Source of the DNA: Candidatus Viadribacter manganicus
GTDB taxonomy: Bacteria; Pseudomonadota; Alphaproteobacteria; Caulobacterales; Aquidulcibacteraceae
Reading direction: 5' to 3'
Assembly (NCBI RefSeq): GCF_001679665.1
Contig: NZ_CP013244.1
Span: 124,001 to 188,000 of the forward strand
DNA: 64,000 bases
In this document: positions 1-64,000 of the stretch, in pieces
Numbering within the stretch: the stretch's first letter is position 1
Layout of the letters: every line of letters starts with the position of its first letter
Notes under the pieces: model-generated
The model's database searches: none
Told to the model about the DNA's origin: nothing
The model's input: the letters and a program-made list of their open reading frames with translations, nothing else
Made by a program: the position numbers and the translations under genes

Positions 1-134
1 GGGGGGCAAATGAGGATGTCGATCCGCCCTGCGGCAGCGCCGATTGTTTCGGCCAATACCCCTATTTCGGCCAAATCAGCGGCGCGGCCGAACATCTTCC
101 AATTTCCCGCGATCAACGGCTTACGCGCGCCCAT
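1..134 (-). CDS. tpiA: Triosephosphate isomerase, N-terminal part (cut by window edge)
   Basis: The minus strand from an ATG at 134 reads MGARKPLIAGNWKMF and stays open to the window edge, giving about 44 residues. The GNWKM segment is the conserved start of the TIM barrel and carries the N-terminal catalytic lysine. The enzyme interconverts dihydroxyacetone phosphate and glyceraldehyde 3-phosphate in the cytoplasm. The rest of the gene, including the catalytic His and Glu, lies outside the window. It is divergent from ppiD, with about 98 bases between the two starts that must hold both promoters. The call rests on the short N-terminal motif but that motif is distinctive. Confidence 0.85.
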   Translation of the reverse strand, partial: MGARKPLIAGNWKMFGRAADLAEIGVLAETIGAAAGRIDILICP

Positions 135-232
135 ACCCTCTCCCCTGACTGAACCGCTGCGGCGGCATGCGACAATTGCCCCTTCGAGGGGCGCTCTCTA
201 TGGTCCGCCGCCTCACGCATACGGAACGGCTC

Positions 233-2188
233 ATGCTTCTGCAATTTCGGAATATCACCCGCGGCTGGATCGCGACCATCATTGTCGGCCTCGTTGGCCT
301 GGCCACGGTTCTGTTCTTGATCCCGAACAGCGGCTTCAACATCGGCGGAAGCAATGCCGTAGCGAATGTCGGCGGCAGAGATATTACGCCACCCGAACTG
401 ACGCGCGAGATGGAGCTGACGCTCCGCGGCGAACGCGCCAACGGCAACAACATTAGCCAGCAAGAAGCTGTCGATGCAGGTCTCCATCTCCGTTTGCTTG
501 AGGGCATGATTAACCGCGTCGCGATGTATGTTTATGCCGACAAGGTGGGCGTGAGCGCGAGCGATCTGATGGTTGCCAACCGCATCCGTGAGATTCCGGC
601 AGTCCACAATGCCGTGACCGGTGCTTTTGACGAGACGTCTTATGAAGCATTCTTGCAGCAGATGCGTTACACGCAGCCAGAATTCGAACGCGACGTACGC
701 GGTGACCTCACGACGCAGATGCTGATCCAGTCGCTGGCGACTGGCATTCGCGCGCCATCAAGCTTCGGCGCACTGACCTACGCGTTCGACTCCGAGACGC
801 GCGTCATCTCCGTTGCAGAGGCGCCCGCCTCTGCTGTTGGCACAATTCCCCAGCCCAACGACGCGCAGGTGCAAGCGTTCTACGAAGACAACGAGCAAGC
901 GCTTCGATTGCCAGAATTCCGCGCACTCACGCTGGTCTATGCGCGTCCCTCGGATTTCGCAGGACGCGTGGAGGTCCCAGAAGCACGCATTCGGGAGGAG
1001 TTTGACGCCCGCGTTGCCACCCTCACGCAACCGGAACGCCGCACCTATGTGCGTATCACCGCGACAAGCGAAACCCAGGCAAACGACATTGCCGCTCGCT
1101 TGAACCGTGGTGAGAGCGCCGCTGCGGTTGCACAAGCCCTCGGCCTGCAAGTGACGCGCGGTGAAAACCAAACCCAAGCGGAAGTGCCAGACGATGCGGT
1201 CGGCGCTGCCGTGTTCAGCGCTCGGGTGCGCGGGCCTGCAGTTGCGGCGCGCGCTTCGCTGTCGCCGTTCGTCGTCGTGCGGGTTGAATCTTCTACGCCT
1301 GCGGTGACGCCAACTTACGCTGAACATCGTGATGAACTCCGCAACGCCATTGCGGCAGACGAGGCCCATGACCTTCTGAGCTCCGCGATTTCAGCATTTG
1401 AAGAAGCGCGCGCTGGTGGCGCATCGTTGGCCGACGCGGCCCGTGCGAATGGCCTTCCGACTGTCACTATTGCAGCGGTGGAGGCTGGCGGCCGCGACCA
1501 GCAAGGTCGTCCGGTCGAGGCCTTGGCTGGCAGTGAACAAGTCTTGTCGGTCGCGTTCCAGACTGCCGAAGGCGAAGCGACCGATTTCACACCGGCTGGT
1601 GATGCGGACGTAATCGCAGGCGTTGATCGCATCATCCCGGCAAGCGTGCGGCCCCTCGCCGAGGTTCGCGCTGAACTGGTGGAAGGATGGATCCAGCGTG
1701 AGCGCGCGCGTCGTCTGCGCGAGTTGGGTGAACAGATCACGGCGGCAGTCAATGGCGGTCAAACGCTCGCGCAAGCCGCAGCGGCGAACCGGGCTCGTGT
1801 CGTCGTTGCGTCGCGTACCCTCGATCGTCGCTCAGCGATGCAAGGTCTGCCACAAGGTCTGGCGAGCCAGACGTTCGGCGCCGCCGAAGGCGCGGCTATC
1901 AGTGAGGTTGGTCGCGCTGGCGTTCTCGTCGCGGTCGTCGAGCACATCAACCGTCCCGACATCTCGGCGGCCGATCCCCAAATCTTGGAAGCCACACGCA
2001 CTTACGCGGAGCGCCCGTGCTTGCAGCAAGCTCTCCAAGCAGGCGCCCCGCCCTATTGCGGCGTCAGCACAAGCGTCATGGAAGCCATCCAAGGCGAGAT
2101 CGTATCGAGCGCTAATCCCCGCCGCAACGAGGCTGTCATCACCAGCGTGTACCGCGCCTCGAACGCGACTGACGAAGAAGGTCAATGA
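233..2188 (+). CDS. ppiD: Membrane-anchored peptidyl-prolyl isomerase / periplasmic chaperone (PpiD/SurA family)
   Basis: This 651-residue protein starts MLLQFRNITRG and has one hydrophobic segment at about residues 13-33, the inner-membrane anchor of PpiD. A SurA-type N-terminal chaperone region follows (about 45-230), with the rest in the periplasm including the parvulin-like area. PpiD-type proteins assist folding of exported and outer-membrane proteins. The frame is open further upstream to 167, but the ATG at 233 puts the anchor at the true N-terminus as in the family. The stop overlaps the trpE start by four bases (ATGA), so the two are probably co-transcribed; a ppiD-trpE neighbourhood is common in related alphaproteobacteria. 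I did not identify parvulin active-site residues with certainty. Confidence 0.88.
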   Translation: MLLQFRNITRGWIATIIVGLVGLATVLFLIPNSGFNIGGSNAVANVGGRDITPPELTREMELTLRGERANGNNISQQEAVDAGLHLRLLEGMINRVAMYVYADKVGVSASDLMVANRIREIPAVHNAVTGAFDETSYEAFLQQMRYTQPEFERDVRGDLTTQMLIQSLATGIRAPSSFGALTYAFDSETRVISVAEAPASAVGTIPQPNDAQVQAFYEDNEQALRLPEFRALTLVYARPSDFAGRVEVPEARIREEFDARVATLTQPERRTYVRITATSETQANDIAARLNRGESAAAVAQALGLQVTRGENQTQAEVPDDAVGAAVFSARVRGPAVAARASLSPFVVVRVESSTPAVTPTYAEHRDELRNAIAADEAHDLLSSAISAFEEARAGGASLADAARANGLPTVTIAAVEAGGRDQQGRPVEALAGSEQVLSVAFQTAEGEATDFTPAGDADVIAGVDRIIPASVRPLAEVRAELVEGWIQRERARRLRELGEQITAAVNGGQTLAQAAAANRARVVVASRTLDRRSAMQGLPQGLASQTFGAAEGAAISEVGRAGVLVAVVEHINRPDISAADPQILEATRTYAERPCLQQALQAGAPPYCGVSTSVMEAIQGEIVSSANPRRNEAVITSVYRASNATDEEGQ

Positions 2189-3732
2189 ACGCGACTGCGG
2201 TAGCGCTGGAACCGGCGCTAGCCGATTACGCTGAGGCCCACGCCACGGGTGGTGGCGTGGTGTGGATGCGTCGCGTTTCCGACCTTGAGACGCCAGTTGC
2301 CGCGATGTTGAAGTTAGGCGCCGGCAAGCCTGGCGCTTTTCTTCTTGAGAGCGTTCAAGGCGGCGATTTTCGCGGTCGCTACTCAATCATTGGATTGAAG
2401 CCGGATCTCGTTTGGCGTGTTCGAGACGGGAAGGCCGCAATCAGTCGCGGAGGTTTTGCCGATAGCGCGTTTCGTCCTCAACGTGACGCGCCCCTGAAGA
2501 GCTTACGGAAACTGCTCAGCCGTTCTGCGTTGAAACTCCCGGATCATTTGCCGCCGATGTCCGCAGGACTATTTGGCTACCTCGGCTACGATATGGTCCG
2601 CCAAGTTGAGCGGCTCCCTGCGAAGGAAGCCGATCCAATTGGAACGCCAGAAGCATTGTTGGTCAGACCCACAATCGTGGCGGTGTTTGACAACGTAACT
2701 GGTGAAATCACGCTGATCACACCCGCGCGCAGACGCGCTGGACAATCAGCCGCCGGCGCTTACGAGGCGGCGCGCGTGCGTTTGGAGCGCGTGTGGCGCG
2801 CGCTGGATCGCCCTCTGCCCCGAAAAAGTGGCAAGGTGCTCGCCCCCGAAGTCGTTGAGCCCCACTCGAATACCGCGCCGGACGCGTACCGTGCGTTGGT
2901 TACGAAGTGCAAAGCTTACTGCCGCGCCGGCGACATCTTTCAAGTCGTGCCCAGTCAGCGCTTTTCAGCGCCGCTCAAGGCGCCGCCGTTTGCGTTGTAT
3001 CGCTCGCTGCGACGGATGAATCCCTCGCCGTTTCTGTACTATTTGAACTTTGCCGACTTTGCGGTGGTGGGTTCGAGTCCCGAAATCCTGGTTCGCAAGC
3101 GCGGTGATACGATCACCATTCGTCCTATCGCGGGCACGCGGCCGCGCGGGGCAACGCCAGCCGAGGATAGTGCGCTTGAGCAAGATCTACTAGCAGATCC
3201 GAAGGAGCGTGCGGAACATCTCATGCTCGTAGACCTCGCACGTAACGATTTGGGGCGAGTTGCCGTGCGCGGATCAAAGGCAGGATCGAATGCGGCGGCG
3301 GCCACCGCGGGTTCGGCGCACGTTCGTGTGACTGAGGCGTTCACGATCGAGCGCTACAGCCACGTGATGCACATCGTGTCCAACGTCGAGGGCGAGCTGA
3401 AACCCGATCTCTCGGCGCTCGACGCACTGTTGGCGGGATTTCCGCACGGCACCGTAACCGGCGCACCGAAAATTCGTGCGATGGAAATCATCAACGAAGT
3501 CGAGCCGCACAAGCGCGGAATCTACGCTGGCGGGGTCGGTTATTTCGGCGCTGGTGGCGATATGGATACTTGTATCGCCTTGCGTACCGCAGTGGTGAAA
3601 GACGGAAAGCTATTCGTTCAAGCTGGCGGTGGCGTGGTGCTGGACAGCGATCCGGAAGCGGAACTGCAAGAGACGCTCCATAAGTCGCGCGCGCTCTTCC
3701 GCGCGGCCAGTGAAGCTTGGCGGTACGCTTAG
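2185..3732 (+). CDS. trpE: Anthranilate synthase component I
   Basis: TrpE makes anthranilate from chorismate using ammonia delivered by TrpG, the first step of tryptophan synthesis. The 515-residue protein has the N-terminal LLES-x10-S tryptophan feedback site at about residues 53-67 and the chorismate-binding C-terminal half with PIAGTRPRG, DLARNDLGRV, GTVTGAPK and QAGGGVVLDSDPEAE. Length fits the family. The ATG overlaps the ppiD stop, so translation is probably coupled. It is separated from trpGDC by an unrelated exported-protein gene and a terminator, so the Trp genes here form at least two transcription units. No trpE attenuator could be placed, because the upstream sequence is ppiD coding sequence. 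Confidence 0.97.
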   Translation: MNATAVALEPALADYAEAHATGGGVVWMRRVSDLETPVAAMLKLGAGKPGAFLLESVQGGDFRGRYSIIGLKPDLVWRVRDGKAAISRGGFADSAFRPQRDAPLKSLRKLLSRSALKLPDHLPPMSAGLFGYLGYDMVRQVERLPAKEADPIGTPEALLVRPTIVAVFDNVTGEITLITPARRRAGQSAAGAYEAARVRLERVWRALDRPLPRKSGKVLAPEVVEPHSNTAPDAYRALVTKCKAYCRAGDIFQVVPSQRFSAPLKAPPFALYRSLRRMNPSPFLYYLNFADFAVVGSSPEILVRKRGDTITIRPIAGTRPRGATPAEDSALEQDLLADPKERAEHLMLVDLARNDLGRVAVRGSKAGSNAAAATAGSAHVRVTEAFTIERYSHVMHIVSNVEGELKPDLSALDALLAGFPHGTVTGAPKIRAMEIINEVEPHKRGIYAGGVGYFGAGGDMDTCIALRTAVVKDGKLFVQAGGGVVLDSDPEAELQETLHKSRALFRAASEAWRYA

Positions 3733-3846
3733 TTCCACGCTTACGATGAATTAAACGAAGTTCCGCGGCCCCCAACAACGGGCGCATGCGTTGTCTTGCG
3801 TTCAATCACGCTGGAACCTCCCTTCCAGGTCGCTTGGAGAGTCCGC

Positions 3847-4359
3847 ATGAAAAAGTTCTTGATCGCTTCTGGCGCCAGCGCCGCACTTGCTTTGGCAGCG
3901 CCCGCTTTCGCTCAAATAAGCTCAGGTGAAACGGTGCAAGGGACGGTCACCACTCCGAGCGTCACCGCGCCGGTGACGCAGGCCACCGAGGCAGGCCAAG
4001 CGGCAGCGGCGCCTCAGAGTGGAACCGGGGAAGCCGCTGCCGAGATCGTCTCCCCCACCACGACCCCAGACACAACCGCCGCAGCGACCATCACCACACC
4101 TGACGCACGCCCTACGATCAATGCGGCGGCTGAAACTACGGAAAATGCAGCCGAGGCTGGTGGGGCAACGGCGAGTGGCGAGGCCGAAGCGTCAGCATAT
4201 GCGCCAACTCTCACGGTCCAAGGGGACGCTTCAGCAAACGCCGCTGCCTCCTCTGACCTGCCGCAGCCCGTTCAACTAGCGGTGGCAGATGGCCGGTATA
4301 CGAGCGACGATCTTAATCGGGCTCAATTGGAAGCGCTTGGCGGGGCGCCAGGACGCTAA
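3847..4359 (+). CDS. Exported Ala/Thr-rich low-complexity protein
   Basis: The ATG at 3847 gives a 170-residue protein with a clear Sec signal peptide (MKKFLIASGASAALALAAPAFA, predicted cut after AFA). The mature part is very rich in Ala, Thr, Ser, Pro and Glu, has no cysteine and suggests an unstructured periplasmic protein. The only less repetitive part is the C-terminal 30 or so residues (LPQPVQLAVADGRYTSDDL), which could be a small folded motif. The frame is open upstream to 3796 but the signal peptide fixes the start. It sits alone between trpE and trpG and is followed by a strong terminator. I recognise no family and assign no function. Confidence 0.75.
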   Translation: MKKFLIASGASAALALAAPAFAQISSGETVQGTVTTPSVTAPVTQATEAGQAAAAPQSGTGEAAAEIVSPTTTPDTTAAATITTPDARPTINAAAETTENAAEAGGATASGEAEASAYAPTLTVQGDASANAAASSDLPQPVQLAVADGRYTSDDLNRAQLEALGGAPGR

Positions 4360-4383
4360 TCGCGCCCACCGCTACGCTAAGCT

Positions 4384-4414
4384 GGCGAGCCTTCGGGCTC
4401 GCCATTTCTTTTTC
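4384..4414 (+). terminator. Intrinsic terminator after the exported Ala/Thr-rich gene
   Basis: A perfect 8-bp stem GGCGAGCC / GGCTCGCC (4384-4391 and 4396-4403) closes a TTCG tetraloop and is followed by ATTTCTTTTT. This is a textbook rho-independent terminator on the plus strand. It separates trpE and the exported protein from trpG. Confidence 0.9.
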
Positions 4415-4539
4415 CGGTCATCCAGTTTGCATGACGGCGAATTCGTCTAGACTGTGGGTGATGGACAAGCAGTCGAACTCCGAACGATGGCGCGCGTGAC
4501 GACGCTTTAATCCGATCGTCTTGCCGCTTCGTGAGTCCC

Positions 4540-5115
4540 ATGCTCCTCGTCATCGATAACTACGATAGTTTCGTCTACAACCTCGTCCATTACGTCGAGG
4601 ACTTCGGTGTTAACGCTGAAGTGGTTCGCAACGATGCGTTGAGCGTCGAGGGCGTTCTGAAAAAGAGGCCCAAAGCGATTATCCTTTCGCCTGGCCCCTG
4701 CACCCCGGCCGAGGCCGGGATCTGCCTTGAGTTGCTGGCCAAGGCCCCGCACGATCTGCCGATGTTCGGCGTGTGCCTTGGCCATCAGGCGATGGGCCAA
4801 GCCTTTGGCGGCGATGTGGTTGGTGCGCAGGAGATCATGCACGGCAAAGTCTCGGAAGTGACCCATTGCGGTGGCGGCTTGTTTCGAGGTCTACCCTCTC
4901 CGTTTCGAGCGACGCGCTACCATTCACTGGCAGTGAAGCGCGCAACGTTTCCAGCGGAGCTGAACATCGACGCTGAAACCAGCGATGGCGAGGTGATGGG
5001 ACTTTCACACAAGTCGCGCCCGGTCTTTGGGGTGCAGTTTCATCCGGAGTCGATCGCGTCAGAGCATGGGCATGCGATCGTGCGAAACTTCCTTGTGGCC
5101 GCGAATCTCCGATGA
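4540..5115 (+). CDS. trpG: Anthranilate synthase component II (glutamine amidotransferase)
   Basis: TrpG hydrolyses glutamine and passes ammonia to TrpE. From the ATG at 4540 the protein is 191 residues: MLLVIDNYDSFVYNL, the oxyanion segment SPGPCTP, the nucleophile in GVCLGHQ (Cys79) and the His-Glu pair in QFHPESI near residue 170. All class I amidotransferase residues are present. A GTG at 4531 would add three residues, but family members start at the MLLVIDNYDSF position. It is the first gene of trpG-trpD-trpC, all joined by four-base overlaps. Its promoter should lie in 4415-4539; no convincing -35/-10 pair was found there. Confidence 0.96.
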   Translation: MLLVIDNYDSFVYNLVHYVEDFGVNAEVVRNDALSVEGVLKKRPKAIILSPGPCTPAEAGICLELLAKAPHDLPMFGVCLGHQAMGQAFGGDVVGAQEIMHGKVSEVTHCGGGLFRGLPSPFRATRYHSLAVKRATFPAELNIDAETSDGEVMGLSHKSRPVFGVQFHPESIASEHGHAIVRNFLVAANLR

Positions 5116-6122
5116 GTCTCCGCGCTTGTTTTGCTGTCCTAGAAGCCGGCCAACCGCTGCCAACAGAGACCGTCGACGGCGCTTTCAGGGAGATTATGGA
5201 CGGCGTCGCCGCTCATGACGACATCAAGCGCTTCCTTACGCTCACGACGCCGTTGATGCATGATCCGTCCTTGATTGCGTCCGGTGCGCGGGCGTTACGC
5301 TCGCGCATGGTGGGGCTCACCGCGCCTGCGGGCGCCGTTGATGTATGCGGGACGGGTGGCGATGGCGCTCACACGCTGAACATCTCGACGGCAGTGGCGT
5401 TCGTCGTTGCTGGTTGCGGCGTCCCCGTCGCCAAGCACGGCAATCGCGCCATGAGTTCGAAGTCTGGCGCCGCGGACGTGCTCGAAGCGCTGGGTGTTCG
5501 ATTGACCGGCGATATCGCACTCCTTGAACGCTGCCTTCGCGAGGCGCGCGTGGCTTTTCTGTTTGCACAAAATCATCACCCCGCGATGCGTCACGTGGCG
5601 TTGGCGCGGCGTGAAATCGGCAAGCGCACGATCTTCAACCTGCTCGGCCCTCTGTCCAATCCTGCGGGTGTCAAGCGGCAGCTGGTAGGCGTCTTCAGTG
5701 CAGATTTCGTAGACCCGGTGGCTGGCGCTCTACACCAACTTGGTTGCGAAAAGGCGCTTGTCGTCCATGGCGCTGGCGGGCTCGATGAACTTTCGGCGGC
5801 GGGCCAGGACGCCAATTGTGTAGCGACATTAGATGGTGGCCAAATCGCCCACCAACCCGCCACGAGAGCGGCGGACGTGCATCCCGATCTTCGAGGCGGC
5901 GCGGCACAGGAGAATGCAGAAGAAATGCGCGCGATGTTGAGTGGCGGTGGCCGGCCTGGGCATCGCGCCGCGGTTTTGATCAACGCTGCCGCCGCACTCT
6001 TCGTTGCAGGCAGAGCGGCAGGCGTCGTTGAAGGTCATCGATTGGCGATTGAATCGCTGGACAGTGGCGCGGCGCGTGAAGCATTGGCTTGCTTGATTGA
6101 AGTATCCAGGAGCGCCCCGTGA
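5112..6122 (+). CDS. trpD: Anthranilate phosphoribosyltransferase
   Basis: TrpD transfers phosphoribose from PRPP to anthranilate, the second step of the tryptophan branch. The 336-residue protein shows the PRPP-binding [15 protein letters not shown] (about residues 79-93), [21 protein letters not shown], and the [20 protein letters not shown] segment of the anthranilate channel. Length and domain plan (helical N-terminal domain, then alpha/beta domain) match the family. The start overlaps the trpG stop as ATGA and its stop overlaps trpC as GTGA, so the three genes are translationally coupled. Confidence 0.97.
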
Positions 6123-6895
6123 GCGTCCTCGAACGGATCGTGGCCTATAAGCGCGATGAGGTAGCGGCGCGCAAAACGTCCACGTCGCAGCGTGATTTGG
6201 ATGATGCCGTCCGCAGGCAGACTCCGCCGCGAGGCTTTGCCCGCGCGCTCAAAGCTCAAAAGCCGGCGCTTATTGCGGAAATCAAGAAGGCCAGTCCCTC
6301 GAAGGGGCTCATTCGCGCGGACTTCAATCCCGCAGCGCTCGCCCAAGCCTACGCGCTTGGAGGCGCAACATGTCTTTCGGTGCTGACGGACGCGCCGAGT
6401 TTTCAGGGACATGAGGACTATCTCGTCGCTGCACGAACCGCCTGCAGCCTCCCCGTTTTGCGCAAGGATTTCATGGTCGATGAATGGCAGATCGCTGAGA
6501 GCCGTTCCATTGGCGCTGATGCAATACTGATTATTCTCGCGGTCGTTGACGATGCGCTCGCATCGGATCTCAACGACGCTGCCGAAGCGTACGGTATGGA
6601 TGCGTTGGTTGAAGTACACGACGAATCCGAGATGGCGCGGGCGCTGCGGCTGGGATTCAAGCTGATTGGAATCAACAACAGATCGCTTGCAACATTCGAG
6701 ACGGACTTAGGCGCCACCGAGCGCCTTGCTGCGCATGTGTCGAACGGTGCAACGATCGTCTCGGAATCTGGCATCTTCAGCCATGAAGAAATAGCGCGGC
6801 TGAGCGCTGCCGGCGCTTCAGCATTTCTCGTGGGCGAGAGTTTGATGCGCCAAGCTGATGTGGCGAAAGCTACGCGCTCACTACTTCGGCGTTAA
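6119..6895 (+). CDS. trpC: Indole-3-glycerol phosphate synthase
   Basis: TrpC closes the indole ring by converting carboxyphenylaminodeoxyribulose phosphate to indole-3-glycerol phosphate. The 258-residue single-domain protein carries [12 protein letters not shown] (catalytic Lys), [11 protein letters not shown] (second Lys), [19 protein letters not shown] and IVSESGI, all hallmarks of the TIM-barrel enzyme. No TrpF domain is fused to it. It starts with GTG in a GTGA overlap with trpD. trpF and trpBA are not in this window. lexA follows after about 70 bases with its own operator. Confidence 0.97.
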
Positions 6896-6921
6896 CCAAA
6901 CTGGACTTGACCCTGCACTTG

Positions 6922-6936
6922 GAACGGATATAGAAC
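6922..6936 (+). promoter_or_regulatory. LexA operator (SOS box) of lexA
   Basis: The sequence GAAC-GGATATA-GAAC is an exact GAAC-N7-GAAC direct repeat. This is the reverse complement of the GTTC-N7-GTTC box bound by alphaproteobacterial LexA. It lies 30 bases before the lexA ATG, where it would block transcription initiation, so lexA is probably autoregulated. A third inverted half site (GTTC at 6945-6948) lies just downstream. The box is seen in the sequence; binding is inferred. Confidence 0.85.
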
Positions 6937-6966
6937 GTGACATCGTTCACCATTTGGTCCCAAGTC

Positions 6967-7644
6967 ATGCTGACAGCGAAACAAAAAGAACTGCTGCTCT
7001 ACATCCATGAGCGGATCAAAGAGACAGGCGTTTCGCCCTCGTTCGATGAAATGAAAGAGGCGCTCGATCTAGCGTCCAAGTCGGGCATTCACAGACTGAT
7101 TACTGCGCTTGAGGAGCGCGGTTTCCTGCGTCGTCTGCCCCACCGCGCACGGGCTCTCGAAGTCTTGAAGCTGCCGGACAGCGCAGCCCCTTCAGCGCCG
7201 CCCAAGGGGCGCCAGTCGTTCAAGCCGTCGGTCGTCGGCGACGGGCGTGTTAGCCCCTCCTCCGCTGGTATCCCGATCCTTGGGCAAATTGCAGCGGGAG
7301 TGCCGATTGAGGCGATCCAAAGCGAAGTCGGCCGTGTTCAGGCGCCAGAGGACCTTCTTGGCTCGGGCGATCACTTCGCGCTCGAAGTCAAAGGCGACTC
7401 GATGATCCAGGCCGGCATCCTCGACGGCGACGTCGTGATCATTAAACGCGTCGAAACCGCCGACAGTGGCGATATCGTCGTGGCGTTGGTGGACAACGAA
7501 GAAGCCACTCTGAAGCGTTTGCGCAAGCGCGGTAACTCGATCGCACTTGAAGCCGCAAACCCCGCCTATGAAACGCGTATCTTCGGACCGGATCGTGTGC
7601 GCGTTCAGGGCAAGCTTGTAGCGATGATCCGCCGCTATTCGTGA
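6967..7644 (+). CDS. lexA: LexA repressor / self-cleaving SOS regulator
   Basis: LexA represses DNA-damage genes and cleaves itself when RecA is activated. From the ATG at 6967 it has 225 residues: a winged helix-turn-helix ([19 protein letters not shown], then [17 protein letters not shown]), a linker, the Ala-Gly cleavage site in GQIAAGVP, the catalytic Ser in VKGDSMIQ and the catalytic Lys in [11 protein letters not shown]. The frame is open to a GTG at 6937, but that would put the start directly against the operator, and family members begin at MLT. All residues for autocleavage are present. Confidence 0.96.
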
Positions 7645-8050
7645 TCTGCGCTGGGTGTTCGTGGCGTCCATAGGCGATGAATGTCTCAGCGCCAGGCGCG
7701 TTCGACGCTGCGGCGCGCGCGTTTGCTGCTGGCGCGCCGAGTCCCGCAGCAGCCAGCAACGCGAACATGTCAGCCAGCACCTGTCTTAATCGTGCCGTCC
7801 AGGTTGTTGGCGTTGCGTGAGGCCCAACAAGTGACGCGAGCGCGCCTGCGGTCGCGACCAAGAATGCCGCGGGCCCTATTGAAACGGGTGGCTTAGTAGG
7901 CGCCAGCATCCAGGCGGCGGCGCCGGCGATCATTGCGAGCGGGAGCCCTAACATCCAACGGTCCCGCTGGAGGGTCAAAACAGCACTCAGAGCGCGGCTA
8001 GGAGAAAACGCTTCACGCGTGCTACCACGCGCCCGTTTTGACCATCCCAC
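7645..8050 (-). pseudogene. N-terminal remnant of a ComEC/Rec2-like competence protein
   Basis: The 416 bases between lexA and gltX hold a minus-strand frame, possibly starting at GTG 8050, that encodes RDRWMLGLPLAMIAGAAAW, a PP turn, a second hydrophobic stretch and an LLAAAGLGAPAANARAA segment. This pattern (RW-x-LPL, membrane segment, PP, membrane segment, AAAG) resembles the first about 130 residues of ComEC, the inner-membrane DNA-uptake channel of roughly 700 residues. From memory, comEC sits between lexA and gltX in many related alphaproteobacteria. Here the frame runs into the antisense of lexA with no channel or metallo-beta-lactamase domain, so the gene is almost entirely deleted. 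The family call is by eye and by position. Confidence 0.5.
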
Positions 8051-8060
8051 GTTGCCCCCG

Positions 8061-9449
8061 ATGAGCGTCGTCACACGCTTTGCCCCCTCGCCCACAGGCT
8101 ACCTCCATATCGGAGGCGCGCGTACCGCCCTTTTCAATTGGCTGTTCGCGAAAAAGATGGGCGGCACCTTCCTTCTTAGAATTGAAGACACCGACCGGGC
8201 TCGCTCTACGCCAGAAGCGATCGACGCCATTCTTGAGGGAATGGAGTGGCTTGGCTTGAAGCACGATGGGCAGACGATCTATCAGTTCGCGCGCGCCGAA
8301 CGCCATCGCGAGGCCGCCAGCGCGATGATTGCGCGCGGCACGGCTTTTCGCTGCTACATGACGCCGCAAGAGCAAGAGGCAGCGCGCAGCCAAGCTCACG
8401 CTGAGGGTCGCGCAATCCGCTCACCGTATCGCGATGGAAAAGCGCCGCCGTCAGCGGAGGCGCCGTTCACAGTACGCCTGCGCGCGCCCGACGAGGGGGA
8501 GGTGGTCAACGCTGACCTGATCCAAGGCGACGTCCAGATCAAGGCGCGCGATATCGACGATCTTGTAATGCTCCGTGCGGACGGCAATCCGACGTACATG
8601 CTTTCGGTTGTTGTCGACGATCACGACATGGCGGTGACCCACGTCATTCGCGGTGACGATCACCTCACCAACGCTGCGCGGCAGATCGTCATCTACAGAG
8701 CCATGGATTGGACGCCGCCGCTGTTCGCGCACGTGCCGCTCATTCACGGCGAAGACGGTAAGAAACTTTCGAAGCGCCACGGCGCACAGGCGGTGCACGA
8801 ATGGCGCGACATGGGGTATCTGCCCGAAGCCATGAATGCCTACCTTATGCGGCTAGGCTGGAGTCCAGGTCACGATGAAATTCTGACCAAGGAAGATGCG
8901 ATTCCACAATTTGAGATCGGCCAAATCGGCAAAGCCCCGGCGCGGCTCGACTTCAAGAAGTTGGATTCAGTCAACGCGCACTTCCTTTCTTTGGCCGATG
9001 ACGCACGTGTGACACGCCTCGTCGAAGAGCATCTGAAGGCCGCGGATGATGCTCCATTAGGCGGCGACTCGGCGGCTGCTTTGACGCGCGCCATTCCGCT
9101 GCTGAAAAAGCGAGCAAAGACCATTCCCGAGCTTGCGGAACAGGCGCGGTTCGTTCTGGTCAAGCGACCGCTAACGCTTGACGACACAGCGAAAAAGTTG
9201 CTCAACGACGACTTCAAGCCACGCCTTTCGCGCCTGCGTGACGCGCTCGAAAAAGAGCCATCGTGGAATCATGTAGCACTTGGCAGCACACTTAAGGCTT
9301 TCGCTACCAGCGAGGGCGTTGGCTTAGGACAAATCGGCCCGGGACTGAGGGCGGCGCTCACGGGCGGCACGCCATCTCCAGACTTGGGCCAGACGCTGGA
9401 ATTGTTAGGCCGTGAGGAAGCGCTGGCGCGCATCACGGATCAAGTTTGA
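8061..9449 (+). CDS. gltX: Glutamyl-tRNA synthetase (class I)
   Basis: GltX charges tRNA-Glu; a tRNA-Glu gene lies at 62435-62509. From ATG 8061 the 462-residue protein begins MSVVTRFAPSPTGYLHIGGA with the class I HIGH-type motif, has the KLSKRHGA form of KMSKS at about residues 235-242, then the helical anticodon-binding region. An upstream extension to 8019 is open but lacks family character. No zinc-binding Cys cluster was obvious in the middle region. Many alphaproteobacteria carry two GltX-type enzymes with differing tRNA specificity, and this one cannot be assigned to a subtype by eye. Confidence 0.95.
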   Translation: MSVVTRFAPSPTGYLHIGGARTALFNWLFAKKMGGTFLLRIEDTDRARSTPEAIDAILEGMEWLGLKHDGQTIYQFARAERHREAASAMIARGTAFRCYMTPQEQEAARSQAHAEGRAIRSPYRDGKAPPSAEAPFTVRLRAPDEGEVVNADLIQGDVQIKARDIDDLVMLRADGNPTYMLSVVVDDHDMAVTHVIRGDDHLTNAARQIVIYRAMDWTPPLFAHVPLIHGEDGKKLSKRHGAQAVHEWRDMGYLPEAMNAYLMRLGWSPGHDEILTKEDAIPQFEIGQIGKAPARLDFKKLDSVNAHFLSLADDARVTRLVEEHLKAADDAPLGGDSAAALTRAIPLLKKRAKTIPELAEQARFVLVKRPLTLDDTAKKLLNDDFKPRLSRLRDALEKEPSWNHVALGSTLKAFATSEGVGLGQIGPGLRAALTGGTPSPDLGQTLELLGREEALARITDQV

Positions 9450-9461
9450 GGACGGACGTCG

Positions 9462-10766
9462 ATGCAGAGCAAAATTACCAAGAAGCCTTCGGCTACGATC
9501 ACCGTAAACAACAAGCAGCTTGAGCTGCCGGTGTACGGCGGGAGTGTCGGGCCCGACGTCGTCGATATTCGGAAACTTTACGCTCAGACGGGCGTGTTCA
9601 CTTTCGATCCGGGCTTCACCTCGACGGCCTCCTGCGAGAGCCAGATCACCTACATCGACGGCGATGAAGGCGTGCTCCTCTATCGCGGCTACCCGATCGA
9701 CCAATTGGCTGAGCACTCAAGTTTCCTCGAGGTTTGCTATCTCTTGGCGAATGGCGAACTGCCGAACACGGCCGAGTATCAGCGCTTTGCTAAGGATATC
9801 ACCTACCACACGATGCTGCACGCGCAGTTCGATCGCTTCTTTGAAGGCTTCCGCCGGGACGCGCACCCGATGGCGATCATGGTGGGCACTGTTGGCGCTC
9901 TGGCCGCATTCTATCACGACAGCACCGACATCAACGATCCGGTGCAACGTACGATCGCGAGCCACCGCCTGATCGCGAAGATGCCGACCATTGCGGCGCG
10001 CGCGTTCAAATATTCCATCGGCCAACCGTTCGTGAGCCCGCGCAACGAACTCGACTATGCGTCGAACTTCCTGCGCATGTGCTTCGCGGTCCCGGCGGAG
10101 GACTACAAGGTCAACCCAGTTTTGGCGCGCGCGATGGACGTGTTCTTCATTCTTCACGCCGACCACGAACAAAACGCCTCAACCTCGACAGTGCGTTTGG
10201 CGGGCTCCTCCGGCGCCAATCCGTTTGCTTGCATTTCATCGGGCATCGCGTGCCTCTGGGGACCCGCTCACGGCGGCGCCAACGAAGCTGCGCTCAACAT
10301 GCTCGAAGAAATCGGGCACGTTGATAACATCCCAGAATTTATACGACGCGTGAAAGATCCGAACGACGATGTCCGTTTGATGGGATTTGGCCACCGCGTT
10401 TACAAGAACTACGATCCGCGCGCGAAAGCGATGCAGAAGCTTTGCCATGCTGTGCTGAAAGAAACAGGCGGCCTTGATAATCCGACGCTCAAAGTTGCGA
10501 TGGAACTTGAGAAGATCGCGCTCAGCGATGAGTACTTCGTGAGCCGCAAGCTTTATCCAAACATCGATTTCTATTCAGGCATCACGTTGCGTGCGATGGG
10601 CTTCCCGACTTCCATGTTCACGGTGTTGTTCGCCGTCGCGCGTACTGTTGGGTGGATCGCGCAATGGACGGAAATGATGGAAGACGAGAGTCAGAAGATC
10701 GGACGCCCGCGGCAGGTCTACACAGGCGCACCGAAGCGTGACTACGTGGCTCTCGATCGCCGCTAA
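9462..10766 (+). CDS. gltA: Citrate synthase (type II)
   Basis: GltA condenses oxaloacetate and acetyl-CoA to citrate, the entry step of the TCA cycle. The 434-residue protein has the N-terminal small domain of the hexameric, NADH-sensitive type, the conserved [16 protein letters not shown], the active-site His in [26 protein letters not shown] (second active-site His), and [12 protein letters not shown] with the catalytic Asp. It follows gltX by 12 bases behind a GAGGACGGAC ribosome site. It converges on lpxB, with the two stop regions overlapping by four bases. Confidence 0.97.
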
Positions 10767-11899
10767 GCTTCCAGAACGTTGAAAACGGCATCCGCGGCGA
10801 TATCCGCCGCGGGTCTGCCACCCCTACCCATCTTGGCGAGCGCTTCATCCTGCGCGCGGATTTGCTCTTCACGGGCGTCGGCGCTGTCGAGGATGGGGGC
10901 AGCCGCTGCGGCTATGTTCTCGGGCGTGCAACGCGTTTGAATGAACTCTGGCGCAACCTCGGCGTCCGCGGCGACATTCATGAGTGAGGCGTATTTCGAC
11001 TTGAAGAGGAACGCGCGCGCGATCGCCCAAGTGATCCAGCCAAGCTTGTAGCCGACAATGACAGGCGTGCCCTGCAAGGCCACTTCGGTGGTGACTGTGC
11101 CGGACGCCGCGAGCGCAACAGTCGCGGCAGCAAAGGCATCTTCTTTTTCCTTCTCGTCTAGAATGCGGATGGCGGCCGGCACCTGCGCAGTGACCTGCTC
11201 ACGCACGCTATTTGCTGCGACGGTAATGATCCGCACGTCACGATCGCGATCCAGGAGTTCGGCTGCGGCCCAAAGCGTTGGCCCTATGCGACGGATCTCG
11301 CCGCTACGGCTGCCTGGCAGCACGAGAATAATTTTCTCCTTGGGTGTGAAGCCTTGGCGCGCACGTAACGCTGCACCGTCGCCGGGGCTGTAACGGCCAA
11401 GCGCGGGATGGCCGCAAACCGTGCACTGAAGTCCGTAGGGCTCGTAGAACGGCACCTCGAAATCATGGATGCAGATGAGATGGTCGACAGCGGCAGCCAA
11501 CGTCTTGGCGCGCCCGGGACGCGTCGCCCACACTTGCGGGCCGATATACTTGACGAGCTTGATCTCTGGGGCAGCGGCGCGCACGCCAAGCGCAACCCGC
11601 AGCGTGAACCCCCAAGAATCGATCAGGACCACGACGTCTGGCTTGGCTTTCAAGATTGCCGAGACCGTCGCCGCCACAGCCGCCTTAACGCGCGAGTACG
11701 CAAGCAAGCCATCGATAAACCCAAGGACTGCAAGCCCTTTGATGTCCGCCTGACTCGGGACGCCCTGCTCCGTCATGAGGGGGCCGCCGACGCCTTGGAT
11801 GTCCAAAGCGGAATTGCGTTCTTTGAGCACGCGCGCGAGATCGGCGCCTAGCGCATCACCTGAGGATTCCGCCGCGACGAGGAAGATCCGTTTCGTCAC
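10763..11899 (-). CDS. lpxB: Lipid-A-disaccharide synthase
   Basis: LpxB joins UDP-2,3-diacylglucosamine and lipid X to form the lipid A disaccharide at the inner face of the cytoplasmic membrane. The 378-residue GT-B-type glycosyltransferase starts [18 protein letters not shown], has [34 protein letters not shown] and [13 protein letters not shown], all typical of the family. The start codon is GTG in a GTGA overlap with the lpxI stop. It is the last gene of the lipid A block. Confidence 0.96.
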
Positions 11900-12753
11900 G
11901 CTGCATCAACTTCGTTTGCGGTGAAGCCGTAGACGAATATGCCCGCGCGATTAGCTGCGGTGATGATCTCATCTCGCCGAACCGCAAGTGCGCCCTGGGC
12001 CTCCACGGCGATCCCGGCGAGGCCGGCGCCAGCCGCGCCTTCTATCGTTCGAACGCCTATGGTGGGCAGATCGATGCGGCGCTCCTGAATCGGCTTCGGT
12101 CGCTTGACCAACACGCCACGGCGCGCTTGCGGCGTACCGCGAATTGCCGTTGGCAATTCGGCGACCCGGCGAAGCATCGCGTCGGTGCCTTCTTGCGCCT
12201 CGACCGCGAGCACCAGGCCGTCGCATACGACGACGCCCTGGCCGATATCGAAGGCGCCGCTCGCGGCAGCGACCTTGGCGGCTTTGGCGATTTCCTTTTT
12301 TTGCTGTTCGTTTGGAGCAATCGCTCCCCAGACGCCGGGTGTCGCCAGCAGATCGCTCATAACTTGGTCGGCGCCCAGCACCGTGAAGCCCGCCTTCTCA
12401 TGCTCATTCAGAACCGCACGGAGCAGAGCGTCATCACCCTTTGGCATGGCCGCCAAAATGGCAGGGAGCATAGATATCGCGACATCATCGAGTTGGAGTG
12501 TCTTCAGGTCTGGGCGTTGGACCTGGCCCAGCAGAACGACGGCATCGCAACCGGCTTCGCGCATTGCATCCATACGCGCGCCCATCTGGCCGAGACCGTG
12601 TGTTGCGCCGGGATGAGCATCGAGAGCCGGGTCGGCATTCGGCGCCACGCGGGCAACAAAATACGGACGCTGCGTCCCCGCGAGATGCTCTGCGAGCACG
12701 ACCGGAAGCTCGCCGCCGCCGGCGATGACGCCGAGCTTGCGCCAGCCGCTCAT
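11896..12753 (-). CDS. lpxI: UDP-2,3-diacylglucosamine pyrophosphatase LpxI
   Basis: LpxI cleaves UDP-2,3-diacylglucosamine to lipid X and UMP. It replaces the unrelated LpxH in alphaproteobacteria. The 285-residue protein (formerly DUF1009) begins KLGVIAGGGELPVVLAEHL and contains LGQVQRPDLKTL, GVWGAIAPNEQQ, EAQEGTDAML, RRGVLVKRPKPIQERRIDLP and GIFVYGFTANE at the end. Its position between lpxA and lpxB, with an overlap to lpxB and two bases from the lpxA stop, fits its role in the same pathway. Confidence 0.95.
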   Translation of the reverse strand: MSGWRKLGVIAGGGELPVVLAEHLAGTQRPYFVARVAPNADPALDAHPGATHGLGQMGARMDAMREAGCDAVVLLGQVQRPDLKTLQLDDVAISMLPAILAAMPKGDDALLRAVLNEHEKAGFTVLGADQVMSDLLATPGVWGAIAPNEQQKKEIAKAAKVAAASGAFDIGQGVVVCDGLVLAVEAQEGTDAMLRRVAELPTAIRGTPQARRGVLVKRPKPIQERRIDLPTIGVRTIEGAAGAGLAGIAVEAQGALAVRRDEIITAANRAGIFVYGFTANEVDAA

Positions 12754-12755
12754 CG

Positions 12756-13547
12756 CTAATCTCGCGGCATGCAGAGCGGCCGCGCCGCGTCGGCGCGGAT
12801 GAAGTCGACGATTTCCATCACTTGTGGATTGCCTGAATAGGCTTCGATGCAGTCGTCGATGCGCTCTTGGAACGTGCCCTCTTCCGCGAACAACAATCGA
12901 TACGCGGCGCGCAGATCGTGGATTTGCTCACGCGTGAAGCCGCGGCGCTTCAGGCCGACAACATTCAAGCCGCCGAGATGCGCGTGATTGCCGATTGCAG
13001 AGCCGAACGGGATCAGATCCGTCGTCATCAGCGCAGAGGCCCCGACGAAAGAGAACCGGCCAACCCGTCCGTGCTGGTGCACACCGCTCAATCCGCCAAG
13101 GAAAGCGTAGTCGCCAACTTGGACGTGACCGCCGATCGTCGCGGTCTGCGCCATGATGACGTTGTTGGAGACGTTGCAATCGTGTGCGACGTGGCAATTG
13201 CCCATGATGAGGCAGTCGTTGCCGACAGTGGTGACGCCCCGTCCGCGTACGGTGCCGCGATGGATTGTGGCGTGCTCGCGGATGACGTTGTTGTTGCCAA
13301 TGACGAGCCGCGTCGGTTCGCCCTTGTAGGACAGGTCCTGCGGCGCGCCGCCGAGCCCGACGAATGGAAACACCGTGTTGTTAGCGCCAAGCTCGGTGTG
13401 GCTCTCGATGAAGACGTGAGCGATGAGCTTGGTCCCATCTCCGAGCTTTACGTTTGGTCCAATGACGCAGCCTGGACCAATTTCGACGTCAACGCCGAGC
13501 TCGGTGCTGTCATCGACAACGGCGGTCTTGTGAACTTTGGCGCTCAT
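12756..13547 (-). CDS. lpxA: UDP-N-acetylglucosamine acyltransferase
   Basis: LpxA adds a 3-hydroxyacyl chain from ACP to UDP-GlcNAc, the first step of lipid A synthesis. The 263-residue protein has the left-handed beta-helix built from hexapeptide repeats (GVDVEIGPGCVIGPNVKLGD and similar) to about residue 180, then a helical C-terminal part. The catalytic His is probably in NCHVAHDCNV. The ATG overlaps the fabZ stop as ATGA. This gene and lpxD share the fold but differ in length and substrate. Confidence 0.97.
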   Translation of the reverse strand: MSAKVHKTAVVDDSTELGVDVEIGPGCVIGPNVKLGDGTKLIAHVFIESHTELGANNTVFPFVGLGGAPQDLSYKGEPTRLVIGNNNVIREHATIHRGTVRGRGVTTVGNDCLIMGNCHVAHDCNVSNNVIMAQTATIGGHVQVGDYAFLGGLSGVHQHGRVGRFSFVGASALMTTDLIPFGSAIGNHAHLGGLNVVGLKRRGFTREQIHDLRAAYRLLFAEEGTFQERIDDCIEAYSGNPQVMEIVDFIRADAARPLCMPRD

Positions 13548-14038
13548 AGCGAATCCTGCGGACGGTCAGCCTTCATGGCGGCGAATTCGCAATCGGTTGC
13601 GAGTTCGCCTCGCACTTCGACGCGGCCTCTGAATTTGAAGATATTGCGGCGCTGAAAGAGCACCTCGACGAACATCTCCATGGTGTCACCCGGCATGACC
13701 GGCTTTTTAAAGCGGGCGCCTTCGACTGACATGAAAAGGATGAGGTGCTTGGTGATGTCGGCTTCAAGAGTTTTTGACATCAGCACAGCGCCGGTTTGGG
13801 CGAGCGCCTCGATCTGGAGGACGCCGGGCATCACGGGCGCACCCGGAAAGTGGCCCGGGAAAAACGGCTCGTTGATGGTGACGTTCTTGATGCCGCGGAT
13901 GGACTTGTTTGGGATGTAATCGACCGCGCGATCGATCAGCAAAAAGGGATAGCGGTGTGGAAGGCGGCGAAGGATCTCGCCGATCTCGATCACGTCATCC
14001 GTGGTCTTCTGCTGTTCTGTCAGATCATTTGCTTTCAT
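13544..14038 (-). CDS. fabZ: 3-hydroxyacyl-ACP dehydratase FabZ
   Basis: FabZ dehydrates 3-hydroxyacyl-ACP in fatty-acid elongation and competes with the Lpx acyltransferases for the same substrate, which explains its place between lpxD and lpxA. The 164-residue hot-dog-fold protein has the catalytic His in LPHRYPFLLIDR and the catalytic Glu in FPGAPVMPGVLQIEALAQ. The first about 20 residues are polar and variable. The start overlaps the lpxD stop by 14 bases. Confidence 0.97.
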   Translation of the reverse strand: MKANDLTEQQKTTDDVIEIGEILRRLPHRYPFLLIDRAVDYIPNKSIRGIKNVTINEPFFPGHFPGAPVMPGVLQIEALAQTGAVLMSKTLEADITKHLILFMSVEGARFKKPVMPGDTMEMFVEVLFQRRNIFKFRGRVEVRGELATDCEFAAMKADRPQDSL

Positions 14039-15026
14039 CGCGCGCCCCTGCGGCTCGGCGGCTTAGCCAAGCCGCTTCACGAAGCCATTTACGTAACGGT
14101 TTGGCCGGATAGCCGCTCCAAACCTCGCCTGCGGGCACGTCTTGGAACACGGCAGCTCCACCCGCAAGGGTAGCGCCGGGCCCGATGTTGCGGTGATCCG
14201 CCACGCCAACGCGGCCTCCCAGCGTAACGCCGTCGCCGACCCTCGTAGATCCGGAGATGCCGCCAAACGCGGCAATCAGCACCCCGCGGCCAATCTGACA
14301 ATTGTGCGCGATGTGGCAGAGATTATCGATCCTGGACCCCTCGCCGATCACCGTGTCGTCGAACACACCGCGATCGACGCAGGAGTTCGCACCGATCGTA
14401 ACGCGATCCTGGATGACGACGCGCCCGAGGTGCGGGACATCCACGGTTCCGGAGGCATCACCGGCGACGCCGAAACCCTGCTCACCAATCACCGCCCCCG
14501 ACAGAATGTTCACCTCATCGCCAACCAAGGCGAACGAGATCGAGACACGGGCGCCAATCTTGGAACGGCGCCCGATGCAAACGCCGGGGCCAATGACTGT
14601 GTTCGGTCCAATCTCCGTTCCGGCGCCAATCTCGGCGTTAGCACCAATGACGACGCCACTTCCCAGCCGCACGTCGCCTTCGAGCCTAGCGCTGGGATCC
14701 ACAGCCGCTTTCGAAGTGAAGCTGCGCGGACGAATGAGTGCAGGCGTTATGCGAGCAAACAGCGAGCGCGGACGATCATTGAGGATGAGAGCCCCGGCAT
14801 TCGGCGCGAGATGCGCAAGCGCCGCCGGGATAATGCAGGCGCCAGGCGCGCTTTCCAGGACAGCGCCTTTCTTGCCTTCATAATAGCAGAGGTCTTTTGG
14901 GCCGGCTCTGTCTGCGGGAGCAGCGCCAACAATCTCGCGCTCGGCGTCGCCGCCGATATCGCTAGAAGGCGCAAGCGCCCGGACCGTTACCGGTCCGAGC
15001 GCCTCGTAAAAGCGGGGATCGATCAT
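14025..15026 (-). CDS. lpxD: UDP-3-O-(3-hydroxyacyl)glucosamine N-acyltransferase
   Basis: LpxD adds the second (amide-linked) acyl chain in lipid A synthesis. The 333-residue protein has an N-terminal uridine-binding domain (about 1-105, with KDLCYYEGKKGA), then a long hexapeptide-repeat beta-helix (RLEGDVRLGSGVVIGANAEI onward) with the catalytic-type His in CHIAHNCQIGRG near residue 240. The C-terminal helix ends in a basic stretch. It lies 49 bases after the skp-like gene in the BamA-Skp-Lpx cluster. Confidence 0.96.
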   Translation of the reverse strand: MIDPRFYEALGPVTVRALAPSSDIGGDAEREIVGAAPADRAGPKDLCYYEGKKGAVLESAPGACIIPAALAHLAPNAGALILNDRPRSLFARITPALIRPRSFTSKAAVDPSARLEGDVRLGSGVVIGANAEIGAGTEIGPNTVIGPGVCIGRRSKIGARVSISFALVGDEVNILSGAVIGEQGFGVAGDASGTVDVPHLGRVVIQDRVTIGANSCVDRGVFDDTVIGEGSRIDNLCHIAHNCQIGRGVLIAAFGGISGSTRVGDGVTLGGRVGVADHRNIGPGATLAGGAAVFQDVPAGEVWSGYPAKPLRKWLREAAWLSRRAAGARDESK

Positions 15027-15075
15027 GCGCCGACTATTTGGCGCAGCCGAAGCCCGATGTCACTGTCCGTAGCGC

Positions 15076-15726
15076 TTATTGCGCCGGGGCCTGTGCGTTG
15101 GGCTGTTGTTGGCCTTGGCACTCGCTGGCCGCATGGCGGGCAACGTTCGCAACGCGGGTATTTTGGTTCTGGTCAAGCTGCTGGATCACTGTCGTGGTGA
15201 TGTCGAAGTTTGGATCAGATTGGGTGACGTTGCTGGAGTCGATTACGATGCCGGCGCCGCGTGACTGCATCACGGACTGAACGATCGGGCCAACCTGGCG
15301 GTCGAAATCGCGCAGCGAGATCAGCGACGAACATTCCATATCACCGCGCAGAGCACCGGCGCGGCCTTCAAAAGCCTGCAGGCGTTGAGCGAACTGCTGG
15401 AACTGCGGCGCATATGTCGTGCTGTTACGGATTTGCTCTTGCGACATGTTGCGCGTCGCCGTCTGGAGGCGCGTGCGTTCTTGCTCAAGCGACTGCTGCT
15501 CGGGCTGCAGAGCTTGCGCTTCCGACGCAAATTGCTGGCGCAGCGCAGCAATCTTGGCTTGCAGGTCGCGACCCAAAACCGATTCAGCGGCCACGCGCTG
15601 ATAATTGATCACCACCGCCGTCGTTGATTGACCACCGCCACGGTTGCGCTGCGCCAGAGCATCAGACGACACAGCTAGTGCGGCCACCGCAAGAGCGGCC
15701 GCAGAAAACAAACTCACCACACGCAT
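15076..15726 (-). CDS. OmpH/Skp-family periplasmic chaperone
   Basis: This 216-residue protein begins MRVVSLFSAAALAVAALAVS with a signal peptide cut near DALA-QRN. It then has a short beta segment (TTAVVINYQRVAAESVLG), a long Gln/Glu-rich coiled coil (about 70-150), and a closing segment (GIVIDSSNVTQSDPNFDIT). This is the jellyfish plan of Skp/OmpH chaperones that hold outer-membrane proteins on the way to BamA. The ATG at 15726 has a strong GAGGAGA ribosome site. It follows bamA by 13 bases. The C-terminal 25 residues are low-complexity and Gln-rich. Confidence 0.9.
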   Translation of the reverse strand: MRVVSLFSAAALAVAALAVSSDALAQRNRGGGQSTTAVVINYQRVAAESVLGRDLQAKIAALRQQFASEAQALQPEQQSLEQERTRLQTATRNMSQEQIRNSTTYAPQFQQFAQRLQAFEGRAGALRGDMECSSLISLRDFDRQVGPIVQSVMQSRGAGIVIDSSNVTQSDPNFDITTTVIQQLDQNQNTRVANVARHAASECQGQQQPNAQAPAQ

Positions 15727-15739
15727 ATTGCGCTTCTCC

Positions 15740-18205
15740 TCAGAAACTCGTCCGGGTTGAGAACCGGAATTGTTCGCGTCGATCATAATCCTCGTATTGG
15801 AGCGGTTGCGCGAAGTCGAATTGCACCGGTCCAAACGGTGAGTCCCAAAAGATCGAGACCCCTGCCGCCACTCTTAAGCTGGCGGAATCGTCAACAATGA
15901 GGCGGTTTGCACCAGCCAGATCGACGGTCTGACGGTTTGCAGCGTCCAAATACCCCAGCGTGCCGAAATCGACGAACAAGGCGCTGCCGAGCGAGAAGCT
16001 TTCGGGAAGCGGCAATGGCACATCGAGCTGCAGGGTGCCGATGGCGTAGGCGTTGCCGCCGACAGCATCCCCGCGCTGCACGATCTCGCCGGTGATGTCG
16101 TCGACAAGCAGCTGACGCGGACCAATGCCGGCAACATCAAAGCCACGGAAGGACGATCCGCCCTTGAAGAAGCGGTCGTTGATGCGGACGTTGTCGCCAT
16201 TCCAGCCGGCGATGACACCGGCGCTGCCACGGAACAGCGCCCGGAAGCCATATGGCAGGCCGTAATAGATGCCGCCTTCGAGTTCGGTCCGCAGATAGTT
16301 CACTTCGCCGCCGAGACCGGCCACGTCCTGGCTGAAATCCAAGTTGAAGCCGCGCGTCGCGTTCACCGGCGAGTTCCGGCGGTCCCAATTGACTTGGAAG
16401 CCGAGCACCGAGGTGATGAAGGTGCCCTCCTGGTCGCAAAGGAGAGGTCTGCTGACGTTGACCGCGTCGCACTGGTTCACGTCCGGCGTGAGGATGTTCG
16501 AATCGTGGTCGATGTAGACGTCCGCGATCTGCGTATCGTCCTGGATCAGTGAATACGTGAGGCCCAGGTTCGTGCGTTCGCCAATCCGGAAGCCTGTGCG
16601 CAGGCCGATGCCTGTGGACTGGTTCTCGAACGATGATTGATCGAGGAAGTCCGTGCGGAGCGAATAAAGATCGAAGCCAGCTGCAATTTCACGGCCCATG
16701 AAGCGCGGCTCAGTGAAACGCAGATCCAGCTGTTGGCGCTGCGAACTTGATGAGGCGCGCAGGCGCAGGAACTGGCCCCGACCGCGTAGGTTACGCTCTG
16801 TGACAGAAACGTCGAACAGGAAGCTTTCCGTTGATGAGTAGCCAGCCGCGAAAGCAAATTCGCCCGTTGATTGCTCTTCCACGGTGACGGTGACAACTGA
16901 GCGGTCCGGCTGCGAACCGTCAGCGTCTTCGACTTTGACGTCCGTGAAAAAGCCGAGTGAGCGGATCTGCGCTTGCGAGCGATCGAGCAGAACGCGGTTG
17001 AACGCATCCCCTTCGCTGACGCGCATTTCGCGGCGGATGACGCGGTCCACCGTCCGGGTGTTGCCGACGATATCGATGCGCTCGATGAACGTGCGCGGGC
17101 CTTCGTCGACCTCAAACGTTATGTTGACCTTGCGCGTCTCGCGATCGCGCTCGACCACCGGAGTGATCTGCACGTTGGCGTAGCCGACCGTGCCGGCGAC
17201 GTACGTCATAGCGTCGATCGCGTCTTCGATCTGATCGCCGCGGAAGACCGTGCCCGGACGGATCGGGTTCACCGCGCGCAGCAGCGGCTCTGGGAGCCGG
17301 TTCAGCTCGGTTTGGATGGTGATCTCACCAAATTCGTATTGGACGCCCTCATCGACCGTAAAGGTGATGAAGAAGTCGCGCTGATCGGGCGTAAGTTCAG
17401 CCACAGCCGAGACGACGCGGAAATCAGCGTAGCCGCGATTGTTGTAGAACTGGCGAAGTTGTTCGCGGTCGTACTCGAGGCGATCAGGATCGTAATTGTC
17501 GTTGTTGGAGAAGAAATTCATCCACGTCGATTCAGTCGTGACGATTGCGTCACGGAGCCGACGATCAGAGAATTCTTCGTTGCCAATGAAGTTGATGTCG
17601 CGAACGCCCGTCACAGGCCCTTCGTCGACTTCGAAGATCAGATCGACGCGATTCTGATCAAGCTCACGCACTTGGGGCGTGACCTGCGCCGCAAAGCGTC
17701 CATTCCGGCGATAGACGTCGAGAATGCGCTGCACGTCGGCTTGGGCGCGTGCGGGGGTGAACACCGACCGCGGACGCGCCTGCACTTCTCCTTCAAGGTC
17801 TTCCTCGTCGAGCGTGCGCATGCCCTCAAACACGACGCGGTTGATAATCGGGTTTTCACTGACCACGACAACGAGGTCGCTGCCGCGTTGCTCGATCTGA
17901 ACGTCCGAGAAGAGACCTGTTGCAAACAGTGTCTTGATTGACATGTCGATCCGCTCGGGATCGAACGTGTCCCCAGGACCAACCTGCAGGTAGGACGAAA
18001 TCGTCGCCGGTTCGATGCGTTGGTTGCCTTCAACCAGCACGCGACGGATAGCGACGCCAGGGGCCTGCGCCTGCGGCGGCGCAGCCGTCTGGTTCTGTTG
18101 AGCATAAGCGTCCGTACTGGCCGCCAATAATGCGCCCGCCCCCGCGCCAACGGTGGCGACGCAACCAAGTGCGCCGAGCGCTACATCCCGCAGTACCCGC
18201 TTCAT
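15740..18205 (-). CDS. bamA: Outer-membrane protein assembly factor BamA
   Basis: BamA inserts beta-barrel proteins into the outer membrane. The 821-residue protein has a signal region to about residue 38, five POTRA domains (about 50-400, each beginning like VRRVLVEGNQRI) and a 16-strand barrel. The barrel carries the conserved GGSSFRGFDVAGIGPR loop motif near residue 690 and ends with a terminal Phe (FSTRTSF), the usual outer-membrane signature. ATG 18205 is used; a TTG sits just before it. It lies between rseP and the skp-like gene, as in most proteobacteria. A short hairpin lies in its leader. Confidence 0.97.
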   Translation of the reverse strand: MKRVLRDVALGALGCVATVGAGAGALLAASTDAYAQQNQTAAPPQAQAPGVAIRRVLVEGNQRIEPATISSYLQVGPGDTFDPERIDMSIKTLFATGLFSDVQIEQRGSDLVVVVSENPIINRVVFEGMRTLDEEDLEGEVQARPRSVFTPARAQADVQRILDVYRRNGRFAAQVTPQVRELDQNRVDLIFEVDEGPVTGVRDINFIGNEEFSDRRLRDAIVTTESTWMNFFSNNDNYDPDRLEYDREQLRQFYNNRGYADFRVVSAVAELTPDQRDFFITFTVDEGVQYEFGEITIQTELNRLPEPLLRAVNPIRPGTVFRGDQIEDAIDAMTYVAGTVGYANVQITPVVERDRETRKVNITFEVDEGPRTFIERIDIVGNTRTVDRVIRREMRVSEGDAFNRVLLDRSQAQIRSLGFFTDVKVEDADGSQPDRSVVTVTVEEQSTGEFAFAAGYSSTESFLFDVSVTERNLRGRGQFLRLRASSSSQRQQLDLRFTEPRFMGREIAAGFDLYSLRTDFLDQSSFENQSTGIGLRTGFRIGERTNLGLTYSLIQDDTQIADVYIDHDSNILTPDVNQCDAVNVSRPLLCDQEGTFITSVLGFQVNWDRRNSPVNATRGFNLDFSQDVAGLGGEVNYLRTELEGGIYYGLPYGFRALFRGSAGVIAGWNGDNVRINDRFFKGGSSFRGFDVAGIGPRQLLVDDITGEIVQRGDAVGGNAYAIGTLQLDVPLPLPESFSLGSALFVDFGTLGYLDAANRQTVDLAGANRLIVDDSASLRVAAGVSIFWDSPFGPVQFDFAQPLQYEDYDRREQFRFSTRTSF

Positions 18206-18221
18206 CAAGCCCTCGACGTCC

Positions 18222-18237
18222 GACGCTCCCCAGCGTC
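18222..18237 (-). promoter_or_regulatory. Short GC hairpin in the bamA leader
   Basis: A perfect 6-bp inverted repeat GACGCT / AGCGTC with a 4-base loop lies 17 bases before the bamA start. On the plus strand it is followed by TAGGTTTTT, but no plus-strand gene ends here. On the coding strand it would form just ahead of the ribosome site. It could influence bamA translation or be chance; the role is not known. Confidence 0.25.
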
Positions 18238-18286
18238 TAGGTTTTTAAGAGCCCATCCTGCCGCGAAAGACAAGGACGAGCCGCTG

Positions 18287-19462
18287 TTACTGCGCACCCG
18301 GAAAGAGCCTCGTGATGTCATTCCAGGTTGCGAATAAGAACAAACTCGCCATCACGGCGAATCCTGCCCGATAGGCCCACTCTTGAGCCGATGGCGGCAA
18401 CGGCTTGCCCCCACGCGCACCTTCGATTGCGTAGAACAGCAAGTGGCCCCCATCCAGGATCGGAATCGGCAACAGATTCACGATGCCGACAGCTACAGAT
18501 AGCACTGCGGCCAAATTGAGTAGCGACAGGACCAGCATCAGCAACCGGTCGGTCCACGTGACATCATCGCCACCCCCGCTCAGCGCCGAATTCGCGACCT
18601 GTCCAGAAACGTTGATGATTCCGAGCGGTCCGGCGATCTGATTGCCGGACTCGCGGCCGGTGAAAACCCCGCCGATATAAGAACCTGTTTGCGCGATAAT
18701 CTGCCAGGTATTGGAGGCGCCAACGCCGACGGCCGCCAACGGATTGATTGGCTCGCGATTGCCTGGCGACGAGTCATGGCTGACGCCGATCGAACCAAGC
18801 TGCGGGTTATCTTCGCGTGCGCGCGGTGTCAGCTGCAGGATGACTTCTTGCTCACTACGCAAGACGACAACGCTTAACGTACGGCCGGGCGACACGGTCA
18901 CCACCTGCTGCACATCCTGGAAGGTGTCGATGCGTTGGCCGTCGATCGACTGGATGACGTCACCGGCTTGCAAGCCTGCAGCAGCGGCGGGCGAATTGGG
19001 CTCGACGCCGTTGATGCTGGCGACATCGCGACCAAGCACGAATGCGAGCGTAGCGAAGGCAAGGATCGAGAATATAAAGTTTGTGATCGGACCAGCGGCG
19101 ACAACCATCGAGCGGGTCGTTAGCGGCTGAGCATGAAAAAGACCCTTGGCGCGCGCCTCCGCCAGAGCCACGGGATCTTCAATCTTCTCACGTGGCGCCG
19201 TCGACATCGCATCGGCGTCGTCCGCGAACTTCACGTACCCGCCGAGCGGCAGCGCACCAACTTTCCACTGCACGCCTTGCTTGTCGCGCCAGCCAATCAG
19301 CGTCTTGCCAAAGCCAATTGAAAACGTGTCGATCGCGACACCGCGCCACCGCGCGACTTGGAAGTGGCCAAACTCGTGCACGAACACCACAACGCTCAGC
19401 ACGACGACAAACGACGCCAGCGTGATCAGCAAATCCTGGATGCTTTGCAGCAGATCCGGCAT
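18287..19462 (-). CDS. rseP: Site-2 intramembrane zinc protease RseP
   Basis: RseP cleaves membrane-anchored regulators, such as anti-sigma factors, and leftover signal peptides. The 391-residue protein has the HEFGH zinc motif in the first membrane helix (about residue 29), a periplasmic PDZ region (about 130-220, VEPNSPAAAAGLQAGDVI), and the NLLPIPILDGGHLLFY third-ligand motif near residue 335. Four membrane segments can be placed. It is 47 bases after dxr and upstream of bamA, as in most proteobacteria. No partner anti-sigma gene is in the window. Confidence 0.96.
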   Translation of the reverse strand: MPDLLQSIQDLLITLASFVVVLSVVVFVHEFGHFQVARWRGVAIDTFSIGFGKTLIGWRDKQGVQWKVGALPLGGYVKFADDADAMSTAPREKIEDPVALAEARAKGLFHAQPLTTRSMVVAAGPITNFIFSILAFATLAFVLGRDVASINGVEPNSPAAAAGLQAGDVIQSIDGQRIDTFQDVQQVVTVSPGRTLSVVVLRSEQEVILQLTPRAREDNPQLGSIGVSHDSSPGNREPINPLAAVGVGASNTWQIIAQTGSYIGGVFTGRESGNQIAGPLGIINVSGQVANSALSGGGDDVTWTDRLLMLVLSLLNLAAVLSVAVGIVNLLPIPILDGGHLLFYAIEGARGGKPLPPSAQEWAYRAGFAVMASLFLFATWNDITRLFPGAQ

Positions 19463-19509
19463 TCGACCGCTTCCTTCCCGAGCCCAATTTTGTGAGGCGC
19501 TGTCAGCCT

Positions 19510-20697
19510 TTAGGCTGCCGCAGTGTTTCCCGCAACAAGACGCGCCGCCCGACGAGCAGCCTGATCCACCGCCCTCACCTCATCGAACGATGAAGGCAAT
19601 TTTGCGAGAAGCCCAGCTTCAGCCCCCTCCAAGTGTGAGAGAGCTTCCTCGACGGTACGGCAAATGTCGAGAAAGCGAATACGGCCCTCCAGAAACGCCT
19701 CCACGGCGACCTCATTGGCCGCGGATAGGGCAGTTGTTGCGCTTGCGCCTCGGTCCAGAGCGGCACGAGCCAGTCTTAGCGCGGGAAAGCGGACTGGATC
19801 TGGCGCCTCGAACGTCAGCTGCGCGAGTTTGGCGAGATCCAGGCGGCTCGTGGAGACGTGGGCTCGATCCGGCCAAGTCAGGGCGTAGGCGATTGGAATG
19901 CGCATGTCTGGGGAACCCAACTGCGCCAACACCGAGCCGTCGATGTAGTGCACCAAGCTATGGATCGTACTCTGCGGATGAACGATCACATCGATGAATT
20001 CGGATTTAAAACCAAATAGATACGAGGCCTCGATGAGTTCTAGGCCCTTGTTCATGAGCGTGGCGCTATCGACGGAAATCTTCCGGCCCATGTTCCACAT
20101 CGGGTGCGCGCAGGCTTGAGCTGGGGTGGCTTGAGCCATTTGCTCGCGAGACCAGGTGCGGAATGGCCCTCCCGAGGCTGTCAGCGTCAGGCGCTCCACC
20201 CGCTCTGGGTGGGTGAGGACCTGGAAGATCGCGTTATGCTCGGAATCGACCGGCAACAGCGTTGCGCCATGTGCCTTGGCGGCTTCGATGAACAATGGCC
20301 CGGCACACACCAGACACTCCTTGTTCGCCAGTGCAACATGGCCCCCTCGGCGGACCGCCGCCATGGTCGGCGAGAGACCTGCAGCGCCAACAATTGCGGA
20401 CATCACCCAGTCGGCGGGCCGCGCGCCCGCCTCATCCAGTGCCGCGGGCCCTGCCCCAACTTCAATATCCAAGCCGACCAAGGCCTCACGCGCCTCCCCA
20501 AGGAGCGCCGGGTTGGCGATCGCGGCGAACTTGGGCCTCAGCCGCCGGCAGGCGTCCGCGAGCAGGTCGACGCGCGTTGCGGCCGTAACGGCCTCCACTG
20601 GCAACTCCCGCCCTTGAGCGCGCAGCTCTTCGATGACCTGCATGGTCGATTGGCCGACAGAACCAGTGACGCCGAGGATCGAGAGCGTACGCGTCAT
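19510..20697 (-). CDS. dxr: 1-deoxy-D-xylulose 5-phosphate reductoisomerase
   Basis: Dxr makes methylerythritol phosphate from DXP, the committed step of the MEP isoprenoid pathway. The 395-residue protein has the NADPH-binding GVTGSVGQSTMQVI at the N-terminus, LANKECLVCAG, LLPVDSEHNAIFQ, TASGGPFR, and MNKGLELIEASYLF in the catalytic domain. Its start overlaps the cdsA stop as ATGA. With uppS next door, the cluster links isoprenoid precursor supply to undecaprenyl carrier synthesis. Confidence 0.97.
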   Translation of the reverse strand: MTRTLSILGVTGSVGQSTMQVIEELRAQGRELPVEAVTAATRVDLLADACRRLRPKFAAIANPALLGEAREALVGLDIEVGAGPAALDEAGARPADWVMSAIVGAAGLSPTMAAVRRGGHVALANKECLVCAGPLFIEAAKAHGATLLPVDSEHNAIFQVLTHPERVERLTLTASGGPFRTWSREQMAQATPAQACAHPMWNMGRKISVDSATLMNKGLELIEASYLFGFKSEFIDVIVHPQSTIHSLVHYIDGSVLAQLGSPDMRIPIAYALTWPDRAHVSTSRLDLAKLAQLTFEAPDPVRFPALRLARAALDRGASATTALSAANEVAVEAFLEGRIRFLDICRTVEEALSHLEGAEAGLLAKLPSSFDEVRAVDQAARRAARLVAGNTAAA

Positions 20698-21626
20698 ATG
20701 CCGCGACCGAACAACAACGCAGTCGCGCCCGGGCCGAAGGCCAAGGCCGCACCGACAAGCAGCGTTGCCGCCATCAGGCTGTCTATCCGATCCAACACAC
20801 CGCCATGCCCAGGTATAAGCTTGCTAGCGTCTTTCACGCCGAACCGCCGTTTCAAGAAAGACTCGAACAGGTCACCCATCAAGCCGCTGAACGCGACCAG
20901 AGCGCCAATGATCACCCATGGCAAGCGTAGCGTAGCGTCTGCCTGGAACAGAAGGCCGCAGCCTAAGCCCGCAGCCGCACCGGCGAACGTGCCGGCGATG
21001 ATCCCCGACCAGGTCTTGTTCGGCGAAAGGCCGCGCGCGATTTTTGGTCCTCCAATCAACTTGCCGCCGAAATAGGCAAAAATATCGGCCGCCCAGATGA
21101 TGGCGAATAATGCGAGGATCGTCTCCAGCCCCTCAGGACCACGATCGCGCAGCCATACGAAAAGCGCACATGGCAAGCCGATATAGATCGCCCCACCGGC
21201 AGTCTCGATGAAACCAGCGATGCTGCGCCGACGCGTCGCTGAGGCAATCGCACAAGCGACCATCCAAAAGAATGCGAACGTCAAATATTGCCAGCTTGAG
21301 AACATCACTGCACCCAGCGATCCGGCGAGTGAAAACATGAATGCCGGCGTGAAGGCGCCCGGCTCGCTCATTCGAGCCCACTCATAGCTCATCGCGACAA
21401 CGGCGGCGCCGCAGGCGGCGGCGAGCCAAGGCCCGCCAGCAAAGGCCGCTGCAACCCCCAACGACGCGAGCACGAGGCCTGACACGATGCGCGCGCGAAG
21501 ATCTGACCAGTCGCCGCGCGTGGGCGCTGCTTGGACTGTGTCAGGCGGACTCAGGCGCGGTCCCTCCGTAGCGGCGTTCGCGGCCGCGGTAGATTTCGAT
21601 CGCTTGCGAGAGCGCGTCCTTGCCAA
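20694..21626 (-). CDS. cdsA: Phosphatidate cytidylyltransferase (start uncertain)
   Basis: CdsA makes CDP-diacylglycerol from phosphatidate and CTP at the membrane. The protein has about eight hydrophobic segments and the C-terminal signature with FLKRRFGVKDASKLIPGHGG followed by VLDRIDS. The amphipathic WSDLRARIVSG segment normally lies at the start of the family. The nearest downstream start codon (GTG 21485) would remove most of it. Upstream in-frame choices are CTG 21554, TTG 21626 and GTG 21707, all of which overlap uppS. I chose TTG 21626 as a compromise; the true start needs experiment. The end overlaps dxr by four bases. Confidence 0.85.
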   Translation of the reverse strand: MARTRSRKRSKSTAAANAATEGPRLSPPDTVQAAPTRGDWSDLRARIVSGLVLASLGVAAAFAGGPWLAAACGAAVVAMSYEWARMSEPGAFTPAFMFSLAGSLGAVMFSSWQYLTFAFFWMVACAIASATRRRSIAGFIETAGGAIYIGLPCALFVWLRDRGPEGLETILALFAIIWAADIFAYFGGKLIGGPKIARGLSPNKTWSGIIAGTFAGAAAGLGCGLLFQADATLRLPWVIIGALVAFSGLMGDLFESFLKRRFGVKDASKLIPGHGGVLDRIDSLMAATLLVGAALAFGPGATALLFGRGI

Positions 21627-22284
21627 AATCCGGCCAGAGCACGTCGAGGAACACCAACTCTGCGTAAGCAGACTGCCAAAGCATGAAATTTGACAAACGA
21701 AATTCACCGGAGGTCCGCACCAAGAGGTCGGCGGCTGGTAGGTCCTGGGTGTCGAGATATGACTCGAACTTCCCGCTATCGAGATCCGCTGAATTCAACT
21801 TGCCCGCGGCGACATCCGCGGCGACGCGTCTGGCTGCGCGCACAATTTCATCTTGGCCTCCATAGTTGAAGGCGATGGTGAGATTGAGTTTGGTGTTATT
21901 GCGCGTCCGCGCCTCAGCGCTTTCTATGATGCCGGCAATGTCGCGCTGCAGCCCCTCTCGTCCGCCGATAACACGCACGCGCACGCCTTCGCGCATGAGC
22001 TTATCGAGATCGCGCGCAACGTAGAGCCGGAGCAAGTCGAAGAGTGCATTGACCTCCTCGACCGGGCGCCGCCAATTTTCAGTCGAGAACCCAAAGACTG
22101 TCAGATACTCGACGCCAAGTTCGCCGGCGGCCTCCACGGTTCGGCGAAGTGCTTCAACACCTTCGGCATGGCCGAAGGTGCGCGGCCGGTTGCGCTGACG
22201 CGCCCAGCGACCATTACCGTCCATGATGATCGCTACATGGCGCGGCGTTATCGCTTGTTCAGAAGACGGAGCGGGCTGCGCCAT
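21541..22284 (-). CDS. uppS: Undecaprenyl diphosphate synthase (cis-prenyltransferase)
   Basis: UppS extends farnesyl diphosphate to the C55 carrier lipid precursor for peptidoglycan and surface polysaccharides. The 247-residue protein has the catalytic IIMDGNGRWARQRNRPRTFG, TVFGFSTENWRRP, NYGGQDEI, and RTSGEFRLSNFMLWQSAYAE with VFLDVLWPDF, which cover all conserved regions of cis-prenyltransferases. The N-terminal 15 residues are variable. It starts 16 bases after the frr stop and its 3' end overlaps the probable start of cdsA. Confidence 0.97.
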   Translation of the reverse strand: MAQPAPSSEQAITPRHVAIIMDGNGRWARQRNRPRTFGHAEGVEALRRTVEAAGELGVEYLTVFGFSTENWRRPVEEVNALFDLLRLYVARDLDKLMREGVRVRVIGGREGLQRDIAGIIESAEARTRNNTKLNLTIAFNYGGQDEIVRAARRVAADVAAGKLNSADLDSGKFESYLDTQDLPAADLLVRTSGEFRLSNFMLWQSAYAELVFLDVLWPDFGKDALSQAIEIYRGRERRYGGTAPESA

Positions 22285-22300
22285 TGGTTCGTCGCAGGCT

Positions 22301-22867
22301 CTAAACCTGCATGATTTCTTGCTCTTTAGAGTGAAGCGTATCGTCGATCTTCTTGATGTGATCGTCGGTCGTCTTTTGCACCTCGGCGCCGTGACGCTTG
22401 TGTTCGTCCTCGCTGATGGCGTGCTCTTTCTCGAGCTTCTTCAGGTGTTCCATTGCGTCGCGGCGAATATTGCGGACCGCAATGCGCTGTTGCTCCGCGT
22501 ACTTTGCGGCGACCTTGGCAAGTTCCTGGCGCCGCTCGCCCGTCAGTGGTGGGATCGGGATACGGAGCGTCTGGCCGTCCATGATCGGATTGAGACCCAA
22601 GTTCGCAGAACGGATTGCCTTGTCCACGGCGGCGACCACCGACTTGTCCCAGACGTTGACCGAAATCATTCGCGGCTCTGGCACACTGACGCTCGCCACT
22701 GAGGTCAGCGGCGACACAGCGCCATAGGCGTCGACCGTGATCGGATCGAGCAGCGAGGGCGAGGCACGGCCCGTGCGCAAACCGGAAAACTCATGCTGGA
22801 GCGCTGTGACGGCGCCGTCCATGCGCTTCTTGTAGTCGTCGAGTTTGAAAGGCGGCGAAGCAGCCAT
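22301..22867 (-). CDS. frr: Ribosome recycling factor
   Basis: Frr, with EF-G, splits the post-termination ribosome. From ATG 22867 the protein is 188 residues: [20 protein letters not shown], then [20 protein letters not shown] and [35 protein letters not shown] and the C-terminal helix with KKIDDTL. The frame is open upstream to 22945 but this would enter pyrH and lacks family similarity. It is 10 bases after the pyrH stop, in the standard tsf-pyrH-frr order. Confidence 0.97.
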
Positions 22868-22877
22868 GACGTCTGTC

Positions 22878-23621
22878 CTAGTCTGTGATTGTTGTGCAGA
22901 TGCCGCGCCCCGCGAGCACGTCCGCGAGGCCACCGCGATTACCAATTGAGAACACGACGATCGGAATGCCGTTGTCTCGCATCAAGCTGATGGCGGACGC
23001 ATCCATCACTTTGAGGTCACGCGCTAAGACTTCGTGATACGAGAGCTTGTCGTAACGTGTAGCCGTTGCATCCTTTTTTGGATCTGCCGTGTAGACGCCA
23101 TCGACTTGCGTGCCCTTCAGCAACGCGTTGCATCCCATTTCGGCTGCACGGAGCGCGGCTCCTGTATCTGTCGTGAAAAACGGATTGCCGGTCCCGGCGG
23201 CGAAAATGACGATCCGCCCCTTCTCCATGTGCCGCATCGCGCGGCGCCGGATATAGGGCTCGCAGACTGTCACCATCGGTATGGCTGAAAGCACACGGGC
23301 TTGGCCGCCTAGCCCTTCAATCGCATTCTGCATGGCGAGCGCGTTCATGACGGTGGCGAGCATGCCCATGTAATCGGCGCTCGCACGCTCCATGCCTTTG
23401 GCCGCGCCTTGAACGCCGCGGAAGATGTTCCCCCCTCCGATGACGAGGCAAATCTCCGCGCCGGCTGCGGCGGCGTCGAGCACCTCTTGTGCGATGCGTT
23501 CGCAGACATTGGTGTCGATGCCGTACTGGCCATCGCCCATCAACGCCTCGCCGGAAATCTTCAGGAGGACGCGCTTGTAGCGCAGCCCGCTCGGGCTGGG
23601 TCGGGTTTCGGCAAGGCTCAT
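22878..23621 (-). CDS. pyrH: Uridylate kinase
   Basis: PyrH phosphorylates UMP to UDP; the bacterial enzyme is a hexamer of the amino-acid-kinase fold. From ATG 23621 it has 247 residues, with [57 protein letters not shown] and [15 protein letters not shown]. The open frame reaches 23693 but family members begin close to [11 protein letters not shown]. The gene follows the rpsB-tsf terminator, so it probably has its own promoter in 23622-23680, where a GCGGGC/GCCCGC inverted repeat is visible. Confidence 0.97.
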
Positions 23622-23683
23622 GAGGCAGAATCTATAAACCACGAGCGGGCAAAGAGTCAGCCCGCAGTTCCAGGGAACTGCCC

Positions 23684-23720
23684 ATAAAAACAAAGGGCGC
23701 GAACCTTTCGGTCCGCGCCC
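23684..23720 (-). terminator. Intrinsic terminator after rpsB-tsf
   Basis: On the minus strand a GC-rich stem (GGGCGCGGACC against GGTTCGCGCCC, one mismatch, GAAA-type loop) is followed at once by TTTGTTTTTAT. It lies 22 bases after the tsf stop and ends the rpsB-tsf transcript before pyrH. Confidence 0.9.
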
Positions 23721-23741
23721 CCAATTTTGCGTCGAGCCGAG

Positions 23742-24680
23742 TTAGCTTTTGCCGGTCATCGCCGCCACTTCGGCAGCGAAATCATCGGTGCGCTTTTCGA
23801 CGCCTTCGCCCACGCCAAAGCGGACAAAACCTTTGATCTTGATCGGCGCGCCGACTTCCTTCTCGGCGTCCTTCACGGCGGCCTCGATAGTCTGGTCGGG
23901 GTTCATGATGAAGGTTTGCTTCACAAGAACGGACTCTTCGAAGAATTTGCGCATGCGGCCTTCAAGCATCTTGTCCAGCACTTGCTGAGGCTTGCCGGCG
24001 GCCTTCGGATCTTCCTTGATCTGATCCAGCAGAACAGTCTTTTCACGCTCGACACGCTCGGCGTCGATATCAGTCTCGTTCAGCGCCAGCGGGTTGGCCG
24101 AGGCGATGTGCATCGCGATTTTCTTGCCGAAAGCTTCAAGCTTGTCTTTGTCACCAGTCGACTCAAGACCAACCAGAACCGCGATGCGGCCCAGGTGATC
24201 GGCGCCGTCCACCTTGGAGTGGACGTAAGCAGCGATCACTCCGTTTTCGACGTTGAGCTTGGCCGAACGGCGCAGCGTGATGTTCTCACCGATTGTGGCG
24301 ATGAGATTGGTCACGGCCTCCGAGACCTTTTGGCCTTCGTGCACGGAGTCGAGCAACGATTGGTGGTCGCTGGTCTGCAGCGCCAACCTCGCGAACGCGC
24401 CGGCCGCCTTCTGGAAATCGGCGTTACGGGCGACGAAGTCGGTTTCCGAGTTGAGCTCAATGACTGTGCCGTGGTCAGCCGCGATCGCGATCGCGACGAT
24501 GCCTTCGGCAGCAGCGCGGTCGGCTTTCTTCGCGGCCTTCGACAAGCCCTTTGCGCGCAGCCAATCGATTGCTGCTTCAAGGTCACCGTTGGTTTCCCCC
24601 AACGCCTTTTTGCAGTCCATCATGCCAACGCCGGTCTTTTCGCGCAGGTCCTTGACCAGCGCAGCGGTGATTTCCGCCAT
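23742..24680 (-). CDS. tsf: Translation elongation factor Ts
   Basis: EF-Ts exchanges GDP for GTP on EF-Tu. The 312-residue protein has the UBA-like N-terminus [19 protein letters not shown], the core SETDFVARN (Asp and Phe residues that displace Mg from EF-Tu), [16 protein letters not shown] and a second core half ending in VAAMTGKS. It follows rpsB by 31 bases and is followed by a strong terminator, the usual rpsB-tsf operon. Confidence 0.98.
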
Positions 24681-24711
24681 GTCTTACTCCTGAGACTTCT
24701 CTCGTATTTAC

Positions 24712-25524
24712 TTAGTAGCTCGCGCCCGTCGGGCCATCGATCGGGCTTTCGACCGGACCAGACGGCGCACGTTCGCGGACCGCTGCTTCAACCGGCGGAC
24801 GTTCAGACGCGCCGATATCCTTGCCGCCGCGCACTTGGCCTTCCGTCAGACCATCGAGCACAGCGTCTGCAATCAGATCGCAATAGAGCTGGATTGCACG
24901 CGCCGCGTCGTCGTTGCCTGGGATCGGATACGTCACCGCATCCGGATCGCAGTTTGAGTCAACGATCGCGACAACCGGAATGCCAAGCTTCTTAGCTTCC
25001 TGAATGGCGATCGCTTCCTTGTTGGTGTCGATCACGAACATCAGGTCCGGAACGCCGCCCATAGACGCGATACCGCCGAGCGAGCGGTCGAGCTTGTCGC
25101 GTTCGCGCTGAAGGTTCAGCACTTCACGCTTGGTGAGGCCAACGCCGCCGCCTTGGATGATCGTCTCTGTCTCGCGCAGGCGCGCAATCGACTTTGAAAC
25201 CGTTTGCCAGTTGGTCAGCGTGCCGCCGAGCCAACGCTGGTTGATGTAGTACTGCGCCGAACGTTGTGCGGCTGACTTGATGTGATCGGCGGCCTGACGC
25301 TTGGTGCCAACGAAGAGCACGCGGCCACCGCCAGCGGCGACGTCGCGAACTTTTAACAGTGCTTGGTGCAGCAAAGGCACCGTTTGCGATAGGTCGAGAA
25401 TGTGAATGTTCGCTTTTTCGCCGAAGATGTAGCGGTCCATCTTCGGGTTCCAGCGGTGGGTCTGGTGACCAAAGTGCGCGCCAGCTTCCAAGAGCTGACG
25501 CATGCTGAATTCAGGCAGCGCCAT
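24712..25524 (-). CDS. rpsB: 30S ribosomal protein S2
   Basis: S2 is a late-joining 30S protein that binds the head-body junction. The 270-residue protein shows [72 protein letters not shown] and [20 protein letters not shown]. The Pro/Glu-rich C-terminal tail of about 35 residues is typical of alphaproteobacterial S2. It leads the rpsB-tsf operon and has a 115-base leader with a perfect inverted repeat that may serve in feedback by S2. Confidence 0.98.
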
Positions 25525-25561
25525 GTTTCATTCCTTTTCCGGTTAGCCGCCGCGGGAAAGA

Positions 25562-25581
25562 CCTAGGATTATCGTCCTAGG
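25562..25581 (-). promoter_or_regulatory. Inverted repeat in the rpsB leader
   Basis: CCTAGGA and TCCTAGG form a perfect 7-bp stem with a 6-base loop, 37 bases upstream of the rpsB ATG. It lies in the likely 5' untranslated region. In E. coli the rpsB leader (t44 RNA region) takes part in S2 feedback, and this hairpin could do the same here. That role is inference. Confidence 0.4.
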
Positions 25582-25645
25582 ACCGGATGGAGGAAACGGC
25601 CGCTTTCAGACCGCCCCGCCGCTCCCGCGTGCGAAGTGAGGCGCG

Positions 25646-25674
25646 GATATATAAGGCCTCCACAGGCTTATCAA
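25646..25674 (-). promoter_or_regulatory. Candidate rpsB promoter
   Basis: On the minus strand TTGATA (25674-25669) and TATATC (25651-25646) are separated by 17 bases, a plausible -35/-10 pair for the housekeeping sigma factor. It would start transcription about 115 bases before rpsB. It overlaps the hairpin at 25655-25687, so termination from upstream and initiation share the same bases. Only the sequence match supports it. Confidence 0.35.
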
Positions 25675-25687
25675 GCCTATGGAGGCC
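25655..25687 (-). terminator. Long inverted repeat between amidohydrolase gene and rpsB (probable terminator)
   Basis: GGCCTCCACAGGCTT and AAGCCTATGGAGGCC form a 15-bp stem with one mismatch and a three-base loop. It lies 27 bases after the stop at 25714. The tail on the minus strand is TTATATAT rather than a pure T run, so termination may be partial. It probably isolates rpsB from the upstream amidohydrolase genes. Confidence 0.5.
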
Positions 25688-25713
25688 CTCGGTTTGGCAA
25701 AGCAGACCGGCTT

Positions 25714-26964
25714 TTAATGGCGGCGGTTGCGCGGGTTGTAGCGATCGCGGAGTTGGGTCTGGCGCGAGGTCAGCGACTGCTCGACCCCTTCAATGAACAC
25801 TGCGGTCGGCGCTGAGGTCACTTGGAGTGGGTCGCCGTCCCAGATCACGACATCGGCCAGGAAGCTGCGCTCCAGACGCCCAAGATTGCTTGCGCCAAAG
25901 ATTTCGGCGGGGCCGCGCGTGACGGCGGCAAAGGCAACGTCCCAGGGCAAACCATTCGCGACAGCATTGCCCGCGAGTTGCAGAACAAGGCGCGCTTGGT
26001 GTGCGTCGACTGTTCCAGGCGCAGGTGCGATGGCGATGCGAACGCCCGCCTGGTTCAGCAACACCGCATTATCGAGACGGGCAGAGAGCCGCTCGAAGCG
26101 ATCCGGCAAGTTTGCCAAAGGATCCACGATGACCGGGATGTTTGCGCGGGCGAGTTCATCGGCGACCTGCCAGGCTTCAGCACCTCCGTGGATGACAAAC
26201 TTCAAGCTTGGATTATCGCGCTTGAAGCGGATCAGACGGCGAATGTCGGCGGCGCTTTCAAGATGGACGAGGAAAAATCCCTGCCCACGAGCAAACGGCT
26301 GAAGAGCAGCGGCATCGATCTCGTTCAGCAAAGCACCGCCCTGTCCGCTGCGATAGCGGTTAGGGTATTCTCGGGCGTCGCGTAACGCGGCCTCGAAGGC
26401 CGGCCACAAAGCCGCGCGCGAGCCTCCGGTTCGTCCAGCGCCCGTTTCCCCCAACTCCACGACCATGAAGGCTCGATCGCGGAAGACGCTGTCGCTAGAA
26501 CCGCTCATGGACACGAGCGCGCCGCGTCCGTCGAAGATGCTGCCACTCGCTGTGGGAGCAATGGCGGCACGGGTGACACCTTCAATGCGAGTCACCGGAA
26601 TTGCAGTGACGTTCGGGTTAAACGCATTGCCTGCGTCGGCGGCAGCTGAGATGAGGTCACCCTCGATGTCCGCATCATTGGGCGCACCGGAACCCGAGAT
26701 CTCACTCAAGCCCACTTCGCTCATCGCAGCGAAGGCGCCCGGAGTGACGAAACGTCCGCCCGCCTCGACGACGCGGGCGCCGCGCGGCGCCGCGATGTTG
26801 GCGCCGACAGCGCTGATGCGACCGTCGACGATGAGGACGTCACCATTCTCAATAACGCCACCTGCGCCGTTGGTTACGATGCGGCCGTTGTTGATCAAAA
26901 TGGTCTCGGCTGCGGCGGGGCTCGCGATCGCGGCAGCGAGAAGCAAAGCAGCTAGCGTTCTCAT
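25714..26964 (-). CDS. Exported amidohydrolase-family protein lacking the HxH metal motif
   Basis: The 416-residue protein has a signal peptide (MRTLAALLLAAAIASPAAA) and the amidohydrolase composite fold: N-terminal beta sandwich (INNGRIVTN...VLIVDGRISAVGANI), barrel, and C-terminal GRLERSFLADVVIWDGDPLQ. At the position where active members have PGxIDxHxH it reads VTPGAFAAMSEVGL, so the first two metal ligands are missing. VHLESAAD and VIHGGAEAW remain at the next ligand positions, but the usual late Asp region reads IAIAPAPG. It may be catalytically inactive or a partner subunit. The start overlaps the stop of the upstream intact paralogue by four bases, so both are made together. Confidence 0.82.
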   Translation of the reverse strand: MRTLAALLLAAAIASPAAAETILINNGRIVTNGAGGVIENGDVLIVDGRISAVGANIAAPRGARVVEAGGRFVTPGAFAAMSEVGLSEISGSGAPNDADIEGDLISAAADAGNAFNPNVTAIPVTRIEGVTRAAIAPTASGSIFDGRGALVSMSGSSDSVFRDRAFMVVELGETGAGRTGGSRAALWPAFEAALRDAREYPNRYRSGQGGALLNEIDAAALQPFARGQGFFLVHLESAADIRRLIRFKRDNPSLKFVIHGGAEAWQVADELARANIPVIVDPLANLPDRFERLSARLDNAVLLNQAGVRIAIAPAPGTVDAHQARLVLQLAGNAVANGLPWDVAFAAVTRGPAEIFGASNLGRLERSFLADVVIWDGDPLQVTSAPTAVFIEGVEQSLTSRQTQLRDRYNPRNRRH

Positions 26965-28343
26965 TGGGCGCTCCGGGTGTAGGTTTGGCCGAGTTCGAAA
27001 TCAGATGGTGGATCACGTTCAGCGCCGCGTTCATAGACCTGCGCGCCGTCGATAAAGACGCGTTCCGCGACTGCGTAGCTCGAGAGTGGATCGGCTGACC
27101 AAATAACGACATCAGCGCGGCGTCCGTTCTCAAGAGTGCCGGTTTCGTCATCAATGTGCAGGGCGCGTGCAGGATTGCGCGATAGCCAAGTCCAAGCCTG
27201 AGCGCGCGTGATCTCAAGACCAGCACGACGACCATCGGACATCGCCTTGGCGGCCTCTTGGTTCAAACGTTGAATGCCGACTTCGCTGTCGGAGTGAACA
27301 ATCGCGCAGCCACCGCCAGCGTCAACAAACGCGATGTTCTCGCGAATGCCGTCATAGGCTTCGAGCTTAAAGCCCCACCAATCGGCCCACATAGCGGCGC
27401 AGATGCCCTCTTCGCGGAGGAGATCGGTGATCTTGTAAGCTTCGACCGCGTGGTGAAAGGCGGCGATTTCGAAATTGAACTCGTGCGCGACCTGAATGGC
27501 GTTGGCCATTTCATCGGCACGATAGCAGTGCCATTGCAGGATAATGTCGCCGTTCAGAACACCGGCGAGGGTTTCCATTTCAAGGTCGCGATCCGGCGGC
27601 TCGCCGTTGCCCTCTTCTGCGTTCCGTACTTGGCGCGCATAGCGCGCAGCGTTCGCGAAAGCTTGGCGATAGCCGGCAACGTCACCCATGCCAGTTGCGG
27701 GCGATGAGTTTCGTGAACCGTAGACGCGCGCTGGATTTTCACCGCACGCCATTTTCAAACTTTGAGGGGCGCCTGGAAATTTCATCTCCTGAACCGTCGT
27801 TGCACCGAGCACAGGGCGAAGTGTCACGCCGCGGCCGCCGAACAGGTTGCCAGAACCTGGGAGCACGTGGAGCGAGGTGATGCCACCCGCTACTGCGCGC
27901 AGAAAACCGGGATCTTGAGGCCAGACCGAATGTTCAGCCCACACTTCTGCGGTGTTCGGTTGCGTAAGCTCATTTCCGTCTGATGTCGCGTCGATCGAAG
28001 GGGACGGATAGACACCCAGGTGCGAGTGCGCATCGATAATGCCAGGCGTCACAAAACGGCCCGTCGCGTCGATAATTGTGGCGCCCTCCGCGCTCAAATT
28101 CTGACCGACCGCCGCGATGTGACCATCGCGCATCAAGACGTCAGCATTCGAAAGCTCGGCTCCATTGCCATCGAAAACCGTCGCGTTGCGGATCAAGGTC
28201 GGGGTCGATGGTCGGGGCGTATAAGTTGAAGCGAACGGCGCGGGTCCGTTGGATTCAGCTTCGGTGTCCGAGCCAGTTGTCGCGCACGCAGCGAGACCAA
28301 GGATCGCCGCGGACACAATGACGGGACGCAAATTCAGACGCAT
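26961..28343 (-). CDS. Amidohydrolase-family lipoprotein with intact metal motifs
   Basis: The 460-residue protein starts with a lipoprotein signal (lipobox LGLAAC, Cys at about residue 20). A metal-dependent amidohydrolase domain follows: TPTLIRNATVFDGNGAEL, VTPGIIDAHSHLGV (HxH), WHCYRADEM (His), FHHAVEAYK (His) and IVHSDSEVG (late Asp), ending ENGRRADVVIWSADPL. Such imidazolonepropionase-like enzymes hydrolyse cyclic amides or peptides; the substrate cannot be told from sequence. It is first in a two-gene operon with a degenerate paralogue, and is probably held at the membrane facing the periplasm. Confidence 0.85.
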   Translation of the reverse strand: MRLNLRPVIVSAAILGLAACATTGSDTEAESNGPAPFASTYTPRPSTPTLIRNATVFDGNGAELSNADVLMRDGHIAAVGQNLSAEGATIIDATGRFVTPGIIDAHSHLGVYPSPSIDATSDGNELTQPNTAEVWAEHSVWPQDPGFLRAVAGGITSLHVLPGSGNLFGGRGVTLRPVLGATTVQEMKFPGAPQSLKMACGENPARVYGSRNSSPATGMGDVAGYRQAFANAARYARQVRNAEEGNGEPPDRDLEMETLAGVLNGDIILQWHCYRADEMANAIQVAHEFNFEIAAFHHAVEAYKITDLLREEGICAAMWADWWGFKLEAYDGIRENIAFVDAGGGCAIVHSDSEVGIQRLNQEAAKAMSDGRRAGLEITRAQAWTWLSRNPARALHIDDETGTLENGRRADVVIWSADPLSSYAVAERVFIDGAQVYERGAERDPPSDFELGQTYTRSAQ

Positions 28344-28448
28344 AGGCCCTCCCCTTTGGAGCGGGCGGCATCTGAGGGGCTTTAGATCGCCGCCACAAGA
28401 GCTTGCGCGCGTTTTGGGAGAATTCTTCGACGAGGCGCAGCTGGCGCC

Positions 28449-31400
28449 TCAGATGACGCGCTCAACCCCTCTGGCCGCCTTCAATGCTGACCGCGCGGCG
28501 GGACTTGCCGAGGCCAAGCGGCCGGTATTGAGTTCGATCTCGCGGCCATCATTGAGGCGCAACACGAGATGAAGCGGGCGCGCCTCCCCGGGCTGAGCTT
28601 TTGGCAGCGCTGACAGCGTCTGGAGCAACAAATCTAGGGGCGCCCCCTCGCGCAACACGATGCGAAGGTCATCTCCGATCCGAGCTTCTGCAGCTTCGAC
28701 TGGTTCAAAGGAATCTGCGGCGAGCTTCATGTCGCCGTCGCGCCACCTAACCCGGCCGCGGAAGCCGAACGCTTTACCAACCTCGATCACGTCGCGTGCA
28801 GCCTGCACGTTCTCGGGCATGATCATGCCTTCGAAGTCGCCCGTAGGATCGCTCATCGAGACGAACGCCAAGGTCCCGCCTGACATGGCGGGCCGATACT
28901 GAATGCGGCGCACCACACCGGCCATCATGTAGGCCCGCGGCTCGGTCTCACCCTCTTCGACAATATCGGCGTAGCTTGAATATCGATCACCAGCGTCGAC
29001 GAAAAAGTCCGACAACGGGTGACCAGAAAGATAGAAGCCTACACTCTCTCGCTCCGCATCCAGACGATCTTGCGCGGACCAGGCCGGCGCCTTTGGAAAG
29101 ACAGGACGCGCGCTCGGTTCTTCCGAACCGAACAAACTCGCCTGCGAACTGGCGCGTTCTTCAGCAACGCGTTGCGCATACGCTGCAACAATTTCACAAG
29201 CAGCAAGCGCCCTGGCGCGATCGGGCTCAAAACCGTCGAAAGCGCCGGACTTGGCTAGGTTTTCAAGCTGCCGGCGGTTGATGGCCTTGGCATCGATCCG
29301 TTCCGCCAATTCGTGCAGCGCCTTGAACTTCCCCTTCCGCTTCCGCTCCTCAACCACGCTCGCCATCGCGACAAGCCCGACGTTACGCACAGCACCAAGG
29401 GCGTAACGCACCGCCAAACCATCCTCGGTTTTCTCAACGTTAAAGTCGGCTTCGGAATTGTTGAGGTCGGGAGGCAGCATGGGTACGTGAACGCGCTTGG
29501 CGTCTTGCACGAAGCTCGCAAGCTTGTCCGAATTTGAAAGGTCAAGGCTCATAGAGGCCGCGATAAAATCGACAGGATAATGCGCCTTTAGGAATGCAGT
29601 CTGGTACGCAACCACGGCGTACGCAGCGGCGTGTGATTTATTGAATCCATAGCCGGCGAATTCTTCGACGAGATCGAAGATGTGTGAGGCCAGGTTCTCG
29701 CTGACACCCTTCTCCTTCGCGCCCTCGATGAAACGTGATTTTTGCTTCGCCATCTCCGCGGGTTGCTTTTTGCCCATCGCACGACGCAGCAAGTCGGCCT
29801 CGCCAAGACTGTAGCCGGACAAGACCTGAGCGATCTGCATCACCTGCTCTTGGTAGACGATGACGCCGTATGTTTCTTCGAGAATTGGCTTCAAAGTCTC
29901 GTGCAGATAATCAGGCTGCTCACGACCGTGCTTTACATTCGCGAACCGATCGATGTTCTTCATCGGCCCCGGGCGATAGAGCGAAATCAGCGCGATGACG
30001 TCTTCCAGCGTCGTAGGCTTCACTTTGCGCAGGGTGTCCCGCATCCCCTGACCTTCGAGTTGAAACACCCCGAAGGTCAGACCCGATTGCATGAGCCTGT
30101 AGGTCGCCTCGTCGCCGTAGTCTCCGGTGTTGAGATCGATCTTTTCACCGCGAGCCCGGATGAATTTCACGGCGCGGTCGATCACCGTGAGCGTCTTCAG
30201 CCCTAGAAAGTCGAACTTCACCAAGCCCGCTGCTTCGACCCACTTCATGTTGAATTGGGTGGCCGGCAAATGTGCCCGTGGATCGCGATAGAGTGGCACC
30301 AACTCAATGAGGGGACGATCGCCGATCACAACGCCGGCAGCGTGTGTCGATGCGTTTCTATAAAGCCCCTCTAGCTGCAACGCCGTGTCTATGAGCTCGC
30401 GGACCTCCGCCTCGTTTCGCTTCGCCTCTTGCAGCTTCGGCTCGATCTCCATCGCCTGAGCCAGCGTGACGGGGTTTGCGGGGTTCGCTGGCACAAGCTT
30501 TGCCAGCTTATCGACTTGGCCAAACGGCAACTGCATCACGCGTCCGACGTCGCGAAGCACGGCGCGCGCTTGCAGCGTGCCGAAGGTGATAATGTGCGCG
30601 ACGCGATCTTCCCCGTACTTGTTCTTCACGTATTCGATAACTTCGCCACGTCGTTCCTGGCAGAAGTCGATATCGAAGTCGGGCATCGACACGCGCTCTG
30701 GATTCAAGAAGCGCTCGAACAGTAGGCCCCAACGTAGCGGATCAAGATCTGTGATGGTCAGGGCCCAGGCTACCACCGAGCCTGCGCCTGAGCCCCGCCC
30801 AGGTCCCACCGGAATGTCGTTCGACTTCGCCCACTTGATAAAGTCCGAGACGATCAAGAAGTAGCCCGGGAACTGCATCTGCGTGATAACAGAAAGCTCG
30901 TACGCAAGTCGTTTCTCGTAATCCTCAAGCGGCGCTGCGAGTTTATCTCCGAGCGCCTTGACCCTCTCCTTTAGGCCAGCCTCGGCCTGCGCCTTCAACT
31001 CGGCAGCCTCGTCGCGGCCGCGCTTGGTGTCGAAGCGCGGCAAGATGGGTTTGCGCTTCTCGACTTTGTAAGCAGTCCGGCGTGCAATCTCGATGGTGCT
31101 CTCTAGCGCCTCCGGCAGATCGGAAAAGAGCGCGGCCATCTCATCGGCAGAACGAAAGTAATGCTGGTGCGTTACACGCGGGCGATCTTCGGCGCCGAGA
31201 TACGATGATGCCGCGATGCAGAGCAGCGCATCATGCGCCCCGTGATCGGCCTTCTTTTCGAAACGAATGTCGTTCGTCGCGACGATGGGCAGACCAAGGT
31301 CGTACGCCATCTCAAGCAGCGGACCTTCGCTCTCGACCTCGATGAGTTCACTATGACGCTGAAGTTCGACATAGAGGCGATTGGGGAAGGCGTGGCCGAG

Positions 31401-31862
31401 TTGCTTCAAGGTATCGACGGCAATATCTATCTTGCCCTCGGAGATTAACGGAGCAAGTGCGCTCTCGCCCCCGCCGGTTAGCGCAATCAGACCTTCTGAG
31501 TGTTGCAGAAGACGCGAGAACAGAACGTGAGGTTCATCGTGCGATTCCGCTTCTAGATAGGCAGCGCTCGAGAGCTGCATCAGATTTGTGTAACCTGCCT
31601 CACTTTGGGCGATGAGCGCGAACGCCCCTTTCAACCCATGATCACCGCGTACATCGAGAGTGAGACCAACAATCGGCTGAACGCCCAATTCTGACGCGGC
31701 TTCTGAGAACTCAAGCGCGCCGAACAGGTTGTTGGCGTCCGTGAGCCCAAGCGCAGGCATCTGGTGTTTGGCCGCGAGCTTCGCGAGCCCCTTAACTTGG
31801 ATCGCACTCTGCAGCAGCGAATAGGCCGAACGCGCTCGGAGATGAACAAACTGCTGGGGCAT
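28449..31862 (-). CDS. dnaE: DNA polymerase III alpha subunit (replicative)
   Basis: DnaE is the replicative polymerase subunit. The 1137-residue protein has an N-terminal PHP domain ([13 protein letters not shown]), the C-family palm with [16 protein letters not shown] and [19 protein letters not shown] (catalytic Asp pair), [20 protein letters not shown], a helix-hairpin-helix region ([17 protein letters not shown]), and an OB fold near residue 985. The PHP domain lacks the usual second His (RSAYS) and the LTDHGN His (here LTDANN), which fits loss of PHP proofreading in species that use DnaQ. It lies downstream of lolD after about 50 bases. Confidence 0.97.
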
Positions 31863-31913
31863 ATGATTCTCCGCCCCAAAGATAGGCGCTCACACGCCCA
31901 CCTCGAACCCCTG

Positions 31914-32609
31914 TTAGCTGCGTTGAACGAGCTTGCCGTGGTCCAGCGCCATAACCCGGTCCATGTACTTCGCCAATTCCAGGTTGTGGGTTGCAATCAG
32001 GGCAGCCGCGCCCTCGTTGCGAACCAGATCGGACAACGCCGCAAACACCACTTTCGAGGTGTCCGGATCGAGGTTTCCAGTCGGTTCGTCGGCCAAAATG
32101 AGGATCGGATTGTTGATCATCGCGCGAGCAATAGCGACGCGCTGTTGCTCTCCACCTGACAGTTGCGCCGGTTGGTGATGGATACGGTCTGACAATCCCA
32201 TGATCCCCAGAAGGCGTTCGCCCTCGTCCATCGCTTCTTTGCGCTTGCGCCCTGCGATCAGCGCCGGGAGCGCTACATTGTGGATCGCATCGAACTCCGG
32301 AAGGAGATGGTGGAACTGATAGACGAAGCCAATCCGGTTGCGACGAATATTCGTTCGCTCTCCGTCACTCAGCTCCCAACCTGACTGACCATCGATCCAA
32401 ACGTCCCCCGATGATGGCCGCTCAAGCATCCCCGCAGCGTGGAGTAGCGATGACTTGCCCGAGCCCGAGGGACCGATGAGGCCAACAATCTCGCCGGCGC
32501 CAATGTGCAGTTGAACGCCATCAAGCACCGTGAGTGCGCTGCTGCCGGATTGATAGACTCTGCCAACATTTTCCAAGCGCAGGATAGGTCCGTGCGAGGC
32601 ATTACTCAT
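31914..32609 (-). CDS. lolD: Lipoprotein-releasing ABC transporter ATP-binding protein
   Basis: LolD powers the LolCDE complex that extracts lipoproteins from the inner membrane for transfer to LolA. The 231-residue ATPase has Walker A GPSGSGKSS, the Q-loop YQFHHLLPEF, the signature LSGGEQQRVAIARA and Walker B LILADEPTGNLD, followed by the switch His in IATHN. The MacB/LolD-type sequence and the adjacent FtsX-type permease give the assignment. It overlaps the permease gene by eight bases. Confidence 0.95.
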   Translation of the reverse strand: MSNASHGPILRLENVGRVYQSGSSALTVLDGVQLHIGAGEIVGLIGPSGSGKSSLLHAAGMLERPSSGDVWIDGQSGWELSDGERTNIRRNRIGFVYQFHHLLPEFDAIHNVALPALIAGRKRKEAMDEGERLLGIMGLSDRIHHQPAQLSGGEQQRVAIARAMINNPILILADEPTGNLDPDTSKVVFAALSDLVRNEGAAALIATHNLELAKYMDRVMALDHGKLVQRS

Positions 32610-33879
32610 AGCGCAAAGCCTCCACCGGATCGAAGCGAGACGCCCACCACGAGGTCACCAACGTTGCGGCAAAAGTCACGAGCACTGTGAACAGTGAAAT
32701 GCCGATGACTTCGCTCCACTCGACGCGAGCAGGGAGCGTCTCAAGCGAATAGACCGTTCCAGGAAAAACATCGAATCCAGTGGTTTGCTGGATGAAGTTC
32801 TGGATGGCCTCGATGTTGAGGCAGAAGCCGATGCCTAGCAACAATCCCAGGCTCAATCCGATCAGACCCAAGCTCGCACTGGCCATGAAGAACACACGCA
32901 TAATGGCGCCTTTGGTCGCGCCCATCGTGCGCAAGATAGCGATGTCCCGGCTCTTGTTCTTAACAAGCATGATCAGACCCGTGACAATGTTGAGGGCAGC
33001 GATTGTGACCAAGATCATGAGGATCAACCGCATGACGTTCCGCTCGACCACGAGCGCATCGGATAGCCCCTGGCTCTTGGCCCGCCAGTCATAGATCGTG
33101 ACCTCAGGGCCTAAGCGGTTTCGCAATTCCATCATCGTGGCGACTGTTCGGTCGGGGTTTCGGATCCGAATCTCGAGCTCATCGGCCCCATCGCCGCGGC
33201 TGAACAAGATCTGCGCTTGCTCAAGCGGCATGTAGATCAGTGCAGAGTCGAACTCGGCCATGCCGACGCTAAACACACCACCAATCAGGAATGACTTACG
33301 CCGGGGTGTTAGTCCGAACGGAGTTGCCGCGCCCTGCGGCGAGAGAATTGAGATCGCCATATTCTCAGCGGCGCCCAGCGATGCAGCCAAACGATCGCCA
33401 ACCAAGATGCTCGGCGATTCGATGCCTTCGAAGTTTTGGAAGCTCCCCCCACTTCGAATACTGTTCGCGACGATCGGCAGGGCCTCAAGATCGCCACGTC
33501 GCATTCCGCGCACGACGACACCTGCCGCCAGTCCGTCTGGAGACGTCGCAAGCGCTTGGGCATTGATGGTCGGCGCGACATGCAACACATCCGGCGCTTC
33601 TCGGGCGAGTGTAGCAAGTCGCTCAATTTCGCTGCCTGGCAGATTGCGCACATCGACGTAGACGTGACCGTTCACGCCCAAAATGCGCGAAAGCAACGTC
33701 TCCCGGAAGCCGTTCATCACCGACATTGTGATGATGAGCGCCGTCACCGCGAGCGTAATCGCGATCACCGATATCACCGAAATCAGTGCAACACCGCCAT
33801 GGGCCCGCTTCGCGCGCAGGTAACGGCCGGCGAGCATCCGCTCAAACAGGCCAAACGGGGCGCTTCGTCCGTTGCTCAT
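32602..33879 (-). CDS. Lipoprotein-releasing ABC transporter permease (LolC/LolE type)
   Basis: The 425-residue protein has one N-terminal membrane segment (VALISVISVIAITLAVTALI), a large periplasmic MacB-like domain (about 60-270) and three C-terminal segments of the FtsX fold (about 285-415). The N-terminal FERMLAGRYLRAKRAHGGVA is typical of LolC/LolE. Only one permease gene is present with lolD, as in many alphaproteobacteria where a single LolF-like permease may form a homodimer. The ATG at 33879 shares one base with the proS stop (TGATG). Confidence 0.92.
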   Translation of the reverse strand: MSNGRSAPFGLFERMLAGRYLRAKRAHGGVALISVISVIAITLAVTALIITMSVMNGFRETLLSRILGVNGHVYVDVRNLPGSEIERLATLAREAPDVLHVAPTINAQALATSPDGLAAGVVVRGMRRGDLEALPIVANSIRSGGSFQNFEGIESPSILVGDRLAASLGAAENMAISILSPQGAATPFGLTPRRKSFLIGGVFSVGMAEFDSALIYMPLEQAQILFSRGDGADELEIRIRNPDRTVATMMELRNRLGPEVTIYDWRAKSQGLSDALVVERNVMRLILMILVTIAALNIVTGLIMLVKNKSRDIAILRTMGATKGAIMRVFFMASASLGLIGLSLGLLLGIGFCLNIEAIQNFIQQTTGFDVFPGTVYSLETLPARVEWSEVIGISLFTVLVTFAATLVTSWWASRFDPVEALRYE

Positions 33880-35411
33880 CAATAGGCCCGTGCGATCAGG
33901 ATTTCTTCTACGGCTGGCTGCCCGGTAAAGATGCACGGGCCGAACGATTTGGGCTGCGCCATCGGCGCATTACGGATGGTTAGCTTCAAGGCTTTCAGGC
34001 GTGTCCCCACTTCTTCCAACGCAGCGCCGGTGGGCCGGGACCATTGCACGCGCGCCCAGCCTTTGAACTCGCCATCTTCGTCTTCGGTTCCGTAGTACTT
34101 TTCTATGTCGGCGAAGGACGTCAAATCGCCACGGATGTTGGCGTCGAGGCGGGCTTTGGCTTCGTCGAACAGTTCTTTTTGCATGGCTTCCAAGAGCCCT
34201 GGCGCTTGCGCAACGAAATCGCTGCGCGACAGCGTGTGCGATTTGATCTTGTCGCCTTCGCGCAGCATGTTGCGCTTGATGAAGGTGACGTTGCCGCCGG
34301 CCGCATCGCGCGGGCCGATTTCGCAAATCAGCGGCGCGCCACGACGCACCCAGTCCCAGCGTTTGTCGGCGGGTCTGGCGTCCTTTTCGTCAACGTAGGC
34401 GCGCATCGGCGAGCCAAGCGCCGAGCCCTTGTTCAGTTCGGCGACCAGCGCTTTGCAATACTGTTTGAGTTCATCGTCCTCAGGCTTGTTGCGCAGCATC
34501 GGCACAACCACGATCTGACGCGGCGCCATGGCTGGCGGCGTACGCATGCCGTCGTCATCGCCGTGCGTCATGATCATGCCGCCGATGAGACGCGTCGAGG
34601 TGCCCCAACTCGTTGTGTGCGCGAGTGACATGCCGCCGTCTTTATCTTGGTAGCGAATGTTCTGCGCTTCAGCGAAGTGCGTGCCGAGATAGTGCGAGGT
34701 GCCGGCCTGCAGCGCCTTTCCATCTTGCATCATCGCTTCGATCGAGTACGTGCGGTCCGCGCCGGGGAAGCGTTCGTTCTCCGGCTTCTCGCCGCAAACA
34801 ACCGGGATCGCCATCACCTCTTCGACGACGCTGCGATACATCTCAAGCGCGAGCATGGTCTCTTCCATGGCGTCGGCTTCGTCGACGTGCGCGGTGTGGC
34901 CTTCCTGCCAGAGGAATTCAGCCGTGCGCAGGAACAGACGCGTGCGCATCTCCCAACGCATCACGTTGGCCCACTGGTTCATCTTCAGCGGCAGATCGCG
35001 ATACGACTTGATCCACTTGCTGAACGCATCGCCGATGATCGTCTCCGACGTTGGGCGAATAATGAGCGGCTCGGTGAGCTCAGCTTCAGGATCGGGTTTC
35101 AAAGTGCCGTCGATCGCCTTCAGGCGATGGTGCGTGACCACAGCCATTTCCTTGGCGAAGCCTTCGACGTGCTCAGCCTCCTTGGCGAAGAACGAGAGCG
35201 GGATCAGCAGCGGGAAATAATAGTTCTCGTGACCAGTCTCGCGGATGCGACGGTCCATCTCCTGTTGGAAACGCTCCCAGATCCCCATGCCCCACGGCTT
35301 GATGATCATGCACCCGCGCGTCGGCGACGACTCCGCGAAATCGGCGTCGCGGACGACCGTTTGGTACCATTCGGGAAAATCTTCGGCGCGCGTGACCTTA
35401 AGCGCATACAT
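33879..35411 (-). CDS. proS: Prolyl-tRNA synthetase, archaeal/eukaryotic-like type
   Basis: ProS charges tRNA-Pro. The 510-residue protein has class II motifs (VRPTSETIIGDAFSKWI; VMRWEMRTRLFLRTAEFLWQ with motif 2 Arg) and an anticodon-binding domain. The start DFPEWYQTVVRDADFAE, KPWGMGIWERFQQ, FPLLIPLSFFAKEAEHVEGF and the terminal Tyr (ARAY) match the archaeal/eukaryotic-type enzyme, as in Thermus, not the short alphaproteobacterial form that begins MRLSRYFLP. There is no bacterial editing insertion. The C-terminal zinc site looks degraded: RVQWSRPTG and PCIFTGQPA each lack an expected Cys. Start ATG 35411 has an AAAGGAA ribosome site. It occupies the normal proS locus between DUF1467 and lolC. 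Confidence 0.93.
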   Translation of the reverse strand: MYALKVTRAEDFPEWYQTVVRDADFAESSPTRGCMIIKPWGMGIWERFQQEMDRRIRETGHENYYFPLLIPLSFFAKEAEHVEGFAKEMAVVTHHRLKAIDGTLKPDPEAELTEPLIIRPTSETIIGDAFSKWIKSYRDLPLKMNQWANVMRWEMRTRLFLRTAEFLWQEGHTAHVDEADAMEETMLALEMYRSVVEEVMAIPVVCGEKPENERFPGADRTYSIEAMMQDGKALQAGTSHYLGTHFAEAQNIRYQDKDGGMSLAHTTSWGTSTRLIGGMIMTHGDDDGMRTPPAMAPRQIVVVPMLRNKPEDDELKQYCKALVAELNKGSALGSPMRAYVDEKDARPADKRWDWVRRGAPLICEIGPRDAAGGNVTFIKRNMLREGDKIKSHTLSRSDFVAQAPGLLEAMQKELFDEAKARLDANIRGDLTSFADIEKYYGTEDEDGEFKGWARVQWSRPTGAALEEVGTRLKALKLTIRNAPMAQPKSFGPCIFTGQPAVEEILIARAY

Positions 35412-35470
35412 CTGGGGAGGTTCCTTTCGGGCGTCTGGATAGACTGCGCCGAGGCTCCCCGCAACGCGGC

Positions 35471-35719
35471 CTAATGAGCGCGCATATTCCAAAGGTCGAC
35501 GGAAACGGCCCAGAAAACGCCCAGCCAGACCACCGCGGCGATGCCTGCCGCGTAAATTGCCTTCTTCCGGACGTTGTGAACCTTCGGCGCTCCAGGTTCC
35601 GCGCCAGGGACGGTTTCCTCGTCGGCCTCATGGTGGCTCTGAGCTCCCATAGGCAACATCACAAAGAATGCGAGCCACCAACAGATGACGTAGATGGCAA
35701 CGCCAAGAAGCGGGCTCAT
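35471..35719 (-). CDS. DUF1467 family small membrane protein
   Basis: The 82-residue protein has two membrane helices (GVAIYVICWWLAFFVMLPMG and the segment starting AIYAAGIAAVVWLG) joined by an acidic loop with GAQSHHEADEE. This plan, and the position between mce and proS, match DUF1467, a small conserved alphaproteobacterial family of unknown role. Its start overlaps the mce stop by four bases. Confidence 0.85.
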   Translation of the reverse strand: MSPLLGVAIYVICWWLAFFVMLPMGAQSHHEADEETVPGAEPGAPKVHNVRKKAIYAAGIAAVVWLGVFWAVSVDLWNMRAH

Positions 35720-36141
35720 CCGTGTGCGTCCTTGGGAGTTTCCATCAGTTCAATAAGCACGCCGTCAGAATTTTTCGGATCGATGAAGATAATGGGCGTG
35801 CCGTGGGCGCCTATGCGCGGCTCGTTGAGCACGCGCGCACCGCGAACGACCATCTCATCCCGTGCGACGTAGATATCCTGCACCTCGAAACAGATGTGGT
35901 GCTGGCCGCCACGGGGGTTCTTTTCGATGAACTTCGCAATAGGGCTGTTCTCGCCGAGCGGTTCAATCAACTCGATCTGGCTATTGGCAATATTGACGAA
36001 CGCAAATTTCACACCTTGCGCCGGCAGTTCACGGGTCTCGGTAATTGCGCTTTCCGGCACGCCATAGAGGTCCCGATAGGTCTTCTTCGCCGCCTCTATA
36101 GAAGGCACCGCGACGCCGACGTGATTCAACCTGCCGATCAT
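35716..36141 (-). CDS. mce: Methylmalonyl-CoA epimerase
   Basis: The enzyme interconverts (R)- and (S)-methylmalonyl-CoA in propionate breakdown. The 141-residue vicinal-oxygen-chelate protein starts IGRLNHVGVAVPSIEAAKK, with metal ligands in LNHVGVAV, QHHICFEV and GVLIELME, and the family GAQ-type segment replaced by PAQGVKFAFV. Length is normal. It lies 30 bases after rnj and overlaps the DUF1467 gene. The mutase genes are elsewhere. Confidence 0.92.
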   Translation of the reverse strand: MIGRLNHVGVAVPSIEAAKKTYRDLYGVPESAITETRELPAQGVKFAFVNIANSQIELIEPLGENSPIAKFIEKNPRGGQHHICFEVQDIYVARDEMVVRGARVLNEPRIGAHGTPIIFIDPKNSDGVLIELMETPKDAHG

Positions 36142-36171
36142 GGCCCTACTCCCAAGCTCCCCGCCCCAAGA

Positions 36172-37857
36172 CTAGAGGCGCAGAATAGAAACGTCGATAA
36201 GGGGCCGTTTCTTCCAGAGCCGTTCTGCGGCTTTGCGTACCGCACGGACAACACTCGCCTCTATGGCGTCGTCATCACCGCGCTCGGCGTGATTGAGCTT
36301 GGTGAAGCCAGCCTTGGCGACGTCCTCCAACTCTTCGAGTGCGAGCTCGAAATCTTCCTCATCCGGCATCGTGAGGCCGCGAACAGAAACGGTCGGCCCA
36401 GCGGCGATTGCATTCTTGCCGGTGAGCGCGAACGCGATGTTCACGGCCCCCTCGGCGGAAATCCGTTTCCGATCGCGGATGGCATCATCCTCGGTCTCAA
36501 CGATGACGTTCCCATCAACGTAAAGGCGGCCGGACGGCACCTCATCGATCACCGCCGCTGGGCCGGGAGCCAAGCGGATGAGATCGCCATTCTTGGGCGC
36601 AATCGTTTCGGGAATTTGAAGCGATTGCGCGAGTTTTACGTGCTCACGGATATGCCTGATTTCGCCGTGAACAGGCACAGCAATACGAGGCCTTGCCCAG
36701 GCATACATCTGCTTCAACTCATCACGCGCGGGGTGACCCGACACGTGGATCAAGTGCGTATTGTCGGCGGTGATAAGCTCGACGCCGCGCTCAAGGAATT
36801 GATCGTAGAGCTGATGGATCGCCGTCTCGTTCCCGGGGATGACGCGAGACGAAAAGATGACTGTATCGCCATGGCGCAGCGAGACGTTGCGATGCTCGCC
36901 GCGCGCAATCCGTGAAAGCGCGGCGCGCTGCTCACCTTGGCTTCCAGTGCAGAGGAAGAGTACGTTCTCATCGGGCAATGTGCCGACCTCGTCTTCGTCG
37001 ATCACATGCGGCACATCCTGCAACAGGCCGACGCTTTGAGCGGCGTTGAAGATGCGGTGCATCGAGCGGCCAACAAGGCATGGCGTGCGGCCAGCAGCGC
37101 GCGCGGCCTTCAGCGTAGTTTCGACGCGGGCTACATTCGAGGCGAAGGCGGTGACGGCGACTTTGCCAGTGCAGCTCTTGATGACCTCAGTAAGCTTTTC
37201 GCGCACTTCGGCCTCGGAGCCCGTCGATCCTTCGACGAGGACATTGGTCGAGTCACACACCATGGCGAGCACGCCCTCTTCGGCCATGGCCCGAAGTTTG
37301 GCTTCGTCTGTAGTCTCACCGATCAACGGATCGGGATCGATCTTCCAATCACCTGTGTGCCACACAAGACCGAGAGGCGTTCGAATGGCGAGACCATTCG
37401 GCTCGGGGATCGAGTGCGTCAAAGTTACAAAATCTATCTCGAACGGTCCGAGCGTCAGTTGTCCTTTCAACGGAATTTCGGTGAGCGAGACCTTCTCCAA
37501 CAGCCCGCGTTCGCGAAGCTTTTCGCGCACGAGTGCAGCCGTGAATGGGGTTGCATAAACCGGTGCTGGCAGACGCGGCCAAAGCCACCCTAAAGCGCCA
37601 ATGTGATCTTCATGCGCATGCGTCAGCACAATCGCGATGATGTCGTCCTTGTGCTCTTCGAGATAGCTCGGATCCGGCAAGATGAGATCGACGCCTGGAG
37701 TCGTGTCCTCACGACCAAAAGTGACGCCGATATCGACGATGATCCATTTGCGCGCGTCCGGCGGCCCATAGCCGTACGCGTTCAAATTCATCCCAATCTC
37801 GCCTGAGCCGCCGAGGGGCAGGAAGACGAGTTCATCGCCGGTTGCGGGCTTCTTCAA
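36172..37857 (-). CDS. rnj: Ribonuclease J
   Basis: RNase J processes and degrades RNA with endo- and 5'-exonuclease activity. The 561-residue protein has the metallo-beta-lactamase HxHxDH motif in [22 protein letters not shown], the beta-CASP domain with [15 protein letters not shown], and [21 protein letters not shown]. The frame begins with TTG at 37857 in a TTGA overlap with the coaX stop; no ATG or GTG fits nearby, and the sequence [20 protein letters not shown] fits family N-termini. The C-terminal domain of about 100 residues is present. Confidence 0.94.
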
Positions 37858-38630
37858 AGTGCGCCGCCATTCCGGCGGAAAATCTCAAGCAAGCCGCGAG
37901 ACGTCAGATCCTGGTCAAAATGGTCGATAGTTGGAAACGCACCTTCAAACAGCGAGGCAACACCTCCCGTGGCGATGGTCTGCATAGGTTTGCCGTACTC
38001 CTGGCGAATGCGGCGGCACAGGCCCTCGATCATCTCAATCGATCCCCAATAGATGCCAGACTGCATCGCGGTCACCGTATCCTTGCCGATGACACGACCG
38101 GGATCGCGAATTTCCACACGCGGCAACCGCGCGGCGTGCTCGTGCAACGCTTGGAGCGAAAGGTTGATCCCTGGAAGAATAATTCCACCCTCAAACGCGC
38201 CATCGTGGCTCACGATGTCAAACGTCGTCGCGGTGCCGCTGTCGATCACGATCGCGGGCCCACCGTATGCAACGAACGCGCCCACTGCGTTGACGAGGCG
38301 GTCAGCGCCTGCCTCGTTGGGCTTGTCGATGCGTACTTCGATACCGAGCTTCAGGCCATCCTCGCCGATGACCATTGGCTCGGCGCCAATATAACGCCGA
38401 GACAAATTGCGCAGATTGAACAAAGCCTGCGGAACCACCGTTGAGATGATGCAGGCGCTGACGTCTGTGAAACTAAGACCGCCAAGAGCCATGACCTGAT
38501 TGAGCCAAGGTGCGTATTCGTCGGCCGTGCGTGTCGTATCCGTTGACGCACGCCACTGAGCGCGCCAGGCGCTCCCATCCCATACTGCGAACTTGGTGTT
38601 GGTGTTGCCAACGTCAATTGCGAGAAGCAT
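37854..38630 (-). CDS. coaX: Type III pantothenate kinase
   Basis: CoaX phosphorylates pantothenate in coenzyme A synthesis. The 258-residue protein has the ASKHA-fold phosphate motif [18 protein letters not shown], the pantothenate motif [12 protein letters not shown] and the [11 protein letters not shown] motif with the catalytic Asp region, plus [16 protein letters not shown]. Type III enzymes are not inhibited by CoA. Its ATG shares one base with the birA stop (TGATG), and its stop overlaps the TTG start of rnj. Confidence 0.96.
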
Positions 38631-39379
38631 CAGGCGACCTTTGGCAAAAAGACATCGCCGGCGGCGATCAAACGGCGACCGGCGTCAGTGTCGAGTTCAA
38701 GTTCACCGCGCGGTGATAGGCCGGCGATGCGCCCTTCCAAGGTGTGTTCGCCCTGAACCACATGCGCTTCCCGGCCGAGCCCGAAAGCGCGCTGCAGCCA
38801 CGCCTGGCGGAGTGGCTCAAAACCCTCATTTGATATGCGGCTAGACCAGTGATCCAGCCTCGGACGCATCGAGGCGAGAAATGCAAGCGGCTCAGGTGCA
38901 TGCGCGTCGGGCGGGAGCAAATCGCGCAGGCATATCGCCTTCTGATCGATATTTTCAGGCGCATCCGCGAGGTTCACACCGAACGCCAGCGCGACCCACG
39001 TTTGGCCGGACGCCAACGAGCCAGAGTCCAGCATTATTCCGGAAACTTTGGCGCCATGAACGAACACGTCATTCGGCCACTTCAATTGGGCCGCCCCTCC
39101 GCCAACCACGGCGTCAATCGTTTCTGCGAGCGCGACACCAGTTGCGAATCCAAGGAGCGCAATTTGCTGGGGTGGGGCGTCCGTCGCAAAAAGCAATGTC
39201 GCCATGAGATTGCCGTCATGCGACGTCCAGGCGCGTCCCCGGCGGCCACGACCTGCGGTTTGTCTCTTCGCGATCAGCCAGACCGACGAAATCTCACCGC
39301 GTTCGGCGCGGCGCCGCGCCTCCAGAATAGTGGAGTCGATTTCCTCGAAGACTTCGACAGGCGCTTGGCCGTCGATCAT
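38630..39379 (-). CDS. birA: Biotin--[acetyl-CoA-carboxylase] ligase
   Basis: This ligase attaches biotin to the carboxylase carrier protein. The 249-residue protein holds the catalytic domain ([56 protein letters not shown]) and the small C-terminal domain ([18 protein letters not shown]). It lacks the N-terminal DNA-binding domain of E. coli BirA, so it should be a ligase only and not a repressor. It lies 13 bases after nuoN, a common alphaproteobacterial arrangement. Confidence 0.95.
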
Positions 39380-39392
39380 CGAACCAACTTTC

Positions 39393-40844
39393 TCAAAAAC
39401 TCATCCGCACCGCGTTTTCGGCCGCGGCTTGCAGCGAGCCAAGCAGCAACACCAAGACAGGGAACGTCAGGGCCGCTGACGCTAACGCCGTCACCATCAC
39501 CGTGCCACTGGGAGACTGCAATTGCGGTGCTGGCGCCGCAAACCAGATCGAGGCCAGCAGACGCAGATAATAGGCTGCCGCCAAAACCGCAGCGATGCCG
39601 CCTACAATCGCCAACCAATAGAGGCCGCCCGCGATCGTAGCACTGAAAACGGCCAACTTGCCCATGAAGCCGGCGAACGGCGGGATACCGGCGACAGAGA
39701 AGAGCAACATCGTGAAAATGGCCGCCATCCACGGACGCTTCTTAGCGAGGCCATTAAGATCCGCGATCGTCTCGGCGGCTTCTCCATCACGGCGCATCGC
39801 AAGGATCAAAGCGAACATCCCAATCGTGGATGGCAGATAGAGCGCCAGATAAATCAACGCCGAGGACGGACCTTGATCGACGCCAGATGCGAGCCCCATG
39901 AGTGCGAAGCCCATGTTGCCGATAGACGAATACGCCATCAGCCGCTTCAGATTGGTTTGGACCAAAGCAGCGACAGAGCCCCACACCATAGAAATGGCCG
40001 CCAGCGCAGCGACAACCTGCTGCCACTGGGCGGTCATGTCGCTGAAAGGCTCGTAGAGGAGCCGCGCCATGAGTGCGACCGCCGCAACCTTCGGCGCCGC
40101 CGCGAAGAACGCCGTAATCGGCGTCGGGGCGCCTTCGTAGACATCGGGTGTCCACATATGGAAAGGCGCCGCCGACATCTTGAATCCAAGCGCGCAAAGC
40201 ATCAGCACCAAGCCAAATATGAGACCAATGCCGCCCGCTCCCTCGCTGACTGCCGCTGCAATTGAATCGAACCGAATTGAACCGGTGAAGCCGTAGACGA
40301 ATGATGATCCAAAGAGCAGCAAGCCTGAGGATATAGCGCTCAACACGAAATACTTGAGACCCGCCTCTGACGAACGTGCGTCATCCCGGCGCCATGCAGC
40401 CAGAACATAAGCGGCAAGCGATTGAAGCTCGACGCCGACGTATAGGCTGATCAGGTCTTGCGCCGAGACCATTACGAACATGCCGAGCGTCGCCAACGCG
40501 ATCAGGACTGGGAACTCGAACCGCTGCTCCTTGGTCGTCGTAAAGGAATCGGCGCCAAGCGCGAGCGTAGCGGCGGCGGCCAATGCGATCAGAACTTTGG
40601 CAAATCCGCCAACGCCGTCGACGACCATTGCACCTTGGAAGATTTCGATCGATGCGCCGGGGCTCCAAGCTAACGCCAACAAGCCCGCGCCAATGATCGC
40701 CACGACACCGAGCGTCGAAAGAGCGGTGAAGATGCGATCCTTGAACCAAGCGCCGAGCACGGCGCCGACGAGGGCAAAAGCCGCCAGCAAGAGTTCAGGT
40801 CTGGCGAGCGGCAGGCTGTTGTTCAGATCAATCGCCGGGTTCAT
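39393..40844 (-). CDS. nuoN: NADH-quinone oxidoreductase subunit N
   Basis: NuoN is one of three antiporter-like proton-pumping subunits of complex I. The 483-residue protein is hydrophobic throughout, with about 14 membrane segments, and has [20 protein letters not shown] (conserved Lys and His region) and [20 protein letters not shown] (Lys of the second channel). The start overlaps the nuoM stop by four bases. It is the last gene of the nuoG-N block and is followed by birA. Confidence 0.97.
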
Positions 40845-42352
40845 GGCGTGGCTCCGGCGAACTGCGCAATGATTGTCGCCGCAGAATTGGATGTGAAATC
40901 AAGAACGATGGAGGGCGCAAAACCCATCACCAGGGTTGCTATGATCAGTGGGATGAATTGCACCCATTCGCGTGCGTCGAGATCCGTGATCTTGTCGAGC
41001 TTTGGGTTCTCGATCGTGCCGAGCGCGACCTTGCGATAGAGCGTCAACGCGTAAGCAGCTGAGAAGATGACGCCAAGCGCCGCGATGGCCGCGATCCAAG
41101 CATTGGCCTGGAACGCTCCTACCATCGTCAGGATTTCGCCCGGAAAACCTGAGGTGCCAGGCAGCCCGACATTGCCCATGGTAAAGAGCAAGAAGACCGC
41201 CGCGTAGACCGGCATGCGATTTACAAGACCGCCGTAAAACGCGATCTCACGCGTATGCATGCGATCATAAACAACGCCGACACAAAGGAAGAGCGCGCCG
41301 GAGATGATGCCGTGCGACAGCATCTGGAAGATTGCGCCCTGAATCCCCTGCTCGTTGCCAGCGAAAATGCCCATGGTGACAAAGCCCATGTGCGCAACAG
41401 ACGAGTACGCAATAAGCTTCTTCATATCGACTTGGCGGAACGCGATGAGCGATGCCCAAACGATTGCAATCACGCTGAGCGCAAACACCAGCGGCGTGAA
41501 GAAGTGCGATGCGTCCGGAAACATCGGTAGCGAGAAGCGCAGGAAGCCGTAGCCGCCCATCTTCAGAAGGATCGCGGCCAGCACCACCGATGCCGCTGTC
41601 GGCGCCTCAACGTGTGCATCCGGCAACCAAGTGTGGACCGGCCACATCGGCATCTTCACTGCGAACGACGCGAAGAACGCCAACCAGAGCCAAATCTGCA
41701 CATCTGGCGCAAAGCCCGTCGTTTGCGCGTATTCCGTCAACGCTGGGATGTTGGAGGTGCCAGCCGTCGCGATCATAAAGATGATCGCCACAAGCATCAG
41801 CAATGAACCAAGCAAAGTGTAGAGGAAAAACTTGAACGCCGCGTAGACGCGCCGATCACCGCCCCAGACACCGATGAGGATGAACATCGGGATGAGGCCA
41901 GCTTCGAAGAAGACATAAAAAAGGATGATGTCCTGCGCACAGAAGACGCCGATCATCAGCGTCTCAAGGATCAAGAACAGCACCATATAGCTGCTGACCT
42001 GCTTCTCGATCGACCAACTCGCCAGAATGCAAATTGGTGTGAGAAAGGTCGTCAACATGACCAGCGAGATGGCGAGCGTGTCGACGCCCATAGCGTAAGA
42101 TGCGCCGAACGCCCACGGCGCCGTTTCTTGCAGCTGATACGCGGCATTGCTTGGGTCGAATGCTGCAAAAGCGAATAGCGAGGCAACGAACGTCGCAATT
42201 GTAATGAGCAGCGTCAGCAGCTTTACGCCGTTGTCGTAGCCGACGTTTTCTCCGCGCGCCGAGACGCGCGCCAACAGGATCAGCAACGCGCCTGCCGCCG
42301 GCAGGAACGTCACGATTGAGAGGATCGGCCAACCGGCCACGAGCTCGCTCAT
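40841..42352 (-). CDS. nuoM: NADH-quinone oxidoreductase subunit M
   Basis: NuoM is an antiporter-like pumping subunit. The 503-residue protein has about 14 membrane helices, the conserved [18 protein letters not shown] (with the key Glu), [20 protein letters not shown] (Lys) and [20 protein letters not shown] (Lys). All family charged residues that I can place are present. It overlaps nuoL and nuoN by four bases each. Confidence 0.97.
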
Positions 42353-44406
42353 CGGCCGCCTCCGATGCCTGCGAGGATCGCGTAGGCGCCGAACGCAACG
42401 GCCGCGATCAGCATGATGAAGCTATAGTGGTACACAAAGCCCGTCTGTAGACGTCGGAGGTTGCGCGAGAAGAAGTTCGAGGCCGCCGCAACGCCGTCCG
42501 GGCCGAGGCCGTCTATCAAGCGCTTGTCACCGACCTTCCAGAACAGATCTCCCAGAGCCCGCGCGCCCTTCACGAAGATGAAGTCGTAAATCTCGTCGAA
42601 GAACCATTTGTTGTAGAGGAACGACCAAACCGGTCCGCCGGCCATCGCTTTCGCCGCGCCTGGCTTCCAGAGATAGAAAATCACGGCGAAGATGAACCCT
42701 GTCACCGTCACGGTCAGCGGCGCCCAGATAACCCAGGCGGGGAATTCGTGGTGTCCGCCTTCGGCATGCGCCAGGGGCACCGTATGGTTCCAGAATTCTT
42801 CGGCGTTCGCGCCGAGGAAATAAGGTGCAAACACCGCGCCTGCTGCGATGGCGCCCGCCGCCAACACGAAGAGCGGAATCAACATCACCAAGGGGGATTC
42901 ATGGGCGGGCGCCGCGCCGTCTGCCGGCTTGGAATGGGCGCCATGTCCGTGATCATCATGCGCGAGGGTATCGCCATGCGCGTGATCGTCATGATGATGC
43001 GCCTCCGGGTTGCCACGGTACTTCCCTTCGAAGGTCATGAAGGCGAGGCGCCACGAATAGAAACTCGTCAGCAAGGCCGCGGTGACACCGCACCAGAACG
43101 CAAACTGCGCACCGATGCCATGTGAGCCGTAGGCGGCCTCAATAATCGCATCCTTGGAGTAGAAGCCGGCAAAGCCGCCGAGTCCTGGAATACCGAAGCC
43201 GATCAACGCAAAGGTGCCGATGGTCATCATCGCCCAGGTGATCATCATCGGCTTACGGACGCCGCCCATGTACCGCATATCTTGCTCATGGTGCAGGCCG
43301 TGGATCACCGAGCCGGCGCCGAGGAAGAGCAGCGCCTTGAAGAAGGCGTGCGTGAACAGATGGAACATCGCCGCGTTGTAGGCGCCGACGCCAGCCGCGA
43401 AGAACATGTAGCCAAGCTGAGAGCACGTTGAGTATGCGACGACGCGTTTGATGTCGTTCTGGGCCAAACCAACAGTGGCGGCGAACAACGCCGTGGTCGC
43501 ACCAATGATTGTGACGAAACCACTCGCCAGCGGCGCCATGTGATAAAGTTCGCCCGCGCGGCAAACCATGAACACACCCGCAGTCACCATCGTGGCCGCG
43601 TGGATCAACGCCGAGACCGGTGTCGGGCCCTCCATGGCGTCTGGTAGCCAGACGTGGAGGAAAAATTGCGCTGACTTGCCCATCGCGCCGATGAACAGCA
43701 GGAAGCAGATGACTTCGACCGCACTGAACTGAATCTCGCCAACGCCGAGCAACATGTTTGGATGCGCAGCGGCTTGGTGAAACACCTCGTCGAACTGGAT
43801 CGAACCGTAGCAGAAGAACGCTGCCATGATCCCGAGCGCGAAGCCGAAGTCCCCGACCCGGTTCGTCACGAAGGCCTTGATCGAGGCATCGTTGGCTGAA
43901 CGCTTGTGATACCAAAAACCGATCAGCAAATAGGACGCGACGCCGACGCCTTCCCAACCGAAGAAGAGCTGAAGAAAGTCGTTCGCGGTAACGAGCGCGA
44001 GCATCGAGAACGTGAAGAACGAAAGATACGAGAAGAACCGCGCACGGTGCGGATCCTCGGCCATGTATCCCCACGAATAGAGATGGACCAGGAACGAGAC
44101 GGTGTTCACCACCACCAGCATGATCGCCGACAGGGTGTCGATCCGAACGCTCCAGGTGGCTTCGAACGTTCCGACATGAATGAAGCGGAAAAGCTCAACG
44201 ACCTGCGCCGTGCCTTCACCCCAAACGAAATCGATGAAAATCGGCCAGGACAGCACCAGCGAAAGACCGATCGATGCTGTCGTGACGATCATGGCGATGC
44301 GATCGCCGATGTACCGTTGCAACAGCCCGGCGAAAGCGGCCGCGAACAACGGTCCAAGAACGATCAGCGGCCCAATGACCTGCAGGGCTTCAGGTGAGAA
44401 ATGCAC
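42349..44406 (-). CDS. nuoL: NADH-quinone oxidoreductase subunit L
   Basis: NuoL is the distal pumping subunit and carries the long lateral helix along the membrane arm. The 685-residue protein has the antiporter core ([58 protein letters not shown]) and an extended C-terminus. A His-rich insert ([10 protein letters not shown] to HGHGAHSK, about residues 470-495) lies between two helices and could bind metal. It starts with GTG 44406 behind a GAGGGG ribosome site, four bases from nuoK. Confidence 0.96.
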
Positions 44407-44410
44407 CGTC

Positions 44411-44719
44411 TCAGCCCCTCATCTGATTGATGTCTTCCACGGCGATATTGCCGCGATTACGAAAGTACGTGACCAAAATAGCCAATCCCACTGCAGCCTC
44501 CGCAGCGGCGACGGTCAGCACCATCATTGCAAAAACCTGGCCCTCAAGGTTTTGCAGGAACGCGGAGAAGGCGACCAAGTTAATGTTCACGGCGAGCAAA
44601 ATCAGCTCGATGGACATCAGAATGATGATCACGTTCTTGGCGTTCGCAAAAATGCCGAAACAGCCGATCGTAAAGAGAGCGCCGGCAACGAACAGGTAGT
44701 GGACAAGCCCGATTTCCAT
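44411..44719 (-). CDS. nuoK: NADH-quinone oxidoreductase subunit K
   Basis: NuoK is a small antiporter-like subunit with three membrane helices. The 102-residue protein shows [20 protein letters not shown] and [20 protein letters not shown], with both conserved membrane Glu residues. Length is normal. The ATG shares one base with the nuoJ TAA stop. Confidence 0.97.
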
Positions 44720-45327
44720 TAGCCTAGCCCCTGCCCCGGACGGATGTCTTTCAATTCAACGCCCTCAGAACGCTTGCGCCCCACCTGCGCAGCAATGTCC
44801 TGCTTCTTGACTCCCGGACGATGGCGCAACGTCAGAACGATAGCGCCGATCATCGCCACGAAGAGGACGAGCCCCGCCATTTGGAAGACAAGCAGGTACT
44901 CAGTGTAGAGCACCTGACCGATTGCCTCGGCATTGGTGACTTGTGTCGGCTGCGCGTGCGCCAGTGCGATTGGGGCGCCTTGGGCTGACATTGCAGCACT
45001 GCCCACAAGCGCCAATTCCGCCATCAACGCGGCAGCGATGATGAGGCCGATCGGCATGTAGGACAAAAAGCCCTTCTTCAGCTCGGCGAAATCGACGTCG
45101 AGCATCATGACGACGAACAGGAACAGAACCGCGACCGCGCCCACGTAAACGACGACGAGCAGCATCGCGAGAAATTCGGCGCCGAGCAGCACGAACAATC
45201 CCGCCGACGTAAAGAACGTCAGGATCAAGAACAGCACCGAGTGCACGGGGTTGCGCGCGGAAATGACCGCGAATGCGGAAATCACCGCGATCACGCTCAG
45301 CACGTAGAAGGCGATCGACGCCAACAT
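44719..45327 (-). CDS. nuoJ: NADH-quinone oxidoreductase subunit J
   Basis: NuoJ is a five-helix membrane subunit next to the E-channel of complex I. The 202-residue protein has [40 protein letters not shown] and [12 protein letters not shown], the conserved pi-bulge region of helix 3. The C-terminal polar tail ends in [13 protein letters not shown]. The 69-base gap to nuoI contains a terminator-like hairpin, unlike the tight joins elsewhere in this cluster. Confidence 0.96.
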
Positions 45328-45382
45328 CCGTTACGCTCTCCCTATTCGAAACGGCGTTCGGCGTTTTGCCAAACAGCCCCCG

Positions 45383-45414
45383 AGAAAAGACGCGCCCTAT
45401 CTATAAGGCGCGTC
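45383..45414 (-). terminator. Intrinsic-terminator-like hairpin at the nuoI 3' end
   Basis: On the minus strand an 8-bp GC-rich stem GACGCGCC / GGCGCGTC with a 10-base loop is followed directly by TTTTCT. The nuoI stop codon (45397-45399) lies in the loop. The T tract is short, so termination may be partial. It would reduce transcription into nuoJKLMN unless a promoter lies in 45328-45382. Confidence 0.6.
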
Positions 45415-45885
45415 CAGCTCCAAATTCTTCGCGATCTCCCGCTCCCAGCGATCGCCGTTCGCGAGCAGACGCTCCTTGTCGTAATAAAGTTCTTCTCGCG
45501 TCTCGGTCGCGAACTCGAAGTTCGGTCCCTCGACGATCGCATCAACCGGGCAAGCCTCCTGGCAGAAACCGCAGTAAATGCACTTCACCATGTCAATATC
45601 GTACCGCGTGGTGCGGCGGCTGCCGTCTTCACGCGGCTCGGCTTCGATAGTGATCGCCTGAGCGGGGCAAATCGCCTCGCAAAGCTTGCAGGCGATGCAG
45701 CGTTCTTCGCCGTTCGCGTAGCGGCGAAGCGCATGCTCACCGCGGAACCGGGGGCTGAGTGGGCCCTTCTCGAACGGATAGTTCACTGTCGCTTTGCGCT
45801 TGAAGAAATACTTCATGCCGAGAGCAAAGCCCCCGATCATGTCGAGCATCAAAGCGCCCTTAGCGGCTTGGAGGATACGAGACAT
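45397..45885 (-). CDS. nuoI: NADH-quinone oxidoreductase subunit I
   Basis: NuoI carries iron-sulfur clusters N6a and N6b that lead electrons to NuoB. The 162-residue protein has two ferredoxin motifs, [16 protein letters not shown] and [16 protein letters not shown], with all eight Cys. An N-terminal amphipathic helix ([20 protein letters not shown]) docks to the membrane arm. It lies three bases after nuoH. Its stop codon is inside a terminator-like hairpin. Confidence 0.97.
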
Positions 45886-45888
45886 CTA

Positions 45889-47019
45889 TTATCCTCCAGC
45901 GACTGTGCTTGTGGCGGCCGGTGCGAGGAACGCGACGTAGTAGCCAATGACCACCACAGCGACGAGCGATGTCGGGAGAAAGATCTTCCAACCCAAGCGC
46001 ATCAACTGGTCGTAGCGGTAGCGTGGCACGATCGCCTTCACCATCGCGAACATGAAGAACATCATCCAGATCTTCACATAGAAGACGAGCAAGCCCGCGA
46101 ACGAGGTAAGCCACGGCGGCAAGCCAAGACTTTCGATCGATCCCCATGGCAGGTGCCAGCCGCCGAGGAACAGGATTGTCGTCATGGCGCACATCATGAC
46201 GATGTTGAGATACTCGCCGATCATAAACAGCAGATACGGCGTTGACGAATACTCGACCTGGTAACCAGCGACGAGTTCTGACTCCGCCTCAGGCAGATCG
46301 AACGGCGGGCGATTGGTTTCAGCGAGCGCCGACACAAAGAACATGCCCAGCATTGCAAGCATCACGACGCCGACCAGGATGTTGTTCGGAAATTCCGCGA
46401 AGTTGAACAGACGGAAGCCGTGCCACATCCAGATGCCATCGGCCTGCGCGTTCACGATCGTCGTCAGGTTCAAAGAACCCACGAGCAACAACACCGTTAT
46501 CAGGATGAAGCCGATAGAGACTTCATAACTCACCATCTGCGCTGCGGAACGAAGCCCACCCAGGAACGGATATTTCGAGTTGGAGGCCCACCCGCCCATG
46601 ATGATGCCGTAAACACCAAGCGAGCTAATCGCGAAGAGATAAAGGATGCCGACATTGAGGTCGGCGATCACGATATCTGGTCCCCACGGCACAACCGCCC
46701 AGCCAATGAACGCGAGGACAAACGTGAGCAACGGCGCGAGAATAAAGACAGTCTTATTCGCGCCTGCGGGAATGACGATCTCTTTAAACACGAACTTGAA
46801 GAAGTCCGCGAAGGACTGGAGCAAGCCGAACGGGCCCACGACGTTTGGACCTTTCCGTAGCTGAACGGCGGCCCAGACTTTGCGGTCGAACAGAAGCAAG
46901 AACGCCAGCGAGAGCAGCAACAAGATGCAGATGGCGAGGATCTGGCCCGTCTTCATCAGCGCCCACTCCCACTCGACGGGAAGCGCAATAAACGGAACGT
47001 AATCGGCGCTGGCGATCAT
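45889..47019 (-). CDS. nuoH: NADH-quinone oxidoreductase subunit H
   Basis: NuoH forms the quinone tunnel and links the arms of complex I. The 376-residue protein has about eight membrane helices and the conserved [52 protein letters not shown] and [18 protein letters not shown], with the acidic loop residues of the E-channel. The start overlaps the nuoG stop by four bases. Confidence 0.97.
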
Positions 47020-49082
47020 TCCGCAGCCACCTTACTGGAATTGGCGCGAAGGCGTGAGCACTCAGCCATGGTTTTGGATGCGCGGGCGATCGGGTTGGTC
47101 AGGTAGAAATCGCCAATAGCGCTTCTGAAAGCCTCGCTCGAGACTTGGCCGTCAGCACCGATCGTCGCGGCATTGAAGGCGCCTGCGTCTGCCGAGCCCG
47201 GCGCGTAGTCGACATGGCCAAAACTCGGATGATCCGAGATCATTCTTTGGCGCAAAGCGGAGAGCGTGTCGTAAGGCAACGCTTTGCCCAATATCGCCGA
47301 GAGCGCGCGCAAGATGGTCCAGTCTTCCTTGGCCTCGCCCTTCGGGAACGTGGCGCGGCGGCCGTACTGAACGCGCCCCTCAGTGTTGACCCAAGTTGCG
47401 TCTTTCTCGGTGTAGGCAGCGGCAGGAAGAATGATATCGGCCCGGTGTGCGCCGGCATCGCCGTGAGTGCCTATGTAGATGATCGTCCCCGCACTCGGCA
47501 GGGCTACCTCATCGACGCCAAGAAGGATGAGCGTGTCGAGCCCGCCTTTCAGCATCTCAGTGGCGCTCATGCCGCCTTGTGCTGGCAGAAAGCCAAGGTC
47601 GAGACCCGCAACACGTGAGGCTGCGGTGTGAAGGAGATTGAACGCATTCCAACCGTCTTTGCTGACGCCGGCGGCGATCTTGCCCGCAGCGCGCAACACG
47701 GCCGCGCCGTCCGCACGTGCGAGAGCTGCGGCGCCAACAACAACCATTGGCCGCTGTGCATTTTTGAGTTTGTCGCCGAAGGCGCCCAAATTCGAGAGCG
47801 ACTGGGGTCCTGCGCCGATGTGGACGTACTTGTAGGTGAGATCAGCCGCCTCGCCGACGACACCGATCTCCGCGCCACGCAACCAAGCTTTGCGTAGACG
47901 CGCATTGAGCACGGGCGCCTCGATACGTGGATTGGCGCCGACCAGCAGGATCGCATCTGCTTCGTCGATGCCGGCGATCGTCGAGTTGAAGAGGTATTCC
48001 TGACGAGCGCCGCCGCCAATCTGCGCGCCGTCCGCGCGGCAGTCGGTATTGGGTGAGCCAAGCGAACGGAGAAGGTCGAGCGTCGCCTTCATGCTTTCGG
48101 CGCAGGCAAGGTCGCCAGCGATGGCGCCGATCTTCGAACCGTCACGTTTCAGTGCGTAAGCAGCGGTCTCAAGCGCCTCCTGCCAAGTGGCAGGGCGAAG
48201 CTTGCCGTTTTCACGGATGTAGGGGCGGTCGAGGCGTTGGCGGCTCAGCCCATCTTCAGCGTACCGCGTCTTATCGGAGATCCACTCCTCGTTGATCTCT
48301 TCATTGACGCGCGGCAGCACGCGGAGAACCGCATCGCCACGCACGTCGACGCGAATGTTTGAACCCAATGCATCCATGACGTCGATGGTCTCGGTCTTGG
48401 TAAGCTCCCAAGGGCGGGCATTGAAAGCGTATGGCTTGGACGTAAGTGCGCCAACGGGGCAAAGATCAATGACGTTGGCTGAGAGCTCGCTTGAGAGCGA
48501 AGCTTCCAGATAAGTGGTGATTTCCATGTCTTCGCCACGGCCGGTCGCGCCCAGTTCCGGGACGCCGGCAACCTCTGTTGCGAAGCGGACGCAACGCGTG
48601 CACTGAATGCATCGCGTCATAACCGTCTTAACCAACGGACCCATGAACTTTTCTTCGACAGCGCGCTTGTTCTCATCGAACCGCGAACCGCCTCGTCCGT
48701 AGGCAACGGATTGGTCTTGCAAATCGCACTCGCCGCCCTGGTCGCAGATTGGACAATCGAGCGGGTGATTGATCAGCAAGAACTCCATCACCCCTTTGCG
48801 CGCACGCTCCACGGTCGCGCTCTTAGTGACGAGTTCATTGAGCATTTCATCGCGCGGCGGCGGCAGGTCTTTCACTTGCTGCGCGCAGGAAGCGACCGGC
48901 TTTGGGCCAGACTTGCCCCCGACCTTCACCTCGATCAGGCACATGCGGCAATTGCCGGCGATCGATAGCCGTTCGTGATAACAAAAACGCGGAATCTCTG
49001 CGCCGGCGGCTTCGCACGCCTGCAGCAACGTAAGTTCCGGAGGAACGTCGACTTCTACGCCGTCGACGAGGATTTTCGTCAT
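47016..49082 (-). CDS. nuoG: NADH-quinone oxidoreductase subunit G
   Basis: NuoG carries several iron-sulfur clusters in the peripheral arm. From ATG 49082 it has 688 residues. The N-terminal ferredoxin domain holds Cys34, Cys45, Cys48 and a later Cys ([15 protein letters not shown]), followed by [17 protein letters not shown] (His plus Cys ligands) and [16 protein letters not shown], then a molybdopterin-oxidoreductase-like domain. The extra N7 cluster ligands known from some species were not seen. The open frame reaches 49283, but the upstream part has no NuoG character. It heads the nuoG-N block, separated from nuoF by about 1.5 kb. Confidence 0.96.
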
Positions 49083-49253
49083 GAGTCTGACCGCTTTCGC
49101 GGGAGCGAATGACCCATTTATTGCGTCGCTGCAAGTGGGCGAAAGGGCCGCTGCGTCAATCGCTTGGAGTAGAGGGCTTCGCAGATATCGATGGGTCCGA
49201 AACGATCTCTCCAAGGAGCCAGGCGGCGCTTCACGGTAACGGTGTAAGCCCCT

Positions 49254-49273
49254 GACATTAAATGTAATTTGTC
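49254..49273. promoter_or_regulatory. AT-rich palindromic site between nuoG and the 50-codon gene
   Basis: Within a GC-rich 251-base gap (49083-49333), the stretch from 49254 contains the inverted repeat ACATT-A-AATGT and outer GACA/TGTC arms. It lies between two divergent starts, nuoG on the minus strand and a small gene on the plus strand. It could be a protein-binding site or promoter core. The remainder of the gap shows nothing I can name. Confidence 0.25.
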
Positions 49274-49333
49274 GGAACGGCACGGGGCTGGGGTTGTTGT
49301 CGATGCAAGGGCGGACAGCAACGGAGCTTACCT

Positions 49334-49486
49334 ATGGCGAATAACACTCAACAACCGGGCCAAGATCAACAGCGCCAAGCGCAGCCAAGCCGTCAAAATC
49401 CAGGTCGCGAAGACATGGAACGGCCAGAGCGCGAAGAAGACCGTATCGAGCGCGAACGTCGTGAACGCGACAAGCGGCCCCAATAG
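49334..49486 (+). CDS. Small highly charged hypothetical protein (50 residues)
   Basis: An ATG at 49334, with GGAG eight bases upstream, opens a 50-codon frame ending in TAG. The product starts MANNTQQPGQDQQRQAQPSR and continues into an Arg/Glu repeat (REDMERPEREEDRIERERRE) with no hydrophobic core. It would be soluble, very polar and possibly a single charged helix or disordered. It is the only plus-strand gene inside the nuo region and is followed by a hairpin at 49502-49527. I recognise no family. The ribosome site, clean frame and isolated position support a real gene, but with such low complexity the evidence is moderate. Confidence 0.55.
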   Translation: MANNTQQPGQDQQRQAQPSRQNPGREDMERPEREEDRIERERRERDKRPQ

Positions 49487-49501
49487 GCCAACGTGGCAGA
49501 C

Positions 49502-49527
49502 AACGGAGCGGCGAGCGTCGCTCCGTT
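49502..49527. terminator. Hairpin between convergent genes
   Basis: AACGGAGCG and CGCTCCGTT form a perfect 9-bp stem with an 8-base loop. It lies between the stop of the small plus-strand gene (49486) and the stop of the minus-strand hydrolase gene (49531). There is no T run on either side, so it may work weakly or with Rho, or mainly protect 3' ends. Confidence 0.45.
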
Positions 49528-49530
49528 CGC

Positions 49531-50337
49531 CTATGGGGTCAGCCGCATTTTGAAGAACACGATAATCTCGTCCACCTTCGCGCGCGTAAGCGAGCCAGCT
49601 TCGTCGATGAGATGAGTTGTCACGACGCTGTGAGGATTGGCGTTGAATGTGCCGGGCTTAGCCGCGCTGTCTGGCAGCACTTCCCCCTCAAACCTCGAAC
49701 CGAGCGCGCGGCTAAGCGCCTCGAAGCGCGCAGCCTTGCAGTGCTTGTCGCCGGCGAAACGATAGCCGCGGAGCGTTAGGTCCTCGCGCTCCATCCGCTC
49801 GCGAACGATGGCAATATCCTGTGGCGATGCATGCATCCCTGCGGGGTCGTTCACCGGCACCGAGGGCTGACAGAGCACGGGCGCTCGCACTGCGGACTCC
49901 ACCATCATCGAAAGCGCAAAATTGCCAGTGAGGCACATGCCGAGCGCGCCGACGCCCTTCCCGCCGCATTCACTGTGCACGACAGCGGCGAGCTGCTTTA
50001 GCCAATCGACGACAGGGCTGTGTTCATCAGCGGAGTTCAGAATTTTGAACTCGCGCGCGATGCAGAGCACGCGGAAGATCGAGGCGTTGGTGTAGCCCTT
50101 GCTGTTCGGCTTGCCCGGTTTGCCGAAGAGCGAGGGCAGGTAAACCGTGAAGCCAGCGTCGCGCACCCAACGGGCAAAGCGCGCCACTTCAGGCGTGATG
50201 CCAGGGATTTCGTGGATAATAATGACACCGGGACCAATGCCCGCGACGTAGACTTTTCGCTTCAAGCCGTTGAACGTGACCTCGCGGCGCTTGAAGTCTT
50301 CAAGCTTGTCCCACGTTTCGATGACGCCCTTGGCCAT
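49531..50337 (-). CDS. Dienelactone hydrolase family protein
   Basis: The 268-residue alpha/beta hydrolase has VIIIHEIPGITPEVARFARW near the N-terminus, the Cys nucleophile elbow GMCLTGN (about residue 133) and the late FNANPHSVVTTHL with the catalytic His; the triad Asp is probably in VPVND or nearby. Dienelactone hydrolases open lactone rings, but most genomic members have unknown substrates. It lies four bases after a YciI-like gene and downstream of nuoF, so it is probably part of the nuoA-F transcript without being a complex I subunit. Confidence 0.88.
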   Translation of the reverse strand: MAKGVIETWDKLEDFKRREVTFNGLKRKVYVAGIGPGVIIIHEIPGITPEVARFARWVRDAGFTVYLPSLFGKPGKPNSKGYTNASIFRVLCIAREFKILNSADEHSPVVDWLKQLAAVVHSECGGKGVGALGMCLTGNFALSMMVESAVRAPVLCQPSVPVNDPAGMHASPQDIAIVRERMEREDLTLRGYRFAGDKHCKAARFEALSRALGSRFEGEVLPDSAAKPGTFNANPHSVVTTHLIDEAGSLTRAKVDEIIVFFKMRLTP

Positions 50338-50341
50338 ACGC

Positions 50342-50641
50342 TCAAACCTTTGTCAGCGCGCCCTCGCCCACGACCGTGATCCATTCGCACACGCGCCACT
50401 TAGCGACAACGCCCTGCCCGACGTACGGGTCAGCGCGCGCGAAATCCTCGGCAATTTGCGGCGTCTCAGATTTAAACAACAGCAAGCCAAACGCCGGATC
50501 GCCACTCGGGACCGCGCCGCCAAGTTGGAGTTCACCGCGCGCCACAGACGCACGTGCAAGTTCAAGATGCGCCGGACGAACAGCACCGCGTTTGTCCATC
50601 CAATCGGCGGCGTAGTCGTATATCAACAAGAAGTGCTTCAT
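50342..50641 (-). CDS. YciI family protein
   Basis: The 99-residue protein begins [19 protein letters not shown] and has the family pattern with HLELA, GELQLGGAVP, GLLLFKSE and ADPYVGQGVV (conserved Asp-Pro). YciI proteins have a dimeric ferredoxin-like fold and a His-Asp pair, with roles mostly unknown. Its ATG shares one base with the nuoF TAA stop, so it is co-translated with nuoF. Confidence 0.88.
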   Translation of the reverse strand: MKHFLLIYDYAADWMDKRGAVRPAHLELARASVARGELQLGGAVPSGDPAFGLLLFKSETPQIAEDFARADPYVGQGVVAKWRVCEWITVVGEGALTKV

Positions 50642-51951
50642 TACTCAGCCGCCACCGCACGAACTTGATGGACGCCCTTCGCAGCGCGGTAGCGGTCAAT
50701 GCGTTGTTCGATCTCGCCGCGGAAGCAGCGGATCAGACCTTGGATCGGCCACGCCGCAGCGTCACCCAACGCGCAGATCGTGTGGCCCTCGACTTGGCCG
50801 GCCACATCGAGCAGCAAATCGATCTCACTGTGATCGGCCTCGCCCTTCGCCATGCGCTCCAGCACGCGCCACATCCATCCCGTGCCTTCCCGGCACGGCG
50901 TGCACTGGCCGCAGCTCTCGTGCTTGTAGAAATACGCGATGCGCGCGATGGCGCGGATCATATCCGTCGACTGGTCCATAACGATGACGGCTGCCGTGCC
51001 GAGGCCAGAGCGATGCGGCGCGGCCATCAGCGAGTCGAAATCCATCAGCATGTTTTCGGACTCTTCGGCCGTGATCATACGCACCGAAGAACCACCCGGG
51101 ATCACCGCTTTAAGATTGCCCCAACCGCCGCGAACACCGCCGGCGTGTCCTTCGATGAGCTGCTTCAGCGGAATGCTCATCGCTTCTTCGATATTGCATG
51201 GCTTGTTCACGTGGCCCGAAACGCAAAACACCTTCGTGCCGGTGTTGTTCGGACGGCCAATTCCAGCAAACCATTTAGCGCCGCGACGCAGAATGGTGGG
51301 CGCAACCGCAATCGATTCAACATTGTTCACAGTCGTCGGACAGCCGTAGAGACCAACGTTCGCCGGGAATGGCGGTTTCAGGCGGGGCTGACCCTTCTTG
51401 CCTTCAAGGCTCTCAAGCAAGGCAGTTTCTTCGCCGCAAATGTACGCACCAGCTCCGTGGTGCATGTAGATGTCGAAGTCCCAGCCGTGGACATTATTCT
51501 TGCCTACAAGCTTTGCTTCGTAAGCTTCCTTGATCGCGCGCTCCATCGCCTCGCGTTCGGCTACGTACTCACCGCGCACATAGATGTAGCAGGCGTGCGC
51601 CTGCATAGCGAAAGAGGCCACCAGGCAGCCTTCGATCAGCAGATGCGGATCGTGGCGCATGATATCGCGGTCTTTGCAGGTGCCCGGCTCGGACTCGTCT
51701 GCGTTCACGACGAGATAGTGGGGACGGTCCTTCACTTCCTTCGGCATGAAGGACCACTTCAGGCCGGTTGGGAAACCGGCGCCGCCGCGACCACGCAGGC
51801 CCGACTCTTTGATGTTGGCGATGATCCAGTCGCGACCAGCGTCAATCATATCCTTGGTGCCATTCCAGGCGCCGCGCTTCTTCGCGTTCTCCAAGTCAGC
51901 GCCGCGGGCGCCATAGAGGTTCAAGAAGATGCGATCTTTATCAGCGAGCAT
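50641..51951 (-). CDS. nuoF: NADH-quinone oxidoreductase subunit F
   Basis: NuoF binds NADH and FMN and carries cluster N3. The 436-residue protein shows [20 protein letters not shown] (NADH/FMN site), [19 protein letters not shown] (FMN), [20 protein letters not shown], and [15 protein letters not shown] plus a later Cys in GHTICALGD for the 4Fe-4S cluster. The first 60 or so residues are variable. It lies after a pair of small membrane-protein genes and is followed by the YciI gene. Confidence 0.97.
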
Positions 51952-51954
51952 TGT

Positions 51955-52218
51955 CTATCTCTTGCCCAACATCATGAAGAGCCGAAGCCCAAACCAAAGC
52001 GCTCCAATCGCCGGGGCGAGCACATAACCGCTGAAAAGCGGATGCCCGACGGCGGAGTGCATGTAAATCGCCACGCCAATCAACACCGCGGTGATAACGG
52101 CATAAATGTAGAGCGTGCCGCGCTGGACGGTGCGCCCAAACGGGTTCGGGTCGAACGGCAAACGGCTCCGAACCTGCGGGAGCGGCGCACGCGGCGGAGG
52201 CGTCTCAGCGTCGCTCAT
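51955..52218 (-). CDS. Small two-helix membrane protein in the nuo cluster
   Basis: From ATG 52218 the product has 87 residues: a Pro-rich polar N-terminus (SDAETPPPRAPLPQVRSRLP) and two predicted membrane helices (LYIYAVITAVLIGVAIYMHS and the segment around GYVLAPAIGALWFGLRLFMM). It overlaps the preceding gene by 14 bases and ends three bases before nuoF, so it is embedded in the operon. I recognise no family. The role could be in complex I assembly or be unrelated; this is inference from position only. Confidence 0.7.
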   Translation of the reverse strand: MSDAETPPPRAPLPQVRSRLPFDPNPFGRTVQRGTLYIYAVITAVLIGVAIYMHSAVGHPLFSGYVLAPAIGALWFGLRLFMMLGKR

Positions 52219-52414
52219 CTGGCCTCGTGAAAGCGCCTGCTTGCGCGAGCAGCAACGGGAACGCCAAAGACCCAATAATGAAGGCGCCGATGAACCAAAC
52301 CATCTCGCCTGTCGCGAACCAGAGCGCCCCGCCAACGGTCAACATGATCGCGTCGACAATCATGCCCTTCGTCAAGGCAGCCGTGATTTCGGGGCGCGCT
52401 TGCTCTTTGGACAT
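52205..52414 (-). CDS. Small two-helix membrane protein after nuoE
   Basis: The 69-residue product has a polar N-terminus (MSKEQARPEITAALTKGM), two membrane helices (IVDAIMLTVGGALWFATGEM and the segment WFIGAFIIGSLAFPLLL) and a polar end. Its ATG shares one base with the nuoE TGA stop (TGATG), so its translation is coupled to nuoE. I recognise no family. Together with its 3' neighbour it forms a pair of tiny membrane proteins between nuoE and nuoF. Confidence 0.7.
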   Translation of the reverse strand: MSKEQARPEITAALTKGMIVDAIMLTVGGALWFATGEMVWFIGAFIIGSLAFPLLLAQAGAFTRPDERR

Positions 52415-53067
52415 CAGACCTTCTCCGGCAACCCCGGAAGCTTCAAAGGCTGAGCCAATGAGCCGTCATAGAGCGAGGGATCGCTAAGAATCTTTGAACC
52501 ACCATCCGGCGCAGAAGTCTGGCGCTTGATCGCCGAGCCCGGTTCTACCGGCTCGCCGCGCGCGAGCTTGTCCATGAGCGCTTCGAACGCCTCCGGCGTC
52601 AGGTCTTCATGGTAATAGTCATGGATGGCGACAATGGGGGCGTTCACGCAGGCGCCCATGCATTCCATTTCTTCCCATGAGAACATGCCATCTTCGGTGA
52701 CGTGGTGCGCTGGCCCAATGCGGCGCTTGCATACGGCCTTCAACTCTTCGGAACCGCGCAACATGCAGGGCGTGGTTCCGCAGACTTGGAGGTGATGCTT
52801 ACCAACCGGCTGCAGGTGGAACATCGTATAGAAGGTCGCGACTTCGAGAACCCGGATCGTCGCCATTTCGAGCAGTTCGGCGATCGTGCGGATTGCGGGT
52901 TCACTGACCCAGCCCTCTTGCTTCTGCACCAGCCACAAAATCGGGATCACGGCCGATTGCTTCCGCTCCGGCGGATACTTTGCCATCCACCAGCGCACCT
53001 GCTCCATGGTGTCTGAGGAGAACGCGAAATTGTCTGGCTGCTCTGCTGCGAGGCGACGAACGCTCAT
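52414..53067 (-). CDS. nuoE: NADH-quinone oxidoreductase subunit E
   Basis: NuoE carries the 2Fe-2S cluster N1a in a thioredoxin-like fold. From ATG 53067 it has 217 residues, with a helical N-terminus (MEQVRWWMAKYPPERKQSA), the cluster ligands in VCGTTPCMLRG (two Cys) and ECMGACVNAPIVAI (two Cys). A C-terminal extension of about 40 residues (after RGEPVEPGSAI) is alphaproteobacterial in style. The long upstream open frame to 53304 overlaps the NTF2-like gene and is not NuoE-like. Confidence 0.95.
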   Translation of the reverse strand: MSVRRLAAEQPDNFAFSSDTMEQVRWWMAKYPPERKQSAVIPILWLVQKQEGWVSEPAIRTIAELLEMATIRVLEVATFYTMFHLQPVGKHHLQVCGTTPCMLRGSEELKAVCKRRIGPAHHVTEDGMFSWEEMECMGACVNAPIVAIHDYYHEDLTPEAFEALMDKLARGEPVEPGSAIKRQTSAPDGGSKILSDPSLYDGSLAQPLKLPGLPEKV

Positions 53068-53074
53068 TGTGCTC

Positions 53075-53407
53075 TCACTGAATGAAATCGACGCGGACGA
53101 TCTGATCGCCCCTAGTCGTGTAAATGACGACCGCCTCGAAGAACGGCCCTTCCGGCGAACGCTCGCCTTTTTCATGATCAACCACGACATCGCCGTATGC
53201 GATGCGGCTGACAGACCAGGCCCTGTTCTTCGGATACTCCGCCCAACTCTTACTATAGCGCGCGCGGATCGCCGCTTTGCCGGACTGCAACGTTTCACCA
53301 CCATAGAGCGCGATCACGCAATCGTCGGCATAGGTCGCGCAAAACGCCTCGATGTCTTGTGCGTTATAGGCATCAAACTGACGCTGAACGACGTCTACGG
53401 CGCTCAT
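53075..53407 (-). CDS. NTF2/SnoaL-like small protein
   Basis: The 110-residue protein has the cone-shaped NTF2-like plan: VVQRQFDAYNAQDIEAFCATY, ADDCVIALYGGETLQSGKAA, IRARYSKSW and VVIYTTRGDQIVRVDFIQ at the end. Such proteins (SnoaL, limonene-epoxide-hydrolase-like, steroid-isomerase-like) range from enzymes to binding proteins, and the substrate cannot be told. It lies seven bases before nuoE and overlaps the preceding membrane-protein gene, so it is in the nuo transcript. Confidence 0.82.
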   Translation of the reverse strand: MSAVDVVQRQFDAYNAQDIEAFCATYADDCVIALYGGETLQSGKAAIRARYSKSWAEYPKNRAWSVSRIAYGDVVVDHEKGERSPEGPFFEAVVIYTTRGDQIVRVDFIQ

Positions 53408-53772
53408 GACGCACCGCCCATGCGCTCAAGTGCGAGTTGAAGACGCGTACGCGCAAGATCTCGCAACAACGGCCCGGTCACCGGCAGCATGCGTAAAATC
53501 ACGACAGCGACGACGCCGGCCGCCACCGCAAGAAATACCTCGAACATCGGCCAAATGGGAGCGCCCAGAAGAAAGATAAGCACCACCGGAATCGGGATCA
53601 TGAAGCCGGCCGCCTGGATGATAAGCGCTGTGAGATAGCGCCGATCTCCGCCCGGATAACGTGCGCGAACCTTCGGCCGCAGAAGGTACGTCGCGCCGAC
53701 CGCGAGAGCGATTGCAATGAGAACCCAAAGGCCCATCTGAACTAGCAGCGATTCTGCAGAGATCACGTTCAT
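53404..53772 (-). CDS. Hypothetical membrane protein (122 residues)
   Basis: The product has three predicted membrane helices (VQMGLWVLIAIALAVGATYL, the segment LTALIIQAAGFMIPIPVVLI, and FEVFLAVAAGVVAVVILRML) and a basic C-terminus (RDLARTRLQLALERMG). Both ends overlap neighbours by four bases as ATGA. It lies between nuoD and nuoE with another membrane protein. I recognise no family; it might be an assembly helper, but position is the only hint. Confidence 0.7.
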   Translation of the reverse strand: MNVISAESLLVQMGLWVLIAIALAVGATYLLRPKVRARYPGGDRRYLTALIIQAAGFMIPIPVVLIFLLGAPIWPMFEVFLAVAAGVVAVVILRMLPVTGPLLRDLARTRLQLALERMGGAS

Positions 53773-54209
53773 GCGGCGGCTCTCCGCCCCTCGATCTCAT
53801 CGAGTTTAGCTAAGGCCTTGTTGGCGTCATCACGTGACTTGAGCAGAGATGCGCGACGATAGGCTCGCAGATAGGTTGAAAGCACAGGCATCTTCAACAA
53901 CGCGCCGCGCCGGATGATCACCAACATCAAAAATGCCGGCACAAACGAAAGCGACGACATCGCCGGAGACAAGCCTGGATCGAAGCCGCGAAAATCCATG
54001 TAACCCATGCGCAGTGGCACGACCACGAAGCCGACCAAGAGCCCAATCGAAAGGCCTTGGATGGCAGCGCCGATGCGCACCCGCGTCGGGTGGTGTTCAA
54101 CCTGCTCGGGCTTAAAGGCGAAAAACGCATGGACCACGAAGGCGAGCGTGAACACGAGAGCCACAAGACCCTCGATCCAAAGCATGAGCGGAGCATGCTC
54201 GGGGTTCAC
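53769..54209 (-). CDS. Hypothetical membrane protein (146 residues)
   Basis: The product has about three or four membrane segments ([20 protein letters not shown], the segment [20 protein letters not shown], and [20 protein letters not shown]) and a charged C-terminal helix ([20 protein letters not shown]). Its start overlaps the nuoD stop by four bases, so it is translationally coupled to nuoD. No family recognised. Confidence 0.7.
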
Positions 54210-55411
54210 CGATCAATTTCTCCGAACACGATGTCGAGCGAACCCAGCACGGCGCTGACATCCGCAAGCATGTGCCCCCTGCAAAGATAGTCCATCGCCG
54301 CGAGATGAGGGAAGCCAGGCGCGCGGATCTTGAGCCGGTACGGCTTGTTGGTGCCGTCGGCGACGAGATAGACGCCGAACTCGCCCTTGGGCGCTTCGAC
54401 CGCAGCATAAGCCTCACCGGCGGGCACGTGAAAACCTTCGGTGTAAAGTTTGAAGTGATGGATCAATGCTTCCATCGATTGCTTCATCTCGCCACGACGC
54501 GGCGGAGCGAACTTAGATTTCTCCGGTAATATCGGCCCGGGCGTCGATTTCAGAAGACGCACGCACTGCTGCATGATCTTCGTCGACTCATACATTTCCT
54601 CGACCCGGCAAAGGTAGCGATCGTAGCAATCGCCGTTCTTGCCCAGTGGAATTTTGAAATCGAGTTCGTTGTAGATTTCGTACGGCTGCGAGCGGCGCAA
54701 ATCCCAGGCCATGCCTGAGCCGCGCACCATCACGCCTGAAAAGCCCCACTTCAGCGCGTCTTCGCGCGTGACGACGCCAATATCGACGTTGCGCTGCTTG
54801 AAGATGCGATTGTTCGTAAGCAGGCCCTCGATATCGCGAACCTTTTGCGGGAATTGCTCACACCACTCGCCGATGTCGTCGATGAGTTGCGGCGTCAGAT
54901 CCTGGTGCACGCCGCCCGGGCGCACGTAGTTGGCGTGCATGCGCGAGCCCGAGGCGCGCTCATAGAACACCATCAGCTTTTCGCGCTCTTCAAAGCCCCA
55001 AAGCGGCGGCGTCAACGCGCCGACGTCCATCGCTTGCGTGGTGACGTTGAGTAGGTGATTCAGGATGCGGCCAATTTCGCTGTAGAGCACGCGAATGATC
55101 TGCGCACGGCGGGGCACTTCGATGCCGGCGAGCTTTTCGATCGCCAGGCAGAAAGCGTGCTCCTGGTTCATCGGCGCAACGTAATCTAGACGATCGAAAT
55201 ACGGGATCGCCTGCAGATACGTCTTATACTCGATCAGCTTTTCGGTCCCGCGATGCAGCAAGCCGATGTGCGGATCGACACGCTCGACCACTTCGCCATC
55301 AAGCTCAAGGACAAGGCGCAACACGCCGTGCGCGGCCGGGTGTTGCGGGCCGAAATTGATCGTAAACGTGCGCTTTTCTTCAGTGGGCGCATTGGAGAGA
55401 TCGTCAGCCAT
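54206..55411 (-). CDS. nuoD: NADH-quinone oxidoreductase subunit D
   Basis: NuoD forms the quinone-reduction site with NuoB. From ATG 55411 the 401-residue protein has [20 protein letters not shown] (His of the quinone site), [20 protein letters not shown], and [11 protein letters not shown], ending in the usual [13 protein letters not shown]. It is a separate gene, not fused to nuoC. The start overlaps the nuoC stop by eight bases. Confidence 0.97.
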
Positions 55412-56000
55412 TGGCCTTCTCATCACCTGGAAGAGTCATGCCTTCCCAGGGGCTCAGGAAGTCGAAATTGCGAAACGCTTGAGTGAGCTTCACGGGCTCG
55501 TAGATCACGCGTTGCTGCTCGGCATCGTAGCGAACCTCGACATGCCCCGAGAGCGGAAAGTCTTTGCGCAGCGGATAACCCTGGAAACCGTAGTCCGTCA
55601 GCAGACGGCGAAGGTCAGGATGATTGCTGAACAATATCCCATACATGTCGAACGCCTCTCGCTCGAACCAATCGGCGCAAGGGAAAATGTTCGCGATGCT
55701 TGGCACCGGCGTTTCTTCGTCGGTTTCAATTTTGATCCTAATGCGCTGATTTAAGTGCATCGAAAGCAAGTGATAAACGACGTCAAAGCGCCTCGCACGC
55801 TCCGGGAAGTCCACGCCGCAGATATCGACGAGCGTGGAAAAGCGGCCACGCGGGTCATCACGAAGAAACGTAATGATGGCGCCGATCTGTTCGGCCTTTG
55901 CCGTAATCGTGAGCTCGCCAAAAGCGACATGCACGCCGTCGATGGCGCTGGTCATCGAGGACTTTACATGCGCACCTAGGTCTTCGAGGCTCTGAGTCAT
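55404..56000 (-). CDS. nuoC: NADH-quinone oxidoreductase subunit C
   Basis: NuoC is a structural subunit of the hydrophilic arm. From ATG 56000 the protein has 198 residues: an N-terminal domain ([20 protein letters not shown]), the signature [20 protein letters not shown], and [20 protein letters not shown] with [20 protein letters not shown]. The open frame reaches 56120 inside nuoB but the family start fits MTQSLEDL. Its start overlaps nuoB by four bases. Confidence 0.97.
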
Positions 56001-56560
56001 CGAATGATGTTCCCTTCGCGACGAATTTTGCGCTGCAATTGAAGGATACCGTAAACGAGCGCCTCGGCTGTCGGCGGGCAGCCCGGCACGTAGACGTCGA
56101 CCGGCACGACACGATCGCAACCGCGCACAACGGCATAGCTATAGTGATAGTAACCGCCACCGTTCGCGCACGATCCCATCGAGATCACGTAACGAGGGTT
56201 CGGCATCTGGTCGTAAACTTTGCGGAGCGCTGGCGCCATTTTATTGGTCAACGTACCGGCGACGATCATGACGTCCGATTGGCGCGGGCTGGCGCGCGGT
56301 GCAAAGCCAAAGCGTTCAACGTCATAACGCGGCATCGACGCCTGCATCATCTCGACCGCGCAACACGCGAGGCCGAATGTCATCCACATCAGCGAGCCGG
56401 TGCGCGCCCAGGTGACGAGATCGTCAGCCGCGGCGACCAAAAAACCTTTGTCGGCAAGCTGGTTCGACAATCCGGTATAAAACGGATCGTCTTCCCTGAC
56501 GGGGTAAGCGCCGTCAACGCCCGCGCGCGCAGCGGCGCCTGCTGGAGTGCTCACTCCCAT
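55997..56560 (-). CDS. nuoB: NADH-quinone oxidoreductase subunit B
   Basis: NuoB carries cluster N2, the last electron donor to quinone. From ATG 56560 it has 187 residues, with [20 protein letters not shown] (tandem Cys ligands), [20 protein letters not shown] (Cys) and [11 protein letters not shown] (Cys). The N-terminal about 40 residues are an alphaproteobacterial extension. GTG 56554, in a GTGA overlap with the nuoA stop, is an equally possible start. It overlaps nuoC by four bases. Confidence 0.96.
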
Positions 56561-56928
56561 TCGAGTGCGCCTTTCTTCCATTCGTAAATAAAGCCGACCG
56601 TCAGCACGCCAAGGAAGCCCATCATTGACCAGAATGCGAACTGGCCAACTTCAGTGGGCATGTCGCCAAGCGTAATCGCCCAGGGAAACAAGAACGCAAC
56701 TTCCAGGTCGAAAATAATAAAGAGGATAGAGACGAGATAGAAGCGCACATCGAATTTCATGCGCGCATCGTCGAACGCATTAAATCCGCATTCGTAAGCC
56801 GATACTTTCTCCTTGTCCGGTGACTTGGGCGCGATGACCCAAGCCGCGATCAGGAAGCCGGCGCCGAGCACAATCGCCACCGCTAAGAAGATGAGAATTG
56901 GCGCGTAATCTAGGAGGTCGAGGCCCAT
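56551..56928 (-). CDS. nuoA: NADH-quinone oxidoreductase subunit A
   Basis: NuoA is a small membrane subunit with three helices at the junction of the two arms. The 125-residue protein has the conserved [20 protein letters not shown] loop, [20 protein letters not shown] and [11 protein letters not shown]. It has an AGGTGAG ribosome site and is the first gene of the nuo cluster. The 132-base gap upstream (56929-57060) should hold the promoter; a TTGCGT...CACTAGCG stretch near 57020 is a weak candidate only. Confidence 0.97.
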
Positions 56929-57060
56929 GAACTCACCTAAGCCGCATCGGGCCGCGCCGCCAGGGATGAGGCGCCGCAGCCGCGAAATCGGCGCGGACGC
57001 TAGTGGGCGTCGCCGGTAGACGCAACCGGCTGCTTGTTGAGAGTCGTTCTCACGATGAGC

Positions 57061-57819
57061 CTATTTGCGCTCCGCTTTGGCGCGCCACTCCGCCAGTCTC
57101 GAACTCACAGGACGTGCGTGGCGGGCAAGTTTCCGCTTTACACCCTGATATAGCGCGGGATGGACCCAAGGGGCCGGCTTAGACAACGCCGCGATGACCG
57201 CCGCATCCAGCCGCGCCTTCAGCTCGACACCAATCGGCGAGCGAGCATACAACACTGCATTCTGCGCATACCAAGGATCGAGACCTTCAAGGTGAGCCAC
57301 CACGGGTCTTACGCAATCAAATGCTTCAAAGCCCCTGGATGCAAACAACTCGCTCCAATAGCTCGGCCACTGCTCGTTGACATGATGCCTGCCGCCCTGG
57401 CCAGGGATCGCGGCGCCAGCGACGACGATGTCGGTCAGGCCAGTGATCATCTGCACCGCGTCGGCGGCATGGATAGGGTCGATGTGCTCAAGAACTTCAA
57501 AGGTAACGACCAGATCGAAGCGCTCAACGGGTAACGCTGGTTTGTAAGGCTTTGGTGCGTTCGCAAAATCGAAGGTCACGAAGCCATTCGGTTGCATCTG
57601 GAGCTGCGCTCGATCCACCCAGGGGCCGTCCAGGCCAGCAACAAGCGGAACACCGGCATGTTCAAAGGCGGCGCACCACGTGCCGACGCCACATCCGATG
57701 TCCAAAACCGACTTCGGAGAGAACCATTCCAAAAGAAGCGGGACAACAGCATCCGCTGATCGGCGTGAGCCGTCAGATTGGCGATCGTAGAATCCGGAAT
57801 TGTACGGCGTCGCGCTCAT
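57061..57819 (-). CDS. Class I SAM-dependent methyltransferase
   Basis: The 252-residue protein has methyltransferase motif I in SVLDIGCGVGTWCAAFEHAG, an acidic strand-2 residue in VAGLDGPW, and LVVTFEVLEHIDPIHAADAV as motif III. This resembles FkbM-independent small methyltransferases found near surface-sugar genes, but the substrate cannot be told. The C-terminal 50 residues are basic (KRKLARHARPVSSRLAEWRA). It stands alone between nuoA and a tRNA gene, all on the minus strand. Confidence 0.82.
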   Translation of the reverse strand: MSATPYNSGFYDRQSDGSRRSADAVVPLLLEWFSPKSVLDIGCGVGTWCAAFEHAGVPLVAGLDGPWVDRAQLQMQPNGFVTFDFANAPKPYKPALPVERFDLVVTFEVLEHIDPIHAADAVQMITGLTDIVVAGAAIPGQGGRHHVNEQWPSYWSELFASRGFEAFDCVRPVVAHLEGLDPWYAQNAVLYARSPIGVELKARLDAAVIAALSKPAPWVHPALYQGVKRKLARHARPVSSRLAEWRAKAERK

Positions 57820-57891
57820 GAATCGTCCCGAAACTTTCCCCCAGGGCAGTTTTCGAGCCTGTCAGGCCGGGGCGCAAGGGCCAACAGAAAA

Positions 57892-57968
57892 TGGCGCGAG
57901 TGACGGGGCTCGAACCCGCGACCTCCGGCGTGACAGGCCGGCGCTCTAACCGACTGAGCTACACCCGC
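57892..57968 (-). tRNA. tRNA-Asp (anticodon GTC)
   Basis: The minus strand gives a 77-base cloverleaf: acceptor GCGGGTG / CACTCGC, D arm with AGCTCAGTCGGTTAGAGC, anticodon stem CCGGC-CTGTCAC-GCCGG with GTC, T loop TTCGAGC and encoded CCA. All four stems pair well. Confidence 0.95.
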
Positions 57969-58065
57969 GTACCATTTCGCGAGAAGGCGCCGGAGTTAGG
58001 CTAAGCTGTTGTCGCGGTCAAGCGCGCCAATAGCTCTTCAAAGCAGAGCTGGTTCCTCCCCCCGG

Positions 58066-58611
58066 TTAGGGGTTGGCAGCGTCCGCCGAGGCAGTCTGTG
58101 TGGGCGCAGGGTCGGCCCAATCCCGTGTGGGCGAGTTCAGTCTCAACAAGGCTTCCACCCTGTCGTTCGCAACAAGAACCACCGATCCTGCCGCGTCTTT
58201 CACTGCGGCGAACGCCAAACCTGTCCGGGTATCGATGGCGATGACAGACCTTGCCTCATCGCAGCCAGACTCCGCACAGCCCCGAAAAACGAGCGCCTGC
58301 GCACCACCGCCGCCCTCGAGACGGCCCGGCGTCGAAGACGCCATGGCGCGCCACAGCCTCGCGCGGTCGGCTGCATTGAGAGCGAGTTGTTCTGGGCTGT
58401 AACGGGCGCCCTCTTGGGCCGCAAAATCAGAGTAAAGATCGCCGGCGTGAGGCTGCAGGTCCATTGCCGCAACCGCGCTCGGCTGCGCCTCGTCCGCTGG
58501 TGCTGACACCGCCGGCGGCGGACCAAGGACCAATCGGCTCAATTGATCGCACCCTGCCAAGGCTAAAATAGCCGCAGCAGCGAGTGAGATCCGGAGGAAA
58601 TTCCGGTGCAT
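58066..58611 (-). CDS. Hypothetical lipoprotein
   Basis: From ATG 58611 the 181-residue protein has a lipoprotein signal (ISLAAAAILALAGC, Cys at about residue 22) and then a Pro/Ala-rich linker. The rest has two Cys (FRGCAESGCDEARSVIAI) and a small beta-rich look (TRTGLAFAAVKDAAGSVVLV). I recognise no family. The gap at 57969-58065 between it and tRNA-Asp shows no clear terminator. Confidence 0.72.
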   Translation of the reverse strand: MHRNFLRISLAAAAILALAGCDQLSRLVLGPPPAVSAPADEAQPSAVAAMDLQPHAGDLYSDFAAQEGARYSPEQLALNAADRARLWRAMASSTPGRLEGGGGAQALVFRGCAESGCDEARSVIAIDTRTGLAFAAVKDAAGSVVLVANDRVEALLRLNSPTRDWADPAPTQTASADAANP

Positions 58612-58669
58612 GACTCGGATGTTAGCACCCTTCCCTCGATCCGGCGAAGGGCAAGACACAAGGCTTGTC

Positions 58670-58744
58670 TGGTGGGCGGTGAGGGGATCGAACCCCCGAC
58701 CCTCTCGGTGTAAACGAGACGCTCTACCGCTGAGCTAACCGCCC
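58670..58744 (-). tRNA. tRNA-Val (anticodon TAC)
   Basis: The minus strand gives a 75-base cloverleaf: acceptor GGGCGGT / ACCGCCC, D arm AGCTCAGCGGTAGAGC, anticodon stem TCTCG-TTTACAC-CGAGA with TAC, T loop TTCGATC and encoded CCA. The 5' ten bases overlap the stop end of the channel gene upstream. Confidence 0.95.
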
Positions 58745-59556
58745 TTAGCCAAGCTTGGACTTTGCCGCCCTCCTCTGGCCTTGCGCGCGCGCCCGCGCAA
58801 GGGCGACGTGAGGCGATCTCCGCAGAGTTTGCAAAATTGAGCGTCGGGGTCGTGCCGGTCCAAGCCGCACGACGAACAGGCGACGATCTTTTGCGGAGCG
58901 GCAAACACCTTCTGCGCGATCGAAAAGAAGAGGCTGATGCCCGTAAGCATCAAGCCGACCGAGAATAGTCTGCCGAACGCGGAATCTATCGTTATGTCGC
59001 CGTAGCCGGTTGTCGTGAGTGAGGTCACAACGAAGTAAATCGCGTCGACGAAATTGTTGAGCTTCGGATGCTCACCAATGAACAGCGCCTGCGTCAAACC
59101 CGCTGAGAGAAAGATGAAGGTCACCAGCGTGACAACAGACTTCGTCAGATCCTCAACGTGAGTGTCGTCAAAACGACCGCGCGCCAGGACGTTCCAAAAG
59201 CGTTCGCTCTGCACGACGCCCCAAAGGCGCAATATCCGCAAGAAGCCCCAGTTGGCCAGGAACGCAGGAAACACGAATGTCGCGAGGACGATTATGTCGA
59301 CCCAGGTGATTGGGTATTTTAGCCAGCGCTTGAAGCTACCGAGCGCAAACAGCCGTGCGAATAAATCTATTGCAAGGAACGCAGCGATGGCCGCGTCGAC
59401 GATCCAGAACCACGGCAAGTCCTGAATGAATTGGCTCACAACGAAGAAACCAATGATCAAGAGATCGAGCGCCAGCAGCAATCCCTGGAAGCGTTCGGCG
59501 CTCTGTGTGTGGCCAAAGTACAGCGATCGCACGCGTGACCGGAGACGCGACCTCAT
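58735..59556 (-). CDS. Potassium-channel-like ion transport protein with C-terminal zinc ribbon
   Basis: The 273-residue protein has four N-terminal hydrophobic segments including an S4-like stretch (FLRILRLWGVVQSERF), then a pore helix and filter VTSLTTTGYGD (about residue 190) between two further helices. This is the six-helix voltage-gated K+ channel plan. After the last helix there are two CxxC pairs (CSSC and CKLC) of a zinc ribbon, then a basic Gly/Arg-rich tail (RGRARKARGG). The stop codon lies inside the tRNA-Val gene, so the tail may be a late extension. Start overlaps the GFA-domain gene by four bases. Confidence 0.85.
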   Translation of the reverse strand: MRSRLRSRVRSLYFGHTQSAERFQGLLLALDLLIIGFFVVSQFIQDLPWFWIVDAAIAAFLAIDLFARLFALGSFKRWLKYPITWVDIIVLATFVFPAFLANWGFLRILRLWGVVQSERFWNVLARGRFDDTHVEDLTKSVVTLVTFIFLSAGLTQALFIGEHPKLNNFVDAIYFVVTSLTTTGYGDITIDSAFGRLFSVGLMLTGISLFFSIAQKVFAAPQKIVACSSCGLDRHDPDAQFCKLCGDRLTSPLRGRARKARGGRQSPSLAKGG

Positions 59557-60014
59557 ATGCGCTGGTGACTTTCCATATTCGCGAAGAACGCCGCGGACTT
59601 GGGATCATCACCTGTTCGCTCGGTCGGAATGTCTTCGCAAAATTTCACCCAGCTGATGCGACTCTCAACGCCGTATTGAATGATAATTGGCGCGCCGTCG
59701 GGCTTATCGAGCGATCCAATCGTTACATAAAAGCGCGCTTCAGGCATGTCGTAACTGAATGAAAGCGGCGTGCCGCAATCGCGGCAGAACGCACGTTGGG
59801 CAAGGTTGGAGCTGGCGAAGACTGCAGGCTCGCCCGCAGTCCAGGCGAATTCACTCTTCGGCGCGCCCGCTAGGGCCGCAAACAAGCCCCCAGTTGCGCG
59901 CTGGCACATCCGGCAATGGCAAACATGCGCGTTTTGCGGGGCGACGTAGAGCGCGTAGCGCAGCTTGCCGCACTGACAACCGCCCGTGGCGACTGGGGTT
60001 TTGACTTCGCTCAT
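59553..60014 (-). CDS. GFA-domain (glutathione-dependent formaldehyde-activating-like) protein
   Basis: The 153-residue protein has the GFA zinc pattern: GGCQCGKLRY, VCHCRMCQRATG and FCRDCGTPLSF, with all seven expected Cys present. The family includes Gfa of Paracoccus, but most members have unproven function, and CENP-V relatives share the fold. It is upstream of the channel gene with a four-base overlap, so the two are co-expressed, and divergent from the CoA-transferase gene. Confidence 0.9.
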   Translation of the reverse strand: MSEVKTPVATGGCQCGKLRYALYVAPQNAHVCHCRMCQRATGGLFAALAGAPKSEFAWTAGEPAVFASSNLAQRAFCRDCGTPLSFSYDMPEARFYVTIGSLDKPDGAPIIIQYGVESRISWVKFCEDIPTERTGDDPKSAAFFANMESHQRI

Positions 60015-60068
60015 ATCGCCGCTCTACCACCGCCATAGACCAACGCAAGCGAGAGACGGCAGATCACG

Positions 60069-61274
60069 ATGTCAGAGACAAAGGCTTCATTGGCGGGTGT
60101 GCGGGTCCTCGACCTTTCTCGTGTTCTCGCCGGCCCCTGGGCGACGCAGATCCTCGGCGATTTTGGCGCTGACGTTATAAAAATAGAGAGACCAGGCGCC
60201 GGCGACGACACACGATCATGGGGGCCGCCCTTCATTCAAAACGGCGAAGGCGACGCAGCGTACTTTCTCTCCGCGAACAGGAACAAAAAATCCGTCGCGA
60301 TCGACTTCGCAAAGAGCGAAGGCGCCGAGCTGCTGCGCAAACTCGCGCCGCAATGCCAAATCGTCGTTGAAAATTTCCGCCCAGGTGGATTGAAAAAATA
60401 CGGCCTCGACTACGCGTCACTGTCAGCGATCAACCCCTCGATTGTATACTGCTCCATCACCGGCTTTGGACAGACCGGGCCTTATGCGAAGCGACCAGGC
60501 TACGATTATATTATTCAGGGCATGGGCGGCCTGATGAGCCTAACGGGAGAGATCAACGGCGAGCCGATGAAAAGCGCGGTTGCGGTCGCGGACCTTTTCA
60601 CCGGAATGTACGCGGTGAGCTCAATACTCGCAGCGCTACGGCACGCAGAGCGCACCGGTGAAGGTCAGCATCTCGATCTTTCTCTTCTCGATTGTCAGAT
60701 CGCCATGCTCGCCAATTTGGGCGCCAGCTATCTTACCTCCGGCCAAAAGCCACAGCGTTTCGGCAATCAACACGCAGCCATCGCACCCTATCAGGTGTTT
60801 GCCACCGCAGACGGTCACATCATTCTCGCTATCGGCAACGACGGCCAATTTCGCGACTTCTGTGATTGCGCCTCATCCGATCTCTGCAATGACCCGCGCT
60901 TTGCCACAAACGAAGCCCGCGTCGTTCATCGGGAGGCTCTGACTGCGGCGCTCTCAAGCATCATGAGCACGCGGACTACGTCTGCTTGGGTAAAGTCGCT
61001 TGAGGCCGCCGACGTGCCGTGCGGCCCGATCAATACGCTCGATCAAGTATTCGCCGACCCTCATGTGATCGCACGGGGCGCAGTCGAAACGGCGACGCGA
61101 GCCGACGGGACCGCGATGCAGCTTGCGGTAAATCCGGTGCGCATGAGTGAGACCCCGCCAGCCACGCGGTTTGCACCACCATCATTGGGAAACGACACGG
61201 ATGGTGTCTTAAGGCAACTCCTCGCCATTACCGACGCGGAACTCACGGCGCTGCGCAACGTGGGCGCCATTTAA
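60069..61274 (+). CDS. CaiB/BaiF family CoA-transferase
   Basis: Class III CoA-transferases move CoA between carboxylic acids. The 401-residue protein begins VRVLDLSRVLAGPWATQILG, with GADVIKIERPG, NRNKKSVAID, YDYIIQGMGGLMSLTGE and GQHLDLSLLDCQIAM (the Asp used for the anhydride intermediate). The C-terminal part (EAADVPCGPINTLDQVFADP) is also typical. The substrate is unknown; such genes often act on fatty, carnitine-like or dicarboxylic acids. It stands alone on the plus strand. Confidence 0.92.
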   Translation: MSETKASLAGVRVLDLSRVLAGPWATQILGDFGADVIKIERPGAGDDTRSWGPPFIQNGEGDAAYFLSANRNKKSVAIDFAKSEGAELLRKLAPQCQIVVENFRPGGLKKYGLDYASLSAINPSIVYCSITGFGQTGPYAKRPGYDYIIQGMGGLMSLTGEINGEPMKSAVAVADLFTGMYAVSSILAALRHAERTGEGQHLDLSLLDCQIAMLANLGASYLTSGQKPQRFGNQHAAIAPYQVFATADGHIILAIGNDGQFRDFCDCASSDLCNDPRFATNEARVVHREALTAALSSIMSTRTTSAWVKSLEAADVPCGPINTLDQVFADPHVIARGAVETATRADGTAMQLAVNPVRMSETPPATRFAPPSLGNDTDGVLRQLLAITDAELTALRNVGAI

Positions 61275-61341
61275 TCAAAGCTTCGGAACAGAGCCATTTG
61301 ACGCGCGTTTTTGCGCCACAGGCTTTTCAGGAGTTCAGTTC

Positions 61342-61695
61342 ATGCGCATGGCGCTTATTGGTTCGATGGCTGCTGCAGCGTTGCTGGCAGCCGCCTGCAC
61401 GCAAACGGGAAACGTAGAGCGCGGCGCCGCAACTGGCGCGGTGCTAGGCGGTGTGGCCGGCGCAGTGATTGGCAACAATGTTGGTGATGGCGACGCAGCC
61501 TCAGGGGCAGCCATTGGCGCTGCAATTGGCGCCGTCGGCGGCGCTTATGCAGGGTGCGTCCGCGATGGCGGGTGTGGCGCTGGCCAAAGCCGTGTGAACA
61601 CGCGCCAACACTACGATCGCAACAGCGGCCGCTATTACTTCCAGGATCCGCAATCGGGCCGCTATTTCTACGAGAACGGCGAACCCTATCCGTGA
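61342..61695 (+). CDS. Glycine-zipper lipoprotein
   Basis: The 117-residue protein has a lipoprotein signal (MALIGSMAAAALLAAAC, Cys at about residue 19) and a glycine-zipper region (GAVLGGVAGAVIGNNVGDGD, then ASGAAIGAAIGAVGGAYAGC) that could form a membrane hairpin. The C-terminal part is Tyr-rich (GRYYFQDPQSGRYFYENGEP). It has an AGGAG ribosome site and a strong terminator after it. It resembles the OmpA-type YMGG/SlyB-like small outer-membrane lipoproteins; the exact role is unknown. Confidence 0.85.
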   Translation: MRMALIGSMAAAALLAAACTQTGNVERGAATGAVLGGVAGAVIGNNVGDGDAASGAAIGAAIGAVGGAYAGCVRDGGCGAGQSRVNTRQHYDRNSGRYYFQDPQSGRYFYENGEPYP

Positions 61696-61714
61696 GCCTA
61701 ATCTCAGCTGACAG

Positions 61715-61750
61715 AAAAAAGGCGCGCTCCGAAATGGGCGCGCCTTTTAT
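61715..61750. terminator. Bidirectional intrinsic terminator
   Basis: AAAAAA-GGCGCGC, a loop, then GCGCGCC-TTTTAT form a 7-bp GC stem with A and T runs on both sides (stem 61721-61727 and 61738-61744). It ends the glycine-zipper gene on the plus strand and could end a minus-strand transcript of tRNA-Pro. Confidence 0.88.
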
Positions 61751-61760
61751 CTTGAACAAT

Positions 61761-61837
61761 TGGTCGGGGCGGCGGGATTCGAACTCGCGACCCTTAGCTC
61801 CCAAAGCTAATGCTCTACCAGGCTGAGCTACACCCCG
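61761..61837 (-). tRNA. tRNA-Pro (anticodon TGG)
   Basis: The minus strand gives a 77-base cloverleaf: acceptor CGGGGTG / CGCCCCG, D arm AGCTCAGCCTGGTAGAGC, anticodon stem TTAGC-TTTGGGA-GCTAA with TGG, T loop TTCGAAT and encoded CCA. It is relevant to the unusual ProS in this window as one of its substrates. Confidence 0.95.
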
Positions 61838-61882
61838 ACTGAGCCGCGCTCATGCCATGCGAGGACACGCGCGGCAATCACG

Positions 61883-62383
61883 CTAGCTGGGAAAGATACG
61901 GTGTCGCACCCGGTCGCCCGGGCGAATGCCAAGCTCCTCTGCGCGTCCGGCGCGAATTTCGAGGACGCCGCGGGTGAGACCGCTCGCTGCGATTGGAGCG
62001 TCCGAATACGGCGTCGCATGGTCGGCGATATTCAGGATCCGGCCATCCACGCCTATAAAGATGAGATCGAGAGAAGACGGTGTATTGTGCATCCAGAACG
62101 TCGCATTCTCCGGCGTCTGGAAGTGAAAGAGCATCCCGCGGTCGTCAGGCAACGGCGCGCGGAACATCAGACCCTGATTGCGTTCCGCCTCATCGTCCGC
62201 GATTTCGACATTGAACCGCACCGAGCCGCTATGCGTTTCGATGGTGAGGACCTCTGTTGGAGCATTCACGCCCACCGATTGGCCGCTCTGGCCGCTCGGG
62301 CCTTCAGCTGCCTGCGGCGCACACGCGCCGAGCGCCAATACGGCGCCAAGCATGGCAACTCGGAAAACGTGGACCAGAGACAT
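61883..62383 (-). CDS. DUF192 family lipoprotein
   Basis: The 166-residue protein has a lipoprotein signal (MLGAVLALGAC, Cys about 21), a short linker and the DUF192 domain with FNVEIADDEAERNQGLMFRA, DRGMLFHFQTPENATFWMHN and LDLIFIGVDGRIL. DUF192 domains are small beta proteins of unknown role found across bacteria. It lies between tRNA-Pro and tRNA-Glu. Confidence 0.9.
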   Translation of the reverse strand: MSLVHVFRVAMLGAVLALGACAPQAAEGPSGQSGQSVGVNAPTEVLTIETHSGSVRFNVEIADDEAERNQGLMFRAPLPDDRGMLFHFQTPENATFWMHNTPSSLDLIFIGVDGRILNIADHATPYSDAPIAASGLTRGVLEIRAGRAEELGIRPGDRVRHRIFPS

Positions 62384-62434
62384 CGGGCACCCCTTAAGTG
62401 GGGTCTCTCTAGCACGTGGCGCGGGGCGGGAAAG

Positions 62435-62509
62435 TGGCAGGCCCTAGGGGAGTCGAACCCCTCTTTCCTGGTTGAAAACCAGGCGTCCTAACCGATAGAC
62501 GAAGGGCCC
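62435..62509 (-). tRNA. tRNA-Glu (anticodon TTC)
   Basis: The minus strand gives a 75-base cloverleaf: acceptor GGGCCCT / AGGGCCT (one G-U pair at the end), D arm CGTCTATCGGTTAGGACG, anticodon stem CCTGG-TTTTCAA-CCAGG with TTC, T loop TTCGACT and encoded CCA. Confidence 0.94.
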
Positions 62510-62614
62510 GCGAAACCCGGTGTTCGCGGGGAAGCGGCCATATAGAGGCGCCCGGACGGGCTGGCAAGCGGCCTTGGAAGCATCCTTCGAAGGCCCTGCC
62601 CCGCCGCCTGCGGT

Positions 62615-64000
62615 CTAGGCCTCGGCCAAATCGACGATTTCCACCTCGGCGCGGACGTTGCCGTTCCACTCATTGCGCTTCACCCGCACCGCGGCGTGGT
62701 AGATCACGTCTTTCTTCATCAGCGCTTCGCCAAGGGGGCTCTTCATCGCGCGAAATGCGATGCCGCTGACCCGGGCGCCGCGTGCGTCCTCCAAGGTGAA
62801 GCGGACGTGTTCGTCCTTCACGAGTTTCGCGAAGGATACCCTTACGTCGGTCAGCGCCAACACCGGCTCGGGGTGACCTTGGCCATAGGGTCCTATCTGC
62901 TCGAGCGCGTCGATCAACGCGACGTCCACCGCGCCCACGCCACTCATCGCATCCACGGTAAGCGCGCGCGCCTCACCGGCCGCAGCTGCGAGTTCTCCTG
63001 CAAGCCGCTCGGAGAGAAATTCCTTTAGAGCTTCGACCTTGTCCCATTCCACGGTGAGGCCCGCCGCAGCTGCGTGCCCACCACCATTGATCAACAAACC
63101 CGCCTCTTTGGCCGCGGCAACCGCCGCGCCGAGGTTGACGCCCGGCGTCGAGCGACCGGAGCCCTTGGCCGGTTCGTGTTCGCTGACGCCGCCAAGCACG
63201 ATCGTTGGTTTGTGAAGCCGGTCCTTCAAACGGCCGGCGGCGATGCCGATCACGCCCGGGTGCCAGCGATGCGAGCCAACGATGATGACCGAACGATGTT
63301 CGGCTTCCGCTATTGCGGCCGTCTCGGCTTCCGCGAGCATTTCGGCTTCGCGCTGGCGCCGCTCCGCATTAAGCGCCTCGAGCGTTGCAGCGAGCTCACG
63401 GGCCTCTTCCGGATCCTCAGTCGATAGAAGACGCGTTGCGAGCGATGCGTCACCGACGCGACCACCTGCATTGATGCGTGGACCCAAAATGAAGCCAAAA
63501 TCGTAGACCGTGGCTGAACCTTTGCGGCCGGCGCTCTCCGCGAGCGCCACCATGCCAATATTCTTGCCGTTGCGCAAAATCTTGAGGCCTTGGGACACGA
63601 TCGCCCGATTGAAGCCCGTCAAAGGGGCAACATCACAAACGGTGCCGATGGCGGCGAGATCCAACATCTGGATGATATCGGGAAGATGGTTCGAACCGGG
63701 TGAACCGCGACGACGCGCTTCGCGATTCACTGCAGCCAGCGTGACGAGCACGACGCCAGCGGCTGTGAGCGCGCCCTGCCCGGAAGTGTCATCCAATCTG
63801 TTCGGATTGACCACCGCGCGAGCTTTCGGTGGCGGGCCGCCCATCAGGTGGTGGTCAAGAACAACAACTTCGAGGCCAATCTGCGCGGCGGCGTTCAACG
63901 GCCCTTCAGCTGCGGCGCCGCAATCAACCGTGATGACGAGATCAACGCCTTCCGCCTTCAGTCGTTCGAATGCCAGAGCAGAGGGGCCGTAGCCCTCCTT
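62615..64000 (-). CDS. recJ: Single-stranded-DNA exonuclease RecJ, C-terminal part (cut by window edge)
   Basis: RecJ degrades 5' single-stranded DNA in recombination and mismatch repair. The minus frame is open to the window edge and reads YGPSALAFERLKAEGVDLVI, TVDCG, VVVLDHHLMGGPPPKARAVV, then HPGVIGIAAGRLKDR and INGGGHAAAAGLTVEWDKVE (DHHA1 domain), ending in an OB-fold domain. The DHH motif (VDCG, DHH, GGGHAAA) is intact. The 462 codons here are the C-terminal about 80% of a usual RecJ; the first DHH Asp motif is outside. The nearest in-frame start codon in the window (a TTG at 63898) is internal, not the real start. Confidence 0.95.
   Translation of the reverse strand, partial: KEGYGPSALAFERLKAEGVDLVITVDCGAAAEGPLNAAAQIGLEVVVLDHHLMGGPPPKARAVVNPNRLDDTSGQGALTAAGVVLVTLAAVNREARRRGSPGSNHLPDIIQMLDLAAIGTVCDVAPLTGFNRAIVSQGLKILRNGKNIGMVALAESAGRKGSATVYDFGFILGPRINAGGRVGDASLATRLLSTEDPEEARELAATLEALNAERRQREAEMLAEAETAAIAEAEHRSVIIVGSHRWHPGVIGIAAGRLKDRLHKPTIVLGGVSEHEPAKGSGRSTPGVNLGAAVAAAKEAGLLINGGGHAAAAGLTVEWDKVEALKEFLSERLAGELAAAAGEARALTVDAMSGVGAVDVALIDALEQIGPYGQGHPEPVLALTDVRVSFAKLVKDEHVRFTLEDARGARVSGIAFRAMKSPLGEALMKKDVIYHAAVRVKRNEWNGNVRAEVEIVDLAEA

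Follow-up and report, generated by a model that had tools for sequence, protein, structure and literature searches.

According to part of one published account (PMC12152171), an estimated ∼22% of bacteria have an E-type prolyl-tRNA synthetase (ProRS), and bacterial enzymes of this type are reported to charge P-type tRNA-Pro, statements for which it cites Vargas-Rodriguez 2013 and Ivanesthi 2024. The same part of that account describes G72 and A73 as being recognized by P-type ProRS and human ProRS as not reliant on C72/C73, gives the motif 2 loop as RPR in bacterial P-type and KHPQ in eukaryotic E-type enzymes, and lists a C-terminal zinc site as a feature of E-type ProRS. For other synthetases, a portion of PMC3191353 describes homeoalleles of TyrRS, ThrRS, and SerRS, that is, two ancient divergent forms, usually one per genome, which are swapped between relatives. 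The TyrRS forms are described there as being exchanged within the same syntenic context, and two routes are proposed for this exchange: recombination in the flanks and coexistence followed by loss.

We analyzed a 64,000-nucleotide stretch of the Candidatus Viadribacter manganicus genome (the window), which contains the following features.

33879–35411, minus strand: proS, E-type prolyl-tRNA synthetase of 510 aa, with profile, domain, and PDB matches
32602–33879, minus strand: lolC, the ATG of which overlaps the TGA of proS by one base (TGATG)
31914–32609, minus strand: lolD, native left flank
28449–31862, minus strand: dnaE, native left flank
35471–35719, minus strand: gene for a DUF1467 protein of 82 aa, native right flank
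35716–36141, minus strand: mce, methylmalonyl-CoA epimerase-like, native right flank
61761–61837, minus strand: tRNA-Pro(TGG), the presumed substrate of ProS, with C1, G72, and A73 retained

The 510 codons of proS and its TGA stop exactly fill positions 33879–35411, and the translation contains DFPEWYQ, KEAEHVEGF, and the terminal Tyr from which an archaeal/eukaryotic-type ProRS of 510 residues had originally been predicted. The type was confirmed by NCBIfam profile searches: TIGR00408 (proS_fam_I) matched residues 7–510 with 427.5 bits, against no more than 83.8 bits for the P-type models (83.8 for NF008979, the short alphaproteobacterial form, 72.5 for TIGR00409, and 69 for NF006625), and ProS is thus better matched by the full-length TIGR00408 than by any P-type profile tested. 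Membership of the short P-type was taken as a match of >550 bits to NF008979, and the window ProS, at 83.8 bits, lies outside it. The TIGR00408 score is slightly below the curated cut-off of 437 bits, which is a naming threshold used by NCBI for annotation and not a biological trait, and calls for caution when enzymes of this kind are annotated; the ProS of a second member of the genus (G142) reached 440.7 bits and is above the cut-off, as are 46 of 385 genomes of the class. Pfam matches placed the class II core at residues 111–278, continuous before the anticodon-binding domain (residues 299–400), and a sub-threshold match placed the C-terminal domain at residues 451–510. The C-terminal extension ends in Tyr, as in all 134 alphaproteobacterial E-type proteins, and the closest relative in the PDB was Thermus thermophilus ProRS (1h4q; E = 1.5e-118).

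The window genome is a single contig of 3.73 Mb (99.99% complete), in which profile searches detected one proS. Three further TIGR00408 matches, at two other loci, scored ≤40 bits and are probably other class II synthetases; the short P-type model gave no match at E ≤ 1e-30, and the whole-genome search for a second proS, proposed together with the original prediction, found by profile neither a second copy nor a remnant of an older one. The spacing between proS and the DUF1467 gene is 59 bp (35412–35470), which leaves no room there for more than a small remnant of an earlier gene. On the other side, the TGATG overlap suggests that proS and lolC are probably translationally coupled. The GC3 of proS is 0.765 compared with 0.66–0.71 in nine flanking genes, a weak compositional trace.

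We next consider how common each type is. The E-type was found in 18 of 150 genomes of the order (E ≤ 1e-60) and the short form in 130 of 150 (E ≤ 1e-100); none had both, and two (G108 and G137) had neither. As stated in the original prediction, the short form of about 440 aa is the norm, at least in this order, and most of the extracted proteins begin with MRLSRYF or similar. Across the class, the E-type occurs in 52 of 385 genomes, so the short form is not to be presumed in Alphaproteobacteria; in a separate scan at E ≤ 1e-120, 284 of the 385 genomes had the short form. Of the 60 family genomes, the E-type was found in 34 and the short form in 22; no genome combined the two, and in 4 neither was found. 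Three of these four (G546, G549, and G534) are 63–79% complete; the fourth, G137, is a draft of 100 contigs, and lolC was not found in it either. In the window genus, the E-type is present in 28 of 30 genomes and the short form in 0 of 30, the two members without the E-type (G546 and G549) being 65% and 79% complete. In G108 (locus L160, same order), we found a strongly divergent P-type ProRS of 414 aa, with 245 bits to the short form. It is neither the usual short form nor the E-type, and the order thus has three kinds of proS. Of the 51 E-type genomes of the class other than the window's own, searched at E ≤ 1e-40, one, G415 (L117 and L142), which lies outside the order, also has a P-type ProRS, a long one. 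Among the top 80 of 585 confirmed stretches in public genomes, a list with a bias to the closest, the named relatives include Sphingomonas, Novosphingobium, Erythrobacter, Methylosinus, Rhodoblastus, and Phenylobacterium.

The order of the window's neighbor genes was then tested in relatives by tblastn with the window proteins, using fetched flanks of up to 5 kb per side, some shorter. From their open reading frames, we take these neighbors to be dnaE, lolD, lolC, the DUF1467 gene, mce, RNase J, coaX, birA, and nuoN. In the 12 loci of the window genus that were mapped on both sides (L006, L007, L164, L183, L184, L314–L317, L320, L322, and L323), lolC is followed, on the same strand, by the E-type gene and then by DUF1467 and mce. 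The same arrangement was seen in genera g309 and g5; in g308, the E-type gene adjoins lolC at a contig end. In the comparison with sister genera suggested at the outset, the short P-type gene holds this position in five genera of the family (g2, g3, g6, g305, and g310). The DUF1467 match is missing in some g3 loci, one of which has a 2.4-kb gap after lolC, and in 2 of 3 g6 genomes the flank past proS is rearranged, with dnaE there. In g4, g306, g311, and one g2 genome, the short form adjoins lolC and the other side is without a match. In all three genomes of g7 (L306, L307, and L309), the slot is empty, the lolC and DUF1467 matches lying 55–58 bp apart, and the E-type proS is on another contig, away from the slot.

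Beyond the family, the slot holds the short form in L153–L157, L159, and L162 (families f2, f3, and f4, which belong to this order too); in L158 the short form adjoins lolC, and in L161 and L163 (f5) it is without a slot neighbor. Loci with the E-type gene in the slot and on the same strand are L022, L175, and L179; in L181, this gene adjoins lolC. At ten further loci (L010, L014, L017, L021, L023, L024, L025, L075, L172, and L176), it is inverted in the lolC-side slot, an orientation that could not have arisen if the gene of a same-strand donor had simply been brought in by recombination of the flanks. For 58 mostly sphingomonad E-type loci, no slot neighbor was found within the fetched flanks.

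A quick tree of 97 E-type rows (17 of 149 proteins merged as identical; 12 of the 58 mostly sphingomonad loci kept) placed all 88 alphaproteobacterial rows in one group (99 SH-aLRT), apart from 9 others. The window genus (14 rows, 99) fell within a 56-row group (100) together with Sphingomonadales and with scattered members of Rhizobiales and Caulobacterales. The outgroup of this tree was made up of seven plasmid-collection records and parts of two PDB chains, with no archaeal rows; its branches are long, and the program issued a warning on two joined long ones. A direct donor among archaea, eukaryotes, or Thermus, which we had considered as a candidate, is unsupported, given the clustering of the 88 rows against this outgroup. 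The archaeal or Thermus kinship implied by the original prediction was not upheld: the nearest relatives are alphaproteobacterial, and the E-type, with 52 of 385 genomes, is not rare in the class. In the trees, the nearest kin of the window ProS are enzymes of the same family, followed by those of scattered Rhizobiales, Caulobacterales, and Sphingomonadales.

In a second, more careful E-type tree, of 44 chosen rows, the window genus (g1), g309, g5, and g308 formed a clade (97/98), with g5 sister to g308 (99/91) and two of the three g7 loci in a different subclade. Forcing the two g7 rows into the clade of g1 cost 14.3 log units (p-AU 0.053), which is not a formal rejection. As the reference for exchange, we used nine flanking genes, not ribosomal proteins, in a tree of 37 chosen rows built from best tblastn segments, with at most about half of the columns filled in six of the rows. 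Here, the short-form genus g6 grouped with g1, g309, and g308 (100/98), and the short-form genus g305 grouped with g5 and g7 (99/98). A single clade of the E-type genera was rejected on this tree (p-AU 6.9e-53). Keeping g1, g309, and g308 apart from g6 was not rejected (p-AU 0.076), and separate trees of the left and right flanks (19 and 18 rows) differ in the branching of g6, g309, and g1. The tree requires at least three changes of proS type, a well supported minimum for its rows that is valid for the family only, because all seven outgroup rows were drawn from short-form genomes; three E-type genomes of f3/f4 with proS outside the slot (G039, G096, and G131) were left out.

The directions of these changes are not established by the counts or the trees. 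The short forms of the family made one clade in the best tree, for which we left out the divergent ProRS of G108 and four loci whose genome or genus already had a row; because the support for this clade is weak (59/86), g6 or g305 may have regained the short form. Likewise, because g308 was placed with g5 in the E-type tree and with the window genus in the flank tree (its sequences are fragmentary in both), the history of the E-type is not simply vertical. From the occurrence of the E-type and the absence of the short form in the window genus, the switch to the E-type predates this genus. A lineage that had always carried this type, named at the outset as the outcome that would speak against a replacement, is what we see in the genus, as far as it was covered, and not what we see in the family.

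Overall, we consider it probable that a lone E-type ProRS displaced the native short P-type enzyme in the lolC-[proS]-DUF1467-mce slot, in the ancestor of the genus and from an alphaproteobacterial donor, with repeated switching in the family. The in-place replacement proposed originally is supported, in that the same slot holds the short form in relatives and no second proS was found in the genome; a recent or exotic event is unsupported. On this reading, the E-type gene would have come from another alphaproteobacterium into the slot of the native short form, and the two types would act like alleles, interchangeable at a single slot and switched several times within the family. Recombination in the flanks could have brought about the swap, or the new gene could have been inserted and have coexisted briefly with the old one before the latter was lost, and both flank recombination and coexistence-then-loss may operate on proS. 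The incoming E-type enzyme would then have charged an unchanged bacterial tRNA-Pro.

With respect to this last step, we read 50 tRNA-Pro genes from 79 listed places, including all three of the window genome. The genes start with C1 and end with G72-A73-CCA, and C1, G72, and A73 were present in 50/50 (35 for E-type and 15 for short-type genomes). A co-change of tRNA-Pro with enzyme type at positions 1, 72, and 73 was rejected for these 50 genes, which do not comprise every isoacceptor of every genome. A GTTAG form of the D-loop is common to two short-type genomes (G082 and G028) and the window genus, and D-loop differences in the rows compared track lineage, not enzyme type. In the motif 2 loop, the window ProS has RTR; of the 134 alphaproteobacterial E-type proteins, 130 have RTR or RPR at this place, and the remaining four gave no match to the search pattern. 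Most likely, the window ProS recognizes a P-type tRNA-Pro (C1:G72, A73) via its Arg-Thr-Arg motif 2 loop. These observations fit an E-type enzyme that had adapted to bacterial tRNA before its move, so that a change in the tRNA would have been unnecessary. For a loss of trans-editing after the swap, also considered as a candidate, no clear pattern emerged: 16 of 21 genomes with the E-type and 8 of 9 with the short form have the PF04073 editing domain (E ≤ 1e-5). The 126-aa PF04073 segment of the window genome had no NCBIfam match. In the six genomes in which PF04073 was not found at this threshold (G161, G293 (Sphingomonadales by tree), G226, G248, G152, and G028), editing of Ala/Cys-tRNA-Pro may be absent or otherwise performed.

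The leading alternative, which we regard as possible but rather doubtful, is that the common ancestor of g1, g309, g6, g308, g5, g305, and g7 had both types and that its descendants each kept one. This would account for the single clade formed by the E-types of g1, g309, g5, and g308 and for the short forms of g6 and g305, which look native to the family in the weak short-form clade; the empty slot of g7 reveals that loss from the slot does occur, and G415 has an E-type and a long P-type together, albeit outside the order. Against it, none of the 60 family genomes has both types, and the E-type of g7 sits elsewhere in the genome and groups with other lineages, with the p-AU of 0.053 noted above for two of its rows. 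Far less probable is an E-type that was ancestral in the slot, with the short form as the invader in other lineages: the deeper-branching E-type lineages L175, L179, and L181 do have the gene in or beside the slot on the same strand, but the short form outnumbers the E-type by 130 to 18 among the 150 genomes of the order, and the outer family branches (g2, g3, g306, g310, g311, and g4) have the short form. An assembly or binning artefact, although many of the relatives are metagenome bins, can be practically dismissed for a nearly complete one-contig genome in which proS and lolC are joined by the TGATG overlap and with which 28 of 30 genus members agree.

Returning to the displacement of the short form by an E-type enzyme, we tentatively propose, as an idea that may well prove too broad, that the alphaproteobacterial lolC-DUF1467/mce interval is a recurrent exchange slot for proS, in which two architectures alternate, the E-type gene is found in either orientation or gone, and the tRNA identity bases stay fixed. 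If this is true, with in-slot switches in both directions in one family, ProRS would offer a natural experiment on how one synthetase can be swapped for another with different recognition rules while its tRNA stays the same. An essential tRNA-charging enzyme would have been replaced by one of different architecture, and positions 1, 72, and 73 of tRNA-Pro are unchanged in the genes read. The family has living representatives with the short form in the slot, with the E-type in the slot, and with an empty slot and the E-type elsewhere, and because all three states survive, the order of events and any selective reason are testable in close relatives.

E-type proS genes were also observed on plasmids. 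Plasmid p_3 of Rhizobium leguminosarum (CP050563.1; L185, positions 8992–10542) carries one that is 65.7% identical to that of the window, among hypothetical genes, IS66 parts, and a Ku gene; the plasmid is 665 kb long and typed as mobilizable. This indicates that an E-type proS is able to sit on a mobilizable element, and a plasmid of this kind may be a vehicle by which the gene is transferred. Among plasmids of Clostridioides difficile, twelve records (H8–H18 and H22; 97–150 kb) have an E-type proS with 40–41% identity. On a plasmid of Streptomyces sp. SAT1 (L270), an E-type proS adjoins an MFS transporter gene and might serve in self-resistance.

The original prediction also held that the C-terminal zinc site appears degraded, with Ser and Thr where Cys is expected. 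At the Cys columns of Acetoanaerobium ProRS, the window residues are S, V, N, C, and T; four of these five columns are presumed to bind zinc. Ser and Thr were indeed found, but the loss spans the alphaproteobacterial E-type set (n = 134) and is not a trait of the window ProS alone: Cys is kept in 13/134 proteins at the first reference column, 0/134 at the second, 131/134 at the third, and 0/134 at the last, and in 30/134 at a fifth reference Cys column, which we presume to be a non-ligand. Outside the class, an intact site is likewise missing from two rows of Bacteroidota and two of Streptomycetaceae, and is present in two Clostridia rows. The loss is therefore not specific to the window genus or the class, and with relatives outside the class also lacking an intact site, we do not treat it as defining the E-type.

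Compared with the closest solved relative, T. thermophilus ProRS (1h4q), the window ProS is likewise an E-type enzyme without an INS domain but lacks the zinc-site cysteines and belongs to an alphaproteobacterial subgroup. The proS genes of Sphingomonadales, Methylosinus, and Rhodoblastus belong to the same E-type subgroup (59–69% identity) and share the degenerate zinc site in the rows shown; unlike that of the window, they are without lolC, DUF1467, or mce in the fetched flanks. A search of title and abstract starts in open-licence literature turned up nothing on a switch between ProRS types in Alphaproteobacteria. E-type ProRS in bacteria and same-place exchange of a synthetase (TyrRS) are already known, and the present case, of moderate-to-low surprise, is a well resolved ProRS example of an ordinary kind of gene exchange that took place more than once in the family. 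As with the homeoalleles, ProRS in this family has two divergent forms, one per genome and patchy in distribution (34, 22, 0, and 4 of 60 genomes for E-type, short, both, and neither), and its exchange is visible as a conflict with the flank reference tree. It differs from the TyrRS, ThrRS, and SerRS cases in that another synthetase is concerned, the two types of which, as described in part of PMC12152171, differ in domain architecture and tRNA recognition.
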